Source: Psychroserpens algicola (lineage in GTDB: Bacteria > Bacteroidota > Bacteroidia > Flavobacteriales > Flavobacteriaceae). Taken from it: a stretch of 64,000 nt of DNA. The notes beneath the pieces were generated by a model that saw only the letters and a program-made list of their open reading frames with translations, was not told the origin of the DNA and searched no databases. The position numbers and the translations under genes are program-made. Each line of letters begins with the position of its first letter. The first letter of the stretch is position 1. The DNA lies in contig NZ_JACNMJ010000002.1 in the NCBI RefSeq assembly GCF_014526325.1, forward strand, positions 124,001 to 188,000, in the 5' to 3' direction. Shown here in pieces: positions 1-64,000 of the stretch.

Positions 1-537
1 ATTATCATATTGTCATTTGTGAGTTTATTTGTAATGGCTTGTAGTGCTTCAAAAACAAATGCAACTCCAGAACAAATAGCTGCTTTAGATCAATTAGTAG
101 CCAATCAGACATTTAAAATTGAATCTCACTGGGCAATGCCACAAGTGAACAGAAGTATATCTGCTTTACAAAATTCTGGAATTATTGCGCCAGGAAGTAA
201 CGCCAACCGCATTAGTCTAACAGGTATTGCAAACGAACTTAAGCTCGATGGTGAAACCATAACATCTCGACTTCCATATTATGGAGAAGTACAAATGCCA
301 TCGGGTTATAACGAATCTGATGATAATAATATTTCGTTTGATGGAACGATTAAAAACTACAAAGCTGAAAAAAATGATAACAGCAGTTATACCATTTCAT
401 TTGATGCAAAAAGTAATAATGAGGGTTATAACGTTACCATTATTTTATATCCTTCGCTTAAGAGTGATATGATTCTAAAAGGAGCGAAGCGTTTTCCAAT
501 TCGATATACTGGACAAATTACTCCAATTTCAGAATAA
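1..537 (+). CDS. DUF4251 family lipoprotein, 5' end outside window
   Basis: The reading frame is open from base 1, so the true start lies upstream of the window; the TTG at position 10 is only the first in-window start-like codon. A hydrophobic stretch ends in a lipobox (VMAC, then SAS), so this is a lipoprotein whose signal peptide is cut by the window edge. The mature part, about 160 residues, has the pattern of the Bacteroidota DUF4251 family: an opening helix (EQIAALDQLVANQTFKIES), then beta-rich sequence with the conserved LPYYGE segment and a late YNVTIILYPS strand. Function unknown; probably a periplasmic or outer-membrane-anchored beta protein. It converges on the TMEM175-like gene, with no clear terminator between them. 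Confidence 0.75.
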   Translation: MIILSFVSLFVMACSASKTNATPEQIAALDQLVANQTFKIESHWAMPQVNRSISALQNSGIIAPGSNANRISLTGIANELKLDGETITSRLPYYGEVQMPSGYNESDDNNISFDGTIKNYKAEKNDNSSYTISFDAKSNNEGYNVTIILYPSLKSDMILKGAKRFPIRYTGQITPISE

Positions 538-547
538 CTAAAGCGTA

Positions 548-1168
548 TTATTTAAGTCTTGTTGTTTTTTTTTTGTAATTACGGTTAATAAAAAACTGAA
601 TTACAAATATTAAAATGAATATTAATCTTGCAACCGAAGGCAGTATAAATGCTAAAACACCTGCTAAAATCCAGATGATTAATGCATTAAGAGCTGTATG
701 TAAATACCACCTTTTGATGTGAGGTGTTAATTCTGGATTAGCAATTTCTTTTTTCATGATATACCTTATCAATAAAAAATTAAAAAGCCCGATAGCTGAA
801 AGATTAAAACAGTAAAAGACAAATGGCCCGACTAAATTGTAACCAGTCACATAAAACCCTGTAGAGAAGGGCATAAGTACTATAAATAACAATAAAAAAA
901 TATTAAGCCATAATAGTTTAGCATCTACAGTTGTAACGTATTTCATCGATCTTAGATGTGATACCCAATATAAAGCAGTCACTAAAAAACTAACAACCAA
1001 TCCAATAAAACTCGGAATTCTATTTTGTAATATCACCCAAGTACTATTAGATGAAATGGCTTTAATTGAAGGGATACCTACTTCTAAAACTAACAATGTC
1101 ATAGCGATAGAAAACACAGCATCACTAAAGTTTATAACACGGCTTTTATCGAATGTGAGGTCTTTCAT
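548..1168 (-). CDS. TMEM175/DUF1211 family membrane protein (putative K+ channel)
   Basis: The 206-aa protein has five or six hydrophobic segments. Its first helix carries the TMEM175 signature R-x-x-x-F-S-D (R10, then NFSDAVFSIAMTLLVLEV), the segment that lines the pore in bacterial TMEM175 potassium channels. A bacterial TMEM175 has six helices and works as a tetramer; the length fits. The C-terminus is short and basic (NRNYKKKTTRLK), as expected for a cytoplasmic tail. It is the most distal gene of a minus-strand run after the zinc-ribbon gene, with a 49-bp gap. Family assignment is good; ion selectivity cannot be read from sequence. Confidence 0.8.
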   Translation of the reverse strand: MKDLTFDKSRVINFSDAVFSIAMTLLVLEVGIPSIKAISSNSTWVILQNRIPSFIGLVVSFLVTALYWVSHLRSMKYVTTVDAKLLWLNIFLLLFIVLMPFSTGFYVTGYNLVGPFVFYCFNLSAIGLFNFLLIRYIMKKEIANPELTPHIKRWYLHTALNALIIWILAGVLAFILPSVARLIFILIFVIQFFINRNYKKKTTRLK

Positions 1169-1217
1169 AGTATTAAGTTATACTCAAATATAGGATATCC
1201 AGTATAATTTTTTGCTA

Positions 1218-1409
1218 CTAATCAATATCTAAATTGTCTTTAAGTTTATCTAATGCTTTTTGAGCATTTTTAAAAATCGTTTTGTTATCGCTGTATGTTA
1301 AAGTGATTTTACTATTGCAATTTTTGCATATAAAATCTTTTCCGTCTAAAACAGTTTTAAAATCAAATTCAATTGTAGTGCTACATTTGGGACATGGGAT
1401 ATTTGGCAT
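1218..1409 (-). CDS. small zinc-ribbon protein
   Basis: A 63-aa protein with two CxxC knuckles, C6-P-K-C9 and C28-K-N-C31, separated by a short beta segment. This is the layout of a single zinc ribbon, as in MJ0042-type or FmdB-like small proteins. There is no signal peptide, so it should be cytoplasmic. The tail is lysine-rich and helical. It lies 4 bp after the preceding exported-protein gene, so the two are probably co-transcribed. Function unknown. Confidence 0.7.
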   Translation of the reverse strand: MPNIPCPKCSTTIEFDFKTVLDGKDFICKNCNSKITLTYSDNKTIFKNAQKALDKLKDNLDID

Positions 1410-1413
1410 ATAC

Positions 1414-2010
1414 TTAATTTTTTAATGTACAATTACCATCTGTGAGTTTGACGTCTTTAAACCGTTCCCAAATTGCCTCATCAAAATCTAATGGTGATAA
1501 CTTAAACATAATATTGGTTCTATTAGAGGCGATGCAATGGTATAATTTCACTTGAACATTTAAAGTGATTATCGCTTCAGAATTAAATGAATCATAAACT
1601 TTTAGTTTGCCAATAAAATCACTAGCGGCATCACCTTTAGCATTAATAACGAGAACAGTAGTTTCAGGAACTTCAAAATCTTTCTTTTTATTAACGGCTT
1701 TCATGAGTCCGTCATAATACAATTTCAACTGCTGTTCTAAATCTTTTGCCGATGGTTTCTGAATACTATCAACATGCCACACAAACATATAGCACCAAAA
1801 ATCATCATGGTCTATTGCTCTCCATTGCTTTGCAAATCTAAGATCTTCATATCCTGTATAATTGATTTCAGGAGCAAATCCTATCGGAAATTTAATAATT
1901 TCTTTGAGCCATGTTGTATCCGATTCTAGTACGCCTAAAGACGCTTCATCTTGTCCGAAACTCATAACGGAGACCATCAGAAAAGTAAAGCTAAGTAAGA
2001 CTGTTCTCAT
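1414..2010 (-). CDS. exported protein of unknown function
   Basis: 198 aa with a clear Sec signal peptide (MRTVLLSFTFLMVSVMSFGQ, cleavage after Q20 or nearby). The mature part is mixed alpha/beta with aromatic-rich motifs such as DHDDFWCYMFVWHVDS and a C-terminal LTDGNCTLKN. I do not recognise the family with confidence. It lies 9 bp downstream of the YceI gene and 4 bp upstream of the zinc-ribbon gene, so all three are likely one transcript. Confidence 0.65.
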   Translation of the reverse strand: MRTVLLSFTFLMVSVMSFGQDEASLGVLESDTTWLKEIIKFPIGFAPEINYTGYEDLRFAKQWRAIDHDDFWCYMFVWHVDSIQKPSAKDLEQQLKLYYDGLMKAVNKKKDFEVPETTVLVINAKGDAASDFIGKLKVYDSFNSEAIITLNVQVKLYHCIASNRTNIMFKLSPLDFDEAIWERFKDVKLTDGNCTLKN

Positions 2011-2019
2011 GATATAAAT

Positions 2020-2589
2020 TTACAAACTTAATTTCACTTCAAATCCGATGGCGTCAGAAATGGCTCCATCTCTCATTTTGCTATTATAGCTTATGTCCCA
2101 AAGCATTCTGTCGATTTTAAATTTTGTAGTCATTTGTTGTGATTCGTAATCTACTTCTGCGTTAAACGATATGGGTTTTGTAATTCCTTTAATGGTAAGA
2201 TTAGCATAGATTTTCATCTGTGCGTTATCATGATACTCTACACTTGTGATTTGTAATGTCGCCTTCGGGAATTTATCAACATCAAAAAAATCGGGATCTT
2301 TTAAATGGTTCACCAGACTTTCATTAGCATCTTTTGTATCTATGTCGTCACACACTATTGAGTTCATGTCAATAATAAATTCTCCACCAGTTATGACCTC
2401 ATTCGTTTTTTCAAAATATCCTTCAGAAAAACTAATGGTTCCATTATGACCTCCAAAATAAAAGGTGTATTCTCCAGACCATTTAATTTCGCTTTTAGCG
2501 GTACTGATTTGTAATTTTTCTTGTGCATTGGTTGTTGCAATTAAGCAAATTGTAAATATGCTTACTAATAATTGTACTTTTAACTTCAT
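2020..2589 (-). CDS. YceI family periplasmic protein
   Basis: 189 aa with a signal peptide (residues 1-22, ending TTNAQ). The mature sequence is a YceI-type lipocalin-like barrel: SEIKWSGEYTF, the acidic turn FEKTNEVITGGEFIIDMNSI, the segment HLKDPDFFDVDKFPKATLQI characteristic of YceI, then LTIKGITKPISF. YceI barrels bind long isoprenoid or amphiphilic molecules in the periplasm. The gene diverges from the membrane-tethered winged-helix gene at 2714 across 124 bp, so that regulator is a candidate controller. First gene of the minus-strand run. Confidence 0.88.
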   Translation of the reverse strand: MKLKVQLLVSIFTICLIATTNAQEKLQISTAKSEIKWSGEYTFYFGGHNGTISFSEGYFEKTNEVITGGEFIIDMNSIVCDDIDTKDANESLVNHLKDPDFFDVDKFPKATLQITSVEYHDNAQMKIYANLTIKGITKPISFNAEVDYESQQMTTKFKIDRMLWDISYNSKMRDGAISDAIGFEVKLSL

Positions 2590-2713
2590 CGTTTTTTAAT
2601 TTTGATTATGATGTAAAACTAGAAGTGACTCAGGTTAAAAGTGTCAAAAAAATGTAAAAGAAGTGTCAACAGTTGTAAAAAGTCAGTAAATATTATGTTA
2701 TTTACATGTAATT

Positions 2714-3589
2714 ATGAAACAACAACAATTATATAGTCTTAGTGCTGTCATTATTTTTCTATTTGTCTGTAGTTTTATCGCTTGTGACAATACTACAACA
2801 GCGATTGATGATTCTAGTAAAATTAAAATTGCCTTACGAGAAGCAGGTAATCAATTGTTGTTACAACAGCAGGATTCAACATCAATTATTTTGCCTGTTG
2901 TAAAAAAGGATGCATCTACGTATCAGTTGTCATTCCAACATTCTTTATCGTTTGAACCTAATGAGCTGGTTACCGTTATCGATAGTAGTTTTGCCATTAT
3001 GCTTTTATCTAAAAATTATCGTGTTGAAGCCATTCAGTGTGCAGATAAAGAAGTTGCTTACAGTTATGAGATGAATGTAGAGGAGGAACGCACTATAATT
3101 CCGTGTGCTGGACGCTATTTACCTGAAGATTGTTATACTATTGAAGTCACATTTCTAGATGCCAGGTCTACATTTTTTAATAGGCATCCGTTACTATATG
3201 TCATTTTATTTGGTGCTATTATTTTTATAGGCTATTATTTTAGAGAAAAGCGATTGACTTCAGAGAGTTCGCATGAAGCGCTAACAAATTATTCTGAAAT
3301 TGGCAGTTTTCAGTTTTATCCAGAGCAAAATAAATTGGTAAAGTCTGCTACTGAAATCAATTTATCTAAAAAAGAGTGCGAGCTTTTAGAACTTTTAGTT
3401 GCGCGTCCCAATCAAATCATAACGCGCGAAGAACTCACAAAAAAAGTTTGGGAAGATAATGGTGTTATTGTAGGCAGAAGCCTGGACACTTACATTTCAA
3501 AATTGCGTAAAAAGCTAAAAGGCGACGATACAATCAAACTTACTAATGTACACGGAATAGGTTATAAATTAGAAGTTAACAAGACCTAG
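2714..3589 (+). CDS. membrane-anchored OmpR-type winged-helix regulator
   Basis: 291 aa. The N-terminus is hydrophobic and ends in a lipobox-like SFIAC, so it is a signal anchor or a lipoprotein signal. A ~130-residue presumed periplasmic domain with three cysteines follows, then a transmembrane helix (about residues 158-177), then a cytoplasmic OmpR/PhoB-type winged helix (about 195-290; INLSKKECELLELLVARPN, GRSLDTYISKLRKKL, NVHGIGYKLE). There is no receiver domain, so the layout is DNA-binding domain, membrane helix and sensor, as in ToxR or CadC but with the order reversed. It converges on the PorP/SprF gene and their stop codons overlap by 4 bp at a CTAG. The YceI gene runs divergently upstream. 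Confidence 0.8.
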   Translation: MKQQQLYSLSAVIIFLFVCSFIACDNTTTAIDDSSKIKIALREAGNQLLLQQQDSTSIILPVVKKDASTYQLSFQHSLSFEPNELVTVIDSSFAIMLLSKNYRVEAIQCADKEVAYSYEMNVEEERTIIPCAGRYLPEDCYTIEVTFLDARSTFFNRHPLLYVILFGAIIFIGYYFREKRLTSESSHEALTNYSEIGSFQFYPEQNKLVKSATEINLSKKECELLELLVARPNQIITREELTKKVWEDNGVIVGRSLDTYISKLRKKLKGDDTIKLTNVHGIGYKLEVNKT

Positions 3590-4590
3590 TTTCTGTTATT
3601 TCCGTTATTTTTATACTTTCTATAGCTCGTTCCTTTTGTACAGGCACAATTGCTAATTCCAGACATAAAATCCAGTCCTATAGTTAATACATGTGTACCC
3701 GAATTGTAACCAGATAGGTCATTAATTGTTAGTTGATATGAATAGGCTAGATAAAGTCTGTTTTTCATTATACCAGCCATTGGCCCTACATTTAAGGGCT
3801 TTAAAAACTGATCGTTCAAAAAGCGGTACGATCCGCCAACCCAATAATAATCACCATCGCGATTAAATCGACGGTATTTAAAATTGATGTCTGTAGCCGA
3901 TCGGTTATCACTATCAAACATTTGGAAAAACACCGAAGGCTCAAATTCTATATTTTTATTTTGTTTACTCGCAATGACATAACCAGTATAGGCTTGATAA
4001 TTGAGAAGCTGATTTGGTTCAACACCAACGAAATCATCAATATCCTTTCGCAATATATTATTAGCATTAAAACTAAAATAAAAGCGATTCCAACGGTATA
4101 AAAAGCCAACATCAAAGTTATTATTAGATCGCGACCTGTCATCTGTAATACTAGGATCTATAATAGGCATCTCTTCAGTAGGTTGAAAATTTTCAATGTC
4201 AATCCTAAAACTATTGATATTATAAGACAGTCCAAACGATAAATATTGTTTCGATTTATAATCTAAGATGATATGATGAGCGAATGAGAATTTCGCACCT
4301 TTCTGGCGTGTATTTCCATTTCTATCATTATATAGTGATAAACCAACGCCTGTTTGATTTCCTATTCGGAAATCGGCATACAAGGATTGATTGTCTGGCG
4401 CATTCTTAATACCTACCCATTGTGTGAGTCCGTTAGCTCTAACTTTAAAATTGTCTCCAATTCCTGCATACGTAGGAGAAATGACAAAATCATTATCTGC
4501 AAGATATTGGGTCCATACAGGTAAATTTAATTCTTGTCCGTAATTGAAAGAACAGAATAATAAAAGAATATATAGAGAGAATTTTTTCAT
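3586..4590 (-). CDS. sprF: PorP/SprF family outer-membrane protein (SprF-like)
   Basis: 334 aa with a signal peptide (MKKFSLYILLLFCSFNYGQ). The sequence is of PorP/SprF type: LPVWTQYLADNDFVISPTYAG near the N-terminus, a glycine- and asparagine-rich barrel, and a late GLDFMSG strand. These outer-membrane proteins bind type B T9SS cargo; SprF is needed for surface delivery of SprB in Flavobacterium johnsoniae. It is the last gene of the operon, 31 bp after the giant adhesin, which is the position sprF has relative to sprB. Calling it SprF rather than a paralogue rests on that position. Confidence 0.85.
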   Translation of the reverse strand: MKKFSLYILLLFCSFNYGQELNLPVWTQYLADNDFVISPTYAGIGDNFKVRANGLTQWVGIKNAPDNQSLYADFRIGNQTGVGLSLYNDRNGNTRQKGAKFSFAHHIILDYKSKQYLSFGLSYNINSFRIDIENFQPTEEMPIIDPSITDDRSRSNNNFDVGFLYRWNRFYFSFNANNILRKDIDDFVGVEPNQLLNYQAYTGYVIASKQNKNIEFEPSVFFQMFDSDNRSATDINFKYRRFNRDGDYYWVGGSYRFLNDQFLKPLNVGPMAGIMKNRLYLAYSYQLTINDLSGYNSGTHVLTIGLDFMSGISNCACTKGTSYRKYKNNGNNRN

Positions 4591-4621
4591 TTGAATACTA
4601 ATTTTAATTCTTTAGGCATTA

Positions 4622-7600
4622 TTACCTGTAAAGTGTGAAATGTCCAACATAATCCTTGTTAAGAAGTTCACTGTTAGGCTTAACAACATACCAATAGTCA
4701 CCTGTTGGCAGCTCAGTACCATTGTATTTGCCATCCCAATATTCGCCCACACGATAGGTTGCAACTTTACGACCATATCTATCAAAAATATCGAATGTAA
4801 GATTTGGGTAATCCTCAGCACAACCAACAGTCCAGCCATCACTAACACCATCACCATTAGGTGTGAAATAATTTGGAATACAAGGACCTTCTATTTCTAT
4901 TTCAATCATGGCTGTTGCCTGACAACCTGCACTATCAGTTACAATTACGGTGTATGTCCCTTCTTCAGTAACAACCCATACATTAGTAGTACCATAATCT
5001 TCTCCATTAAATGTATATTGATAAATACCAGTGCCACCAGTTGTAGTAGCTATAATTTCACCTGGTTCATCACCTTGGGTTAATAATAATGATAGCAGTT
5101 GATAGTCTTCAATATCAAATAAATCGGTAGTTTGGATACAACCATTAGTATGTCTCACATCGATATAATGCCCTGTTCCTGGTATAACATCTGTAAATAC
5201 ATTGCTTAATTGATATGGACCTCCATCTAGAGAATAATCTAATTGTGATGCATCTGTTATACTATCATCAACTGTAACAGTTACTGTATTACTAAGACTG
5301 TTATTTTCACAGAGGTATTCGATATTTACTTCAGGATTTATAGTTACTGGATCAGGGAATGTAATATTCCATTCAGACTCACAGCCTTGAGCATCACGAA
5401 CAAAAACAGTATGATCACCACCATTTAAGGCCGTAAAATCAAATACAGTTTGTCCAGATGATCCTGTTGTATAAGGACCATCATAATTATCTAAACTCAC
5501 ACTATATGGCAAAGTTCCTCCAGAAATATCAATGCTAAACTCACCATTACCTTCACCTTCACAAGTTTCTTCAAACAATGAATTTGGAACAATACTCAAA
5601 ATCACCTGTATTGGATCTGTAATAGTAAAATCAAAAGTAACATAGCAACCTAACACATCTTGAACTATCACATCATAGTTACCTGGTGCTAAGTTTTCAA
5701 AAACATTAGTTTCAAAAAATTGATCCAATTGTGGTGAAATAGCATATTTAATAATTCCTGTTCCACCTGTCGCATTAATTTCTAAAATACCATCATTATT
5801 TCCACTACAAGTAATATCGTTTACGACGAAATCTACTTCTAATGGAGCACTTGGTTCGGTTATCGTAATTGGAGCAGAAGCTGTATCACAATCACCACTT
5901 TCTACAAATACTACGTAAGTGCCTGCAACAAGTTCGGTAAATACACCAGGGCTATTTTGTGTTGCAGGGATTGTTGCACCACTCGTATCCTGTAACGTAT
6001 AAATATAATTTCCTAATCCACCTTGAGCTGTAGCCATGATAGTTCCATTATTATCACCTGCACAATTAATCGTTGGGTTAGTTGATTGTAAGTTGATAAC
6101 TAAATCCAGAAGTGGGTCAATGGTAATCTCATTAGAAACATTAGATATACAACCATTTGCATCTCTAACATAGTATTGGAATGTTCCTGTAGGTACAGAA
6201 AACGTTACCGAAGAATTAAAAGACCCTAAAACAGTTGCAAACGAACTATCATTACTATAAGTGTATGGTCCAGTTCCTCCTGAAGCACTTAGGGTTAATG
6301 TAGATTCTGTTAAACATGTTTGAGTTGTCGATTTTACCAAATCTACTTCTAATGGAGTAGGTTCAGCTATCACAATATTAGCTGAAGTCGTAAAACATTC
6401 GTTTCCATCAGATATATCTATAGTATATGTACCAGGTCCTAAGTTGGTAAATACATTTGAACTTTGTGGCCCTGATGTACTTGGTGTAGGAGAAATGGTA
6501 TGAAGTGTATATATGTATTCTGTACCAACACCTCCAGTTACATTAGTAACTGTAATTGAAGCATCTTGATCACCAAAACAAGATAATACTGTTGTACTCG
6601 GTGTAAATGTGGCATCAATAGGCGTAGGTTCTATAAGTGTTATGTTTACTGAATTGATACAGCCTTGAGCATCCATTACGTTAACAGTATAATTTCCAGC
6701 TGAAAGATCTGTAAATGTTCCATTTGAAGAATATGGAACTGTAGCAGCTCCTGTTAATTCATATTGATAATCGCCCCAACCACCATTTGCAACAGCTGAA
6801 ATAGTTCCTTGACTATTATCACAAGTCACATTAGATGTTTCAGTTGCTGTAAGTGTTAGTATTTCAGAAGGCGAAGCGATAACAACACCAGATGTTGCAG
6901 AACAAAACGGACTTTGTGTTTCGGTAATGACTACTGAAAATGTGCCAGCATTCATACCAGTAACGGTTAATGGATTTGTAGAAGTATTTGCATTTACAAT
7001 CCCAGTTACTGAAGTACCAGAACTATCAAAAACTTCATAAGTATAGGTTCCAGAATAGCCATTTACATTAATATCAAACGAACCACTATTATCTCCAAAA
7101 CATGTAACATTGGTAGGAGTTGTTGTAAAAGTAGGAGGTGTAGCTTCGGCTAATGATATAGTCACTTCCTCAGTACAAGAAGTCACAGTATCTGTAATTG
7201 TGATGGTGTAAACTCCAGATGGCACACCTGAAAATACCGAGCCACTTAAACTTACAGACACTGGACTTGGATTGATACTATAAGTGTAAGATCCTGATCC
7301 ACCACTAGCTGTAACTGTTATTTCACCGTCATCATTATTACAAGTTGGTAATGCTGAAACTTCAGGTGTTAATTCAATTGGTGCAGGAATATCAACGGTT
7401 ACTAGATTTCCACAACCATTTGCATCCTGAATTTCAATAGTATGAGTTCCTGAGAATAAATTTGAAATACTAAATGGCGCTGTTTGCGTTTGAAATGCTC
7501 CTCCATTAATACTAAAACTATATGGAGCAGTTCCAGGTGTATCTAAAACGACGTCAATTTCAAAGTTACCTTCAGTTATTGTACACAAATTGTTTGCAAC

Positions 7601-10600
7601 AGCAGAAATTTGAGGAGTCGAGTCCATTGGTAGCACGATGACCGGACTAGACACAATACATTCATACGCATCTATAACATGTACATAATAATTACCTGCA
7701 TCAACATTAAAAACACTTGTTGAAGCCCAGTTTGTGTCAGATGCAAGTGGAGCAGCAGGAGTTGTTGTGATTTGATATTGATAAGGAGCTGTTCCATTTT
7801 CTCCAATAGCACTTATGATTCCAGAGTTTGCATTACAATTTGCATTTTGATCTATAGATGTTGTTAAGTTTAAAGCAATAGCCGATTCGGTGATGTTAAA
7901 TGGTGAAGTCACAACACCACAACCAGTATTTGGACCTGAAGTTTCTGTAACCGAAACAAAATAATTACCAAAAGGTAATGGTCCTAAATCAGTAACTATT
8001 AGATTATCTCCAGCAAGAACTACTCCTGAACCAGTTATACCTGTTGATACAAGTGATAATGAATCAAATATCTCATAATCTACATTGACATCAGTACCAT
8101 AAGTACTGTTAATAGTAAATGACACATTACCATCGGCACTTCCAGTACATGTAATATTATTAGAGCTGATTGCACTTAATGTCAATGTTGAATTTGTAGG
8201 TATAGGTGTAGTTGCAGGCTCATAATAGCTACAGTTGGTTGATGCATCGTAAACGATAAACGTATAGGTAACACCTGGTGTTAACCCCATAAATGTAGCA
8301 GTTTCACTACCAGGAGAATCTTCTGGAATCCATGATCCCACAGGATCTGGATATACAGATATTGGTCCTTGATAAATACTAAAAAAGAATGGTCCTGAAC
8401 TGGTTAATGTAGATCCAACACTCACCACAGCTTCTCCACCAGAAAGGCAGTCTACAGTTGCTGTTACAGAAATATCTAAATCTGTTGGAGGAGAGGCTAC
8501 CAATACATCTTGCACCAATATTGAGCATCCATTAGCATCAACAATATTAATTTGATATAATCCAAAATCGACGACATTAAAACTTACTGATGTTGATCCA
8601 GTAGCATTAAGTTCTGAATTAGAATAGCCATTTGATCCTGTGACAAAATAATTATATGGTGCTGTTCCACCAGTAACAGAGTTAATAATTACTGAGCCTT
8701 CTGATGTATTGCCAGAAGTACAAGTAATATCTACTGTATCATAATCTAATACAATCGGGTCAGGTTCGTTAATAATTACTGTATCAGTTGCTGTACAAGA
8801 ATTTGCATCTGTAATGGTAATTGTATAAGTACCAGCTGTTAATCCAGACGTTTGATTTCCGTAATCAACACCTGTTGTATCATTATATACGTTGATTACA
8901 AAAGGAGCTGTGCCAACAGTATCATCAATATCAATATCTATGGCACCATTAGAATCTCCATTACATAGTATTTGCTGTGCTTGTGTAACAAGACTCAAAT
9001 TTGGTAAAGAGATGGGTTCGATTGTTATTATAGTTGATTCTGCAGTACACCCATTTGCATCAGTAATTTCAAACTGGTAAGTGCCATCTGTAGATGCAGT
9101 ATAAGTAAATGGTGTTCCTGTAGCTCCAAGTGATGTATAAGTACCACCATCAATTGATACAGCATATGTAAAAGGAGCAGTGCCAGTTATAGTACCAGTA
9201 ATAACAGCATCTGGTGATGTTGTACAATTTAAATCTGATGTCAATACAACAGCTATTGTAGGTGTAGGAATAGGATCGATAGTATAAGACTCACTGTAAA
9301 CACAGTCATTTTCATCTCTAACCTGAAACGTATAGGTTCCTGGTTCTAAACCTGTAAATGCAGTTGATGTTTGATACGGAGTACTATAAGCTGCTGGTGC
9401 AATTATTTGATATTCTAATACACCAGTTCCACCAGTAGTTCCTGTGATATTTATTGTTGCTGTATTTGAAGGACATGTGACAGGTGTATTGTCAAATGTT
9501 AAATCTGTTGGCGGATCTAATGCTTCAATAGTAATCTGATTGGTTATAATAGTACAATCATTTGCATCCTTTATAGTTACTGTATAAGTGCCTTCAGTTA
9601 ATCCAGAAAAGGTATCACTGGACTGAAAATTAACACCATCAATACTATAGGTATAAGGTACGTCTCCACCAGTAACTCCAGTAACCGTTATTGTTCCTGC
9701 TGAATTACATGTAAAAGGTGCCGTCAATTCCGCAGTTCCTGAAATAGCACTATTGGCTATAATAGTAGCCGTTTGCGGATCTGTAGTACAAATTGATGCG
9801 CCTGCAGAGTACTGAACCACAACATTATAGTCGCCTTCAGTTAAACCAGTAAATACAGGTGAATTAAAAAAGGTAGTTCCGCCGTCTATGCTATATTCTA
9901 AGCTATAACCATTAGTAGCAGTAACATCAATCGTTAATGTTCCAGCATCTCCAGAACATGGTATATCGGTTGTTATAATAGAAAATTCAGGTTCAGGAAT
10001 AGCGTCAACCGTTATAGTTGTACTCGCACTACAGTTGTTAGAATCCACAACTGTAATATCATAGACTCCAGCTGTAGTCACAACTATTTCTGGAACCGTT
10101 TGAAAATCTGTTGAACCATTAACAAAGTAGAAGTAAGGAGGTGTTCCTCCTTCAGGATACACTGTTATTTCTCCATCTGTACATGTTAATGGAATAGTTA
10201 CAGCTGCTGTAACTGTCAATAGTGGTGGCTCGACAATTTCTATGTCTTCAGTGTAGGTACATCCATTTTCTGTTTCAACTGTAGCCGTATACGTTCCTGG
10301 ATTTAAATTTTCAAAATTATAAGTGTTTTCTACAATCGGACCAACACTATTTACTAAAGTCCCTCCATCAAATAATTCAAATGAATATTGAGGATCTACA
10401 TCATTAGCAGCTAAAAGAATACTTCCTTTATCACCATGACATAAAGGTTGAATTACAGTTGTTGTAACCGAAAAATCTCTATCTCTAATTTGAACATCAG
10501 GAACAGTAAATACACAAGGGTTGGTAGGAACACCTATTTGTCTGATATAAACCGTATAAGTTCCTGGCGTATTAACTGTAAATACATTACTCGTTTGATA

Positions 10601-12838
10601 GGTAATATCATCTAAGCTATACTCATAACCAGAAGGCACATCAATAACCGTTATGCTTCCAGGTGTTGTACAAATAATATCTGTAGCGATAACATCGGCA
10701 TTGAGTAAATTTTGATAGACATTAAAATAAAACTGAACAAAACATCCACCTTCATAATTTATGGTTAATCTGAATTGACCTGAAGTATCAGCTAAAAAAT
10801 CTGAACCAACACCTACTTGATTCCATGTACATGAATCATCTTCATTTGCACAATCTGGATCTGAAACGGCAGGACAACTTGACTCGTCTAATTGTTCCCA
10901 TATGATTGATGAAGCTCCTGAAATATTTGTCTGAATAAACCTTGAATCATTGGCTCCACATAAAAATATATTTGGTAATAGTTTTCCATCGTTAGGACAG
11001 GTCACGACTTCGTCAGCATATGGTATTACCGGGTTTTCGATATTACCTCCAAAAATCTCTACCACATATTCTTGCTCAATTGATTGGCAAGGCGCTACAG
11101 CTGTATTAAATGAATAATATGTTCCTGTAGCGGTGACTGTGATGGTTTGGGTATTGCCAATTACTGGTGTTCCTGTCGGACTTGTTGACCATGAATACGA
11201 ATCGTATCCATCTGCAGCAGTTAAATCTACACTATCACCACATAAGACTATTTCCTCAGTAAACGTACAATCTAAATCGGCTAAAAAATTAGTAGCCTGA
11301 GGAGATAATAAACATCCCGTATTACTACTTAAACTTGGATCATCTGTAATTTGAAATGTAGGATTATAAAATCCGTTATAAGATGCAAAAGCCTGGTTAC
11401 TAATAATATTTGAGCAGGCATCTGCCAGTTGTCCGCAATCATCAACAACCTGAACTTCAATACGGATTTCATATACCGGATCATTTTCTTCAACAAGTGA
11501 ATTGTCTATATCAAAAATAAGTTCACGAGTTACAGGATTATAACTTGAAACCGTAACACCAGGAGGTAATACTAAATCGGTTGGGTGGTTGTATATAATA
11601 TTAACCGGGAGAATATCTCTAATCTGAAAGTTTGTAGCATTATCATTTCCAGTATTCTGAAAGCCAATCACATAATTTAATGATGACCCAAGACCTACGG
11701 TTTGCCCTCCAATATCATTTCCTGCATCATCTTCAACAATTTTGGTGAGTACGATATTAGGTTCGATTATTTCGACTGCAAAGGCGAAGAAATAAGGAAA
11801 ATAAGTATCTCCGCTAGTTTCTAAACGTATAGTTCCAGAAGTAGCATCATTAGCAATTACAGTATTTCCTGGATTTGGAATGGCCATTACACCAGTATCA
11901 AAACCGAGTGTATTTGTACTATTTGGGACTCTGTTATTAACAGGTGTGGCGTCTAATTGCGTTACAGAACTATTAAAAAAATTGGTTACCGGACGATCGG
12001 CAGTAGATAAACTAACACCATTTAAACGTAAACGATCACCAACAATTGGGCTATCTCCCTCTAATGTTGCGAAGGCAAAATTTGCTCTAACAGGAGCAGG
12101 AGCAGGGATTGTTCTAAATCCGTCAACAGGAATATCTAAATTTGGATTGTTACCAGGAACACTAATGGCACTAAAACCATCAAAACTTGTAATGGATTTC
12201 CCTGGTAAAGTTGGATCTTCGTAAACAATAAACAGTGACCATCCAGCAGATTGACCTGTACCGTTATAAGGGTTAAACGTGGATGTTTGACCTTCGGCTG
12301 AAGACACGTTACCAACGGTGTACGTTCCTAAATCTGTTCCAGAACCAAAACTTGTAACGATGTCTGTCACATCTGCAAAACAAGCATAAGAAAAGCTATC
12401 ACCACCATCTACAGTAGTTCCATTTGCATCATATATAATTGTTCCCTGAATATCATTATAACCACCTACAGGTCCTTTAAATTTGACTTCAGTTATTGGC
12501 TCATTACCAGGATTAACAGCTCCCCAATACAAACCTGCATAAATAATTCTATAACAGTTAGGGTTGGGAATGTCTAAATCTGAACTTGATGAACTAAATG
12601 TTGTTGCATCACCATCAATATCAATATACCTCATATCTACATTATGATTGTATACTGAATTATCATTAAATGCATTATTATCTGGTCCAAGGATATTGTT
12701 ACCGATTAGAACAATATCTCCTTTTAAATCCTCATTAAATCTCGGAGTGAATGGCTCATAGTTTTGGGCATAGGATTGAAGGCCTAAAAACAATAATGAG
12801 ATTACGATTGCGATTCTAGAAAAAGTAGGTTTTTTCAT
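4622..12838 (-). CDS. sprB: giant SprB-type surface adhesin with CHU_C type B T9SS sorting domain
   Basis: 2,738 aa with a signal peptide (about 1-24, ending QSYAQ). The N-terminal ~360 residues are a conserved extracellular head (RIIYAGLYWGA, SAGWSLFIVYEDP), followed by a DUF11-like domain (NTGNDNATNFQIRDILP) and a cysteine-containing linker. From about residue 740 to 2640 there are tandem SprB repeats: I count 23 end motifs of the form G-x-Y-x-h-x-h-x-D-x-x-G-C (for example GTYTVTIKDANDC). Residues 2653-2738 are the CHU_C domain (FTPNGDGVSDGW, FDRYGRKV, LPTGDYWY), the sorting signal for type B T9SS secretion. SprB in F. johnsoniae is larger (about 6,500 aa) and is the moving gliding adhesin. 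The neighbours match sprCDBF. Confidence 0.88.
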   Translation of the reverse strand: MKKPTFSRIAIVISLLFLGLQSYAQNYEPFTPRFNEDLKGDIVLIGNNILGPDNNAFNDNSVYNHNVDMRYIDIDGDATTFSSSSSDLDIPNPNCYRIIYAGLYWGAVNPGNEPITEVKFKGPVGGYNDIQGTIIYDANGTTVDGGDSFSYACFADVTDIVTSFGSGTDLGTYTVGNVSSAEGQTSTFNPYNGTGQSAGWSLFIVYEDPTLPGKSITSFDGFSAISVPGNNPNLDIPVDGFRTIPAPAPVRANFAFATLEGDSPIVGDRLRLNGVSLSTADRPVTNFFNSSVTQLDATPVNNRVPNSTNTLGFDTGVMAIPNPGNTVIANDATSGTIRLETSGDTYFPYFFAFAVEIIEPNIVLTKIVEDDAGNDIGGQTVGLGSSLNYVIGFQNTGNDNATNFQIRDILPVNIIYNHPTDLVLPPGVTVSSYNPVTRELIFDIDNSLVEENDPVYEIRIEVQVVDDCGQLADACSNIISNQAFASYNGFYNPTFQITDDPSLSSNTGCLLSPQATNFLADLDCTFTEEIVLCGDSVDLTAADGYDSYSWSTSPTGTPVIGNTQTITVTATGTYYSFNTAVAPCQSIEQEYVVEIFGGNIENPVIPYADEVVTCPNDGKLLPNIFLCGANDSRFIQTNISGASSIIWEQLDESSCPAVSDPDCANEDDSCTWNQVGVGSDFLADTSGQFRLTINYEGGCFVQFYFNVYQNLLNADVIATDIICTTPGSITVIDVPSGYEYSLDDITYQTSNVFTVNTPGTYTVYIRQIGVPTNPCVFTVPDVQIRDRDFSVTTTVIQPLCHGDKGSILLAANDVDPQYSFELFDGGTLVNSVGPIVENTYNFENLNPGTYTATVETENGCTYTEDIEIVEPPLLTVTAAVTIPLTCTDGEITVYPEGGTPPYFYFVNGSTDFQTVPEIVVTTAGVYDITVVDSNNCSASTTITVDAIPEPEFSIITTDIPCSGDAGTLTIDVTATNGYSLEYSIDGGTTFFNSPVFTGLTEGDYNVVVQYSAGASICTTDPQTATIIANSAISGTAELTAPFTCNSAGTITVTGVTGGDVPYTYSIDGVNFQSSDTFSGLTEGTYTVTIKDANDCTIITNQITIEALDPPTDLTFDNTPVTCPSNTATINITGTTGGTGVLEYQIIAPAAYSTPYQTSTAFTGLEPGTYTFQVRDENDCVYSESYTIDPIPTPTIAVVLTSDLNCTTSPDAVITGTITGTAPFTYAVSIDGGTYTSLGATGTPFTYTASTDGTYQFEITDANGCTAESTIITIEPISLPNLSLVTQAQQILCNGDSNGAIDIDIDDTVGTAPFVINVYNDTTGVDYGNQTSGLTAGTYTITITDANSCTATDTVIINEPDPIVLDYDTVDITCTSGNTSEGSVIINSVTGGTAPYNYFVTGSNGYSNSELNATGSTSVSFNVVDFGLYQINIVDANGCSILVQDVLVASPPTDLDISVTATVDCLSGGEAVVSVGSTLTSSGPFFFSIYQGPISVYPDPVGSWIPEDSPGSETATFMGLTPGVTYTFIVYDASTNCSYYEPATTPIPTNSTLTLSAISSNNITCTGSADGNVSFTINSTYGTDVNVDYEIFDSLSLVSTGITGSGVVLAGDNLIVTDLGPLPFGNYFVSVTETSGPNTGCGVVTSPFNITESAIALNLTTSIDQNANCNANSGIISAIGENGTAPYQYQITTTPAAPLASDTNWASTSVFNVDAGNYYVHVIDAYECIVSSPVIVLPMDSTPQISAVANNLCTITEGNFEIDVVLDTPGTAPYSFSINGGAFQTQTAPFSISNLFSGTHTIEIQDANGCGNLVTVDIPAPIELTPEVSALPTCNNDDGEITVTASGGSGSYTYSINPSPVSVSLSGSVFSGVPSGVYTITITDTVTSCTEEVTISLAEATPPTFTTTPTNVTCFGDNSGSFDINVNGYSGTYTYEVFDSSGTSVTGIVNANTSTNPLTVTGMNAGTFSVVITETQSPFCSATSGVVIASPSEILTLTATETSNVTCDNSQGTISAVANGGWGDYQYELTGAATVPYSSNGTFTDLSAGNYTVNVMDAQGCINSVNITLIEPTPIDATFTPSTTVLSCFGDQDASITVTNVTGGVGTEYIYTLHTISPTPSTSGPQSSNVFTNLGPGTYTIDISDGNECFTTSANIVIAEPTPLEVDLVKSTTQTCLTESTLTLSASGGTGPYTYSNDSSFATVLGSFNSSVTFSVPTGTFQYYVRDANGCISNVSNEITIDPLLDLVINLQSTNPTINCAGDNNGTIMATAQGGLGNYIYTLQDTSGATIPATQNSPGVFTELVAGTYVVFVESGDCDTASAPITITEPSAPLEVDFVVNDITCSGNNDGILEINATGGTGIIKYAISPQLDQFFETNVFENLAPGNYDVIVQDVLGCYVTFDFTITDPIQVILSIVPNSLFEETCEGEGNGEFSIDISGGTLPYSVSLDNYDGPYTTGSSGQTVFDFTALNGGDHTVFVRDAQGCESEWNITFPDPVTINPEVNIEYLCENNSLSNTVTVTVDDSITDASQLDYSLDGGPYQLSNVFTDVIPGTGHYIDVRHTNGCIQTTDLFDIEDYQLLSLLLTQGDEPGEIIATTTGGTGIYQYTFNGEDYGTTNVWVVTEEGTYTVIVTDSAGCQATAMIEIEIEGPCIPNYFTPNGDGVSDGWTVGCAEDYPNLTFDIFDRYGRKVATYRVGEYWDGKYNGTELPTGDYWYVVKPNSELLNKDYVGHFTLYR

Positions 12839-12908
12839 GATACTAATTTTTTTAATTTCATTTTAGAAGAGGGCATTTCTTAAATGAAATTGGGCCTAAT
12901 TACTTATT

Positions 12909-15530
12909 TTAATTCTCTATTTTGACGAGGGACATTTTTTCATTGTATGGTCTGTTTTCTTTTGATTTTAATCCTTCATTTGCAGCTTCAATGCTATCAA
13001 CTTTTTTATAATAAATGTAATACTTACTAGTATTGATATCGTAGAAGAAATCTACATCAGTTCTTCCTGAAGCGACAACTTTTCTAACAAAATCATTTCT
13101 TTTATCAGCATCACTATGCACAGCAATAATTAAATAATAACCTTCGTCAACATTCTTAATATTTTTCAATATTTGGATATTTCCGCTTTGCTCTTCTCCA
13201 AAATCAAAATCTTCAGATTTTAATGGCGCAGCAGCAAGGTTTGTCGTTTGTTTAATATTTTGTAAAGCTGCTCTATCTTGTGAATAACGCTCTTCTTCAT
13301 TATCAAATGCAGCACGTTTAATTCGTCGTCGTCTTTCAAATTCAGTAGCAACTTTAATATCTTCAAGTCTTGTTTCTAAATTTGCTCTAGCATCAATGGC
13401 TTTTAGTTGTTCAGATTCTAAACGCTCAATAGTTTTTTTGTAATGAAGAAATACTTCATCATTAGTAATGGTATCTGCTTCAAACTTATCGTCATATAAA
13501 GCTTTAAGTTGTTTTATTTTTTCGTTGCGAGAAGCTATAACATTATCTAACTCAGATTTTATAGCCGCTAATTTATTATTCTCTTCAGTTATACTTTTAA
13601 AAGGTTTTGGCCCAACAGTAATTCCTTGTTCACTCAGATCATTTTCCTCTTTTAAATCTTTTAAATCTTTGTTTTTAATTTCAACGATAGCATCAAAGCG
13701 TTTTAATAATTCACTTTGAGTTGTTTTAGTCTCTTCAGTTTGCTGTGTCAACGCGAGCATTGATTTCGTCGTTTCATCTTTAGGGTTAGAAATCAAATCG
13801 TCTTTGGCTTGTTGTTCTGCTAGTAACTTTGCTTGTGCATCAGCTTCTGCTTTCGCTTGTTGCTCTGCTAGTAACTTTGCTTGTGCATCAGCCTCAGCTT
13901 TCGCTTGTTGTTCTGCTAATAACTTTGCTTGGGCGTCTGCTTCTGCTTTCGCTTGTTGTTCAGCTAATAACTTTGCCTGTGCATCAGCTTCTGCTTTCGC
14001 TTTTTGCTCTGCTAATAACTTCGCTTGTGCATCAGCTTCTGCTTTTGCTTTTTGTTCAGCTAATAACTTTGCCTGTGCATCAGCTTCTGCTTTCGCTTTT
14101 TGCTCTGCTAATAACTTCGCTTGTGCATCAGCTTCTGCTTTTGCTTTTTGCTCTGCTAATAACTTCGCTTGTGCATCAGCTTCTGCTTTTGCTTTTTGTT
14201 CCGCTAATAACTTTGCTTGTGCATCAGCTTCTGCTTTTGCTTGTTGTTCCGCTAGTAACTTTGCTTGTGCATCAGCTTCTGCTTTTGCCTTTTGTTCCGC
14301 TAATAACTTTGCCTGTGCATCAGCTTCTGCTTTTGCTTGTTGTTCAGCTAATAACTTTGCTTGAGCATCAGCTTCTGCTTTTGCCTTTTGTTCCGCTAGT
14401 AACTTTGCTTGTGCATCAGCTTCTGCTTTTGCCTTTTGCTCTGCTAATAACTTCGCTTGCACGTCTGCTTCTGCTTTTGCCTTTTGTTCTGCTTTTCTTT
14501 CAGCTGCTAACTTTCTATTAGCTTCAGCTTTTTCTTTATCTATTTTAGATACTTTAGGCTTTCTTTTGTTAGTTGAAATTAAACCAGCAACTTCATCACC
14601 ACTACTGTAGTCATATCGCTCTCTGTTTTTAAATCGGTACGCTAGTGTGATTTCATGTGATGGTCCAAATTCGGTTAAATCACCAATCGCTTTCTCAAAA
14701 TTGTATTCAATAGCAATTTCTTGAGTAATATTAAGTCCGATACCACCCGAAACACCAAATACAGTATTATAACCTACTTGCGCCCAAATTCCTTTAGGAA
14801 CAGTAAGCATGGCTATAGCAGACACAATAGTTTCATCGGTCTTAAATTCGGATTTTATGAGTCCGGAGAATTTACTTTCATCAAAAAAACCTCTGGTATT
14901 CATATATCCTGTATACATTAAATGTGCTTGAATACTTTGTTCCGGATTATCTTCAATCATTTCTGAAGTCTTAAAATTATAAACAGCAAGATTGTTTATA
15001 GAAACACCAAAATCAAAAAATGCTAAGCCATAGTTGATACCTGGATTAACAGTAAGTAAAAAGTTTTCTGGTACATTTTGCAAAGAAGGATCATCAAAAT
15101 TAGTAATTACATTACCTGTATTAACTCCACTTTTATAGGCTCCAATATTAAGACCAAATGTTAAATTACTATCTCTAGCTAATCTTGCATTATAGGCGAA
15201 ATTTAGCATACCTCCAAACGTGGTTAATACTCCATAATTTTGCTGGAACACGCCAATGCCTGCACCAATATTTTCACCAAATCTACCTGAATAACTTCCT
15301 AAATAGGTGAGAGGTGCGTCATCAAATTGCACCCATTCACGTTTATTAGAAAAGCTTACATATTTATTTTGTTCCCTAACGAAACTAAACGTTGGGTTGA
15401 TTGCATATCGATTAAATGTCAATGAATTTCTTACAGGCAAGCTAAGCGATACCACTCCATCATCTTCTTGAGAATAGAACAACTGTATTGAACAGATACA
15501 TAATATTAAAACAAAAAGAGGTGTTTTCAT
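12909..15530 (-). CDS. PorP/SprF-type barrel fused to 14x16-aa helical repeat and SPOR-like C-terminus (SprD-like)
   Basis: 873 aa. Signal peptide 1-20; residues ~25-310 form a PorP/SprF barrel domain (SLTFNRYAINPTFSFV, IGAGIGVFQQNYG, ending ITLAYRFKNRERYDY). Residues 353-576 are 14 nearly perfect copies of AEADAQAKLLAEQ(K/Q)AK, an alanine-rich, TolA-like helical rod. A second helical region follows. The last ~80 residues (EGYYLIIAVHSDADKRNDF, SKYYIYYKKVDSIEAA) look like a SPOR-type peptidoglycan-binding fold. It lies between the CHU_C protein (1 bp upstream) and the SprB-like gene, the position of sprD. Inference: an outer-membrane barrel that reaches through the periplasm to the cell wall. 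Confidence 0.8.
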   Translation of the reverse strand: MKTPLFVLILCICSIQLFYSQEDDGVVSLSLPVRNSLTFNRYAINPTFSFVREQNKYVSFSNKREWVQFDDAPLTYLGSYSGRFGENIGAGIGVFQQNYGVLTTFGGMLNFAYNARLARDSNLTFGLNIGAYKSGVNTGNVITNFDDPSLQNVPENFLLTVNPGINYGLAFFDFGVSINNLAVYNFKTSEMIEDNPEQSIQAHLMYTGYMNTRGFFDESKFSGLIKSEFKTDETIVSAIAMLTVPKGIWAQVGYNTVFGVSGGIGLNITQEIAIEYNFEKAIGDLTEFGPSHEITLAYRFKNRERYDYSSGDEVAGLISTNKRKPKVSKIDKEKAEANRKLAAERKAEQKAKAEADVQAKLLAEQKAKAEADAQAKLLAEQKAKAEADAQAKLLAEQQAKAEADAQAKLLAEQKAKAEADAQAKLLAEQQAKAEADAQAKLLAEQKAKAEADAQAKLLAEQKAKAEADAQAKLLAEQKAKAEADAQAKLLAEQKAKAEADAQAKLLAEQKAKAEADAQAKLLAEQQAKAEADAQAKLLAEQQAKAEADAQAKLLAEQQAKAEADAQAKLLAEQQAKDDLISNPKDETTKSMLALTQQTEETKTTQSELLKRFDAIVEIKNKDLKDLKEENDLSEQGITVGPKPFKSITEENNKLAAIKSELDNVIASRNEKIKQLKALYDDKFEADTITNDEVFLHYKKTIERLESEQLKAIDARANLETRLEDIKVATEFERRRRIKRAAFDNEEERYSQDRAALQNIKQTTNLAAAPLKSEDFDFGEEQSGNIQILKNIKNVDEGYYLIIAVHSDADKRNDFVRKVVASGRTDVDFFYDINTSKYYIYYKKVDSIEAANEGLKSKENRPYNEKMSLVKIEN
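13803..14474 (-). repeat. coding tandem repeat, 14 units of 48 bp
   Basis: Fourteen 48-bp units encode the 16-residue repeat of the PorP-fusion protein. Amino-acid changes are limited to V for A in unit 1 and K/Q alternation at residue 14 of the unit. Third-codon-position differences are scattered (gctagtaac versus gctaataac, tttgcttgt versus ttcgctttt), so the copies are not freshly duplicated at DNA level although the protein is kept almost constant. The region also opens long false reading frames on the other strand. Confidence 0.95.
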
Positions 15531-15531
15531 A

Positions 15532-16995
15532 TTATTTCACTAGCGTTATTGAACCTTTTCTGGTTTCGTTATTTGCAGTCGTTATGACATAATAAAATAC
15601 TTGATTTATACTTGATAAGTTTAAATCTTGCTCTGGCCAATTGTTGAGGTAATTATCGGTTTGCAATACGACTTTCCCACGATTGTTCATGATTATGACT
15701 TCGGTATTAGTACCACTAACATATTTTGTTGGAATCACCCATGTGTCATTAATGTTATCTCCATTTGGACTTATAACATTTGGAATTTGCGCTACATCAG
15801 GAAATGGATCTACAGCCTCTTCGACTTCAAACAGAAATTCGCGAGATCCCATACAACCTGAAGTTTCAGTTATAATGACTTTGTATGTACCAAAATCACT
15901 TGCGGTATATGTCGTTTCCGTAGCACCTATAATTTGTACGTCATTTAAATACCATTCAAATTCTGGAGCAGTTGCTGTTGTTGTGAGTTCAACAAAAAGT
16001 GTATCACCATCTTCTATAGTATTGATTTCTGGTACATTGATTGTGGCATCAAAAAGTTCACTAACAAGGTCTATTGAACCAGAAGCCGAACAACTTCCTA
16101 AATCTACTTGTACAGCATATTCACCCGATTCGGTCGTTTGATACATTTGATCAGTTGCACCTGGAATAACCACACCATCTTTAAACCATTGGTAGCTATT
16201 ACCTCCTAATGTACTTAATGTGGTTGCACCTTGAGCAGGACAAAATGGATTTCCTAAACTAGATGAAATACCAGCATTAGCCTCTCCAGAAGAGACTTCA
16301 CTAATGGTTACACGATTTGAAAATGAATTTGAAGTACATGTTCCATAGTTGGTTTCTACAAAATAGGTGCCTTCATCACTTACAGTAAGCGAAGGACCTT
16401 CAGCTACAAAAACAGAAGTCGTTGGACCAGTTTCTTTATACCAGTTAAAAGTTAACGACGGATAGTTTAATGGAGAATCATTTGATCCATTTCCAGGATT
16501 ATCAATGGTTAACAAATAACTACCTCCAGAACAATAAGCTCCCGTAGAGACTAAATTATTAATTGTAAACGGACTATCTTGAATTTTATAATAAGCGGCA
16601 AATGACACAGAACTTGAGCTTGTTGCAGCAGGTGAACTACTCTTAATTCTTATTTTATATTGTTCTCCAGCAGTCGTTTCTGGTAGAGAAAAATTTAAGG
16701 TTGCTGGTGATGTTGTAACAGCACCTGGATTTGATGTAAAAATGACAATGGCGTTTGAAAAATCTCCATCGGCATCAGATAATTCTATCGAAAATTGATT
16801 AGAAGCATTTAATCCACTTTCTGGTGAAAATACAAATGTTGTACTGTAAGTGTTAAATGAATCACTCGCACATGCTTGACTGAAGCCTAAATTAGGTGCT
16901 CCAATAACAATTTGGGCATTGAGGTTTTCTTGAGAAGCAAGAATAAACACACAAAGTCCAATAAGGAAATTATATGCGATTTTAGTGTAGTACAT
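15532..16995 (-). CDS. exported Ig-like protein with CHU_C type B T9SS sorting domain (SprC-like)
   Basis: 487 aa with a signal peptide (about 1-28, ending LNAQ). The middle holds several PKD/Ig-like beta domains (YQWFKDGVVIPGATDQMYQT and FEWYLNDVQIIGATETTYTA are two tandem Ig-like cores). The C-terminal ~85 residues are a CHU_C domain (IPNVISPNGDNINDTW, MNNRGKVV), so it should be a T9SS type B substrate. It is first in the operon and 1 bp upstream of the PorP-fusion gene. In F. johnsoniae the matching first gene is sprC, whose product is also needed for SprB function. Assignment as SprC is by position and domain type. Confidence 0.8.
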   Translation of the reverse strand: MYYTKIAYNFLIGLCVFILASQENLNAQIVIGAPNLGFSQACASDSFNTYSTTFVFSPESGLNASNQFSIELSDADGDFSNAIVIFTSNPGAVTTSPATLNFSLPETTAGEQYKIRIKSSSPAATSSSSVSFAAYYKIQDSPFTINNLVSTGAYCSGGSYLLTIDNPGNGSNDSPLNYPSLTFNWYKETGPTTSVFVAEGPSLTVSDEGTYFVETNYGTCTSNSFSNRVTISEVSSGEANAGISSSLGNPFCPAQGATTLSTLGGNSYQWFKDGVVIPGATDQMYQTTESGEYAVQVDLGSCSASGSIDLVSELFDATINVPEINTIEDGDTLFVELTTTATAPEFEWYLNDVQIIGATETTYTASDFGTYKVIITETSGCMGSREFLFEVEEAVDPFPDVAQIPNVISPNGDNINDTWVIPTKYVSGTNTEVIIMNNRGKVVLQTDNYLNNWPEQDLNLSSINQVFYYVITTANNETRKGSITLVK

Positions 16996-17085
16996 TTAGT
17001 TTGGGGCGTAATTGTTTATTCTATAAGCAATGGTTCTTTAATTAAATCTTAATAAGTTTTGCTATTAATTATTATTAGGGATTTA

Positions 17086-18408
17086 TTAATCGTCGTCATC
17101 GTCATCATCGATAAGATCATTTGATGCTATAATTCTATTAATTCTTAATCTGAAATCTGGACGATTTAAATTTTTAGCATCGATGAACGTTTCAGAATCT
17201 GGTCCTTTAGAGTATACATTATTGAAAGCTCTGTTGCCATACCAGTTTTCTAAATCTTCGTTATTAGGAACATCTTTTACAAAAATGTTTCCCTTGCAAT
17301 TATTAAAGTAAGTTCTAGTGAATTGGATTTTTTCCAGATTTTCACTGTTAATTTTAATTTTATTATCAAAAATTACAGCAGGATTAAAACCAGAAATCAC
17401 ACTTTTATCAATTGTAAATGATGCATCTTCACCGATGTAAATTGCTTCATTTACTAAACCAACTTTAATGTCGTTACGTAAATCATCACTTAGATTGATT
17501 AACGTTAGGTTTTCAGCTTCAACTAGAGTTTGATTATTTGTTAAATCGGCATCCTCTTTTTGATCAAATGACGAAATGTACATACATCTTGAGATATCAG
17601 CTCCAGAAACATACGGAGAGCGTATGGCTAAAGAGTTAATGATCCAGCATTGCGCACCATAATTAAATTCGTAGTCATTACTACTTGATTTGTAGGATAC
17701 TAATTTGTTTAATGTGACTTCACCGCCTAAAACATTAAATGAGTTACCTTCACAATAGCTTACCATTACATTTTCAATAATAGTATGTTGCCCAACTCCA
17801 GCAAGAGTCAGCGCATTAAAATAGCCATAATCTTTTGTTCGTTTTCCCGCATACTCTATACGTACATATTTTAAACTTCCAGAATTGCTATTAGGATCAT
17901 TTCCACCATAGCTAATGCTTTTAGAATCTGATGGTCTTAGCCCATAGTTTATTGAGGATTCATTTCCGTATTTATTAGTTGGCGCATTGCCAAGAATAAA
18001 TATGCCTCCCCAATCTCCTGGTTTTTTAACACTTCTACTTGAAGTAAAAATAATAGGGTCTGTATGAGTACCTTCAGCTAAGATTTTAGATCCGTTACTA
18101 ATGGTTAATGAACCTTTAGTTTTGAAATCTCCAATAATTACTGTTCCTGGTTCAATTGTCAATGTAGAACTGTCTGTAACAAAAACATCACCTAATAACA
18201 AATAGATGTCTCTTTTATACAATTTTGTATCTCTCGAAATATTGCCACTTAGTATTTGAGTAGGCTTTCCATACTCAACTTTATTTGGCTTAAATTCTGT
18301 CCAAGGATTCAACCAGTTGTTATAACCAATGATGCCTTTTTCCTGCTGTGCAAATAAATTGCCATACACTAATAAAAAGATAAGTGTAACCTGAGTAATT
18401 TTTTTCAT
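17086..18408 (-). CDS. exported beta-helix-like protein with poly-aspartate tail
   Basis: About 440 aa. I chose the ATG at 18408 because MKKITQVTLIFLLVYGNLFAQ is a complete signal peptide; an in-frame ATG five codons upstream adds MNLTT. The mature protein has repeated short strands (STLTIEPGTVIIGDF, GSLTISNGSKILAEG, LKYVRIEYAGKR, TIIENVMVSYCEGN) typical of right-handed beta-helix cell-surface proteins of Bacteroidetes. The extreme C-terminus is LIDDDDDDD, encoded by GAC/GAT triplets. I see no recognisable T9SS sorting domain. It lies 90 bp upstream of the adhesin operon on the same strand and may be its leading gene. Function unknown. Confidence 0.75.
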   Translation of the reverse strand: MKKITQVTLIFLLVYGNLFAQQEKGIIGYNNWLNPWTEFKPNKVEYGKPTQILSGNISRDTKLYKRDIYLLLGDVFVTDSSTLTIEPGTVIIGDFKTKGSLTISNGSKILAEGTHTDPIIFTSSRSVKKPGDWGGIFILGNAPTNKYGNESSINYGLRPSDSKSISYGGNDPNSNSGSLKYVRIEYAGKRTKDYGYFNALTLAGVGQHTIIENVMVSYCEGNSFNVLGGEVTLNKLVSYKSSSNDYEFNYGAQCWIINSLAIRSPYVSGADISRCMYISSFDQKEDADLTNNQTLVEAENLTLINLSDDLRNDIKVGLVNEAIYIGEDASFTIDKSVISGFNPAVIFDNKIKINSENLEKIQFTRTYFNNCKGNIFVKDVPNNEDLENWYGNRAFNNVYSKGPDSETFIDAKNLNRPDFRLRINRIIASNDLIDDDDDDD

Positions 18409-18621
18409 AGTAGTTAAATTCAATTTGTTAGATTAGTGGGCGCTAAAATATATACATCAAACATAGGATTAATACTTATGAAATGCAAAAAATATCGACG
18501 AAATACACAATTTTAATACACTTGTAGTTTTATTCCTACAAATAATTTTGATTTAACACTAAAATTCTAGTTCAAAATTAACTATCAAATAATCAACAGG
18601 TTAAGATTTAAAATAAAATCA

Positions 18622-18648
18622 CAAAAAAACCTCGACAAATTGTCGAGG
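18622..18648 (-). terminator. intrinsic terminator
   Basis: A perfect 8-bp stem (CCTCGACA / TGTCGAGG, 3-nt loop) is followed on the minus strand by seven T. It lies about 30 bp after the stop of the gene at 18679-19131 and separates it from the beta-helix gene. Confidence 0.9.
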
Positions 18649-18678
18649 CTAAATTCAAATTAATAAGTAAAAAATAGG

Positions 18679-19131
18679 CTAATCGGTTTTATAATCATTA
18701 TAGGTGTGTAATGATTTAAGTGTTTCTTCATAGAATAAAATTGCAGCAATTAAATCTCTGGTATCAGAATAGGGTAAAATTGAAGTTTGAAATTCAACAG
18801 TACTATCAAAATAATTGACAGAAGCTTCACGATTGGCTTCAAGTGCTTTTTTATTTTCTTTTGTTTCAGGAATTCCTAAAGAACCCATAGTAACTCCGGG
18901 TTTAGTAGCGAAGGCTATATTGGGCAAAATATTTACAATGACTTCAATACGTTCGATGTATAAGGTTAGTAACTCGCCTTTAGTCATTCTGTTTAATTCA
19001 TCATGACTATGGTATTTAGAAATATTGACTTTGCCACTAATTATATTAACAGGAGCATTCTTTTTTTGAGCGAAACTGAAGCTGATCATCAGTAAAAAAA
19101 TGATGCTTAATAAAGTAGGTTTTGTTTTCAT
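18679..19131 (-). CDS. small exported helical protein of unknown function
   Basis: 150 aa with a signal peptide (about 1-21, ending FSFAQ). The mature part is mostly helical with a central TLYIERIEVIVNILPNIAFA segment. I do not recognise the family. It has its own terminator downstream and a long A+T-rich upstream region with repeated AAATGCATATT motifs, so it is probably a single-gene transcript. Confidence 0.65.
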   Translation of the reverse strand: MKTKPTLLSIIFLLMISFSFAQKKNAPVNIISGKVNISKYHSHDELNRMTKGELLTLYIERIEVIVNILPNIAFATKPGVTMGSLGIPETKENKKALEANREASVNYFDSTVEFQTSILPYSDTRDLIAAILFYEETLKSLHTYNDYKTD

Positions 19132-19611
19132 TTTTAGTTTTTTTAGTTAATCTAGGACAAGCAAATCTATACAAATTATTAAAAAAACCAACTAATTTTT
19201 CAATTTTTTTGCAAAGTATTTTAACGCATGAAATGCATATTTCTTGGATAAACTGCATAATCACTAGACAAAATGCATATTTTTACGATGAAATACTTTC
19301 GTCTTTTTTTCAATCTAAACATCTCAAAAAATTGTAAAAAATTACTTTTTTTTGAAAAATCTAAAAGTTTAGATAATTAAAAAATCATATAAAGGGCATA
19401 TAAACTTTTTGATAAGAATTAATATAAATGGTCTAAAATTGAGATAGCAGATTTTAAAATCAATCACTTTTAATGCTAAGGTTATATCTACATTTCATCG
19501 ATGTATTTTGCGTTGTATAACATTTCATCGTAAAATTTAAGCATTCGTATGATTTTTAAGGTTTTATGAAATTATTCTATGAATTTTGAGTAAATCTTAA
19601 TGCTTAACCTC
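19132..19611. promoter_or_regulatory. 480-bp intergenic regulatory region with repeated motifs
   Basis: No convincing gene. It separates two divergent exported-protein genes. Visible elements: AAATGCATATT at 19231 and again at 19271; CATTTCATCG at 19491 and 19521, exactly 30 bp apart; and the inverse of that motif within TTTTACGATGAAAT at 19281-19294, which is a perfect 14-bp inverted match to ATTTCATCGTAAAA at 19522-19535. These look like protein-binding sites or the arms of a long-range inverted repeat. Role unknown. Confidence 0.45.
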
Positions 19612-20232
19612 ATGAAAAAAATATTCTCACTTCTAAGTCTCACGTGTCTTACAGTTTTTAATATGTCGATTTTCGCACAAGATGCTACAAGCACTTTAGA
19701 CGACTATTTAGACAGAAACCCTATATATGATTATCAAGAACTTCAATTAAATAGTACAGATACCATACCTGACTTTGAATCTAAAACAACTAAAATAAAA
19801 GTTACGGGAACAATCTATCAAAGTGATGGTGTCACACCTGCAAAAGATGTCATTTTATTTATTGAACAAGCTGATGAAACGGGAGATTTTGATTTAAGAA
19901 CTTCTAATGATAAACGCTATGTGCACCATAGAGCTTGGGTAAAAACGGATGCTGATGGGCAATATACATTGTATACATTTGTACCAGGTAATGATAGACG
20001 CTACAATCAATTACAACAGTTGTTTCCAGTAATTAAAGAGCCTAAGAAACCAGAATATGAGTTAGCCAGTTTTCTTTTTGATGACGATCCATTATTGACT
20101 AAATTATGTCGTAAGCGTATGGCAAAAAAAGGAGATCCTACCAGAGTTTTAAAACTAGAAAAAGAGGGTGATTTATTAGTTGCCCACAAAAACATTGTTT
20201 TAAATAGTGATAACACTACGGCTTTAAATTAA
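19612..20232 (+). CDS. exported intradiol-dioxygenase-like protein lacking the metal-ligand motif
   Basis: About 206 aa. I chose the ATG at 19612 because it begins the signal peptide MKKIFSLLSLTCLTVFNMS (to IFAQ); an in-frame ATG lies four codons upstream. The mature sequence follows the beta core of intradiol ring-cleavage dioxygenases: VTGTIYQSDGVTPAKDVILF, then WVKTDADGQYTLYTFVPG, then ASFLFDDDPLLT in place of the usual TQLYFxGDP strand. The RPxHIH segment that supplies the iron histidines is absent and replaced by a lysine- and proline-rich stretch. It is therefore a structural relative without the classical active site; a carbohydrate-binding or other surface role is possible. Confidence 0.65.
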   Translation: MKKIFSLLSLTCLTVFNMSIFAQDATSTLDDYLDRNPIYDYQELQLNSTDTIPDFESKTTKIKVTGTIYQSDGVTPAKDVILFIEQADETGDFDLRTSNDKRYVHHRAWVKTDADGQYTLYTFVPGNDRRYNQLQQLFPVIKEPKKPEYELASFLFDDDPLLTKLCRKRMAKKGDPTRVLKLEKEGDLLVAHKNIVLNSDNTTALN

Positions 20233-20243
20233 GAATACCCTTA

Positions 20244-21158
20244 TTATTTTTCGATAACGAGTTTTTGACCAATCTTAATAATAGAGTTTCGGCTGAGTGC
20301 ATTAGTTTTACAAATCGAGGCTATAGATACATTGTTTCGTCTTGAAATTCGAGATAGCGTATCTCCAGGTTTGACAACGTATATTATTTTTTCTTTGATT
20401 AGGCTAGTCATTGCATCTTCTTCTGAAAGCAACAATTTTAATTTACTTTGACGTTTAGAATTATGAGCAATTGGTCGTGTCCAGGTTTTTGTAACCCAAA
20501 GTTCGTTTGCTCTAATTTTATTAGAATCATTAAACTCAAATAAATATTCAGGGTTAATAGCTATACCTTTGTAATTAACCACCAAATGCAAGTGGCTACC
20601 TCTAGCATTTCCAGAAACACCGCCTTTACCTATATACTGACCTTTGGCTATTGTGTCATTTTCTTTTACACCATAAACAGATAAATGAGCGTAAACAGTT
20701 TCCAATCCGTTATAATGTCTTATAACAACTGTTTTTCCATGACCTCTGCTGTATCTTGACATACGCACTATACCATCAAACATGGCATACAAACTATCAC
20801 CAGTAACGAGATCTATATCTATACCGCGATGTGGTCTGCCTCGTCTCCAACCATAACGAGAGGTGACTACTTTTTGCTTTCCGATAGGTGAGTGGTATGT
20901 AGAATCTTTAAACTGAAGTTGTAACGGAAATGTCACATTTGCATCTCGATAAGGATTATACACTGTATGATCCCAATACTCAGCTTTAATATCCAGAGGT
21001 GGTATGGTATCCATTTCAGGAACGATAGTAACCGATACAGAATCTACGGTTTTAATAAATTTAAAGTCTGAAATATCTACATTGAAGTCTAAGTTTTTTT
21101 GGGCTTCAACGTTAAAAGACCAAGCGATACATATAATACAAGAAATGACTAATTTCAT
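20244..21158 (-). CDS. exported M23 metallopeptidase with C-terminal LysM domain
   Basis: 304 aa with a signal peptide (about 1-19, ending VEA). The peptidase M23 (LytM) core has the zinc ligands in RPHRGIDID (H-x(3)-D) and SHLHL (H-x-H), with the family segments VVIRHYNGLETVYAHLS and GNARGSHLHL. The C-terminal 45 residues are a LysM module (YVVKPGDTLSRISRRNNVSI, IKIGQKLVI) for peptidoglycan binding. Such enzymes cut peptide cross-links in the cell wall during growth or separation. It converges on the intradiol-like gene with 11 bp between. Confidence 0.92.
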   Translation of the reverse strand: MKLVISCIICIAWSFNVEAQKNLDFNVDISDFKFIKTVDSVSVTIVPEMDTIPPLDIKAEYWDHTVYNPYRDANVTFPLQLQFKDSTYHSPIGKQKVVTSRYGWRRGRPHRGIDIDLVTGDSLYAMFDGIVRMSRYSRGHGKTVVIRHYNGLETVYAHLSVYGVKENDTIAKGQYIGKGGVSGNARGSHLHLVVNYKGIAINPEYLFEFNDSNKIRANELWVTKTWTRPIAHNSKRQSKLKLLLSEEDAMTSLIKEKIIYVVKPGDTLSRISRRNNVSIASICKTNALSRNSIIKIGQKLVIEK

Positions 21159-21238
21159 ATAAGGGAAAAGGAACTACTAATTTTTGATTGCCGAATATAA
21201 AAAATAAAACGTTAAGTTTTGTTAATGTATTGTTACAG

Positions 21239-21607
21239 TTAATCTACAATCTCTCCTTTTTCTTCAGCAACTGTTGTTCCCCAATCGGCAATAGCTAATA
21301 AAACAGGTCCTAAAGTTTCACCAAAAGACGTTAGTTCATATTCAACCTTTAATGGAGGTTTTTTTGTATAAACTCTTCTTGAAATTAAACCATCTTTTTC
21401 AAGTTGTTTAAGTTGAAGACTTAGTGTACGTTCAGTAATGGTGGATATCAACTTATATAATTCATTATATCGTTTCTTCCCGTTCAACAAATAAATGAGA
21501 ATAACACTTTTCCATTTTCCTCCAATCAGTTCCATGGCAATACTGGTTGAGCAAGAGAACGTCTTATCATTAAATTTGATGACTCTTTTTTTATATTCAA
21601 TATCCAT
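21239..21607 (-). CDS. HxlR family transcriptional regulator
   Basis: 122 aa with the HxlR winged helix: IGGKWKSVILIYLLNGKKRYNELYKL cut by the family's ITERTLSLQLKQLEKDGLI recognition helix and wing RRVYTKKPPLKVEYELTSFG. A cysteine near the N-terminus (FSCS) occupies the place where HxlR sensors such as HypR and QorR carry their redox cysteine. The gene diverges from a nitroreductase with two 19-bp palindromes between them, one overlapping its own promoter, so it is probably an autorepressor and the repressor of the nitroreductase, released by thiol or quinone stress (inference). Confidence 0.9.
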   Translation of the reverse strand: MDIEYKKRVIKFNDKTFSCSTSIAMELIGGKWKSVILIYLLNGKKRYNELYKLISTITERTLSLQLKQLEKDGLISRRVYTKKPPLKVEYELTSFGETLGPVLLAIADWGTTVAEEKGEIVD

Positions 21608-21628
21608 AAATCTACGCTTCTAATTTTG

Positions 21629-21659
21629 CAAAGTTATTACACTATCATTAATTATACAA
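21629..21659 (-). promoter_or_regulatory. Bacteroidota promoter for the HxlR gene
   Basis: On the minus strand TTG at 21657-21659 is followed after 20 bp by TAACTTTG at 21629-21636, matching the TTG/TAnnTTTG consensus. It ends 22 bp upstream of the HxlR start codon. Confidence 0.65.
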
Positions 21660-21676
21660 CTATACTTTTTATAGTT
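21658..21676. promoter_or_regulatory. HxlR operator 1
   Basis: A 19-bp palindrome with perfect 7-bp arms (AACTATA, 5-bp centre, TATAGTT) that touches the -33 element of the HxlR promoter. Its sequence is shared with operator 2, and half-site-like ACTATCA or ACTATAA copies occur at about 21640, 21699 and 21745. Confidence 0.65.
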
Positions 21677-21764
21677 ATTTTAACATTAGCTCCAAAGTAC
21701 TATAAACACTGATATCGAGCCAAAGTATTTAGTCTAAAATATATACTATCATTTATGACCGTTA

Positions 21765-21795
21765 TTGTATAATAATAAAACTACCAATACTTTTG
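21765..21795 (+). promoter_or_regulatory. Bacteroidota promoter for the nitroreductase operon
   Basis: TTG at 21765-21767, a 20-bp spacer, then TACTTTTG at 21788-21795. A second TACTTTTG at 21802-21809 lies inside operator 2. Confidence 0.65.
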
Positions 21796-21796
21796 T

Positions 21797-21815
21797 TACT
21801 ATACTTTTGATAGTA
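21797..21815. promoter_or_regulatory. HxlR operator 2
   Basis: A 19-bp palindrome (TACTAT, 7-bp centre, ATAGTA) lies directly downstream of the -7 box of the nitroreductase promoter, a position that would block transcription. Same architecture and length as operator 1. Confidence 0.65.
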
Positions 21816-21845
21816 CAATTATTTTAAACCTATAATATTATAAAA

Positions 21846-22520
21846 ATGAATACACCAAACATTGCTAAAGAAGATATTTTAAACGCATTTAATTACAGAC
21901 ATGCCACTAAAGAATTTGATCCAAAAAAAACATTAACAGATGATCAAATAAACTTCATTTTAAAAACTGCTAATCTATCACCAAGCTCTTTTGGTTTTGA
22001 GCCTTGGCATTTTGTGGTTGTTCAAGATAAAGAGTTACGCGAACTTTTAAAGCCAGTAGCTTGGGGAGCACCTTTGAAGTTAGATACGGCTAGTCATTTT
22101 ATTTTAGGATTAAGTATGAAGGCTCCTATGGTAAAACATGATGCAGCATATATAGAACATATGATGAAAGACGTCAAGCAAATGCCAGAAGATGTCATTG
22201 AAATGTATTCTAAATTTTACAGAGAGTTTCAAGAACGTGACTTTAATTTAGATTCAGATAAAAAATTATTCGATTGGTCATCTAAGCAAACGTATATTGC
22301 TCTAGGGAATATGATGACAGCGGCAGCTTTAGCAGGAATAGATTCTTGTCCGATAGAAGGATTTCATCAAGAAAAAGCGGAAGCTTTGCTTAGAGAAAAG
22401 TTTAATATAGATACAGATAAGTACGGGTTGTCATTTATGGCGGCATTTGGATATCGGAAAGCAGATCCAGAATTCCCAAAATCAAGACGTCCATTAGAAG
22501 ATATAGTCACTTGGAAATAA
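21846..22520 (+). CDS. NfsB-type FMN nitroreductase / NAD(P)H-dependent oxidoreductase
   Basis: 224 aa, the full length for NfsB-like nitroreductases. Family features: [20 protein letters not shown] at the N-terminus with the FMN-contacting [21 protein letters not shown], a central [20 protein letters not shown], and C-terminal [16 protein letters not shown]. It should use NAD(P)H and FMN for two-electron reduction of quinones or nitroaromatics in the cytoplasm. It is transcribed divergently from the HxlR gene and followed 7 bp later by a cupin gene, so the two form an HxlR-controlled unit. Confidence 0.92.
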
Positions 22521-22527
22521 AAACACA

Positions 22528-23373
22528 ATGAAAACATTTTTTACAATATTATTTACGTTAATAGTTTGTGCTAATGCAGTGGCACAAACACCAACAACCG
22601 ATACTATTTTATCTAAAAATGAGGTAGTAACTGCTGATGATATTGAATGGGGTTGGCTTAACCCTTTAAGAGGCGACAAAAGTCCAGCTGCAGGTAAACT
22701 TTGGGGTGATCGTACCAAAAATGAGCCAGCTGGTTTTTTAGTGAAATTTAAAAAAGGATTTTCATCGCCTCCTCACATTCACAATATCACGTATCGTGGT
22801 GTCGTTATTAAAGGATTATTGCATAATGATGATGAACATGCTGAAAAGCAATGGCTACCTGCAGGATCTTACTGGCAGCAGCCTGCAGGAGAAGCACATA
22901 TTACTGCAGCTGATGCTGAGGATAATTTAGCTCTTTTAGATATTCAAGAAGGTCCGTATTTAGTAAAGCCTACTTCTGAAGCTTTTGATAATGGCGAGCG
23001 TCCTGTAAACATGGACCCTTCAAATTTAGTATGGTTAAACGCCAAAGATATGACTTGGGTTTCTAATGAAAGTCAAGTAGAAACTGCTTTCTTATGGGGA
23101 AATCATGAGGAAAAACAATTACGTGCAACGCTCTTAAAATTACCTGCTGGTTTTGAAGGAGCGATTAAAAATTTAAGTTCCAACTTCAGAGCTGTGGTAA
23201 TTCAGGGAACTATAGCGCATCGATTTTCAGACAGTAAGTTTATGAATGTACTCGAACCTGGAAGTTATTTTGGAGCTAAAGAAAATACCATTAATAACAT
23301 TTCTGTAAAAGATAATGAAAGCGCATTGATTTATATTCGCACTAATGGCGATTTTGAAGTGATTTCAAAATAA
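22528..23373 (+). CDS. exported DUF4437 double-cupin protein
   Basis: 281 aa with a signal peptide ([20 protein letters not shown]). It has two cupin halves: the first contains [19 protein letters not shown] with an H-x-H metal pair and the [16 protein letters not shown] strand; the second ([38 protein letters not shown]) repeats the fold but has lost most histidines. This is the DUF4437 / ChrR-cupin type. It is periplasmic, probably metal-binding, of unknown substrate. It lies 7 bp after the nitroreductase gene. Confidence 0.85.
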
Positions 23374-23417
23374 TATTATGATTTTAATTAATACACCCTT
23401 ATTGATTAATAGCAAGG

Positions 23418-23448
23418 AGAAGCCACGACATACTGTGGCTTCTTCTAT
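23418..23448 (+). terminator. probable terminator after the nitroreductase-cupin unit
   Basis: A perfect 9-bp stem AGAAGCCAC / GTGGCTTCT (8-nt loop) is followed by a broken T-rich tail. It separates the cupin gene from the AraC gene. Confidence 0.7.
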
Positions 23449-23472
23449 TTTAAATTCACTATTTTAGTAATA

Positions 23473-24333
23473 ATGGCAAGAACCATTCTCGAAAATATCG
23501 TAATTCAGAAGTATAAAGACGAAACTTTTTTTACGTTTTGTCAATACACAACGATACGTTTTTTCGAAATTGTTTATATCGAAAAAGGCGATGGTACCAT
23601 AAAAATTAACGGTAAAACGGTACGGTATTCCGACAATAGTATTTTCGTGTTTATTCCTGATGACGTTTATATTATACAAGCTGAAACACCAACCACAGTA
23701 ACAGCCATTAAGTTTTTAAAGAGTTTTTTTAGAAACACAGCTTTACAAAAGGCAACGCTTCCTGTTAACGATTGGTTTCGTAAAATTGAAGAAATTTTAA
23801 ATAGTGAAAGTCATCAACTACGCGAAATGCAATTTGAAACCACTTCAGATAGAGCGCATTTGGTCGCTTTAGCAAACATGGTCGCTACGGAATATTTAAA
23901 TAAACAATCCAATGATATTTTCATCATTCAAAATTCATTGTCAGTTATACTTCATTTAATTGCTAGAAATATTCAGTATATAAATGCTGAAACTATTAAA
24001 GAGGTAAAGTCATCAAAAATTCAGCAAATCATAAACTTTATTCACTCTAATATCTACAATCCTGAAGTATTAAGTACCAAAAGCTTAGCGGAAGAATTTC
24101 ATATGGCAGACAATTATATTAGTGAGTATTTTAAAAAACATACTGATGTGCCTTTAAAAAAATACATCCTTAATTATAAATTGAAATTGGTAGAAACACG
24201 ATTAAAGTACACGGATGCACAAGATTCTGAAATAGCTTTAGAGCTTGGTTTTACAGATTCTAGCCATTTAAATAAAACCTTTAAAACGTATAAGGGCATA
24301 AGTTTAAGTGCCTTTAAAGCCAATTTAGCCTAA
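23473..24333 (+). CDS. AraC family regulator with N-terminal cupin sensor
   Basis: 286 aa. The N-terminal ~130 residues are a cupin-type sensor (TIRFFEIVYIEKGDGTIKIN, DNSIFVFIPDDVYII). The C-terminal ~100 residues hold two helix-turn-helix motifs (TKSLAEEFHMADNYISEYFK and DSEIALELGFTDSSHLNKTF, then KGISLSAFK), typical of AraC/XylS activators. Two direct repeats 21 bp apart follow the gene just upstream of the crotonase/2OG-oxygenase pair, so this is the likely activator of that pair (inference). Confidence 0.9.
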   Translation: MARTILENIVIQKYKDETFFTFCQYTTIRFFEIVYIEKGDGTIKINGKTVRYSDNSIFVFIPDDVYIIQAETPTTVTAIKFLKSFFRNTALQKATLPVNDWFRKIEEILNSESHQLREMQFETTSDRAHLVALANMVATEYLNKQSNDIFIIQNSLSVILHLIARNIQYINAETIKEVKSSKIQQIINFIHSNIYNPEVLSTKSLAEEFHMADNYISEYFKKHTDVPLKKYILNYKLKLVETRLKYTDAQDSEIALELGFTDSSHLNKTFKTYKGISLSAFKANLA

Positions 24334-24360
24334 GGTTTTTTTACTATAAACCTTATTTTT

Positions 24361-24393
24361 TACCAATAACACATTGTTTTCTACCAAAAAACA
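24361..24393 (+). promoter_or_regulatory. tandem AraC-type binding site
   Basis: TACCAATAACA at 24361 and TACCAAAAAACA at 24382 are direct repeats with a 21-bp pitch, two helical turns, the usual spacing for an AraC/XylS dimer. The promoter-proximal copy starts 27 bp upstream of the -7 box at 24409. Confidence 0.55.
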
Positions 24394-24408
24394 CCTTGAT
24401 CTCTGAGG

Positions 24409-24416
24409 TAAGTTTG
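24409..24416 (+). promoter_or_regulatory. -7 promoter box for the crotonase operon
   Basis: TAAGTTTG matches the Bacteroidota -7 consensus. No TTG lies at the normal -33 spacing, as expected for an activator-dependent promoter next to the tandem AraC site. Confidence 0.5.
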
Positions 24417-24468
24417 TACTGTTAGTATAACACAACAAAAAACAGTAGTAACTAAAACATTAGAAATC

Positions 24469-25317
24469 ATGGATTACAAAAATTTTCAAACATTCACAGC
24501 AAAACAAAATGGGGGCATTTTAACGGTAACTATTAATTTCGGACCAGTAAACGTACAAGGACAAGAAATGCTAGCAGACTTAAGTAGTTTGTGTTTACGT
24601 TTAGAACGGGACAGAAGTGTAAAAGTGGTTGTATTTCAATCATCAAACCCAGACTATTGGGTATGTCATTATGATACCAATTTGCTTAGAGATATGTCTA
24701 CGGAAGCAGTGCCTAGAAACGAAGTACAACTATTAGACTTACAATCGGTTTTAGAACGATTAAGTAATGTACCACAAGCAACCATAGCAAAAATTGAAGG
24801 TTTTGCACGTGGTGGCGGACACGAAATGGCATTAGCATTAGACATGCGTTTTGCGGCAAGAGGAAAAGCCAAATTCATGCAAATGGAAGTCGGTATGGGC
24901 ATTTTACCATGTGGAGGTGGAGCGTCTCGTATGGCAAGACAAACAGGACTTGGTAAAGCTTTAGAGATTATTTTAGGCGCCAGAGATTGGGATGCTGACG
25001 AAGCTGAAAAATTCGGAACCATCAACAAAGCGTTAGATGCTGATGAGATCGGACCTTATATAGATGCGTTGGCAGAGCGTATTTCTAAATTTCCAGCAGA
25101 ATCTATTGAAGCTTGTAAACGTGCCATTTATGCGTCAATCGACTTACCAATTAAAGAGGCTTTAAAAGAAGAAGCTTACCAGTTATTTCAAGCAACCAGT
25201 AAAACACCAGCGATTAAACGTTTTACAATAGCAGATGAAAATGGTGCGCAATTCGATCATAATAATCAAAAGAATTGGGAATCTATGCTAATGGATTTGC
25301 AAGAGATTCAATTATAA
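24469..25317 (+). CDS. enoyl-CoA hydratase/isomerase (crotonase) family protein
   Basis: 282 aa, normal crotonase length. Family features: VKVVVFQSSNPDYWVCHYD, the oxyanion-hole segment AKIEGFARGGGHEMALALD, then FMQMEVGMGILPCGGGASRM with a glutamate in the position of the catalytic Glu of hydratases, and GLGKALEIILGARDWDADEA. No signal peptide. It is 16 bp upstream of a 2-oxoglutarate oxygenase gene and the pair sits behind an AraC-type operator, so the two probably act in one pathway. The substrate cannot be read; a true CoA substrate is not certain for this branch. Confidence 0.88.
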   Translation: MDYKNFQTFTAKQNGGILTVTINFGPVNVQGQEMLADLSSLCLRLERDRSVKVVVFQSSNPDYWVCHYDTNLLRDMSTEAVPRNEVQLLDLQSVLERLSNVPQATIAKIEGFARGGGHEMALALDMRFAARGKAKFMQMEVGMGILPCGGGASRMARQTGLGKALEIILGARDWDADEAEKFGTINKALDADEIGPYIDALAERISKFPAESIEACKRAIYASIDLPIKEALKEEAYQLFQATSKTPAIKRFTIADENGAQFDHNNQKNWESMLMDLQEIQL

Positions 25318-25333
25318 AAAGAGATTAGAAATT

Positions 25334-26296
25334 ATGAAAACAATAACAAAAACCAATGCACTTGCAGAAGCTCGTGCTCTAGACGTACCATCAAGAGAAT
25401 TATCATTAAGACGCGATCCATCAGTTTCAAAATTTTGGAATGATAACCGTAAATTATTAGAGGCTGCTTGGGCTGAATGGGAACTAGAAAATAAAGACCA
25501 TTTATTACTACCAGACGAATCTTTACTTGACCCTAAATTACGTAAAGCCATTAACGACGCTTGGGAAAATCCAGAAAAGGAAACTATTGTGGCCGATTTA
25601 TGGGAAGAAATTATTCCTGGTGTTTATGTAGCACAATTTTTTGATTTAGAGCGTTTAGCTGATTTTCGTAAGTATTTAGAAGATGCGGTAAATTCAGGAA
25701 TTCCAAAACGTGCGCCTTACGGAATACAATTAAACCGTTATGGAATGATGTTAGATCCTCGTTCTGAAGGTCATTTTGCTGCACCAAGTTTCCAAGCGTT
25801 TTATAATGCTATAATGGATCGTTATATGCGTCCAATTGCGCGATTATTATTAGGAACTTATGGTTACGATAATCAAACTTTTGGGTTTTCTATTCAGTAC
25901 AATCCAGATAAGGATAAGGATTTACATGCACATACCGATGCGTCTGCGGCTACCTTGAATATCAACATTAATTTACCTGATGAAGCATTTACAGGTTCCA
26001 TTGTTGATTTCTATGATAAAGCCTCAGGAAAAACGGTACAAACAAAGTTTGAGCCTGGTAAAGCCATTATTCATAGAGGTAATGTGCCACACGCCACACA
26101 CCCAATTACTAGCGGACAACGCAGTAACTTAGTGGTTTGGTTGTATGGAGACCAGATGCAAATTCCTCGTGGTAGCAACAGTAGTTACGGAAACATCAGC
26201 AGTAACACTATCAAAGATACTGCATTAGAAAATGTTACAGCTCGTCAACGCTGGAGTTTGCCAGATGGACCAAAAGATACTATAGCACCATTTTAA
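25334..26296 (+). CDS. 2-oxoglutarate/Fe(II)-dependent oxygenase
   Basis: 320 aa. The C-terminal half is a double-stranded beta-helix with the iron triad H200-x-D202 (in LHAHTDAS) and H253 (in HRGNVPHATHPI), and R263 (SGQRSNLVVW) placed to bind 2-oxoglutarate. FTGSIVDFYDKASGK forms the core strand. This is the prolyl-4-hydroxylase-like fold. The N-terminal ~90 residues are unusual, acidic and helical. Likely translated with the crotonase gene 16 bp upstream. Substrate unknown. Confidence 0.85.
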   Translation: MKTITKTNALAEARALDVPSRELSLRRDPSVSKFWNDNRKLLEAAWAEWELENKDHLLLPDESLLDPKLRKAINDAWENPEKETIVADLWEEIIPGVYVAQFFDLERLADFRKYLEDAVNSGIPKRAPYGIQLNRYGMMLDPRSEGHFAAPSFQAFYNAIMDRYMRPIARLLLGTYGYDNQTFGFSIQYNPDKDKDLHAHTDASAATLNININLPDEAFTGSIVDFYDKASGKTVQTKFEPGKAIIHRGNVPHATHPITSGQRSNLVVWLYGDQMQIPRGSNSSYGNISSNTIKDTALENVTARQRWSLPDGPKDTIAPF

Positions 26297-26334
26297 ATAG
26301 AATAAAAAATAGAATACATTGCAGTAAATGCATA

Positions 26335-26393
26335 ACGTCATTTTAAGTGCAGTCGAGAATTAATAAAAACTTTTCGACTGTGCTTAAGCTGAC
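26335..26393. repeat. REP-like intergenic palindrome
   Basis: The arms TAAGTGCAGTCGA and TCGACTGTGCTTA are inverted copies with a G-T wobble, around a central A+T-rich loop, with CGTCA and GCTGAC at the outer ends. It resembles the GTCA-TTTCGA-GTCGAG palindromes scattered between flavobacterial genes. It lies between the 2OG-oxygenase gene and the SDR gene and may also act as a hairpin terminator. Confidence 0.55.
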
Positions 26394-26418
26394 TAATCAA
26401 ACATAAAAGACATCAATA

Positions 26419-27216
26419 ATGAAAACCATATTAATTACAGGAAGTACAGACGGCATCGGGAAACTTACCGCATTAAAATTAGCTAAAGAAGGCCATCACA
26501 TATATCTTCATGGTAGAAGTGAAGCTAAAGTAAATTCAGTCATTAATGAACTAGAAAAGGCTTCAAACAATCCAAATATCAAAGGGTTTGTAGCTGATTT
26601 TTCAGATTTAAATGCTGTAAAACAACTAGCCGAAAAAATAAAAAAAGAAGTTTCTAAATTAGATATACTTATCAATAATGCTGGTATTTATAAAAGTCCG
26701 ATAGATAAAACCAATGACGGATTAGATGTTAGAATGGCAGTAAATTATTTGGCACCTTATATTTTAACTGAAAGTTTAGTACCCATTTTAAATAAAGGTT
26801 CAGAAACACGAATCATTAACTTAAGTTCGGCAGCACAATCTACCGTTCAAAAAGGGGTGTTAACTGGAGATGCTACCGTTAACGCAAGTGAAAGCTATGC
26901 GCAAAGTAAGTTAGCCTTAACGATGTGGTCTTTCGACTTTGCTGAAAATCATTCAAATATAACGACTATTGCAGTAAACCCTGGTTCTTTGTTAAACACA
27001 AAAATGGCAAAGGAAGCCTACGGACAACATTGGTCGCCAGCAGAAAAAGGAGTGGACATTCTTTATGATCTAGCAATGTCAGAACGTCATAAAAATCAAT
27101 CAGGCACATATTTTGACAATGACAGAGGTGTATATGCACATGCGCATCCTGATGCTTACGATGCAACCAAAATTAAATTATTGCTAACTTTAACAGAAGC
27201 AATTATAAGCAGTTAA
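26419..27216 (+). CDS. short-chain dehydrogenase/reductase (SDR)
   Basis: 265 aa with classical SDR motifs: TGSTDGIG (cofactor glycine motif), the LHGRSEAK beta-2 end that favours NADP(H), NNAG, the catalytic serine in INLSSAAQS, and the catalytic tyrosine/lysine in SYAQSK. The C-terminal part resembles retinol dehydrogenase-like or light-dependent protochlorophyllide reductase-like SDRs (AVNPGSLLNTKM). Substrate unknown. It is followed by the reductase/antiporter pair 25 bp downstream and may be co-transcribed with it. Confidence 0.9.
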   Translation: MKTILITGSTDGIGKLTALKLAKEGHHIYLHGRSEAKVNSVINELEKASNNPNIKGFVADFSDLNAVKQLAEKIKKEVSKLDILINNAGIYKSPIDKTNDGLDVRMAVNYLAPYILTESLVPILNKGSETRIINLSSAAQSTVQKGVLTGDATVNASESYAQSKLALTMWSFDFAENHSNITTIAVNPGSLLNTKMAKEAYGQHWSPAEKGVDILYDLAMSERHKNQSGTYFDNDRGVYAHAHPDAYDATKIKLLLTLTEAIISS

Positions 27217-27241
27217 AGTTTCAGAATCAACCAAAATATCA

Positions 27242-27835
27242 ATGAAAAAAGTACTTATTCTTTTTGCACATCCGAAGTTTGAAAAATCCAGAGCTAATGC
27301 TGCTTTAATTGAACGCTTAAAAGATAAGGCACATGTGACCTTTCACGACTTATATGAGCATTATCCCAACTTTCATATTGATGTACAGCGCGAACAGGAA
27401 TTACTAGTACAGCACGATATCATCATTTGGCATCATCCTTTGTATTGGTATAGTAGTCCTGCGATTTTAAAACAATGGAAAGATTTGGTTTTAGAGTTTA
27501 ACTGGGCTTACGGACCAAAAGGGAAAGTGCTTCAAAATAAAACTATTTTTAACGTTATTACGACTGGTGGTTCACGAGAAGTATATTGTTCTGAAGGGTA
27601 TAATACCTTTACGATTAACGAGTTTTTAAGACCTTATGAACAAACTGCCAATTTGTGTGGCATGCGCTATTTGCCGCCATTTGCAGTCATGGGAACGCAT
27701 CATTTATCGGATGAAGATCTACTGAATTATGCCAACCAATACGAACAGCTCATAGATTTACTCCAGGGCGATTTTAATGCGACACAGTTATCAAATTGCT
27801 TTTTTCTTAACGATTTAGAAATTTTAACGGTTTAA
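27242..27835 (+). CDS. KefF/KefG-like NAD(P)H flavin oxidoreductase
   Basis: 197 aa with a flavodoxin-like fold: VLILFAHPKFEKSRANAALI (phosphate loop region), QHDIIIWHHPLYWYSSPAIL and FNVITTGGSREVY, all typical of the NQO1/MdaB/KefF family. It lies 3 bp upstream of a Kef-type antiporter gene. In E. coli, KefF and KefG are oxidoreductases that bind to and activate KefC and KefB during electrophile stress, so the same pairing is expected here. Confidence 0.88.
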   Translation: MKKVLILFAHPKFEKSRANAALIERLKDKAHVTFHDLYEHYPNFHIDVQREQELLVQHDIIIWHHPLYWYSSPAILKQWKDLVLEFNWAYGPKGKVLQNKTIFNVITTGGSREVYCSEGYNTFTINEFLRPYEQTANLCGMRYLPPFAVMGTHHLSDEDLLNYANQYEQLIDLLQGDFNATQLSNCFFLNDLEILTV

Positions 27836-27838
27836 ATT

Positions 27839-29728
27839 ATGTCTGGAAGTTTACTATTTGAAGCCATCGTTTTTTTAGCTGGAGCCATTATTTGTGTGTC
27901 CTTAGCTAAGCGATTGGGCTTAAGTTCGGTGATTGGGTATTTATTGGCAGGCGTTTTAATTGGGCCTTACGTTTTCGGATTTATTGGAGAAGAAGGAGAG
28001 GACATACTTCATTTTGCCGAATTTGGCGTTGTTGTTATGCTGTTTTTAATCGGATTAGAAATCGAACCCAAAAATTTCTGGAATATGCGGAAATCAATTC
28101 TGGGAATGGGAGGCATACAGGTCACATTAACCATAGCGCTAACTTATATATTTTTTGCAATTATGGGTTTTGAATGGCAAGTAGCTTTAACCGTTGGAAT
28201 GGCAGTAGCCCTATCATCAACAGCAATAGCCTTACAAACTATTAAGGAAAAAGGCTTGATGAATACGACCTTCGGGTCAAGTTCCTTTTCGATATTACTC
28301 TTTCAGGATATCATTGTAATATTTATGATTGGTGCGTTACCATTACTATCTAATTCGTCAGATATTACTGAAGGTGATACAGCTCATACTACAGGGACTT
28401 TAATTGAGAGTTTACCAATTGGATTACAAACCTTAGCCATTATTTTATCGGTTGTAGTCATAGTATTAGCAGGTCGTTTTGTAGTGGTGCCAATGCTTCG
28501 AAAAGTAGCCAAAACAGGTGTTAGAGAGTTATTAATTGCCGCTGCATTTTTAATCGTATTTGGCATTTCATATTTAATGGAATTTGTTGGCTTAAGTCCA
28601 GCATTAGGTGCTTTTTTAGGTGGTGTCGTTTTATCTACTAGCGAATTTAAACACGAACTGGAAAGTACGCTTGAACCTTTTAAAAATTTACTACTCGGAC
28701 TCTTTTTTATGGCTGTTGGTGCGTCCATCAACTTTGTGGTTATTGCTAAAAGTCCGTTGACCATTGGTGGCATTTTGCTTGCCATTGTTATTATTAAAGC
28801 ACTGGTGTTATTTATAACAGGACGTATTTTTAAACTGAAATTAGACCAAAATGTACTGCTGACGTTTAGTTTAGCGCAAGTTGGTGAATTTGCCTTTGTA
28901 TTATTGTCTTTCGCTTTTCAGTTAAACATTTTAGAACAAGAACAAATGGATATGATGCTTGTGGTGACAGCCGTATCGATGTCTTTAACACCAATTTTAG
29001 CATTGCTAAATGAGCGTTTAATTCTTCCGAAAATAGGAACTAAAGAATTGATAAAACGCCCAATGGATCATATCGCTAAATCGCAAAAAGTGATCTTGGT
29101 TGGTTTCGGACATTTTGGAAGTACAATTGGTCGTTTTTTACGTTCGCATGGTGTTGAAGCCACGATATTAGACTTTGATTCTAATCGTGTGGATTTCCTG
29201 AGAAAGATGGGATTTGAAGTGTATTATGGTGATGCTACACGTCAAGATTTACTGGAATCTGCAGGAATTGCCGAAGCCAAACTACTGATTTGCGCCACCA
29301 ATAAAGTGTCCGTAGCAAAAGCCATAACAAAAATTGTCAAGGAAAAATATCCGCATGTAGGACTTATGGTACGTTCTAAAAACAGGTACGATGCATATGA
29401 ATTATTAAATCTCGATGTTCATAATATTTATCGTGAAACTCTAGATACATCGTTAACTTTGGCTAGCGATGCTTTGAGTAAGTTAGGTTTCAGAAAATAT
29501 ACATTGAATCGTCAGGTTCAAAATTTTATTAAATATGACGAAGCTAGTTTAAGACGTTTAGCAACAGAGCCGAAACGTGACGACGACTATATTTTTAAAG
29601 CGCGTAAAGAACTCGAGCAACAAGAAAAGTTGCTAGAAAATGATTTTAAACGTGGCATTGTAGCTTACGATAATCATTGGGATAGTGATCATATACGAAA
29701 GCAATTAGAAAAATCTAATGAAGCGTAA
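27839..29728 (+). CDS. Kef-type CPA2 cation:proton antiporter with RCK domain
   Basis: 629 aa. The N-terminal ~385 residues are a 12-13 helix CPA2 antiporter domain (AKRLGLSSVIGYLLAGVLIG, FLIGLEIEPKNFW, FQDIIVIFMIGALP, GAFLGGVVLS). Residues ~415-530 are an RCK/TrkA-N domain (VILVGFGHFGSTIGRFL, YYGDATRQDLLESAG) that binds nucleotide. An acidic/basic helical tail follows. It should export K+ in exchange for H+ to acidify the cytoplasm when electrophiles deplete thiols. The first strand lies 3 bp after the KefF-like partner, so the pair is translationally linked. Confidence 0.92.
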   Translation: MSGSLLFEAIVFLAGAIICVSLAKRLGLSSVIGYLLAGVLIGPYVFGFIGEEGEDILHFAEFGVVVMLFLIGLEIEPKNFWNMRKSILGMGGIQVTLTIALTYIFFAIMGFEWQVALTVGMAVALSSTAIALQTIKEKGLMNTTFGSSSFSILLFQDIIVIFMIGALPLLSNSSDITEGDTAHTTGTLIESLPIGLQTLAIILSVVVIVLAGRFVVVPMLRKVAKTGVRELLIAAAFLIVFGISYLMEFVGLSPALGAFLGGVVLSTSEFKHELESTLEPFKNLLLGLFFMAVGASINFVVIAKSPLTIGGILLAIVIIKALVLFITGRIFKLKLDQNVLLTFSLAQVGEFAFVLLSFAFQLNILEQEQMDMMLVVTAVSMSLTPILALLNERLILPKIGTKELIKRPMDHIAKSQKVILVGFGHFGSTIGRFLRSHGVEATILDFDSNRVDFLRKMGFEVYYGDATRQDLLESAGIAEAKLLICATNKVSVAKAITKIVKEKYPHVGLMVRSKNRYDAYELLNLDVHNIYRETLDTSLTLASDALSKLGFRKYTLNRQVQNFIKYDEASLRRLATEPKRDDDYIFKARKELEQQEKLLENDFKRGIVAYDNHWDSDHIRKQLEKSNEA

Positions 29729-29887
29729 ACTTTTAAAATTTATTAAACGAAATCAGCATTACTTAAGATTAAACTTTTAAATACCAATTTAGCTATCGTA
29801 TTCTACAGTTCAGTAGTTTTTTATTTTTATCATAGTTTCCATTTTAGATATTTGTACTATACATTTTAAATAACTCAATTTCATAAA

Positions 29888-30946
29888 ATGGTAAGCACTT
29901 TAAGAAAAACCTCAAAAGGCAAACAAATATTTAGAATAGTTTTACTTGTTGGAACTTTTATTTCCTTATGGTTTGTTCCGTGGATTTTAGTAAAAGCTTG
30001 GATATTGCCATTACCAGACACCGTTCAAGAGCAAGTAGATCAAACCTTGAGTTATGGCTTTGATGGCGTAATTGTATATGTTGATGAAGCTGGAAAGCCT
30101 CCTGCATTTTACACAGCTGGTTATCATAATAAAGAAGAGAAAATTCCAGCCAAACCAAACGCCTTATTTAAAATCGCCAGTATTAGCAAGCTCTATGTCG
30201 CTGTTGCCATTACTAAACTAGCAAATGAAAATCGTATATCCTTAGAAAAAACAGTAGCAGATTACTTTCCAGAACTCGTGGGAAGACTTGAAAATTCAGA
30301 TAAGATTACCTTGCGAATGCTGGTGAAGCACCGAAGTGGTATTCCAAATTTTACAGACAATCCAGAGTTTTGGAAAAACCAACCCAACACCAATATCGAC
30401 GTGCTTCAATATGCACTCGATTTACCTGCCAACTTTGAGCCCAACGAAGATTATGGCTATTCTAATACCAATTATTTATTGCTTTCAAGAATCATTGAGC
30501 AAGTTACAGGAGGTCCGCGTCAAGAGTATTTCAACAAGGAAATTTTAATACCTCTTGGACTAAAAAACACGTTTGGTTCTCTTGATGACATAAACAATAT
30601 AGATGATGTTATGAGTGGATATTATGTGGGAATTGAAAAGGACTTTAAAAACGAGAATAATGGCATGATGATAGCTACAGCTGAAGATGTTGGCATCTTT
30701 TTAAGAGCTTTAAACGATGGTTCATTACTCAATGAAAAAGAAATGAAACTCTACAGTTCGCTTTATGAGTTTAATCATGGCGGATTGGCGCCAGGCTACC
30801 AATGTATGGCAGAATACCATAAAGATATTGATGCTGTTGTCATTCAATTTATGAATACCACCGATTTTGAAGGCTACCAGTGGAATTTGTTAGAAATAAC
30901 CCACAGTCGTGTGGTCAAGATCTTACGTAAAGCTAAGGGATTGTGA
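29888..30946 (+). CDS. membrane-anchored serine hydrolase (class C beta-lactamase/PBP-like fold)
   Basis: 352 aa. One N-terminal transmembrane helix (about 17-38) anchors a periplasmic domain of the beta-lactamase-related family. Motif 1 is S98-I-S-K101 (FKIASISKLYVAVAI), motif 2 is Y-S-N (DYGYSNTNYLLLS), and HGG near the C-terminus replaces the KTG/HTG motif. Such proteins hydrolyse esters, amides or D-amino-acid peptides rather than conferring resistance as a rule. It is 160 bp after the antiporter gene and followed by the decayed transporter. Confidence 0.87.
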   Translation: MVSTLRKTSKGKQIFRIVLLVGTFISLWFVPWILVKAWILPLPDTVQEQVDQTLSYGFDGVIVYVDEAGKPPAFYTAGYHNKEEKIPAKPNALFKIASISKLYVAVAITKLANENRISLEKTVADYFPELVGRLENSDKITLRMLVKHRSGIPNFTDNPEFWKNQPNTNIDVLQYALDLPANFEPNEDYGYSNTNYLLLSRIIEQVTGGPRQEYFNKEILIPLGLKNTFGSLDDINNIDDVMSGYYVGIEKDFKNENNGMMIATAEDVGIFLRALNDGSLLNEKEMKLYSSLYEFNHGGLAPGYQCMAEYHKDIDAVVIQFMNTTDFEGYQWNLLEITHSRVVKILRKAKGL

Positions 30947-31022
30947 TATGACATTGAACAACCGTTAGAGTATATCAATAATTAAAAAGTATTTTTATAT
31001 GATTATTAAGACGAATACAATT

Positions 31023-31365
31023 ATGAATAAAAAACATACTTATTGCTAATCACCATCATTTCTGCTTTAGGTGGTCTTTTATTTGGTTATGATACAGGCG
31101 TCATCTAATGGTGCTCAATTTTATTTTAGTAAGTACTTCGAATTGAGTGATGCCTTAAAAGGCTGGGTCGTTGGAAGCGCACTTTTAGGGTGTTTTGTCG
31201 GTGACATCATCGCAGGAAAATTAAGTATTAAATAGGGCGAAAAAATTCGCTCATCATATTAGCACTCCTTTTTACGGTCTCTGCATTTGGATCAGGATTG
31301 CCAAGTATGTTTCCCGAAACTGTGACAGTGCTGGTTATCTTTAGGATTATTGGTGGTTTAGGTAA
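31023..31365 (+). pseudogene. decayed N-terminal fragment of an MFS sugar:proton symporter
   Basis: When frames are joined, the translation reads as a sugar porter start: LLITIISALGGLLFGYDTGV, GAQFYFSKYFELSDALKGWV, GSALLGCFVGDIIAGKLSI, LLFTVSAFGSGLPSMFPE, VIFRIIGGLG. At least three lesions are visible: a lost base after the sixth or seventh codon, a change giving TAA at GVI-stop around 31109, and a lost base after KLSIK giving TAG at about 31234. Only about 115 of the ~450 residues expected of a XylE-like porter remain; the rest has been deleted at the junction with the dispersed repeat. Confidence 0.8.
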
Positions 31366-31370
31366 CTTGA

Positions 31371-31474
31371 GTTTTTTTAGCGAAGGCGAATAGGAGAGGA
31401 GAGAAAATCGAACTTGAAAGATTCACGGTTTCTTATGAGCTTTAGCTATACATGAGGAATATGTGTAAAATGGA
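31371..31474 (+). repeat. dispersed ~100-bp repeat, copy A
   Basis: This starts with a T run, then GGAG, AAATCGAACTTG, AGATTC, TTTCTTATGAGCTTTAGC, TATACATGAGGAATATGTGT. It aligns along its whole length with 34910-35011 in the same orientation, at roughly 70 percent identity by eye. The two copies bracket the AraC-fusion, lipoprotein and FAD-oxidase genes. No reading frame and no known element recognised. Confidence 0.6.
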
Positions 31475-31664
31475 CTATAACTCACTTTCTATCTGCAATA
31501 AAAACATTGCTGCTTGCAAGTCTATTTTCATTATCAACTCCTGAAAAAATCACCCGCTTCATTAATACGATTAGCTTTCAAAAAATAGGTTTTAAAATAT
31601 AAGTCAGCTGATTTTATAATTTATACGTTAAAAATTAATGTATATTACATTCAAAATCAACCAG

Positions 31665-32756
31665 ATGCCATTATTTTTAGATTTACACGACCTTCCCGAA
31701 GGTATTACAGCTGCACATGTTGCAGAAATGCACAAAGCAGATTTAAATCTTGAGCACAAATATAATTGTAGAGGATTAACCTATTGGTGTGATGAAGTGA
31801 GAAAAACGGCTTTTTGCTTAATTGAAGCTCCAAATAAACAAGCTCTCATAGATTTGCATGAAAATGCACATGGAGCAATACCTACGCGTATAATTGAGGT
31901 TAATGATACCATAGTTGAATCCTTTTTAGGACGTATTGAAGATCCTGAAAAATCTAAAAATGTAAAGCTTAACATTATTAATGACCCTGCTTTTAGAACC
32001 TTGATGGTTGTAAAACTAAAGACTAAAACTTTAAGAATTAACGACATCAATATCCTAAAAGCTGCGGTTAGAGGCTACAACACCTCTATTAAGACCTTAA
32101 CGTCTCATCATAATGGACGTATAGTAAAACAAGATGCAAATGTCTTTTTAGTCGCTTTTGATTCGGTGACAGATGCTTTGCATTGTGCGATGCAAATTCA
32201 AGAGACACACCATAAAGTCATAACTCCAGATTTAGAATTTAAAATAGGCATTAGTGCTGGCACACCTGTTACTGAAAAAGACAGTATTTTTGAGGATACT
32301 ATAAAATGTGCCGATTATTTAAGCGATATCACTAAAGGTGGTTTTTCAATTTCTTCAGTAGTTAATGACCTCTACGAAGGTGAAAATCAAAATAAACCCT
32401 TAGCAAACACATCTATAAGTGTTCTAAATACGAAGGATGAAGATTTTATAATGCTATTAATGAATTATACAGAACGTATATGGTCGCAAGCCACAATAAG
32501 CGTTAATGATTTTGAAGAAAACTTAGGCTATAGTAAGTCTAAACTTTACAGAACCATGATGACTTTAGTAGGTAAATCTCCTAATACATTTTTAAGAGAT
32601 TATCGTTTAGAGAAAGCTTTAGAATTACTCGAAAAACAACATAATAACATATCTGAGATAGCTTATCAAACAGGCTTTAGTAGTCCTGCATATTTTTCAA
32701 AATGTTTCCATAAAAAATACGGAATACTGCCTTCAAATTTCACATCTAAAAAATAA
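31665..32756 (+). CDS. DUF4242 - cyclase-like - AraC three-domain regulator
   Basis: About 363 aa from the ATG at 31665, chosen because MPLFLDLHDLPEGITAAHVA is the normal start of DUF4242; an in-frame ATG nine codons upstream exists. Residues 1-~85 are DUF4242, a small nickel-binding ferredoxin-like fold. The middle ~150 residues resemble a class III nucleotide cyclase homology domain (TLMVVKLKTKTLRI, HNGRIVKQDANVFLVAFDSV, ALHCAMQIQE, LEFKIGISAGTPV) without the catalytic metal aspartates. The C-terminus is an AraC HTH pair (LGYSKSKLYRTMMTLVGKSP, ISEIAYQTGFSSPAYFSKCF). A 21-bp-spaced direct repeat lies downstream in front of the next gene, its likely target. Confidence 0.85.
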   Translation: MPLFLDLHDLPEGITAAHVAEMHKADLNLEHKYNCRGLTYWCDEVRKTAFCLIEAPNKQALIDLHENAHGAIPTRIIEVNDTIVESFLGRIEDPEKSKNVKLNIINDPAFRTLMVVKLKTKTLRINDINILKAAVRGYNTSIKTLTSHHNGRIVKQDANVFLVAFDSVTDALHCAMQIQETHHKVITPDLEFKIGISAGTPVTEKDSIFEDTIKCADYLSDITKGGFSISSVVNDLYEGENQNKPLANTSISVLNTKDEDFIMLLMNYTERIWSQATISVNDFEENLGYSKSKLYRTMMTLVGKSPNTFLRDYRLEKALELLEKQHNNISEIAYQTGFSSPAYFSKCFHKKYGILPSNFTSKK

Positions 32757-32794
32757 GCAACTATATATCAATTAGTTGAAGCTAAATTTACTAC

Positions 32795-32828
32795 TGGTCT
32801 AAAAGTACTTTTATTTGGTCTAAATGTA
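32795..32828 (+). promoter_or_regulatory. tandem AraC-type binding site 2
   Basis: TGGTCTAAAAGTA at 32795 and TGGTCTAAATGTA at 32816 differ at one base and have a 21-bp pitch. The proximal copy starts 37 bp upstream of the -7 box TAATTTTG, exactly 10 bp further than at the site near 24.4 kb. Confidence 0.6.
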
Positions 32829-32852
32829 GAATTACACATTATTTTTCTATTC

Positions 32853-32860
32853 TAATTTTG
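32853..32860 (+). promoter_or_regulatory. -7 promoter box for the NTF2-like lipoprotein gene
   Basis: TAATTTTG lies 26 bp upstream of the start codon at 32886. There is no TTG at -33, consistent with activator dependence. Confidence 0.5.
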
Positions 32861-32885
32861 TTGAAAACCAAAAACATATAAAATT

Positions 32886-33389
32886 ATGAACACAAAATTA
32901 GCAGTAGTATTGATGATGATTTTTTCAATTATAATCATAGGATGTGACAACGAAGATGATAACAACCAAATAAATAATCGTGATATTATCACATATGAAT
33001 TCCCAGAAGAGAAACAAGAAGTCATGGACACTTTCGGAGCTATAGCACAAAGCATTATTGATGGCGATATGGATCAACTTATTTCCTTTCATGCTTATAG
33101 TCCGAAATTTACAGAATTTAAAAATGGAGAGCCAAGAAATGGCGCTGCAGCGAATGAAGCACACGAACGTAACGTTTTTGGAGCTGTAACTGAAGTCGTA
33201 AAGTTTGATGCCAATGATTTGCAAATTGCCGTTTATGGAGACGTGGCTAATTTAACCTTCCATTCCGATTTTCACTTAAGGTTTGGAGACGATTTAGTAA
33301 TTGTTAACGATCAAATCACACTATTATTTGTGAAGACCAGTAACGGCTGGAAAATGGTACACGAACACCATTCACCTTTAACATCATAA
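32886..33389 (+). CDS. NTF2/SnoaL-like lipoprotein
   Basis: 167 aa. A lipoprotein signal ends in the lipobox IIGC (C20), followed by an acidic, asparagine-rich linker. The remaining ~120 residues match the SnoaL/DUF4440 NTF2-like fold: a helix pair (VMDTFGAIAQSIIDGDMDQL), then strands ending TLLFVKTSNGWKMVHEHHSP. NTF2-like folds bind small hydrophobic ligands or act as simple enzymes. It lies 42 bp upstream of an FAD oxidase, likely in one operon under the AraC-fusion regulator. Confidence 0.85.
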   Translation: MNTKLAVVLMMIFSIIIIGCDNEDDNNQINNRDIITYEFPEEKQEVMDTFGAIAQSIIDGDMDQLISFHAYSPKFTEFKNGEPRNGAAANEAHERNVFGAVTEVVKFDANDLQIAVYGDVANLTFHSDFHLRFGDDLVIVNDQITLLFVKTSNGWKMVHEHHSPLTS

Positions 33390-33431
33390 ATCATTAAAAT
33401 TAATCTAAATGATTTATTTTATACATAAAAC

Positions 33432-34820
33432 ATGAAAAAAGCAATTAAAGATATAGATTCTGATACTTTAAAATCCTTTGCATCACAATTAAAAGGGCGT
33501 CTCGTTTTTCCATCAGATGCAACTTATAATGACACACGCAAAGTGTACAATGGCATGATAGATAAACATCCAGGATTATTCGCCATGTGCGAAACTACAG
33601 AAGACGTTATTGCTGCCGTAAATTTTGGAAGAGATAATAATATATTGGTAGCTATACGAGGAGGCGGCCATAATGGTGCTGGTCTGGGGTTATGTGATGA
33701 GGGTTTCGTTATTGATTTATCCGGACTAAAATTTGTGGATGTTGATACAACAAACAATACGGTAAAAGTTGGAGGCGGTAATATTTGGAATGAAGTTGAT
33801 GCGGTCACACACGAGTTTGGCTTAGCAGTACCATCAGGAATGGTATCTTCTACAGGCGTTGGTGGTTTAACCCTTGGAGGAGGTGTTGGCTATTTATCCC
33901 GAAAATATGGACTCACTATAGACAATCTCTTAGAAGCAGAAATGGTTTTAGCAGATGGGAGTTTTGTCACTGTGAATGCTAAAGAACATACAGACCTCTT
34001 TTGGGCAATTAGAGGCGGAGGAGGAAACTTTGGTGTAGTAACATCTTTTAAATTTCAGGCGCATCCTGTAAAGATGATTAAGGGCGGACCAACCTTGTGG
34101 CCCATAGAACGCGTTGAAGAAATTATGGCTTGGTATGACAACTTTTTACAAAATGGACCAGAAGAATTAAGCGGTTTCATAGCCACTATGATCATTCCAG
34201 AATCCCCATTTCCAGCAGAACTACACAACAAACAGTTTTGTGCTATTGTTTGGTGTTACGTTGGTGATCCCAATACATTCGAAGAATTATTCCAACCCGT
34301 TTTAGATTTAAACCCTGTATTTGCTCACGTTGGTGATATGCCATATCCTGCTTTGCAAAGCATGTTTGATGGTCTTTTTCCATCAGGAATGCAATGGTAT
34401 TGGCGAGCAGATTTTTTTGATACTTTAACGCCAGATATTACGGAGCAACACTTAAAATTTGGGTCTAATATACCAACACCATTATCTCAAATGCATTTAT
34501 ATCCAATTAGCGGAGCAGCAAGCAGAGTAGGCGCTAAAGATACGCCTTGGGCATACAGAGGTGCTAAATATGCAGGTGTCATCGTTGGTGTAGATCCCGA
34601 TCCTAAAAATGCAGATAAAATTACCAATTGGTGTAAGGAGTATTGGGAAGCATTACATCCATATTCATCTGGTGGAGCCTATTCTAATTTTATGATGAAC
34701 GAAGGCGAAGATCGTATTAAAGCAAGTTATAAGCATAACTATGAGCGATTATTACAGATTAAAAAGCAGTATGATGCCAATAATTTATTTAGAGTCAACC
34801 AGAATATCAAGCCATCATAA
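33432..34820 (+). CDS. FAD-linked oxidase, berberine-bridge-enzyme type
   Basis: 462 aa, full length. The N-terminal half is a PCMH FAD-binding domain: NILVAIRGGGHNGAGLGLCD carries the histidine (GGGH) that usually holds FAD by an 8-alpha bond, then VGGGNIWNEVD and STGVGGLTLGGGVGYLSRKYG. The cysteine that gives bicovalent FAD in berberine bridge enzymes is absent (SSTGVGG). The C-terminus ends in the BBE motif NNLFRVNQNI. It is cytoplasmic, with no signal peptide. Such enzymes oxidise sugars, alkaloids or phenolics with oxygen; the substrate here is unknown. Confidence 0.9.
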   Translation: MKKAIKDIDSDTLKSFASQLKGRLVFPSDATYNDTRKVYNGMIDKHPGLFAMCETTEDVIAAVNFGRDNNILVAIRGGGHNGAGLGLCDEGFVIDLSGLKFVDVDTTNNTVKVGGGNIWNEVDAVTHEFGLAVPSGMVSSTGVGGLTLGGGVGYLSRKYGLTIDNLLEAEMVLADGSFVTVNAKEHTDLFWAIRGGGGNFGVVTSFKFQAHPVKMIKGGPTLWPIERVEEIMAWYDNFLQNGPEELSGFIATMIIPESPFPAELHNKQFCAIVWCYVGDPNTFEELFQPVLDLNPVFAHVGDMPYPALQSMFDGLFPSGMQWYWRADFFDTLTPDITEQHLKFGSNIPTPLSQMHLYPISGAASRVGAKDTPWAYRGAKYAGVIVGVDPDPKNADKITNWCKEYWEALHPYSSGGAYSNFMMNEGEDRIKASYKHNYERLLQIKKQYDANNLFRVNQNIKPS

Positions 34821-34852
34821 GTCAAAATCATTCCGTTTATAATCGTTATACT

Positions 34853-34882
34853 AAAAAAAGCCATCTCATTGATGGCTTTTTT
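34853..34882 (+). terminator. intrinsic terminator
   Basis: The stem GCCATC / GATGGC with a 6-T tail (and 7 A in front, so it may work both ways) lies 32 bp after the FAD-oxidase stop. It isolates that operon from the defence-like island. Confidence 0.88.
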
Positions 34883-34909
34883 AAATTAAAGCGTGTGTGC
34901 GAGTAAACA

Positions 34910-35011
34910 GTTTTTTACGAACCGTCGGTAGGAGTGTAGTGGAAATCGAACTTGTGAGATTCGCAACTTCTTAAAAGCTATAGGTATATATGAGTGATGT
35001 GTGTGGAATTG
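34910..35011 (+). repeat. dispersed ~100-bp repeat, copy B
   Basis: Second copy of the repeat at 31371-31474: T run, GTAGGAG, GGAAATCGAACTTG, GAGATTC, ACTTCTTAAAAGCTATAGGTA, TATGAGTGATGTGTGTGG. It lies directly upstream of the five-gene island, so it may mark the left junction of an insertion. No coding content is seen between here and 35100. Confidence 0.6.
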
Positions 35012-35099
35012 CAATATGTCTAATGATTAAATTTTATCTCAAATTATGATATATTATTAAATATTAGTACTATTTTTATTTTTCAAATCCCTAAGAATA

Positions 35100-35303
35100 A
35101 TGAATCGCATAAAAGAGGTGCTTGAAGAAAAAGGAATTAAGCAAGTTTGGTTATCTGAAAAGTTGAGTAAAAGCTATAATATGGTTAATTCTTATGTACA
35201 GAATAGAAGACAACCAAGTTTAGAAGATTTGAATAGAATTGCAAATATACTAGATATGGATGTCAAGGATTTAATTGTTTCTAACACAAAAAAGCACTCA
35301 TGA
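35100..35303 (+). CDS. XRE family helix-turn-helix regulator
   Basis: A 67-aa single-domain Cro/CI-type HTH protein: IKQVWLSEKLSKSYNMVNSY forms the scaffold and recognition helices, then LEDLNRIANILDMDVKDLI. It is the size and type of the control proteins that precede restriction-modification genes in Bacteroidota. Its stop overlaps the next start (ATGA at 35300-35303), so the two are translationally coupled. It probably sets expression of the island and may repress its own promoter; no palindromic operator could be singled out upstream. Confidence 0.88.
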   Translation: MNRIKEVLEEKGIKQVWLSEKLSKSYNMVNSYVQNRRQPSLEDLNRIANILDMDVKDLIVSNTKKHS

Positions 35304-37627
35304 AGACTGAAAATACTATAAAAAAAGAACTGGAATCCTTATTAAAAGCTGAAAGTATGGATTATCAACAGTTTTTAGAATTGACTTCTGATTTTATTCA
35401 ATATGATAATGAAAATCTTCGTTTCAGAACTGATGCTGGAACAATTGCTCATTTAGGAAGGGAAAGTATTAAAGATCATACTACAGCAGTTATTGAATTA
35501 GTAAAAAATGGGTATGATGCTGATGCAGAAAAAGTTGATATTGATATTATTATGGATGGTTCCAATAGCTATATTAGAATAGTTGATACTGGAATTGGAA
35601 TGTCTCAAGAAGATGTTATTAATAGATGGTTAAGAATAGGTTTTTCTACTAAAAGGATAGAAAAGAAATCAAAAAAGGAAAGAAGAAAAACAGGTGAAAA
35701 AGGAATTGGAAGACTTTCCGCAGATAGACTAGGCTCTACAATAAGTTTGGTTACTAAATCTAAAGATTCTGATATATTTGGATTAGAAATTAATTGGGAT
35801 GATTTCAACAAACAAGGTATAGACCTTCTACTTATACCATTCAAAAAAATTGATACACCAAAGATTAATTTACCTGAAAAAAGTAATACTGGGACTGAAA
35901 TTATTATTAGAAATTTAAGAAATAATTGGAGTGAATCTGACTTGCGAAGATTATATGAAGAATTATCAATTTTAACATCGCCTTTCAAAGTTATTGAAGA
36001 TTTCTTAATAACAATCAACACTAATATTAAGACGGATTACAAAGGAGAAATAAAACCAAAAGAACATTTAGAACCAGAAGTTGAACTCAATGTTTATTAT
36101 GATGGAATGAGTGAAGAAATATCATATTTCATTAGTGATAAATATGGGTTTGGTGATAAAAAAATAGAAAAACAAATATCTTGGAAATTGCTTTCTCAAA
36201 AGTCTAATATAAAAGGTGAACAAAACTATCTAAATGACTTTAAAAAATTTGATATTAGTGATAAAAAACCTTCATGTGGTCCTGTAATGTTTGATTTAAT
36301 GTTTTATCCTCGTGAATCTGCTCTTGTCAAAGGAACTGGTTTTACATTAAAACAATTAAAAGAGTATTTGGAATTTAATGGAGGCGTAAAAATATATAGA
36401 GACAATATTAGCGTAAAACCATATGGTTTTTCAGGTAAAGATGGTGAAGATTGGTTGAATTTAGGTGATAGACAAGCACAAAATCCTGCAGGTATAGGTA
36501 GACAAGATTGGATGGTAAAAAACAATCAAATGCTTGGTGCAATTTACATTAACAGGGATGAGAATGCAAAATTGGAAGATAGTGCTGCAAGAGAGGGGTT
36601 AGTTCATAATGAAGCATATTTTGACCTTAGAGCTCTAGTGCTTTGTGGTGTGAGATTATTGGAATTACACAGACATAATATCCATAAAAAAATTGATAAG
36701 CCAGGAAATATAACACCAAAAAAGTCTCATAAGAAAATACTAGATGAATATAAAGAGGAATTAGAAAAATTAAAATTAGAATTGTCTGAATTAAGAAAAC
36801 AGGCAGAAGAAAATAATCATATTTATGTTTTAGATGCCTCGAGAAATGTTGATGCAATTCTTGTAAAAACCGAGTCGACAGAAAAAATAATTGAAGAAAT
36901 ACTCAATAAAAATAGAACTTTAGGAGGCCTTGCGACTGTAGGTATTGCTTCTGCTGTTTTTGGTCATGAAACTCAAATGTCAATTTCTCAATTTAAAATG
37001 GCCAATGAAGAAGCAATAGAGTCTTTAAATGAGAATCCTCCAAATATAAATGAAGCAATTGAAGAGCTTATCGAGGCTAGAGAATATTCAAAGCATGTTT
37101 CTGAATGGGGGTCTTTTGCTTTAACAAGAATTAAAAGAGATAAACGAAAGAAAAGACTAATAGATATTAAAGCTCTATTAAGTAAAACAATAAAGGAAAT
37201 GTCAACAGCATTTCATGTTAGAGGTATTAAAATTTCAACTAAAATGGAAGAGGTTACTGCAAAAACATTTCCAATGGATATTGAAACAATAATTATTAAT
37301 TTATTGACTAATTCATACTCTGCTTGCCTTCATAATGATACATTAAGAGAAATAGAAATTAAATTAAGTAGTAAAGTTATCGATGAAACAGATGGTTTCG
37401 AAATTATAGTTTCTGATTCTGGAAATGGCATTCATGAAGATTTTACTGAAATCATTTGGGAGGCTTTATATACAACTAAGACTGATGAAAAAGGGAATGA
37501 AATTGGAACAGGGTTAGGATTAACAATTGTTCAGTCAATTATTGATGATCTTGACGGGCAAAGAGAAGTTGGAAACGATCCAAATTTAAAAGGAGCAAAA
37601 TTCACGATTTGGTTACCAAAAAAATAG
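35300..37627 (+). CDS. double-GHKL protein: MutL/MORC-like ATPase fused to a histidine-kinase core
   Basis: 775 aa with two complete GHKL ATP sites. Site 1: E66-L-V-K-N70-G-Y-D, D96-T-G-I-G-M101 and GEKGIG (132-137), of the Hsp90/MutL/MORC type, followed by an S5-like transducer region (GGVKIYRDNISVKPYG near 361; LEDSAAREGLVHN near 425). A coiled coil (about 475-505) leads to a DHp-like helix with a candidate phospho-acceptor, H556, in SAVFGHETQ. Site 2 is kinase-type: N667-L-L-T-N671, D706-S-G-N-G, G736-T-G-L-G-L. There is no transmembrane segment, so it senses something in the cytoplasm. A receiver gene follows 9 bp later. Likely the sensor/ATPase of a defence system; I know no named system with exactly this layout. 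Confidence 0.82.
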   Translation: MKTENTIKKELESLLKAESMDYQQFLELTSDFIQYDNENLRFRTDAGTIAHLGRESIKDHTTAVIELVKNGYDADAEKVDIDIIMDGSNSYIRIVDTGIGMSQEDVINRWLRIGFSTKRIEKKSKKERRKTGEKGIGRLSADRLGSTISLVTKSKDSDIFGLEINWDDFNKQGIDLLLIPFKKIDTPKINLPEKSNTGTEIIIRNLRNNWSESDLRRLYEELSILTSPFKVIEDFLITINTNIKTDYKGEIKPKEHLEPEVELNVYYDGMSEEISYFISDKYGFGDKKIEKQISWKLLSQKSNIKGEQNYLNDFKKFDISDKKPSCGPVMFDLMFYPRESALVKGTGFTLKQLKEYLEFNGGVKIYRDNISVKPYGFSGKDGEDWLNLGDRQAQNPAGIGRQDWMVKNNQMLGAIYINRDENAKLEDSAAREGLVHNEAYFDLRALVLCGVRLLELHRHNIHKKIDKPGNITPKKSHKKILDEYKEELEKLKLELSELRKQAEENNHIYVLDASRNVDAILVKTESTEKIIEEILNKNRTLGGLATVGIASAVFGHETQMSISQFKMANEEAIESLNENPPNINEAIEELIEAREYSKHVSEWGSFALTRIKRDKRKKRLIDIKALLSKTIKEMSTAFHVRGIKISTKMEEVTAKTFPMDIETIIINLLTNSYSACLHNDTLREIEIKLSSKVIDETDGFEIIVSDSGNGIHEDFTEIIWEALYTTKTDEKGNEIGTGLGLTIVQSIIDDLDGQREVGNDPNLKGAKFTIWLPKK

Positions 37628-37636
37628 AATTTACAT

Positions 37637-38299
37637 ATGGCATTAGTAGCAGTAATTGATGATAGAAAAAGTGTTAGAAAAAGATTATCAAAAAAATTTG
37701 GTAGATATCTAAAACAAGAAGGAATCTCTTGGGATGTACAACATTTCGACCCATTAAATCAAATATTGGATTATCCTAAGTGGATATCTCACAATAAAAT
37801 TGTCATTTTAATTGTTGACGAAAAACTTCGAGAAACGCCTAAAACAGGTGGTGGGTTTCATAGTTATGATGGACATGATCTTGTGAGAGTAATTAGAGAA
37901 ACCAATAAACAATTACCTATATATGTTGTTACTGCTCATGCTGATGATGATATTTTAACACAAATGGAGGGTGAATTCGAAGGCGTTATCCAAAGGGACA
38001 AATTTAATAATGATGATAGCGCCAATCAACAATTTAAAAGAATAGTACGTGCAACTCAAACTTATTTAGAAAATTTCAACAAAGAGTATATAAGATTAGC
38101 TGAATTATCAGAACTAGTAGCTTTAAATAAAGCAACTGACAAGAATAAAGATGAATTAAAAGCTTTACAAACCAAAATGCAGTTACCATTATCAAGTTTT
38201 ATTTCAATTGATAGACAGGAATGGATAGAAGAATTAGATTCCAAAACAAAAGAGCTAGAAGAATTATCAAATAAAATTGAAAATTTTTTAAAGAAATAG
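37637..38299 (+). CDS. single-domain response-regulator receiver with coiled-coil tail
   Basis: 220 aa. The first ~130 residues are a receiver domain with every key residue in place: acidic pair D8-D9 (VIDDRKS), phospho-acceptor D61 (ILIVDEKL), T99 (VVTAHADDD) and K122 (VIQRDKF). A longer loop (KTGGGFHSYDGHD) follows D61. The remaining ~90 residues are charged and helical (ending KELEELSNKIENFLKK), without a DNA-binding output domain. Output is therefore likely by protein contact, perhaps with the HNH nuclease or the methyltransferase. It sits between the kinase-like gene (9 bp) and the HNH gene (1 bp). Confidence 0.85.
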   Translation: MALVAVIDDRKSVRKRLSKKFGRYLKQEGISWDVQHFDPLNQILDYPKWISHNKIVILIVDEKLRETPKTGGGFHSYDGHDLVRVIRETNKQLPIYVVTAHADDDILTQMEGEFEGVIQRDKFNNDDSANQQFKRIVRATQTYLENFNKEYIRLAELSELVALNKATDKNKDELKALQTKMQLPLSSFISIDRQEWIEELDSKTKELEELSNKIENFLKK

Positions 38300-38300
38300 A

Positions 38301-38948
38301 ATGAGATATACAGTTTTTAATAAAAAAGATTCTATAGTACCAGATACCGTTTCTAAATATGGTGACTATAAACCATATCTTAGAAGGGAAGCTAAAGAAA
38401 AATGTGTTTATTGTGCAATTCATGAAAATCCGATTGGAGGAAGTGATCATTTTCATGTAGAACATTATAAACCTAAATCACTAGAAGAATTTGCTGGATT
38501 AGTTAAAGATTATAATAACTTATTTTATGCTTGTGCAATTTGCAATAGATTTAAAAGTAATGATTGGCCTAATGAACCTGTCCCTGATCATTCTGTAATT
38601 TCATATCCTAACCCTAATGAAATAGACTATAATACATTATTTAAACATAATGGAGATGGGACTATTTCCGGAAATTTTATTGCATCAACTTATATTGTAG
38701 AAAAAATATTTTTAAATAGACCACAACTAATAAATGAAAGAAAAGAAAATTTTATTAGGGAAAACTATGTAAGTGAAGCAAATAAACTTATTAATTTAAG
38801 CAAATCACTTTTAACAAAAAAAGGGAGTCAAACTGCAGCAGAGTTACTTTATGAAATTAATGTAAAAATTACTGAAATTAGTCTTTTATTAAATAAGGAT
38901 AAAGAAATAGCAAGGTATGAACCAAGCGAAATAAAAAGAAATAAGTAA
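38301..38948 (+). CDS. HNH endonuclease with two zinc knuckles
   Basis: 215 aa. The HNH core lies at residues 35-82: C35-V-Y-C38, then D49-H-F-H-V-E-H55 with the catalytic histidine region, KPKS, then YNNLFYACAICNRFK with N73 and the second knuckle C78-A-I-C81. This is the arrangement of PtuB/RloB-neighbour and TIGR02646-type defence nucleases. The C-terminal ~110 residues are helical and of unknown role. It is 1 bp after the receiver gene and directly abuts the methyltransferase gene. Likely the DNA-cutting effector of the island. Confidence 0.87.
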   Translation: MRYTVFNKKDSIVPDTVSKYGDYKPYLRREAKEKCVYCAIHENPIGGSDHFHVEHYKPKSLEEFAGLVKDYNNLFYACAICNRFKSNDWPNEPVPDHSVISYPNPNEIDYNTLFKHNGDGTISGNFIASTYIVEKIFLNRPQLINERKENFIRENYVSEANKLINLSKSLLTKKGSQTAAELLYEINVKITEISLLLNKDKEIARYEPSEIKRNK

Positions 38949-40685
38949 TTGTCAAATACTAAAAAAAATACAGGTTCATACTATACTCCAAAAATTCTAT
39001 CAGAATTTTTATCAAATCATATTGTCCAAAAATATCTAAAAGGAAATAAAATATCTGTTTTGGAACCTAGTTGTGGTGATGGTGAATTTGTTTCTTCTTT
39101 TTTTAAGAGTTTAGATTTAAATACAATTGATAATATTTCTATTGACTTATTCGATATAAATGGTGTAGAATTAGCTAAAGCCGATGCCTTAATTCCTTTA
39201 TCAGATAAAATTGATAAGACTATTAATCATCAAGATTATTTAAAACATTATTTAGAGAATGATGATGAATATTCATTAATTATTGGAAACCCACCTTATG
39301 TAAAGAGAAGTAATCTTAAGAAGGTTCAAGTAAAAAGTTGTGATGAAGTTCATAAGAGGTTTAAAGATTCAAGTAACTTGGTAGTATCGAACGGTAAAAT
39401 TAACAACATTTGGATGGCCTTTGTTGAAGCTGCAATAATGAGCTTAAATCAAAATGGTGTACTTTGTTTTGTTATTCCTTCAGAAATATTACAAGTAAAA
39501 TATGCAAAAGAATTGAGAGCATTAATTATTGATAAGTTCGATAGGGTAGAGGTCTTTGCGTTTAATGAATTAATATTTGATGGAATACAACAAGATGTTG
39601 TAGCTTTAATTGGTGTAAAGGGAATTGAGAATATAAATCAACATGGTATTTCTTTCTATCAGGTTGAACAATTAGATGATTTAAAAGAACCAAAATTCAC
39701 AGAAAAAAACAATAATATCCATAGAACAACTCTTGATAAATGGACTAATTATATTTTAACAGATGATGAATTAAACTTTGTGGATTATCTCAAAAATGAG
39801 CATAAGCAAATTAAGTTTTATACAGAAAAAGCGCAAGTAGGTATTGTTTCAGCTGCAAATGATTATTTCATACTTAATGATAAAGAGTTAAAAGAAAATA
39901 AATTATCAAGATTCAGCAGTATTGTAAAACCGATACTTCCAAAAGGAGCATTAGTTCCCAATGTTGCAAAGTTTACTAGTTTTGATTTTCACTATTTAAA
40001 AAATAAAAATGTTAAAGTCAATTTTTTACTTTTTCCTAATCTTCCAAAATCAAAACTTGATGTCAAATTAATTAATTATCTAACCAAAGGGGAGAAGAAG
40101 GAAAAAGAAGGAAAAGGAGAACTACATTTAAGGTATAAAATGACCTTGAGAGATAATTGGTATCATGTTCCAAGCACCTGGCTATCACAAGGTTTGTTTG
40201 TTAAAAGATGTCATAAATATCCTAAAATTTTCGTTAACGAAGCTAATAGTCTTGCTACCGATTCATTTTATAGAATCAATATGAAAGAAAATTATAATAT
40301 CAAAAATTTAGTTTTTTCATTTTATAATTCATTGACATTCGTTTTGGCAGAGTTGGAAGGTCGATTTTATGGAGGTGGAGTTCTTGAACTGACACCAAAT
40401 GAGTTTAAAGAACTATCAATTCCTTACAATAAAAATATAACAGATAAGCAATTTGATATTTTAGATAAAATGCTTCGTGAAGATAGAAATATTGAAGATA
40501 TTTTGTGTTTCACGAATTCAATTATCATACCAAATTTAGACACGATTAAATTAGAAGAAATTAGAATTAAATTAGTTAATCGTAGACTAAAAAAAACTAC
40601 TAAACAACAACGCGATAATATTGAAGTGTATGATTTTGAACAAACACATACTGAAGAAAGAAATCTTAATATTCTCGTTAATTAA
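38949..40685 (+). CDS. N6-adenine DNA methyltransferase (NPPY, type IIG/Eco57I-like)
   Basis: 578 aa. It starts at TTG 38949-38951, immediately after the HNH stop; no ATG could restore the conserved N-terminus TGSYYTPKILSEFL. SAM motif I is LEPSCGDGEF (38-47) and catalytic motif IV is N114-P-P-Y117. The C-terminal ~250 residues look like a target-recognition domain (KIFVNEANSLATDSFYRI, YGGGVLELTPNEFKELSIP). There is no PD-ExK nuclease segment at the N-terminus, so unlike a true type IIG enzyme it would rely on the separate HNH protein for cutting. Either self-protecting methylase or sequence-recognition subunit. Confidence 0.88.
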   Translation: MSNTKKNTGSYYTPKILSEFLSNHIVQKYLKGNKISVLEPSCGDGEFVSSFFKSLDLNTIDNISIDLFDINGVELAKADALIPLSDKIDKTINHQDYLKHYLENDDEYSLIIGNPPYVKRSNLKKVQVKSCDEVHKRFKDSSNLVVSNGKINNIWMAFVEAAIMSLNQNGVLCFVIPSEILQVKYAKELRALIIDKFDRVEVFAFNELIFDGIQQDVVALIGVKGIENINQHGISFYQVEQLDDLKEPKFTEKNNNIHRTTLDKWTNYILTDDELNFVDYLKNEHKQIKFYTEKAQVGIVSAANDYFILNDKELKENKLSRFSSIVKPILPKGALVPNVAKFTSFDFHYLKNKNVKVNFLLFPNLPKSKLDVKLINYLTKGEKKEKEGKGELHLRYKMTLRDNWYHVPSTWLSQGLFVKRCHKYPKIFVNEANSLATDSFYRINMKENYNIKNLVFSFYNSLTFVLAELEGRFYGGGVLELTPNEFKELSIPYNKNITDKQFDILDKMLREDRNIEDILCFTNSIIIPNLDTIKLEEIRIKLVNRRLKKTTKQQRDNIEVYDFEQTHTEERNLNILVN

Positions 40686-40812
40686 CTATTAATATTATAT
40701 AAAATAGAATCTTAGAGAATGAGCCAGCTAGTGCGATGGGATTACAATCTAAATTAAAATTTTAGTACAACGCAATGTAATTGCATCTAAAACCAAAAAT
40801 AAGTTATCTTTC

Positions 40813-40827
40813 TATTTTACATAATAT
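40813..40827 (+). repeat. left arm of 15-bp inverted repeat
   Basis: TATTTTACATAATAT is the exact reverse complement of 41305-41319, 477 bp away. The core TTTTACATAAT recurs in the hairpin at 41205-41263. Confidence 0.7.
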
Positions 40828-40868
40828 TCAAACAATAAGTCCAAATGTCCTAACGAACTCCTCCGTAT

Positions 40869-40912
40869 CTGCGTCGGGTTTGCGTCGGGTATGCGTCGGG
40901 TATGCGTCGGGT
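40869..40912 (+). repeat. 11-bp GC-rich tandem repeat, 4 copies
   Basis: Four copies of (C/T/A)TGCGTCGGGT in a row, then a degenerate AATTCGGGT. It is strikingly GC-rich in an A+T-rich region. It lies between the arms of the 15-bp inverted repeat. Confidence 0.9.
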
Positions 40913-41204
40913 TTAATTCGGGTGAAGCGTGTTTGTAAAACTAGAGCACTAACCAAATGTCCGGTTGACTGTCAAATACGCGTATGTACGAATACATCTA
41001 AAATAATTTAATCTGCCTGAGAATCGCGTATTTCAAAATTTATGGAGCATTATACAATATAAGAGATTTATAAGCATAGTAGTTTATTGGGTTGTAATAT
41101 CCAGGACCTTTGTAAACTATAGATATCACAATTAGCTTGTACATAATTGCTATGTGTGTTACAGCTTATCCAATTTATAAACTTTGGTAGTGTCACAAAT
41201 TACT

Positions 41205-41263
41205 TTTTACATAATTACGAACGCTATAAGTCTGGCAGCCATTATAGCTGCAATTATGTAAAA
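41205..41263 (+). repeat. compound hairpin
   Basis: The outer arms TTTTACATAATT and AATTATGTAAAA (12 bp, perfect) enclose inner arms GCTATAA and TTATAGC (7 bp, perfect), with unequal internal bulges (ACGAAC and TGC) and a 12-nt loop. Imperfect arms with asymmetric bulges are reminiscent of folded single-strand recombination sites. Confidence 0.75.
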
Positions 41264-41279
41264 TACTGTGTATACAGTA
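41264..41279 (+). repeat. small hairpin adjoining the compound hairpin
   Basis: TACTGT / ACAGTA, 6-bp perfect arms and a GTAT loop, starts at the base after the larger hairpin. Confidence 0.65.
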
Positions 41280-41304
41280 ATTTGTTGTAAATGTACTATA
41301 ATTT

Positions 41305-41319
41305 ATATTATGTAAAATA
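41305..41319 (-). repeat. right arm of 15-bp inverted repeat
   Basis: This matches 40813-40827 in reverse complement. It ends 72 bp before the stop of the DUF6090 gene. Confidence 0.7.
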
Positions 41320-41390
41320 AAAATAATTAAAGTCTTCCCTGTTGTTGGTATGTGTAAGGATTAAATCAAAACGATATAAAACTTAAATGT

Positions 41391-42122
41391 CTAAGTATGC
41401 TCGTTTTTAATCTTGGCTTCTAATTGTGTTTTGGCACGTTTCAGATCATAATAAAAGCCGTCAATGATACTACCATACCCATTAATGTATAAAAATCGTA
41501 ACGATGCTATTCGGGATTTGTGCGATTCGTCATGCAATAAATATTTTACGCATTCGGTCTTACAACTAAAATCGGTAATCAATTCGGTATACCAAGGTTG
41601 TGTCGATTCTATGATTTCCAAATTGGTCGTAAGCTTTTTATAAATAATCGATTCGATATCATCAATATTTTTAAAATACGCTTTATATAAACTGCTTAAA
41701 TCTATAAGCCCTTCTGAAATTTCCGAATTATCCAATTCGGCATTATCAATCCAGTTCACGCTATGCTTGTCTAACGCCAGTTCTTTGACTTCAAATAATA
41801 TGGTAGATAACAATCCACCATCATCTACCTTAGATTGGTCATACTTACGTTTCAGTGTTTTTAAATACACCTGATTGAGCGTGTCTAATTCCTGCTTAAA
41901 CTGCTCCAAATCATGAATATCACGATCCAGCTGAACTAAGATCTTTTGCTGTAAATCATGATTATGACGTGCAATTTGCTTGTCCTTATTCCAGTTATTG
42001 ATGTATAAAGCGATAAGAATTCCAAAGACAACCAGGATAATTTCACCAACGGCATACAGCAGGTAATTTCGAAGGCGCTTGGCTTCTACCGACTTAAAAC
42101 GTGTTTTATTAAATAATTTCAT
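41391..42122 (-). CDS. DUF6090 family membrane protein
   Basis: About 243 aa from the ATG at 42122, the usual DUF6090 start (MKLFNKTRFK); an ATG five codons upstream is also in frame. The signature is a basic N-terminus, R-N-Y-L-L-Y-A-V-G-E-I-I-L-V-V-F-G-I in one transmembrane helix, then ALYINNWN. The remaining ~190 residues form a helical periplasmic or cytoplasmic domain. These proteins are common, multi-copy and uncharacterised in Flavobacteriia. It converges on the island's non-coding tail. Confidence 0.85.
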   Translation of the reverse strand: MKLFNKTRFKSVEAKRLRNYLLYAVGEIILVVFGILIALYINNWNKDKQIARHNHDLQQKILVQLDRDIHDLEQFKQELDTLNQVYLKTLKRKYDQSKVDDGGLLSTILFEVKELALDKHSVNWIDNAELDNSEISEGLIDLSSLYKAYFKNIDDIESIIYKKLTTNLEIIESTQPWYTELITDFSCKTECVKYLLHDESHKSRIASLRFLYINGYGSIIDGFYYDLKRAKTQLEAKIKNEHT

Positions 42123-42333
42123 GAGATTAAAATACAAAAAAAGTCCTTCACTTATTTCAAAGACGTTCTATTTCGAGTTCCATCCTAATGATGAGCTGTA
42201 GTTCATCTGTTTATTTGGCCCTTTTAACCACGCTACCGAATAAAATGAACCACATAACCAACAAGTTTGAAACTACAGCCTTCTGAAACTATCTTAGTAT
42301 AAGATGACCCTCAATCTATTAAACCTTACGATT

Positions 42334-42597
42334 ATGGAAACGAAATTTTCTTTATTCAATCAGATTAATAGTTTATGTTACTGGTTGTTAGCATGTAGTG
42401 ACTACCGAACTTCAGTGTTTTTAGATGCTGAAACTGATACTTATGGCGTTTGTATTACGCATAACGGATTAGAACTCTATACCAAAACCATTTCAGGATT
42501 TAGCAAGAGAAAAGCAGAATTCTTAGAACAAGAATTAGACCGTATGGTCGCTGGCTTGCTACATTTAAAACAAAATGTACAGCAGAAATCGGCTTAA
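42334..42597 (+). CDS. small conserved-type protein of unknown function
   Basis: 87 aa from the ATG at 42334; a start ten codons upstream (42304) is possible but adds a non-conserved-looking leader. Composition is that of a real folded protein (VFLDAETDTYGVCITHNGLE, then a helix KAEFLEQELDRMVAGLLHL). No signal peptide or known motif. It stands alone between DUF6090 and lpxD, 21 bp from the convergent lpxD stop. Confidence 0.5.
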   Translation: METKFSLFNQINSLCYWLLACSDYRTSVFLDAETDTYGVCITHNGLELYTKTISGFSKRKAEFLEQELDRMVAGLLHLKQNVQQKSA

Positions 42598-42618
42598 TGA
42601 CCTAAAGACGTTTACGTA

Positions 42619-43608
42619 TTAGCGTGCCAATTTCCGTAGCGCAACCCATTGTTTCAGCATCTCACGTGAGTCTGTTGCAGGATATCCCAGTACTGTTTTT
42701 CCTGCAGGTACATCGTTCATCACACCTGATCCTGCTCCAATTGTCGCTCCTGAATGAATCGTGGTATGGTCTTTTATTGAAGCACTGCCTCCTATAACAA
42801 CACCATCACCTAAGGTCACCGAACCTGCCAAGCCGCTACTACCTGCCATAATGCACGAGCGTCCTAATACACAGTTATGGGCAATCTGAACCAGATTATC
42901 AATCTTACAGCCGTCGCCTATAATGGTAGAACTAAATTTCGCACGATCGACACAGGTATTCGCTCCGATTTCGACACCGTTACCGATAACGACATTACCG
43001 ATATGCGGAATTTTAACGAGTCCTCTCCCATCATCACTCGGACGATATCCAAAGCCATCTGCGCCAATACTCACATTGGTATGAAAAATACAATAGCTGC
43101 CTATCACCGAACGCTCTCTAATTACTGTACCAGACCAGACTGTTGTATGATCTCCAATAGTAGTGTCATCAAGTATTGTAACATTAGGATACAGTACTAC
43201 GCCATTACCAATAACAACATCTTTTCCGATATAACATCCCGCTCCAACTTTAGTCCCTTCGCCTAGTTTTGCTGATGCATCTATAACGGCTGTAGGATGA
43301 ATATCCGATTCAAAATGTGGTGACTCTGGAGTAAATGCGTCTAATAACTTTGCCATAGCCAGATCGGCATTTTTGACTTTTATCAGAACTCTGTTTTCGC
43401 CAGGTTCTAAGCTAATAGTATCGTTAACAATGGCTAAAGCGGCATTAGAGTCGTTCCACATAGCCGCATATTTCCGATTTCCTATAAAGGTGGCTTGATG
43501 CTGATTTGCTTTTTGAATGTGCTCCAATCCTGTAATTTCAAGGTTGGCCTGACCTACAATGTCGCCATTAATTATCGCATTAATGTCTTGAACAGTTAGT
43601 GATTTCAT
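42619..43608 (-). CDS. lpxD: UDP-3-O-acylglucosamine N-acyltransferase
   Basis: 329 aa. The N-terminal ~100 residues are the LpxD uridine-binding domain (ITGLEHIQKANQHQATFIGN). A left-handed beta-helix of hexapeptide repeats follows (KLGEGTKVGAGCYIGKDVVI) with the catalytic-histidine segment DNLVQIAHNCVLGRSCIMAG, and a C-terminal helix. It transfers the second acyl chain of lipid A to UDP-3-O-acyl-glucosamine in the cytoplasm. The gene stands alone here, outside the common lpxD-lpxC-fabZ cluster, so it may be a second copy. Confidence 0.93.
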   Translation of the reverse strand: MKSLTVQDINAIINGDIVGQANLEITGLEHIQKANQHQATFIGNRKYAAMWNDSNAALAIVNDTISLEPGENRVLIKVKNADLAMAKLLDAFTPESPHFESDIHPTAVIDASAKLGEGTKVGAGCYIGKDVVIGNGVVLYPNVTILDDTTIGDHTTVWSGTVIRERSVIGSYCIFHTNVSIGADGFGYRPSDDGRGLVKIPHIGNVVIGNGVEIGANTCVDRAKFSSTIIGDGCKIDNLVQIAHNCVLGRSCIMAGSSGLAGSVTLGDGVVIGGSASIKDHTTIHSGATIGAGSGVMNDVPAGKTVLGYPATDSREMLKQWVALRKLAR

Positions 43609-43779
43609 TGGTATTATTATTAGTTAGTTGGTTAATAATCCTACAAGATAGTATTTATAAAACAATTTATTGACATAGCTCAAAGTTGCAACAGCTATGC
43701 GATTTTAAAACCACGTAATACTACGCTATTTTTTATGAGCTTCGGAAATTAAATTTGAAAAACATCAAAATTCAAAGCT

Positions 43780-44739
43780 ATGGCAACTATCGATCCTTGT
43801 AAGTTATTATGTGCATCTGCATCGGCATATTTAATTCAAACCTCGTATCCTTCTGGAATGTATCAGTTAGATCTTATCAATCCCAAAGGGTTACCTAAAC
43901 CGACGCCTTTACCACTTATTACTAAAGATGTGGCCAATCAATACAATAAAATTGGTCTGGTAGATGATCCTTATGTGATTGTATCTGATGAGATTGAAGC
44001 TTGTTTTGTCGGTAAAACTAAATCAGAAATCATCCTGTCCTTTCGTGGTACCTTACCTCCTGCTTGGACAGTAGATTCGATTCTCGACTGGATTCAGAAT
44101 ATATTTCTTGCAGTGCCTGGTCAGTACGACTATTTCCCTGGAAAAGTGCATTCCGGATTTCATTTTGCACTAACAACACTAATTTGTGACATTGTAAAAG
44201 TCCTCAACATATTAAATTCAGATCAAAGTCTGCCGCTATACATCACAGGACATAGTAAAGGTGGTGCGATGGCGCCTTTAGCTGCTGTACTGCTTAGTAG
44301 TAAAAAATATAACATCAAGGTAACTCAAACCATAACGTTTGCTGGTCCGAAACCTGGAAACGCCACGTTTAGAGATTATTACAATTCGACTTTTACTAAC
44401 GATTACAATTATGAAAACTACCTTGATATTGTACCGTTTTTACCTCCCGGAAAACTAACAATAGAGTTATTACGCTCTTTTGTACCAGAGTCTTGGATGA
44501 CATTGCGACAATTACTTAAGGATGCTGAAGACTGGAACTATGAACCTGTCGGAAATGCGCTTTACGTTACCAAAGATTCTACTATTGAGAAACCAACTAT
44601 AATCAATGACACAGAACGTCTTGCTGCAATTGCTGAAGCATTATTATTTAATCCCGGAGAAATTGGTAAAGCGCATCATGTGAGTTGTAATTATCGCTAT
44701 ATGAAAGCGATTTGCAAAGGTACCGTTTGCGGATGCTAA
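43780..44739 (+). CDS. class 3 lipase family protein
   Basis: 319 aa alpha/beta hydrolase of the fungal-type class 3 lipase family. The nucleophile S159 lies in TGHSKGGAM; the acid D216 is in NYLDIVPFLPPG and the histidine H299 or H300 is in KAHHVSCNYRYM, completing the triad. The stretch EIILSFRGT supplies the oxyanion hole. There is no signal peptide, which is odd for a lipase, and the C-terminus is cysteine-rich (ICKGTVCGC). A TAAATTTG box lies at 43750-43757, upstream of the start. Confidence 0.88.
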   Translation: MATIDPCKLLCASASAYLIQTSYPSGMYQLDLINPKGLPKPTPLPLITKDVANQYNKIGLVDDPYVIVSDEIEACFVGKTKSEIILSFRGTLPPAWTVDSILDWIQNIFLAVPGQYDYFPGKVHSGFHFALTTLICDIVKVLNILNSDQSLPLYITGHSKGGAMAPLAAVLLSSKKYNIKVTQTITFAGPKPGNATFRDYYNSTFTNDYNYENYLDIVPFLPPGKLTIELLRSFVPESWMTLRQLLKDAEDWNYEPVGNALYVTKDSTIEKPTIINDTERLAAIAEALLFNPGEIGKAHHVSCNYRYMKAICKGTVCGC

Positions 44740-44781
44740 CCAGCCATTCGTAATCTACAGTCCCTATGTTAAAGCATAGGT

Positions 44782-44822
44782 AAAAAAACACCCTCTTGAG
44801 TTTTCAAAAGGGTGTCGTTTTT
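44782..44822. terminator. bidirectional terminator
   Basis: The stem ACACCCT / AGGGTGT has an A run before and a T run after. It lies between the convergent lipase and metalloprotease genes, with a second small hairpin (CCTATG / CATAGG) at 44763-44780. Confidence 0.85.
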
Positions 44823-44839
44823 ATGCGTCGGAAATGTGC

Positions 44840-47314
44840 TTATTTGGGATCTAAAATCTGTTCGATGCGCTTAACACAGTCTCTGTAGTGGTACTTTGTG
44901 ACGGTATTCACTGCTCGATTTCCTGCAGCAGCAACTTGACGTTTTAAGGTATTTAGTTCGCCTCTAACCAAAGCTCTAACATCCGATTGTGATACATTAA
45001 AATACTGTCGCGACTGTCGTGGATCTAAGTCTTCTGTCATCAAATACTGCATACGATCAATATAAACACGCTGTAAATTTCGACGATACACATCTACATT
45101 TTTAGTATAATTAACTTCATTCCACACACCTTTTCTTAAATCCTGTAACATGGATAAGGCACTGTAATTTGTAGGATTAATAGCTTCGTGGTCAATTAAG
45201 CGTCCTAAGCGGTCAAAACTTAATAAACCATTTAAATAACGACTTTGCAAACGTCTTAAACGGTCAGTATATCCAGCATAATTAATGTTTTGCAACATGC
45301 TTTTATCTAATAACCACATTGGCGTTTCAAAGGCATTTTTATGCAACCATTGCATAGAAGCCTGCTGCTTTTGTTTCGGTACAGCCTGATAAGCAATTCC
45401 GCCCTGACGTGGTGTAATGAGATGCTCCTCTACGCCTCCAATATTACTTAAAACATGACCAACATAACGGTTATAACAACCTAATAATTCGCCATAGAGT
45501 TCTTCTAAATCATCATAGTTATTGGTTTGATCACTCGTCCATTTTGGCAACTGTTGTGCAACATACTTTAGATTACTCAAGGCATAATTAGAAGCTTTAA
45601 TTGCATCATTTCCAATGTCTTCTGTTTGTGATGTTGGATCAAATCGGCTACTTTGTTTTCCGAAGACATATTTAGGATCGCCTGCTTTTTCAAGGATCCA
45701 CGCGTCTAAAGTGCCAATTTCTGCTTCTGCTGAATTTGCTGTCTGAATGTTACGATAACCCCAATTGATGGCATAATGGTCATAAGGTCCTATCTGACGA
45801 ATGAATCTAATATTTTGATCGCCTGGCTGCGCAATATAATTGTAACGTGCATAATCCATAATGGTAGAAGCGATTCCAAATTCTTGTGTAAACGCACCAT
45901 CTCTGTAACTCTCAACATCATACGCTTTACTGGCACTCATATTATGTGGTAATCCTAAAGCATGGCCTACTTCGTGAGCAATCACCATTTTCATCATTTC
46001 ACCAATATCTTCTGCTGGAGTATTTAAGGTTCTTGCCGAAGGATTCGCCGCTCCTGTTTCTAATAAATACCGATTTCTGTAGGAACGTAAATGGTTGTGA
46101 TACCAGATAATATCACTTTCAATAATTTCACCACTTCTGGGATCTGATACACTCGGACCCATAGCATTTCGGGTTTCACTCGCCACATAACGCACTACCG
46201 AATAGCGAATATCCTCTGGACTGAAATCGGGATCTTCTTCTTTTGTCGGTGGATATTTTGCAATAATAGCATTCTTAAATCCAGCGGTTTCAAACGGACC
46301 TTGCCACAACTCAATACCAGCTTTGATATAAGGTCGCAGATTTTCGGGCGTTGCAGGATCTAAATAGTATACAATAGGTTTAACAGGCTCTACCAGTTCT
46401 CCTCTGGCGTATGCAGCAGGATCTTTGGGCTCTAGTCGCCATCTGCGGATATAAGTTTTGGTATCTGCTTTGAGTTGTTCGCTTCCGTAGTCGACCTGAC
46501 TAAACGTAAACCAACCTACGCGCTCATCGGCAAATCGTGGCTGCATAGGCGTTTCAGGCAACAAAATCATGGATTGATTCATTTGCAAACTGATCGTTTC
46601 AGCCGAACGTGCCGAAGGTGGTTGTGAAGCATTATAGGTCATATCCTGAACGACTTCTATATTCTGTGGAAAACTTTTCATGCTATTGATAAAGCTTCTG
46701 GACACATCGAGATTTCGAACTTTATATGTAGTTCGTAACCGACTCGGTAGTCCGCTAATCGCTTTCACATCACTGCTGTAAAACTTAGTGACATCGACCA
46801 CAACTGCTGACGAATCTTTGCTGAAAGCGGCAATATCAAAAGCAAATAAAGTGGGTTCGTAGTTATTCGATTTAACCGAAATACTGATAGGTAATTCCTC
46901 ATCTGCTACCGAATTATAAGAGCGTTCTTTGATGAGAATCTTAGTGTCAAAACGTTCCCAGGCAACCAGACGTTCACCTGTTTTTGTTCCTGCATTAATA
47001 TAACCACCTCCCAGATTAGCAGGTAATTTAGCTATTCGACTCACCAGCAGCATATCTTTTCCGAGGTGCTCATTAGGAATTTCAAAAAAGTACTTCTCTC
47101 CTACTTTATGCACCTTAAATAAACCCTCATCAGATATAGCATCTTTAGTAATGACTTTATCATAAGCTTTTATTTTACCTTGATTTTTTTTAGGTGCTGG
47201 AGTGACTGCTTCCGTTTTGTCATTCTTCTTCTTTTTTCGTTTCGATTGGGCATGATGTGTCATTGGCATACAACAAAATGCTAATGCCATTACAAAAAGG
47301 ACTATGTGTTTCAT
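44840..47314 (-). CDS. exported zinc-dependent metalloprotease (DUF5117/DUF5118 type)
   Basis: 824 aa with a signal peptide (about 1-22, ending THHAQ). A basic stretch and then a DUF5118/DUF5117 region (YFFEIPNEHLGKDMLLVSRI) lead to the zinc site HEVGHALGLPHNM (HExxHxxGxxH, metzincin-like) with a methionine-containing turn (TIMDYARYNY). The C-terminal ~300 residues are helical. This is a large, common but little-studied Bacteroidota family. It is probably periplasmic or outer-membrane associated. Single gene flanked by terminators. Confidence 0.9.
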   Translation of the reverse strand: MKHIVLFVMALAFCCMPMTHHAQSKRKKKKNDKTEAVTPAPKKNQGKIKAYDKVITKDAISDEGLFKVHKVGEKYFFEIPNEHLGKDMLLVSRIAKLPANLGGGYINAGTKTGERLVAWERFDTKILIKERSYNSVADEELPISISVKSNNYEPTLFAFDIAAFSKDSSAVVVDVTKFYSSDVKAISGLPSRLRTTYKVRNLDVSRSFINSMKSFPQNIEVVQDMTYNASQPPSARSAETISLQMNQSMILLPETPMQPRFADERVGWFTFSQVDYGSEQLKADTKTYIRRWRLEPKDPAAYARGELVEPVKPIVYYLDPATPENLRPYIKAGIELWQGPFETAGFKNAIIAKYPPTKEEDPDFSPEDIRYSVVRYVASETRNAMGPSVSDPRSGEIIESDIIWYHNHLRSYRNRYLLETGAANPSARTLNTPAEDIGEMMKMVIAHEVGHALGLPHNMSASKAYDVESYRDGAFTQEFGIASTIMDYARYNYIAQPGDQNIRFIRQIGPYDHYAINWGYRNIQTANSAEAEIGTLDAWILEKAGDPKYVFGKQSSRFDPTSQTEDIGNDAIKASNYALSNLKYVAQQLPKWTSDQTNNYDDLEELYGELLGCYNRYVGHVLSNIGGVEEHLITPRQGGIAYQAVPKQKQQASMQWLHKNAFETPMWLLDKSMLQNINYAGYTDRLRRLQSRYLNGLLSFDRLGRLIDHEAINPTNYSALSMLQDLRKGVWNEVNYTKNVDVYRRNLQRVYIDRMQYLMTEDLDPRQSRQYFNVSQSDVRALVRGELNTLKRQVAAAGNRAVNTVTKYHYRDCVKRIEQILDPK

Positions 47315-47525
47315 GAGTGTTGGTTTGGTGTGATTTTGCTTTAAAAATAATCAATGCCAATAAAATTTAACGTCGATTTCACAAAACTTTAAGGACTTTA
47401 GAGCTCAGATATCATTTGCGATAAAATTACTTAGGATACAGTTAAAATAGCAATGTGCTTCCCTGTATATTGATTTTATAAGGAGTTTCAATATTGAAAT
47501 TTCAAATCATCTAAAATATACAACT

Positions 47526-47828
47526 ATGACAATTAATTATGAATATCACGATGTAACAGCAAGTGAAAGTTTAGAACAGTACGCAGAAGAGAAATTAAAA
47601 ATGATATTTGACCATTACGACTTTGTAATTAGAGCAGATGTCTTTTTTAAAACTGAAAATACTTCGAGTGATGACACAGGAATGAAATGCGGTATCAGAC
47701 TCAGTGCTCCTGGTCCAAGACTATTTGCCGAATCTTCACATGAAAATTTCCGTGAAGCGATTTCAGATACTGTCAGTGAATTAAAGCGTCAACTTCAAAA
47801 ACGTAAAGAAAAAATGAAGACACATTAA
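47526..47828 (+). CDS. hpf: ribosome hibernation promoting factor (short HPF/RaiA type)
   Basis: 100 aa: MTINYEYHDVTASESLEQYA start, one alpha-beta-beta-beta-alpha domain with FVIRADVFFKTEN and the lysine-rich tail ELKRQLQKRKEKMKTH. It binds the 30S decoding centre to inactivate ribosomes in stationary phase. It is the short form, without the C-terminal dimerisation domain of long HPF. No close operon partner. Confidence 0.92.
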   Translation: MTINYEYHDVTASESLEQYAEEKLKMIFDHYDFVIRADVFFKTENTSSDDTGMKCGIRLSAPGPRLFAESSHENFREAISDTVSELKRQLQKRKEKMKTH

Positions 47829-47988
47829 TTTAAAAACACCCTTTAGATACTGATTTATAGAACCTTACTAACAAATGTGTTGATTTTTAAAATCTTAAAA
47901 AAAACATAATGTTAGCAACAAAAAGTCTATATCAGATTTATAACCGTAGATATTAACAAATAACCAATAACACAATAATTAAAACATT

Positions 47989-48813
47989 ATGAAAAGAATT
48001 TCAGTAATTGTACTATCAGCATTATTTTTAACAGCCTGCGTTTCTAAAAAGAAATACCTTGCCTTAGAGCAAGATAACGGCGAGTTAAAAAGTGAATTAA
48101 CAAAAACTAAAGTCGAAAAAGAAGAATTAGAGACGAAGTTTGCAAAAATTCAGGAGCGCGTTGACAACTACAATTCTAAAATAAATGAGCTTACCGAAGA
48201 CAACAATACAAAACTGGTTTCAGTTGATGGTGTTGTGATTTCTGAAAAGCAAAAAGATGCTATGCGCGAATCACTTAAAAATGTACCTCCAGCGTATATG
48301 GCAACGGCTAAAACCTTGAAAGATTCAATGAATTTAGCCTTACAGTTCAATTTACAAGAGTCAATGGATTCAATTGAAGAAGATGAAGATATTGCTGTAA
48401 ACATTCAGGAAACAGTAGTAATGATTTCTATTTCAGATAAAATGTTATTCAATTCTGGAAGCTATAAAGTAAGTGATAAGGCCAATGAGATTTTACAAAA
48501 AATTGCTAACGTTATCAATTCAGAAGAAAGTCTTGACGTTATGGTAGAAGGTCATACAGATAATAAATTAATGAAAAGCACTGCAGCTGTCAAAGACAAC
48601 TGGGATTTGAGTGTATTGCGTGCAACAGCTGTTGTAAAAAAATTACAGAATGATTACAACGTGGCGCCCGAACAATTAATTGCTGCAGGACGTAGCTTTT
48701 ATCAGCCACTAACTGATAATGACACGAAAGAAAACAGAGCGACAAATCGTAGAACACGTATCGTTATTTTACCCAATATCGACAAGTTTTTCGCTATGAT
48801 GTCGTCAAACTAA
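47989..48813 (+). CDS. OmpA family lipoprotein with coiled-coil stalk
   Basis: 274 aa. Lipoprotein signal with lipobox LTAC (C17), followed by a ~55-residue coiled coil (LALEQDNGELKSELTKTKVE) and a C-terminal OmpA peptidoglycan-binding domain: VMVEGHTDNKLMKST, LSVLRATAVVKKLQN, RATNRRTRIVILP, with the diaminopimelate-binding D and R. It should tether the outer membrane to the cell wall. Strong terminator downstream; monocistronic. Confidence 0.92.
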   Translation: MKRISVIVLSALFLTACVSKKKYLALEQDNGELKSELTKTKVEKEELETKFAKIQERVDNYNSKINELTEDNNTKLVSVDGVVISEKQKDAMRESLKNVPPAYMATAKTLKDSMNLALQFNLQESMDSIEEDEDIAVNIQETVVMISISDKMLFNSGSYKVSDKANEILQKIANVINSEESLDVMVEGHTDNKLMKSTAAVKDNWDLSVLRATAVVKKLQNDYNVAPEQLIAAGRSFYQPLTDNDTKENRATNRRTRIVILPNIDKFFAMMSSN

Positions 48814-48855
48814 TTATTATTCTTAACCTAGAATTTTATGGTTAATTAATCCATG

Positions 48856-48886
48856 AAAAGGCTGTCGGAAACGATGGCCTTTTTTT
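48856..48886 (+). terminator. intrinsic terminator
   Basis: An 11-bp stem starting AAAAGGC and closing GGCCTTTT, with two G-T pairs and a GGAAAC loop, has a T tail. It lies 43 bp after the OmpA-lipoprotein stop. Confidence 0.85.
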
Positions 48887-48923
48887 ATGAATCAGGATTC
48901 GTTAAAATACTTGTAATAAATGA

Positions 48924-48952
48924 TTGTATTTGTTATACATCTACTAATTTTG
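48924..48952 (+). promoter_or_regulatory. Bacteroidota promoter for the DUF3817-MscS operon
   Basis: TTG at 48924-48926, an 18-bp spacer, then TAATTTTG at 48945-48952. The start codon is 18 bp downstream. Confidence 0.6.
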
Positions 48953-48970
48953 CATAAAATTTAAGAGTTT

Positions 48971-49264
48971 ATGTTTTCACTTATAAATAGCTTTAGAATT
49001 ATTGCACTTCTCGAAGGTGTGTCCTATATATTGTTGTTGTTTATTGCGACACCCATCAAATACTTTGGAGATGAGCCAATGTATGTCAAATTATTAGGTA
49101 TGCCACATGGTATCTTATTTTTGGCGTATATTGTATTGGCTATAGTTGTAGGTCAAGAGTTCAAATGGAATACAAGAACCTTACTTATAGTATTAGCAGC
49201 TTCAGTGATTCCTTTTGGAACCTTTTACGTTGAAAAGAAATACTTGAAGCCAAATACCAAATAA
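48971..49264 (+). CDS. DUF3817 small integral membrane protein
   Basis: 97 aa with three transmembrane helices. The family pattern is visible: FRIIALLEGVSYILLLFIATPIKY, then GDEPMYVKLLGMPHGILFLA with the conserved G-x-P-H-G, then a short third helix. Function unknown. Its final base is the first base of the next gene's start codon (TAATG), so it is translationally coupled to the mechanosensitive channel gene. Confidence 0.9.
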   Translation: MFSLINSFRIIALLEGVSYILLLFIATPIKYFGDEPMYVKLLGMPHGILFLAYIVLAIVVGQEFKWNTRTLLIVLAASVIPFGTFYVEKKYLKPNTK

Positions 49265-50505
49265 TGGAACAGATCCAGTGTTTTTTTTCTGATTATTTTG
49301 TCTCTATTGGGATGTCTGAGCTTTCGGCGAAGTACTTCAATATGATATGCTTATTGCTTATTTTAATCATTATCATATTTGTTACAGATCGTATCACCCG
49401 AAAACTTATCATTCATTTTTCAAATAAATTTTCTGAACAGACTAAAACCAATTTTGATGATTTACTTGTCAATCATCGTGCGCCACGACGTATTGCCCAT
49501 TTGGTGCCTTTGTTTTTGACTATTAAATTATTTCCAATAGTATTTTATGACTTTCCGCATTTTGAGAGCTATGTCATCATGCTTCTGAAAGTGTATGCTA
49601 TTATCTTAACCATATGGATTATCAGAAGTGTTTTAAAGACTTTCGAATCTTATTTTAAAACCTTACCTAGCTTAAGAGATAAGCCTATTGACAGTTATAT
49701 TCAAGTGGTGATGTTATTCATCTGGATTATTGGAGTAGCCTCAATTTTAGCCATTTTAATTAACCTGTCCTTTTTAAAATTCTTTACCACACTTGGTGCT
49801 GCATCTGCGGTTTTACTATTAATTTTTAAAGATACTATTCTTGGTTTTGTTGCAAGTATTCAGGTGGCTATAAACGATAGTGTTCGTATTGGTGATTGGA
49901 TTACCATGGAAAAATATGGTGCCGATGGCGAAGTTATTGAGATTAACTTGTCAACGGTTCAGGTTCAAAATTTTGATATGACCATTACCAATATTCCGAC
50001 CTATGCGCTCATTTCCGATTCGTATAAAAACTGGAGAGGCATGCAATCGTCTGGTGGTCGACGTATCAAACGGTCTATCATTTTAAAAGCCAGTAGTGTG
50101 ACCTATCTTACCGATGAACATATTGAAAAATTAAAAACTATTCAACTAATTACCAGTTATTTAAATCAGCGTCAAAAAGATATCAATTCTGCTAATGAAG
50201 CGAATCAAATCGATAAATCGGTTCTTATTAATGGTAGAAATATGACGAATTTAGGTGTATTTCGAAAGTACCTACAAACTTATATAGAGAATCATTCTGC
50301 CATAAATAAAGAGATGTTTATCATGGTGCGACAATTAGAGCCAACAGCTCACGGTCTTCCTCTTGAAATTTATTGTTTTAGTAGTGATAAACGCTGGGAA
50401 AATTACGAGTATATCATGTCTGATATTTTCGATCACGCCTTGGCCGCAGTGCCTTATTTTGACTTAGAGGTTTTTGAGTTTTCGTCTGGTATAGTACAAC
50501 AGTAA
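49264..50505 (+). CDS. MscS family mechanosensitive channel, YbdG-like
   Basis: 413 aa with four or five transmembrane helices before the MscS core. The pore helix/beta-domain is recognisable: FFTTLGAASAVLLLIFKDTILGF, then VRIGDWITMEKYGADGEVIEINL, then VQVQNFDMTITNIPTYALI. The insertion IDKSVLING and the long C-terminal domain are typical of YbdG/YnaI-type large channels, which respond mildly to hypo-osmotic shock. Co-transcribed with the DUF3817 gene. Confidence 0.9.
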   Translation: MEQIQCFFSDYFVSIGMSELSAKYFNMICLLLILIIIIFVTDRITRKLIIHFSNKFSEQTKTNFDDLLVNHRAPRRIAHLVPLFLTIKLFPIVFYDFPHFESYVIMLLKVYAIILTIWIIRSVLKTFESYFKTLPSLRDKPIDSYIQVVMLFIWIIGVASILAILINLSFLKFFTTLGAASAVLLLIFKDTILGFVASIQVAINDSVRIGDWITMEKYGADGEVIEINLSTVQVQNFDMTITNIPTYALISDSYKNWRGMQSSGGRRIKRSIILKASSVTYLTDEHIEKLKTIQLITSYLNQRQKDINSANEANQIDKSVLINGRNMTNLGVFRKYLQTYIENHSAINKEMFIMVRQLEPTAHGLPLEIYCFSSDKRWENYEYIMSDIFDHALAAVPYFDLEVFEFSSGIVQQ

Positions 50506-50521
50506 GTTTAAAAATAAAGGA

Positions 50522-50911
50522 CTAGTTTTCTAGCCTGTCTTTAACAAATTCGACTTCTGTTTTGCCATGAGGTGCTGGTTTTCCGTCTTCACCTAAGTTA
50601 ACCATAATGATGTTATCGACGGTAAGAATTGTTTCTCTGGTCATCTTATTTCGGGCTTCACATTTTAAGGTTAATGAGGACTTACCAAATTTTATCACTT
50701 CAATACCAATTTCAACAATATCACCTTGCTTAGCCGATGACATAAAGTTGATTTCAGAAATGTACTTGGTTACAATTTTAGAATTTTCTAATTGAATGAT
50801 GGTGTACAGTGCTGCTTCTTCGTCAATCCAGGCTAAAAGCTGACCTCCAAAAAGTGTTTGATTCGGATTTAAATCTTCGGGTTTAACCCATTTACGTGTG
50901 TGAAATCTCAT
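50522..50911 (-). CDS. acyl-CoA thioesterase (hotdog fold)
   Basis: 129 aa hotdog protein: NPNQTLFGGQLLAWIDEEAALYT (the N-x-x-x-T-L-F-G-G motif of the YciA/BFIT family, with the catalytic aspartate in WIDE), then a beta sheet KQGDIVEIGIEVIKFGKSSL. It hydrolyses acyl-CoA. It converges on the MscS-type gene. It has a 40-bp gap from the DUF72 gene upstream on the same strand and may share its transcript. Confidence 0.9.
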   Translation of the reverse strand: MRFHTRKWVKPEDLNPNQTLFGGQLLAWIDEEAALYTIIQLENSKIVTKYISEINFMSSAKQGDIVEIGIEVIKFGKSSLTLKCEARNKMTRETILTVDNIIMVNLGEDGKPAPHGKTEVEFVKDRLEN

Positions 50912-50951
50912 ATGCTAATAATTCGTTGTTATGTTTTTTGTATTCTGTAAG

Positions 50952-51836
50952 CTAAAATAAGGTGTCCTTATCTCCATTTGGAATCTTTAAGTTGCAACCC
51001 AGTTCTGCATTGAGTTTTTTGATGAAATAAGCCGATAATAATGGCGATTCTTTTTCAATATTTTGATGGATAAAGAAATCTATTTCTTTAATGCCTTGCT
51101 CCTGCCACTCTTTTAAGCGCATGACCCAATCATCAAGTCTGGTGTAATCGCTTTCGTGATTAGCACCAACATAGCGCACAAAAGCTGTAGGATTTGTAAG
51201 TCGCATATGCATCAAATCACGACGTCCTGCGGTATCGACAATAACATTAGAAATATTATGTTGTTCCAACACATCGTATAACTGGTTTGCAACGACATCA
51301 TCAGCATACCAATTGGTATGTCTAAACTCTACTGCCAAATCAATTTCTTTTGGCCAATGTTCTATAAAATTTACAACGCGATCAAAGTCTTTTGGTGCAA
51401 AATTAGAATGCATTTGTAGAAATATAGTACCGAGTTTTTCCTTTAAATGCATGGCATTAGACAAATAATGGTCTACAACAGCCTGAACCTCATTAAGACG
51501 TTTCCAGTGGCTGATTTCTTGATTGAGCTTCGGAAAAAACTTAAAGCCTTCAGGAGTTTTATCGTACCATTTTGAAAATTGTTCAGCAGGAAAAATTCTA
51601 TAAAACGTCGCATTTAGCTCAATAGCATTAAATTGATTGGAATAGTAGCCTAATTCATCTTTGGTTCCTCTGGGATAAAAACCCTTAAGATCGGCTTTGT
51701 TCCATTTTGCACAACCTACATAAATCTCAGGAAGATTATCATCTTTTACGCGATTTAAAACCCTTGCTGTATCAATGTGATCCTGAGGCAAACTTAAATC
51801 TAAATCTTGTGGATTATCTACGCTTCCAAATTTCAT
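50952..51836 (-). CDS. DUF72 (YecE-like) TIM-barrel protein
   Basis: 294 aa with the DUF72 layout: IYVGCAKWNKADLKGFYPRG near the start, then the FNAIELNATFYRIFPAEQF strand, KLGTIFLQMHSNFAP, EIDLAVEFRHTNWY and FVRYVGANHESDYTRLDDWV. This is a widespread family with a TIM-barrel fold and no agreed function. No signal peptide. Confidence 0.9.
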   Translation of the reverse strand: MKFGSVDNPQDLDLSLPQDHIDTARVLNRVKDDNLPEIYVGCAKWNKADLKGFYPRGTKDELGYYSNQFNAIELNATFYRIFPAEQFSKWYDKTPEGFKFFPKLNQEISHWKRLNEVQAVVDHYLSNAMHLKEKLGTIFLQMHSNFAPKDFDRVVNFIEHWPKEIDLAVEFRHTNWYADDVVANQLYDVLEQHNISNVIVDTAGRRDLMHMRLTNPTAFVRYVGANHESDYTRLDDWVMRLKEWQEQGIKEIDFFIHQNIEKESPLLSAYFIKKLNAELGCNLKIPNGDKDTLF

Positions 51837-52011
51837 AGTTTTAGCTTTTTTTCAAAGGTAAGAGTTTCTTGTACTATATCATATGAGGACATATTGGAAA
51901 ATGAAATAGAAGTATCAAAATTTTCAATTTGTTAATAACACCGTTGACAAGATATAATTCACACCATAAATCAGCAGTAGTTTATTTCTATTTTTAATAA
52001 AATTTAAAGCC

Positions 52012-52425
52012 ATGAATGATCGATCTACAAACCTTAAATCTATACGTCCAACCATAGCTTCAGCTCAAGTTAATGAACATATGACTACAGATGAGTGCTT
52101 TCAAAATGCCACATTACGTCCTATCATAAAAATGCAAAACCACCTTCTTATTGTCGTTTTTAGAAATTATATCTCCAAACGAAAAAATGTATTTTATGAT
52201 TTATCGCTTACAAAACAACTCGCTTATATTGAGAATGCTATTCATAAAGACATGAAGTTTAGAAATTCGGTAAAAGGAATGATTATCGGACAGTTTACTG
52301 TTGAAGAATACGAGCTATATATTCAAAATTCTTCTGCCTTAAATAAGCGTATGATGCATATTGTAAAAGAACGTTTAGTGAGTAATATTCAATTGTTTTC
52401 ACAACCGCTTGCTAAAGCTATATGA
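52012..52425 (+). CDS. conserved flavobacterial protein of unknown function
   Basis: 137 aa, helical, no signal peptide. Recognisable only as a type seen often in Flavobacteriaceae (IRPTIASAQVNEHMTTDECF, then LRPIIKMQNHLLIVVFRNYI, and MIIGQFTVEEYELYIQNSSA); relatives are sometimes labelled glyoxalase, but I see no glyoxalase metal site. The stop overlaps the start of the GreA-like gene by ATGA, showing they were made as a pair. Confidence 0.7.
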   Translation: MNDRSTNLKSIRPTIASAQVNEHMTTDECFQNATLRPIIKMQNHLLIVVFRNYISKRKNVFYDLSLTKQLAYIENAIHKDMKFRNSVKGMIIGQFTVEEYELYIQNSSALNKRMMHIVKERLVSNIQLFSQPLAKAI

Positions 52426-52871
52426 GTACTCTAAAAACGTAACTGCTGGAGGCTTGTTTCTCATATGTAAATAAGCGTATTGCCAATTATAAAGATGAAA
52501 TTGAAACCATTAAAGACGCTATTGAAAACAATGACAAAAGTAATGACGATGGCGATGATTCTGGCAATGGAAAATTGTTTAATGATTTAGAGAAAAACGC
52601 TCAGTATTTAAGCGATGCTACTAAAATGATAGATACGCTTAAAACGATTCACACCAATACCATTCATCAACACGTAGTTCTTGGTAGTTTGGTAAAAACG
52701 AATGTATCGAATTTTTACATAGCGCTCAGTATTGGAAAAATAGAGCTTGAAAATGATACTTATTTTGTGATTTCAAAGTCCTCTCCTATTGGCGAGTTGT
52801 TATATAATAAAACGACAGGCGATTGTATTACATTTAATAATACAACATATACAATTACTGAAATTAGATAA
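52422..52871 (+). pseudogene. GreA-like protein gene interrupted by an in-frame stop at codon 7
   Basis: The ATG at 52422 overlaps the previous stop as ATGA. It reads M-S-T-L-K-T and then TAA (52440-52442), after which the same frame stays open to 52871: LLEACFSYVNKRIANYKDEI, an acidic loop, then LEKNAQYLSDATKMIDTLKT and a beta domain ending TTYTITEIR. That is the coiled-coil plus FKBP-like arrangement of flavobacterial GreA-like proteins, whose N-terminus runs K-L-L-E-A-C without a break. One base change (AAA, CAA or GAA to TAA) explains it. It may be a pseudogene, a sequencing error, or rescued by reinitiation; the next standard in-frame start is TTG at 52575. Confidence 0.75.
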
Positions 52872-53544
52872 CAGATTCTCCGTTTAAGTTGGTTGTAAGG
52901 ACATCGCTCATATAGTCAAAAAACGGTCTGATTGCTTTAAAAGAGGCATTCACATCATCTATAAATCCCTCGCTTATGACTTCCTTATCACTGTAATGTT
53001 TTGTAAAGATGTACTGCTTCTTTTTTATTAAATCGATAGCAGGATGCGTTTTATCAAAATCTCTTGGTGCTGTTTTAAGTTCGTCACCAACAAACTCTCC
53101 CCAAACAGATTTGAAAGTTTTATCATTTATAATAGCTCTAATTTCTTGATCATCTTGTTCAAATTCTCTACGTATTCTCAATAAATCTTCTTTATTCGGT
53201 TCCCAAAATCCAGTAGCGATAAACGATTGATCATTTGGCTGAATGTGAACATAGTAGCCACCTCGTAATTCTGGTTTTTTTCTATGAAACGAGCCTCCGA
53301 AATGAGTTTTATAGGGTAATTTGTTTTTTGAAAATCGCACATCTCTATAAATTCTAAAGAGCTTAAATCCATCGACAACATCATGCTTATTTAAGGATTC
53401 ATAAATTAGATTATAAGCTTCCTTAGCTTTACGCTCATTAGCTTTAAACTCTTTTTTATGTGCATTAAACCAGTCTCTATCGTTGTTTTTTTCTAATTTT
53501 TTGAAGAAATCTAAAATATCTTTTGAGAATGTTGCAGTAGCCAT
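52864..53544 (-). CDS. DUF2461 family protein
   Basis: 226 aa: FSKDILDFFKKLEKNNDRDWF then NAHKKEFKANE, followed by RIYRDVRFSKNKLPYKTHFG and the GGYYVHIQPNDQSFIATGFW segment, all hallmarks of DUF2461 (TIGR02453). Cytoplasmic, function unknown. Its 3' end overlaps that of the GreA-like gene by 8 bp. Confidence 0.92.
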   Translation of the reverse strand: MATATFSKDILDFFKKLEKNNDRDWFNAHKKEFKANERKAKEAYNLIYESLNKHDVVDGFKLFRIYRDVRFSKNKLPYKTHFGGSFHRKKPELRGGYYVHIQPNDQSFIATGFWEPNKEDLLRIRREFEQDDQEIRAIINDKTFKSVWGEFVGDELKTAPRDFDKTHPAIDLIKKKQYIFTKHYSDKEVISEGFIDDVNASFKAIRPFFDYMSDVLTTNLNGESVI

Positions 53545-53572
53545 AAGGTTATAATTTTTTCAGATTAAAAGT

Positions 53573-53604
53573 ACAAAAAAAAGTCCCAATAAAAATTGAG
53601 ACTT
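53573..53604 (-). terminator. intrinsic terminator
   Basis: On the minus strand AAGTCTCAAT / ATTGGGACTT (one mismatch or wobble set) is followed by eight T. It lies about 25 bp after the stop of the exported-protein gene at 53628. Confidence 0.8.
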
Positions 53605-53627
53605 TCTTTTCTTAACCTAAGTATTTA

Positions 53628-54173
53628 TTAAAACTTAGCACTGTTCTTAAACTCTTCATTAACTAAAGTTTTAGTATCTGAATTATAATATTCAACTACA
53701 AAATTACCTTCGCTATTAAAGTATCCAATTCCAGAGTAATTATTAATGTCTAAAATATAATACTGTTTGTTTAAAGATAATATCGCAGATCCTAGCATGA
53801 CGTCATTTTCATCGGCCATCATAAACCCTTTGTCTTCAGCTTTAAATTTGAATGTATTTTTATCTTTAGTGTAGTAGATAATTTTATCCTTCGATTCATA
53901 AAATGGATCGTTATCATTATCAACACTCACTGTTTTAGTAACTTTTACTTTAGGAAAAACTCTAGGCGCATCGATAGTTCCTTTGTAATTAGGATCTGTC
54001 ATGACCTCTTGTTCTTTTTTGGTTGTCACTTTCACTTTGTTTTCAACAACTTTACCGTCTTCTACGGTTTTAATTGTTTTTACTTTTGTTTCCTCTACTT
54101 TATCAACCGGTTTATTTTGAGCATACGCTCCAGCGACCATTAGTAAAGAAAATGTATAAATTAAATATTTCAT
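53628..54173 (-). CDS. exported protein of unknown function
   Basis: 181 aa with a signal peptide (MKYLIYTFSLLMVAGAYAQ). The first mature part is charged and repetitive (VEETKVKTIKTVEDGKVVEN, low complexity), then a beta-rich domain (KYYTKD-like strands, YYILDINNYSGIGYFNSEGN). Function not recognised. It lies 72 bp after the small acidic lipoprotein on the same strand and has its own terminator. Confidence 0.65.
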   Translation of the reverse strand: MKYLIYTFSLLMVAGAYAQNKPVDKVEETKVKTIKTVEDGKVVENKVKVTTKKEQEVMTDPNYKGTIDAPRVFPKVKVTKTVSVDNDNDPFYESKDKIIYYTKDKNTFKFKAEDKGFMMADENDVMLGSAILSLNKQYYILDINNYSGIGYFNSEGNFVVEYYNSDTKTLVNEEFKNSAKF

Positions 54174-54245
54174 TTTGTTATAATTTTTAATGGTTCTATA
54201 TCTATTTAGCTAGACGTTCTAACTACGTTTGGTTTGGTTCTATTT

Positions 54246-54461
54246 TTAGTTATCATCACCAGCTTCTTCAGCAGCTTCTTCGATTTCATCCTGTAAATCC
54301 TCAGCTGCGTCTTTAACATCATCTGATGCATCTTCAATGTCATCTTTGACGTCTTCAATGGCTGATTCAACTTTTTCTTCTGGTGTTTTTTCATCTCTAC
54401 ATCCTGTAAATACTGTACTTACAGTAAATAGGAATAAAAATGCTACTAGTATTTTTTTCAT
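54246..54461 (-). CDS. small acidic helical lipoprotein
   Basis: 71 aa. Lipoprotein signal with C20 (TVFTGC), then ~50 residues of repeating acidic heptad-like sequence (VESAIEDVKDDIEDASDDVK, DAAEDLQDEIEEAAEEAGDD). It would be an outer-membrane-bound negatively charged helix, comparable in shape to YtxH- or CsbD-like stress helices. It sits in a stress-type block with MscS, Dps and CorA genes. Confidence 0.75.
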   Translation of the reverse strand: MKKILVAFLFLFTVSTVFTGCRDEKTPEEKVESAIEDVKDDIEDASDDVKDAAEDLQDEIEEAAEEAGDDN

Positions 54462-54584
54462 GTTTAATTTATTTAGTGTTTAACTGATTTGATTTTCAAA
54501 TCTATAGTTGCAATATCCATCAAAATGTTTGATGATATTTGCTCATATGATTTACATAGTGTTGCAAATACTTAAACTATTTAT

Positions 54585-55490
54585 TTAGTTTTTAGAAAAA
54601 GACTCTTCGACTGTTTTCGAATTATCAAGTGTTAATTGATTATCAAACTGTAATGTTCTTATTGGGAACGGGATATTAATATCTTCTTTATCATAGGCCT
54701 TCTTAATCTCGATAATTGCTTTTGTTTTAGCTTTTAGTTTTTCTAACATACTATCAGCATCTATCCAAAATCGACATAAATAATTGATTGAACTTCCACC
54801 AAATTCTGTGTAGTAAAATTCTACATCATCAGGACTTTCAACCTGATCAAAGGCATTTGAAATGGTTTCTTTAGTAAGTTGTTCAACCTGTTCTAAATCA
54901 GATTCATAGCCTACGCCGCATTCTAAAAACACTCTCATTTTTGTAGTTAATGAATAGTTTTTAAGCGGATTTTCTAATATCATTTTATTAGGTATGACAA
55001 CCATATTATTATCGGCTTCTTTCAACGTAAAATCTTTCAAATTAATATCAATAATTTCACCAGAATAGCCATTGGTTTCTACCCAATTACCTATTTGGAT
55101 TTTCTTTCTGAAAGAAATGACAACACCTGCAATCGTATTTGACAACGTGCCTTGTAAAGCTAAACCGATTACCAAACCAATAACTCCTGCACCTGTTAGT
55201 AACGATGTTAATGTTTTACTCAAGTCTAGTATACCTAATGCTAAAAACAAACCTAAGAGAACAACCATAACTGCACTAATCCTGGCAACAATGCTACTTA
55301 TGGATTCCTGCTGTACTTTTCTAGATACAATTTTGTACACAAATTTGTTGACATACTTAGCAATGAAGTAGGCACTTATGAGTACAATGATGGCTAAAGC
55401 TAGGTTTGGTAAGTTTTGTATAATAGCATCCAGCCATCCTAATAGTTTTTCTGATAGGTTACTAAATGCACTGTCTAATTGATCTTTCAT
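54585..55490 (-). CDS. small-type MscS mechanosensitive channel
   Basis: 301 aa with three transmembrane helices. The MscS pore helix and beta domain are clear: LLTGAGVIGLVIGLALQGTL, NTIAGVVISFRKKIQIGNWV, then GYSGEIIDINLKDFTLKEAD and NNMVVIPNKMILENPLKNYS. Length is close to E. coli MscS (286 aa). It should open on hypo-osmotic shock. Second MscS-family gene in the window, of a different subtype from the one at 49.3 kb. Confidence 0.92.
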   Translation of the reverse strand: MKDQLDSAFSNLSEKLLGWLDAIIQNLPNLALAIIVLISAYFIAKYVNKFVYKIVSRKVQQESISSIVARISAVMVVLLGLFLALGILDLSKTLTSLLTGAGVIGLVIGLALQGTLSNTIAGVVISFRKKIQIGNWVETNGYSGEIIDINLKDFTLKEADNNMVVIPNKMILENPLKNYSLTTKMRVFLECGVGYESDLEQVEQLTKETISNAFDQVESPDDVEFYYTEFGGSSINYLCRFWIDADSMLEKLKAKTKAIIEIKKAYDKEDINIPFPIRTLQFDNQLTLDNSKTVEESFSKN

Positions 55491-55641
55491 TTTTCTTTTT
55501 CTTTAGTTTAATTACTTGTATTATTTGTAAGGTAGATGAACTATCTAACCAATACTACAATATAGCAGTACTGGTTTGATAGTCTTTGCTTATACCAATA
55601 AGCTTTTGATGCTTATGCTATAATTATAAACTTAAGCTATT

Positions 55642-56145
55642 TTAAGATTCGATGAGATTAGGTTTTAGCTGTTCAGAAGTTTTCTTAGTCCATGCATTAA
55701 GCATCCAGCTAGATTTCTCTAATTCTCTTATGTAAGCACCAATTAAATCAATTGTACCTTCATCACTAGCACTGTTGGCTTTTTCGATAACAGTACTCAT
55801 TTGTTTCAATAAGATTTTATGATCATTGATAATTTCTTTGACCATATCCTTATCTGACTTTAATGGCGATACTTCTTGTACTTTAGAAATTTCTAAATAG
55901 TCAGAAAGCTTACTCATCGGATGGTATCTTAACGTTAAGATACGTTCGGCAATTTCGTCAATCTTCGTTCGTGCATCAGTATATAATTCTTCAAATTTAT
56001 TATGAAGATCAAAGAAATTCTCTCCAAGGATATTCCAATGGAAGTTTCTTAATTTTTGGTAATATACATGGTAATTGGCTAAAAGTGTATTTAATTCAAC
56101 TACTACCGGAATTAACTTTTCATCTTGCATATTCAAATAACTCAT
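55642..56145 (-). CDS. dps: Dps family DNA-binding ferritin-like protein
   Basis: 167 aa with the Dps four-helix bundle and interfacial ferroxidase site: KLRNFHWNILGENFFDLHNK contains the first His and the H/D-x-x-E segment, then FEELYTDARTKIDEIAERIL. It stores iron using hydrogen peroxide and protects DNA. No long lysine-rich tail, so DNA binding may be weak. Neighbours (MscS, CorA) suggest a stress-related block. Confidence 0.93.
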   Translation of the reverse strand: MSYLNMQDEKLIPVVVELNTLLANYHVYYQKLRNFHWNILGENFFDLHNKFEELYTDARTKIDEIAERILTLRYHPMSKLSDYLEISKVQEVSPLKSDKDMVKEIINDHKILLKQMSTVIEKANSASDEGTIDLIGAYIRELEKSSWMLNAWTKKTSEQLKPNLIES

Positions 56146-56264
56146 TTTGTTTGTTTTTTTAGTGTTAATAATTAATTACACTATATAAACTATGGGATAT
56201 TTGAATTTTGTCAAGTGGTTTAACAGCATTTAACCCTTTTGGGAATTGTTTAACTTAAATTATG

Positions 56265-57335
56265 TTAAAGCCAGTGCTTTCTTCTAAAATAAATTAACAT
56301 AAAAATAAACAGCACACACATCACTCCTATCAGTATAAAATAACCATATTCGGTATGGAGTTCAGGCATGTTTTCGAAATTCATACCATATATACCTGCA
56401 ATGAATGTTAATGGAATGAATATGGTAGCAATGATAGTAAGCACTTTCATGATCTCATTCATCTTATTACTAATAATCGTCATATACATATCCATTAAAC
56501 TCCATATCATTTCGCGATATAAATCAACAGATTCATTTACTTGTATAATATGATCATATAGATCCCGAAGATAACTGTGTGTTTTTTCTTCAATGAATGC
56601 ACATTCAATTTTCTCCATGCGATTGATAACTTCTCTTAGTGGATAAATGGAACGTCTAATTTTAAGAATTTCTTGTTTTAGTTTTTGAATGACTTGCGGT
56701 GTATCAGGACCAGTATCTTCAGATTGAAAAAGTGCACTTTCTAACTCTTCAACCTTATCGCCAAACGCTTCTATAACAGTAAAATAATTATCTACTATAG
56801 CATCTAGCAAGGTATACATTAAATAATCAGATCCCTGAGTTCTAATTCGTCCTTTAGCAGTACTCAAGCGTTCTCTTAAATCATCAAAAACGTCACCATC
56901 TGCTTCCTGAAAGGTTATGACATAATCTTCACCAACAATTAAACTCATATGTTCATAGTACAATTCGTCATCATTTTTTATGTATAACATTTTAAATACA
57001 ACGAAAAGATAATTTTCAAACTCTTCAATTTTTGGGCGTTGATTGGTGTTAACAATATCCTCGAGCGTTAAAGGATGTAAATGGTAATGCAAGCCAATAG
57101 TTTCTATGGCCTTAATATCATTTAATCCGTTAATATTAATCCAGGTTACATGATCATTTCCTTTAAAATCAAAAGCATCTTCGACACGATTAGAATTAAT
57201 GCTTTTGTATTGATCTTTTGAATAGTTTATAATTTCAACATCAGTAGTACTCGTTTGTTTTAGGCCTTTGTAAGCCATAGTACCTGGCGGAAGATTGGAT
57301 GCTTTATAAGATTTTTTTTTCTTTTTAACTTTCAT
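56265..57335 (-). CDS. corA: CorA family magnesium/cobalt transporter
   Basis: 356 aa. A long cytoplasmic N-terminal domain (VTWININGLNDIKAIETIGL, LTLEDIVNTNQRPKIEEFEN) is followed by two transmembrane helices at the C-terminus with the selectivity motif Y-G-M-N (IAGIYGMNFENMPEL) between them and a basic end (RRKHWL). It forms a pentameric Mg2+ channel in the inner membrane. Monocistronic, 119 bp upstream of dps on the same strand. Confidence 0.94.
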   Translation of the reverse strand: MKVKKKKKSYKASNLPPGTMAYKGLKQTSTTDVEIINYSKDQYKSINSNRVEDAFDFKGNDHVTWININGLNDIKAIETIGLHYHLHPLTLEDIVNTNQRPKIEEFENYLFVVFKMLYIKNDDELYYEHMSLIVGEDYVITFQEADGDVFDDLRERLSTAKGRIRTQGSDYLMYTLLDAIVDNYFTVIEAFGDKVEELESALFQSEDTGPDTPQVIQKLKQEILKIRRSIYPLREVINRMEKIECAFIEEKTHSYLRDLYDHIIQVNESVDLYREMIWSLMDMYMTIISNKMNEIMKVLTIIATIFIPLTFIAGIYGMNFENMPELHTEYGYFILIGVMCVLFIFMLIYFRRKHWL

Positions 57336-57501
57336 TGTAATATCTGAGTCGATGCAGATAAAAATATAAAAACTTTTTGGGATAGCTAGTGTCTATATGT
57401 TAATAAGTTTTACTAATGCAAATTGCTGTTTTAGAGTGGCTAAAATAATTAGTTTTGAAAAATCAATGAATCCCTTGCATATTGAATATATTTTTATTAA
57501 T

Positions 57502-57756
57502 ATGCAAGACTATTACTACAAATACAGATACATGGGAAGACCTCCAACAAGACCTATAAAATTCAGAGACGGATTTTATATAGAAATCCGAAATAAAGGT
57601 AAAAATACTGGAATTAAATTACACAGAGACACCAAAGAGCAAATGATGCGTACCATAAAAGAATATGAGCAAACAAAAGATGTTATTATTCTTGGTGAAT
57701 CTAAAAATGGAAAATGGGTAAATAAAACACCTGTTCTTCATATTGTAGAAGATTAG
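57502..57756 (+). CDS. small basic protein of unknown function
   Basis: 84 aa from the ATG at 57502; an ATG at 57532 (MGRPPTRPIKF) is an equally good start, and the frame is open further upstream to 57397 with unlikely sequence. Basic, with short strands (RDGFYIEIRNKGKNTGIKLH) and a helix (KEQMMRTIKEYEQTKDVIIL), reminiscent of small DNA-binding folds. Strong terminator follows. Function unknown. Confidence 0.6.
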   Translation: MQDYYYKYRYMGRPPTRPIKFRDGFYIEIRNKGKNTGIKLHRDTKEQMMRTIKEYEQTKDVIILGESKNGKWVNKTPVLHIVED

Positions 57757-57779
57757 AATTTATACAAATTTTAAGTGTC

Positions 57780-57836
57780 AAAACTCAATTCGATTTTATG
57801 TAAATCATAAAATCGGGTTGAGTTTTTTGATTTTTT
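57780..57836 (+). terminator. strong intrinsic terminator
   Basis: A 21-bp stem starting AAAACTCAA and closing TTGAGTTTT, including two G-T pairs, with a 5-nt loop and a long T-rich tail. It ends the small basic protein gene. Confidence 0.9.
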
Positions 57837-57887
57837 AGCAATAAATTTTATAAATTGTTGCGTTTAACTAACTAAAATCTATTTACA

Positions 57888-58310
57888 ATGACAAATTCTT
57901 TAAACAACAAACCACCTGTTTGGTTTTGGATTGTTGCCGTATTAGCACTTATTTGGAATGGCCTTGGCGTTCTTGCATATTTAGGTCGTGCTTTCATGAC
58001 TGAAGACATGGTAGCTCAACTTCCTCAAGAACAACAAGCTGAATTTTTAGTAGAATATCCTGCATGGTATACTGCTTGTTTTGCTTTAGCAGTGTTTTGC
58101 GGTGCCTTAGGCGCTTTAGCATTACTTATTAGAAAAAAATGGGCTACAATTTTATTTATAATCTCTTTTCTATGTGCTGCTGTTCAGCATGGCTATTTAT
58201 TTAGTACTGTTGACGATATGAGTTTAGCAATGCCAATTATGATATTAGTCATTTGTGCTTTCCTTATTTGGTTTGCAAAAATGGCAACAGCAAAAGGATG
58301 GATAAAATAA
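57888..58310 (+). CDS. four-helix membrane protein of unknown function
   Basis: 140 aa with four hydrophobic helices: PVWFWIVAVLALIWNGLGVL, TACFALAVFCGALGALALLI, WATILFIISFLCAAVQHGYL, and MPIMILVICAFLIWFAKM. The loop after helix 1 is acidic (MTEDMVAQLPQEQQAEFL). Relatives are sometimes labelled sugar transporter without evidence. Single gene with its own terminator. Confidence 0.75.
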   Translation: MTNSLNNKPPVWFWIVAVLALIWNGLGVLAYLGRAFMTEDMVAQLPQEQQAEFLVEYPAWYTACFALAVFCGALGALALLIRKKWATILFIISFLCAAVQHGYLFSTVDDMSLAMPIMILVICAFLIWFAKMATAKGWIK

Positions 58311-58331
58311 CTAACCAACCAATTTTTATCC

Positions 58332-58363
58332 AAAAAGGCATTAGATATTCTAATGCCTTTTTT
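58332..58363 (+). terminator. intrinsic terminator
   Basis: The perfect 9-bp stem GGCATTAGA / TCTAATGCC has a 3-nt loop, with 5 A before and 6 T after. Confidence 0.92.
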
Positions 58364-58413
58364 ATTACAATATAAATATTAGATTTGTTATGCTAACATC
58401 TTAACTAACGACT

Positions 58414-60141
58414 ATGAGTATTTCAACTCTCGATTGGATCATCATTATTTTCTTTTTAATTCTTTTTGCTGGTATTGGTATCTATGTATCAAAGCAAGCT
58501 GGTAAAGATTCTAAAGCATTTTTTCTTTCAGGTCGAAATATGCCTTGGTGGCTCCTTGGTGTGAGTATGGTGGCAACTACATTTGCTGCTGATACACCAG
58601 GTTTAGTAACACAGCTGGTAAGAGAAGGTGGCGTTTCAGGAAACTGGGTATGGTGGGCCATGTTACTTACTGGCATGCTTACCGTATTTTTTTATGCCAG
58701 ACTATGGCGAAAAAGTAATATTACTACCGATTTAGAATTTTATGAATTGCGCTACAGCGGAAAAATTGCAGGCTATTTAAGAGGCTTTAGAGCAATTTAT
58801 TTAGGTGTTATTTTTAATGTGATCACTATGGCAGGTGTATGCCTGGCTGGTGCCAAAATTGCCAATATATTACTTGGTATTTCGCAAAGTGAAATGTTAA
58901 TCTATTCATCAATAATAGTAGTGATTTATTCGGCTTTTGGCGGATTAAAAGGGGTTTTAATCACAGATTTCATTCAGTTTATAATTGCCATGATTGGAAG
59001 TATTTGGGCTACCATTTACATTGTAAATCTACCAGAAATTGGAGGCACAACAAATTTACTAACACACATCAACGTAAAAGATAAACTAGCCTTACTGCCT
59101 GATTTTAGTAATACTGAAGCTTTAATCACAGTACTTATCATTCCTTTGGCAGTACAATGGTGGAGTACTTGGTATCCTGGCGCAGAGCCAGGTGGTGGTG
59201 GTTATATCGCACAACGAATGCTTGCTGCTAAAAATGAAAAGCATGCTACTTGGGCAACCTTATTTTTCAATGTTGCACATTATGCAATTCGTCCTTGGCC
59301 ATGGATAATTGTGGGTCTGGCATCATTAATCATCTTTCCAAACTTAGAGAGTATCAATCAAACCTTCCCTAGCCTTTCGGCTTCAATGCAAGGTGAAGAT
59401 GTTGCTTATGCAGCTATGATGACTTATTTGCCGTCTGGATTAATTGGTATTGTATTGCTATCGTTGATTGCTGCGTTTATGAGCACGATATCAACTCAAC
59501 TCAACTGGGGAAGCTCGTATATCGTTAATGATTTTTATAAGCGCTTTATAAATCAGGATGCTTCAGATAAAAAACAGGTTTTAGTGGGTCGAATTTCTAC
59601 AATATCACTAATGATATTAGCTGCTCTGTTTTCATTTTTTCTTCAGTCGGCAGGTGAAGTCCTTAACTTATTATTACAAATTGGAGCAGGTACCGGTTTA
59701 CTATTTATTTTAAGATGGTTCTGGGGAAGAATTAATCCGTATAGTGAGATTGCTGCAATGGTCATTTCATTTGTTATTGCTGTGTTCTTTTTTATAAACG
59801 GAAAACTAGAAACTCCTATGATTGAGCTCGCTGGACACTGGCAATTGGTATTTGGCGTTGTTGTCACCACAATAGGCTGGATTTTAGTGACTTTACTAAC
59901 TAAACCTACAGATGCCAATACGCTAAACTCCTTTAACAGTTTAATCTTCGGAAGTGAATCTAAATTTAAAGGCTTTGGAATGAAGATTCTTGGATTCTTC
60001 TGTGGTGTAATTGGTGTTTACAGTATGCTTTTTGCTATCGGAAATTTTATCTATGGAAAAAACGGACTTGCCATAGGTCTTGTAGCCACTACAATACTTT
60101 GCGCTCTGGTTATCATAAGGTCGTTTAAATCTACCAAATAA
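58414..60141 (+). CDS. sodium:solute symporter (SSS family), probably sugar-type
   Basis: 575 aa with about 14 transmembrane helices. SSS features: LDWIIIIFFLILFAGIGIYV, FFLSGRNMPWWLLGVSMVAT with the sodium-site TTFAADTPG segment, YSAFGGLKGVLITDFIQF, and AAFMSTISTQLNWGSSYIVN with the second sodium-site serines. It is convergent, 11 bp apart, with a BadF-type kinase gene; relatives in Bacteroidota are taken to import sugars or amino sugars. The substrate is inferred from that neighbour only. A TAGATTTG -7-like box lies at 58380-58387. Confidence 0.9.
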   Translation: MSISTLDWIIIIFFLILFAGIGIYVSKQAGKDSKAFFLSGRNMPWWLLGVSMVATTFAADTPGLVTQLVREGGVSGNWVWWAMLLTGMLTVFFYARLWRKSNITTDLEFYELRYSGKIAGYLRGFRAIYLGVIFNVITMAGVCLAGAKIANILLGISQSEMLIYSSIIVVIYSAFGGLKGVLITDFIQFIIAMIGSIWATIYIVNLPEIGGTTNLLTHINVKDKLALLPDFSNTEALITVLIIPLAVQWWSTWYPGAEPGGGGYIAQRMLAAKNEKHATWATLFFNVAHYAIRPWPWIIVGLASLIIFPNLESINQTFPSLSASMQGEDVAYAAMMTYLPSGLIGIVLLSLIAAFMSTISTQLNWGSSYIVNDFYKRFINQDASDKKQVLVGRISTISLMILAALFSFFLQSAGEVLNLLLQIGAGTGLLFILRWFWGRINPYSEIAAMVISFVIAVFFFINGKLETPMIELAGHWQLVFGVVVTTIGWILVTLLTKPTDANTLNSFNSLIFGSESKFKGFGMKILGFFCGVIGVYSMLFAIGNFIYGKNGLAIGLVATTILCALVIIRSFKSTK

Positions 60142-60152
60142 TTGATGAGTAT

Positions 60153-61013
60153 TTATAACTGATTTGTATGGTAAGTCACTAACCCTTCAATAGGGCGTCT
60201 TTCAAAATTACCTACAGTAAAACCAAGTTCATCTGCTACTTCGCGTATTTCCTGCTCAGCAAAAAACGCAATTGATCCTGCAAAGTGAACAGGTACGCTT
60301 TTTAATTCTTGTCGGTATTGAAAAATCATATGGTCAGCAAAAACACGAATTCCATTTTTAATCATGTCCCTTATATAATCAGAATCTTTGTTTAAAAACA
60401 TAAACTCTGCAAAGCTCGCTAAATACGCATTCGGATTAGGCTGCTTGTATAAATTATATTTAATATAATCGGCGTCTAAGTTGTATTTATGTTCAAAAGC
60501 AACCTTTATATCTTCAGGCATTTTATTAAAGTAAAAGTCTTTAATAAGCTCTTTTCCGTAGTAATTCCCTGAAGCATCATCCATAAGAGAATAACCTAAT
60601 GATACGACACGTTGATGCAAATGTTCGCCATCATAGTAACTACAATTTGAACCCGTACCCATAATGCAAACAACAGCGGCTTCATCTTTATGATTTAATG
60701 TAGCTCTAACAGCTGCCATAGTATCTTCTTGGACATCAATTTCAGCGTTAATAAATATGGACATTAGTGCTTCAGTAAGCATTAGTTTTGGCTTTTCTGT
60801 TCCACAGCCAGCGCCATAGAAAAATACATGCGTCACTTGATGATTAAACTGCATGAGTTCATCACTACTACGAATTATTTTTTTAAGTTTCTTTTCTTTT
60901 AAAATGGCAGGATTAAGACCCTTAGTACGAATTTTTTCATGGAGTTGATTTCCATTAGTATCTACGACTATCCAATCGCATTTAGTTGAGCCACCATCAG
61001 TGATTAAAATCAT
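60153..61013 (-). CDS. BadF/BadG-type ATPase, likely N-acetylglucosamine kinase-like
   Basis: 286 aa of the ASKHA (actin/hexokinase) fold: phosphate-1 motif ILITDGGSTKCDWIVVDTNG at the N-terminus, GTGSNCSYYDG phosphate-2, DDASGNYYGKELI, and a late HFAGSIAFFAEQEI. It matches the BadF/BadG/BcrA/BcrD family branch annotated as N-acetylglucosamine kinase in Bacteroidota. It follows gap with a terminator between. Probably phosphorylates an amino sugar feeding glycolysis. Confidence 0.85.
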   Translation of the reverse strand: MILITDGGSTKCDWIVVDTNGNQLHEKIRTKGLNPAILKEKKLKKIIRSSDELMQFNHQVTHVFFYGAGCGTEKPKLMLTEALMSIFINAEIDVQEDTMAAVRATLNHKDEAAVVCIMGTGSNCSYYDGEHLHQRVVSLGYSLMDDASGNYYGKELIKDFYFNKMPEDIKVAFEHKYNLDADYIKYNLYKQPNPNAYLASFAEFMFLNKDSDYIRDMIKNGIRVFADHMIFQYRQELKSVPVHFAGSIAFFAEQEIREVADELGFTVGNFERRPIEGLVTYHTNQL

Positions 61014-61023
61014 GAGCTTAGTT

Positions 61024-61065
61024 AAAAAATAAATCCGCAGCTAAACTATTGATAACTGCGGATTT
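61024..61065 (-). terminator. intrinsic terminator after gap
   Basis: The 10-bp arms AAATCCGCAG / CTGCGGATTT are perfect, followed by a T run on the minus strand. It separates gap from the BadF-type gene. Confidence 0.9.
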
Positions 61066-61080
61066 AAAGTGAATTATTTA

Positions 61081-62094
<1,014 letters not shown>

Positions 62095-62134
62095 TTATTT
62101 CTATTACGTTATTATTCAGTTATTGTGTTTAGAA

Positions 62135-63121
62135 TTATGTTGTCATGATATCTGACACTCGTAATAATTCCATATTTATTTCAGATTTACCTTTAACAGC
62201 TTTATCTAAAGGTGTAAGCGCTATTTTATCACTTAAAAGACCTACCATATAATTGGTTTTTCCTTCAAAAAGACTTTCTACAGCTTTAACACCCATTCTA
62301 CTTGCCAATACACGATCAAAACATGATGGTGATCCACCACGTTGCATGTGTCCTAAAACAGAAACACGTACATCGTATTCGATCATATTTTCTTCCACAT
62401 AATCTTTAAGTTCAAAAACATTTTTACCAATTTTATCACCTTCAGCTACGACAACAATACTAGACGATTTTCCGGATTGTTTACTGCGACGAAGAGATTC
62501 TAATAGTCGGTCTAAACCTAAATCTTCTTCAGGAATTAAAATTTCTTCAGCTCCTGCTCCAATACCAACATTTAAAGCAATGTGTCCGGCATCACGTCCC
62601 ATAACTTCAACAAAAAATAAGCGGTTATGTGAACTTGCAGTATCTCTAATTTTATCGATAGCTTCAACGACTGTATTTAATGCGGTGTCGTAACCAAGTG
62701 TATGAGATGTTCCGAAGATATCATTATCAATTGTACCAGGAATTCCCATGACAGGAAACCCGAATTCCTGATTAAACACCATGGCACCTGTAAAAGTACC
62801 ATCACCACCAATAGCAACAAGAGCATCAATATTGGCATTGGTTAATTGTTTATAAGCTTCTTTACGACCTTCGGCAGTTCTAAACGTTTTAGATCTAGCA
62901 GACTTAAGAACGGTTCCTCCTTTATTAATAATGTCTTTTACACTACGTGCATTCATCGCCTTGAAATCACCTTCAATCATCCCTTCATAACCTCTGTAAA
63001 TCCCAACACATTCTACATTATGAAAAGCGCAAGTTCTAACTACAGATCGTATGGCAGCATTCATTCCTGGAGAGTCTCCTCCAGATGTAAAAACACCTAT
63101 TTTTTTTATCTTTTTTGACAT
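62135..63121 (-). CDS. pfkA: ATP-dependent 6-phosphofructokinase
   Basis: 328 aa. Nucleotide-loop GVFTSGGDSPGMNAAIRSVV, GGDGTFTGA with a glycine at the position that makes the enzyme ATP-dependent, the substrate loop GIPGTIDNDIFGTSHTLG with the catalytic aspartate, and a MGRDAGHIALN effector segment. It catalyses the committed step of glycolysis. First gene of the pfkA-gap unit. Confidence 0.97.
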   Translation of the reverse strand: MSKKIKKIGVFTSGGDSPGMNAAIRSVVRTCAFHNVECVGIYRGYEGMIEGDFKAMNARSVKDIINKGGTVLKSARSKTFRTAEGRKEAYKQLTNANIDALVAIGGDGTFTGAMVFNQEFGFPVMGIPGTIDNDIFGTSHTLGYDTALNTVVEAIDKIRDTASSHNRLFFVEVMGRDAGHIALNVGIGAGAEEILIPEEDLGLDRLLESLRRSKQSGKSSSIVVVAEGDKIGKNVFELKDYVEENMIEYDVRVSVLGHMQRGGSPSCFDRVLASRMGVKAVESLFEGKTNYMVGLLSDKIALTPLDKAVKGKSEINMELLRVSDIMTT

Positions 63122-63258
63122 ATATTTTTTGATTCAAAAAGTAAACTTAGTAAACAAAAACTACAATAAAAATGGAAATAGGGTTTATTTAACAGGTGTT
63201 CAAAAACTCAAACGTTTTCGTTAATAAAAAAAAGAAAAAATGTTAAAAACAGGCGAAA

Positions 63259-64000
63259 TTAATTGCTTTTCGAACCCTTTTTTGATTTGATTTTTATGAA
63301 ATCTGGAGTTAGATTTTCGTTTTCATCTTCTACTTTTTCTTCCTTTTTTTCCGCTTTCTTTTTATTCTTACCAGAGAAGATGATTTGTACCAATTCTTTA
63401 AAGGTGTCAAATTCGACATTATAAGTTAAACCTGCGCCTTGAGTATAACCGATTTCTTCACCAAAGTTTCTAATACTATTTTCTCTGTTGAAGAATGTCG
63501 CTTTAAGTGTTCCGTCGTCATTTAAAAGTACATCTATTTGAACATCACCAGCAATTACAGTTTGATTGACACCACCTATAGGCACTCCTACTTTACCGTT
63601 AATTAATACGCGATCACTAATTTTTGTACTTAATGTTAAACCTAATCTATCATCGGTTTGGTAATCTGCAGTTTGCGATCCCGCTTCATAGTTAAAATTA
63701 ACCTGCAGTTTCCCGTCATCGTTGGTTAGAAAACTGTTAAAAAAGGCATTTACACGATCTGAAATAGTACCATATGCTTGTTGTCCCAGACTTGCCTCAC
63801 TAGCAAACGAACCTGTTGACAATAAAAATAAGGCCTGATTTTCTCTACTTTCTCTGGTTTCTAAACGATATTCTAATTCTGATCGAATATTAGAATCTAC
63901 ATCTGGAAAATTAAAAGTAAAATCTGGATCTGGTTGTTCTAGCTGACCTGTTAGATTAATTTCTACTTCTACGTCAATACTTCTATTAATAGGCGCATCT
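63259..64000 (-). CDS. tamB: TamB/DUF490-type translocation and assembly protein, C-terminal part
   Basis: The frame is open to the window edge, so about 247 residues of a protein normally over 1,400 aa are present. The frame runs from the right edge as INRSIDVEVEINLTGQLEQP, then a FNFPD repeat-like strand, then RENQALFLLSTGSFASEASL, typical of the TamB C-terminal domain that contacts the outer-membrane BamA-like partner TamA. It ends in a lysine-rich tail. The tail (KKKAEKKEEKVEDENENL) is longer and more charged than in E. coli TamB. Confidence 0.88.
   Translation of the reverse strand, partial: DAPINRSIDVEVEINLTGQLEQPDPDFTFNFPDVDSNIRSELEYRLETRESRENQALFLLSTGSFASEASLGQQAYGTISDRVNAFFNSFLTNDDGKLQVNFNYEAGSQTADYQTDDRLGLTLSTKISDRVLINGKVGVPIGGVNQTVIAGDVQIDVLLNDDGTLKATFFNRENSIRNFGEEIGYTQGAGLTYNVEFDTFKELVQIIFSGKNKKKAEKKEEKVEDENENLTPDFIKIKSKKGSKSN

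Follow-up and report, generated by a model that had tools for sequence, protein, structure and literature searches.

Can a restriction nuclease be placed under the control of a His-Asp phosphorelay that is encoded in its own operon? The question is raised by five adjacent ORFs on the + strand of the Psychroserpens algicola contig NZ_JACNMJ010000002.1 (GCF_014526325.1), which occupy positions 35100–40685 of the window, as we call the whole stretch of 64,000 nt that was analysed. The control of restriction enzymes is usually ascribed to the methylation of their sites, to cofactors or to transcriptional controllers.

Anatomy of the operon

The first gene of the row (35100–35303; this and all the other operon features lie on the + strand) encodes an XRE-type HTH regulator of 67 aa, on which the Pfam families HTH_3 and HTH_26 score over their cut-offs. 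It is overlapped by 4 bp by the ORF of the sensor (35300–37627, 775 aa), in which a MutL/Hsp90-like GHKL ATPase half is fused to a histidine-kinase core. After a gap of 9 bp follows a stand-alone receiver with a C-terminal tail (37637–38299, 220 aa), after 1 bp a PtuB-like HNH nuclease (38301–38948, 215 aa) and, with a gap of 0, an Eco57I-type DNA methyltransferase with the NPPY motif, which starts at TTG (38949–40685, 578 aa). A preliminary description, made from the letters alone, had reported this five-gene row, and we reproduced its coordinates, the overlap and all the gaps. The four long genes have a G+C content of 0.265–0.296 vs the window mean of 0.338.

Upstream of the regulator gene, the segment 35021–35099 is conserved with a related operon, L024, and would be the probable promoter/operator of the controller gene. 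Over 35021–35284 the DNA is 78.5% identical to L024 (blastn), and the region was also aligned with L024 and a further operon, L027. In a motif scan, promoter-like sites showed no excess (41 observed vs 41.7 in shuffled sequence) and terminator-like sites numbered 0 vs 2.0 in the shuffles, and the scan lent no support to operon signals. Rfam gave nothing over threshold within 33000–43000, and no tRNA gene was found in the 64,000 nt.

We also recorded some features of the flanks. A 76-bp stretch upstream of the operon (34929–35004) has a second copy with 76% identity 3.5 kb further upstream (31391–31466). Just downstream of the operon, at 40859–40923, lies an 11-bp tandem repeat with five in-register copies, and no second copy of this region was found elsewhere in the same genome. 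The gene at 42619–43608 encodes an LpxD-like acyltransferase. Its best match in the one congener compared, G045, is just 37% identical, so the flank may itself be accessory. An empty-site comparison with this congener was attempted, and the two operon-flanking genes gave best matches of 32% and 37%.

Recurrence across genomes

Among 199 genomes of the family, 20 contain a relative of the sensor, as do 25 of 395 from the phylum (the samples overlap, and the P. algicola genome is counted in both). We examined 120 loci, namely the window, 39 others and the best 80 of 559 confirmed relatives from a scan of genome contigs. The order sensor, receiver-length gene, HNH gene was seen in 50 of these 120, such triads being defined by a profile from seven operons, the window among them. 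Since one locus (L141) is the same contig as another (L029) and a further one (L135) nearly duplicates L113, about 48 of the 50 are distinct; both are kept in the residue counts given below for the 50 HNH operons. Judging from the source names, these operons occur in Bacteroidota, Pseudomonadota, Planctomycetota, Verrucomicrobiota/Kiritimatiellales and Bacillota, and further in Gastranaerophilales, Desulfobacterales and a TM6 bacterium.

An NPPY/F methyltransferase gene directly adjoins the triad in 46 of the 50, downstream in 32 and upstream in 14. Two of the remaining four (L100 and L101) stop at a contig end, one (L128) has a split sensor, and in L108 none was seen. Linked methyltransferase and nuclease genes, one of the marks of type II restriction-modification, are present in the window and in those 46 triads. 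The XRE gene varies most in its presence: only 9 of the 50 HNH operons are directly preceded by a gene of 67–84 aa that on inspection appears HTH-like, and an XRE profile matched 3 of these 9. The preliminary description had proposed a five-part unit and named recurrence of the genes together as a check. The check was run and holds for four genes, the NPPY methyltransferase beside the triad included; the XRE gene accompanies them sometimes and is hence optional.

Copies were also found on mobile DNA. Sensor matches occur in 21 plasmid records. In a Bacteroides finegoldii plasmid, the four genes lie close to one for an integrase; the sensor is annotated there as a sensor histidine kinase, the next gene product as a hypothetical protein, and the last two as HNH and N-6 DNA methylase, which leaves the receiver unnamed. 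Viral contigs yielded 108 sensor relatives, the best 80 of which were taken further; these contigs were fetched later and lie outside the profile building, and they may overlap genomes of the earlier set. In phage records, the sensor relatives were two weak partial matches. The flanks gave no defence-island signal (76 of 153 listed flanking proteins from 44 operons, PADLOC at 1e-10, no control set), and none of the 25 listed flanking-protein families, out of 122, has more than two members.

The sensor and receiver keep most residues expected of a phosphorelay

In the sensor, Pfam HATPase_c_3 (residues 62–198) and HATPase_c (660–774) both score over cut-off, and HisKA gave no match at E 0.01. 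An AlphaFold2 model built from an alignment of 40 sequences reached a mean pLDDT of 83.1 and a pTM of 0.59. Its best solved-structure matches in Foldseek were Hsp90 chains (∼460–490 columns, TM-score to target 0.32–0.39, E ∼1e-12) and kinase cores such as HK853 (∼245 columns, TM-score ∼0.6, E ∼1e-12). In sequence alignments, Hsp90/MutL covers residues 55–163 and HK853 covers 550–774, hence the N-terminal half is Hsp90/MutL-like and the C-terminal half kinase-like.

Column conservation among the sensor relatives marks His556 (codon 36965–36967) as the predicted phospho-acceptor. It sits in a GHET motif inside the predicted helix 508–577, which is followed by helix 583–610 and then by the kinase-type ATP-binding domain. 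The sensor alignment has 121 rows for 120 genes, one gene being split and the near-duplicate L135 and the duplicate L141 being kept, and it includes the best 80 of the 559 relatives. H556 is kept in all 120 rows that span the position, and N667 and N671 of the kinase core are likewise kept in all spanning rows. These three residues formed no part of the patterns used in the genome-contig search; the N-terminal ATPase motifs did, and their invariance is therefore partly built in. The sensors are 25–28% identical to that of the window in one set of relatives and 25–46% in another, and the proteins are mostly at 25–30%. On the viral contigs, H556 is present in 77 of 78 sensors (from the best 80 of 108 relatives).

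The receiver scores 27.9 bits against Response_reg, just below the Pfam cut-off of 30.2, and it has no recognised output domain, DNA-binding or other, as the preliminary description had said. Conservation of its column in the paired receivers marks Asp61 (codon 37817–37819) as the predicted acceptor. A directly downstream gene (at least 180 aa, within 100 bp) could be paired with 113 of the 121 sensor rows, the other eight having no such neighbour. D61 is present in all 113 of these genes, which include sister types, L135, L141 and loci from the best 80 of 559 relatives; on the viral contigs the count is 71 of 74 receivers (from the best 80 of 108 relatives). The receivers of the 50 HNH operons have D8, D61 and G79 without exception, and the T99 position holds T in 47 of them and S in the other 3. 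Among the 113, the D8 column lacks an acidic residue in three (L039, L092 and L136).

The preliminary description had listed H556, D61, D8, D9, T99 and K122 as the catalytic set, with the phospho-acceptors intact. The acceptors are intact in the relatives as well and the other residues stand, except that K122 is not the conserved lysine: its column is variable (K in 2 of 50), and the conserved basic column corresponds to R120 (K in 39, R in 8, Y in 2 and S in 1 of the 50; K in 94 and R in 13 of the 113). Residues and model agree with what is expected of a two-component pair as regards the His in a helix pair, the ATP site, the acidic pair, the Asp and the Thr/Ser; the Lys position is occupied by R120, and Response_reg stays under its cut-off and HisKA unmatched. 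Mean-field coupling over 110 sensor–receiver pairs, a small set (Neff 87), did not clearly favour the interface at which contacts are expected. Couplings between the kinase helices and receiver helix 1 made up 5% of the top 20 pairs vs 1.9% expected, and 1–2% of the top 50–200.

Nuclease, methyltransferase and controller

The HNH protein scores over the Pfam HNH cut-off (29.4 bits) and reaches up to 72 bits against PtuB models (PADLOC 2.0.0). Its C35, Y37, H55, N73, C78, N82 and K85 are present in 50 of 50 HNH operons, and C38 and C81 in 43. The methyltransferase scores over cut-off with M_Eco57I_C, Eco57I and N6_Mtase, and at 414.8 bits with the PADLOC model MTase_II PDLC03267; judged by its family, it would mark the host DNA. 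The XRE protein may be a C-protein-like controller. It is 79% identical to the XRE proteins of the operons L034 and L027, and in L027 it stands ahead of a different restriction type.

The triad co-diverges and may have been exchanged as a block

We compared distance matrices of the proteins of 47 operons, omitting L128 (its sensor reads as two ORFs), L135 and L141. Sensor, receiver and HNH correlated with each other at r 0.78–0.89, and at 0.82–0.91 in the 31 operons with a downstream methyltransferase. Shared descent inflates all these values, and the methyltransferase of the same operons serves as an internal control: in the 31 operons it correlated with sensor, receiver and HNH at only r 0.23, 0.25 and 0.06 (reached by 8, 1 and 371 of 2000 permutations). 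When the comparison was confined to a single methyltransferase subfamily (23 operons, L141 omitted), the triad gave r 0.94, 0.89 and 0.85, and the methyltransferase 0.38, 0.39 and 0.17 against the same three proteins (0, 0 and 73 of 2000 permutations). We concluded that the methyltransferase is weakly, incompletely decoupled from the triad and evolves largely apart. The preliminary description had counted it as a member of the unit; this is right for adjacency (46 of 50), not for common evolution with the triad (r 0.06–0.39).

Comparison at the DNA level points in the same locus to mosaicism. The window matches L034 in the XRE gene (35100–35293, 77.9%) and in the methyltransferase gene (38957–40375, 73.8%; blastn), while between 35293 and 38957 there are two matches only, of 44 and 48 bp. 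The sensor, receiver and HNH proteins of the two operons are 25–33% identical. Against L024, the matches stop at 35284 and restart at 38961, with nothing between. The window sensor is 47% identical to that of L107 vs 33% to that of L034, and the methyltransferase 68% to that of L034 vs 40% to that of L107. Because the outer genes match L034 and L024 in DNA and the three middle genes hardly do, the pattern points to an exchange of the sensor–receiver–HNH stretch as a block relative to these two operons, with 35294–38956 as the apparently exchanged segment, where the DNA matches break off. No segment of the sensor tracks the target region of the methyltransferase better than the others.

Sister loci carry other effectors

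We sorted 196 sensor loci by what follows the sensor (the viral set being the best 80 of 108; L135, L141 and, by a length filter, L128 were omitted, and other near-identical viral loci kept). A receiver with HNH was found in 65, a fusion of a receiver and a PxCD-motif domain in 46, a longer receiver protein, usually with one of ∼230–270 aa encoded after it, in 30, and a receiver followed by an MBL-fold protein in 8; 42 were of other kinds and 5 lay at contig ends. Within a few genes of the HNH loci, the methyltransferases were NPPY in 60 of 65, of both kinds in 1, C5 alone in 0, and none was seen in 4. For the PxCD loci they were C5 in 27 of 46, NPPY in 2 and both in 1, with none seen in 16. 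Methyltransferase class tracks effector class. In our view, the strongest argument for the effector as the output of the receiver is this variety of effectors behind an unchanged sensor–receiver pair.

The sister types were characterised as follows. The eight MBL-type loci (L144, L166, L171, L177, L079, L205, L207 and L215) have the MBL-fold protein in the place of HNH. All eight proteins contain by eye SHxDxDH, which we take to be the MBL motif, and the three that were scanned match PADLOC models of DRT-associated MBL and of Lamassu LmuA. Two receivers (L040:5373–6293 and L255:8137–8967) have weak C-terminal HEPN matches, below cut-off (PF18731 at 0.0041 and PF01934 at 0.0029, respectively), together with RX4H, presumably the HEPN motif, and they possibly carry a HEPN effector. 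The PxCD domain, C-terminal in L140:11094–12359 and its relatives, has invariant P, C and D in 10 aligned sequences, and these receivers often lie beside C5 methyltransferases. A model of a receiver with this domain (mean pLDDT 63.6) gave no Foldseek match at E 0.001 and no clear fold for the C-terminal domain; its best matches were receivers. The ∼230–270 aa protein that follows the longer receiver in many sister operons (L025:11424–12221 and relatives) has no Pfam match in the L025 copy. At L126:12322–12948, a HhH-GPD protein that matches a PADLOC type II nicking-endonuclease model is encoded directly after a receiver protein weakly matching Response_reg_2.

Proposed mechanism and alternatives

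We consider it somewhat probable that the window contains a mobile restriction-modification operon, the nuclease of which is controlled by a built-in His-Asp phosphorelay. By their make-up, the five genes resemble a DNA-restriction system, which would probably be directed against phage, and the gating of the nuclease by the phosphorelay is likely. The methyltransferase would mark host DNA and the XRE protein would exert control, and sensor, receiver and HNH would form a three-protein restriction side. The N-terminal clamp of the soluble sensor would meet foreign DNA without the mark, or a structure on such DNA. An ATP-driven closure of the dimer would then join the kinase cores, His556 would become phosphorylated, the phosphate would move on to Asp61, and the phosphorylated receiver would license cleavage by HNH. 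In this scheme we infer the phosphotransfer, that it turns HNH on, what triggers it and the anti-phage role.

In its support we counted the near-invariance of the acceptors and of the HNH core, the co-divergence, the methyltransferase linkage, the kept order and the mosaics, as well as the DHp-like helix pair around H556, the Hsp90 and HK853 matches in Foldseek, the MBL and possible HEPN effectors and the plasmid and viral copies. Against it we counted the lack of a clear coupling signal, R120 for the usual lysine, Response_reg under cut-off, the unmatched HisKA, the flanks without defence-island signal, and a site specificity that goes unexplained if methyltransferases swap freely. If they are exchanged, either the methyltransferase would be the recognition subunit of the triad, or the triad would read something besides the methylated site.

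The same genes could be read as ordinary type II-like restriction-modification, in which the GHKL protein and HNH together are the restriction enzyme and the relay does no more than tune timing or level, for example as a delay after entry into a new host. The N-terminal half of the sensor resembles the BbrUII/HgiDII family (97 bits over residues 43–241, cut-off 550) and PADLOC REase_II models, and a direct or indirect control of restriction-modification by such a relay has been speculated upon (PMC8011034). However, the receiver lacks a DNA-binding output. In all 50 HNH operons, which were defined by this order, its gene stands between those of the sensor and the nuclease, and it diverges together with the latter (r 0.78–0.85). 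We consider this reading unlikely. We rate somewhat lower still an abortive infection system, in which the sensor would detect not the lack of methylation but some other phage event, the relay would unleash HNH on all DNA so that the cell dies or stops, and the methyltransferase would protect or restrain. That sister effectors resemble known abortive ones (MBL proteins like DRT/Lamassu models, two receivers with weak HEPN matches, a PtuB-like HNH) and that the methyltransferase is weakly tied to the other three genes would fit. A pure abortive system, though, would not need the adjacent methyltransferase that 46 of 50 HNH operons keep, nor would one expect its class to track that of the effector (NPPY at 61 of 65 HNH loci, C5 alone at none).

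It is also conceivable that phosphate transfer has been lost, the conserved H and D serving a fixed structural or nucleotide-state switch, or that the operon acts chiefly as a selfish addiction module. R120 at the usual lysine, the lack of a coupling signal and the mobile context are in line with this, but H556, D8/D9, D61, T/S99 and the whole ATP site of the kinase are kept jointly in distant relatives, and we hold this reading to be very improbable.

Returning to phosphorelay control of the nuclease, a wider form of this reading, to which we give somewhat less than an even chance, would place the operon in a superfamily, as yet without a name, of modular immune systems that work by phosphorelay and span several phyla. 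A common chassis of sensor-kinase and receiver would read the state of DNA and, by His-Asp phosphotransfer, switch effectors that can replace one another (HNH, MBL-fold, possibly HEPN and two or more without known fold), with methyltransferase class tracking effector class and with the operon as the HNH branch outside the Pfam families of the published branch. If true, phosphorelay control would give restriction an additional, tunable switch and would suggest a role for the MORC-like ATPases beside restriction genes, and the varied effectors on one signalling core would rank the system with other modular immune systems. The idea lends itself to direct tests, given its two single residues, the separability of the three-gene unit and the mosaics that occur naturally.

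Comparison with known systems

The preliminary description had stated that no named system was known for this gene set. As regards names this stood, since no single system among the protein models of PADLOC 2.0.0 and NCBIfam covers the set, and in titles and abstract openings, a scope outside which most subscription papers and preprints fall, sensor, receiver, HNH and methyltransferase were nowhere one system. As regards parts, it is to be qualified: a kinase and a receiver near restriction-modification genes and paraMORC1 near HNH are both in print, as far as the available parts of those papers go (PMC8011034 and PMC2292703).

The HNH nuclease resembles PtuB of Septu (72 bits). Membership in Septu was nevertheless rejected, for no PtuA gene is among the five, and NCBIfam PtuB NF041761 gives 35.4 bits vs a cut-off of 150; a 44.6-bit match of the HNH protein to one PtuA1 model (model positions 49–227) probably runs through an HNH part. 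Two-component logic in phage defence is reportedly present in Detocs, with a receiver-linked effector and with a sensor and effectors different from those described here; the five proteins gave no Detocs match in PADLOC 2.0.0, a library in which the presence of a Detocs model is uncertain. With the BbrUII/HgiDII restriction enzymes (NF050001) the sensor shares the N-terminal ATPase part, far below the family cut-off, the kinase core replacing the remainder, and membership in this family was rejected too.

In VcSduA, a Shedu protein with a GHKL domain, a nuclease that acts in phage defence is likewise under the control of a GHKL ATPase, ATPase and nuclease activities both being reported necessary; as described in the available part of the paper, it differs in being a single protein with a PD-(D/E)xK nuclease and no phosphorelay (PMC12137116). 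HATPase and REC are listed among the domains of predicted, unvalidated defence systems in a figure legend of PMC13092281, the part considered here. The paraMORC families of restriction operons (Iyer et al. 2008, PMC2292703) also combine GHKL and S5-type ATPase parts. By description alone, paraMORC1, whose genes lie near HNH genes, has a C-terminal extension, and the available text mentions no kinase core or receiver.

The closest precedent is that of Bellieny-Rabelo et al. (2021; PMC8011034), in the accessible part of which soluble HATPase_c_3+HEF_HK+HATPase_c proteins stand beside Response_reg_2 proteins near restriction-modification genes. C5 methyltransferases are emphasised there, HNH_2 and N6/N4 methyltransferases are among the neighbours named, and a fixed operon of receiver, HNH and adenine methyltransferase is not described. 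The window shows the HEF_HK architecture (HATPase_c_3 N-terminal, HATPase_c C-terminal, an H-box His, a receiver beside), and its sensor is homologous over the full length to that of L097 (hhalign E 1.9e-46), the positive control (67.9 bits to PF19191, HEF_HK, and 78 bits to PF19192, Response_reg_2); for the receivers of the two, homology was undetected (E 0.16). PF19191 gave no match to the window sensor at E 0.01, to that of L034 at 0.1 or to that of L098 at 0.05, and PF19192 none to the window receiver at E 0.01 nor in a search of the whole P. algicola genome. The MORC-like kinase with a receiver beside restriction genes is thus already in print, and the branch described here lies outside the two Pfam families that represent the published branch, with which it has in common the sensor plan, the solubility, the adjoining receiver and the restriction-modification neighbours.
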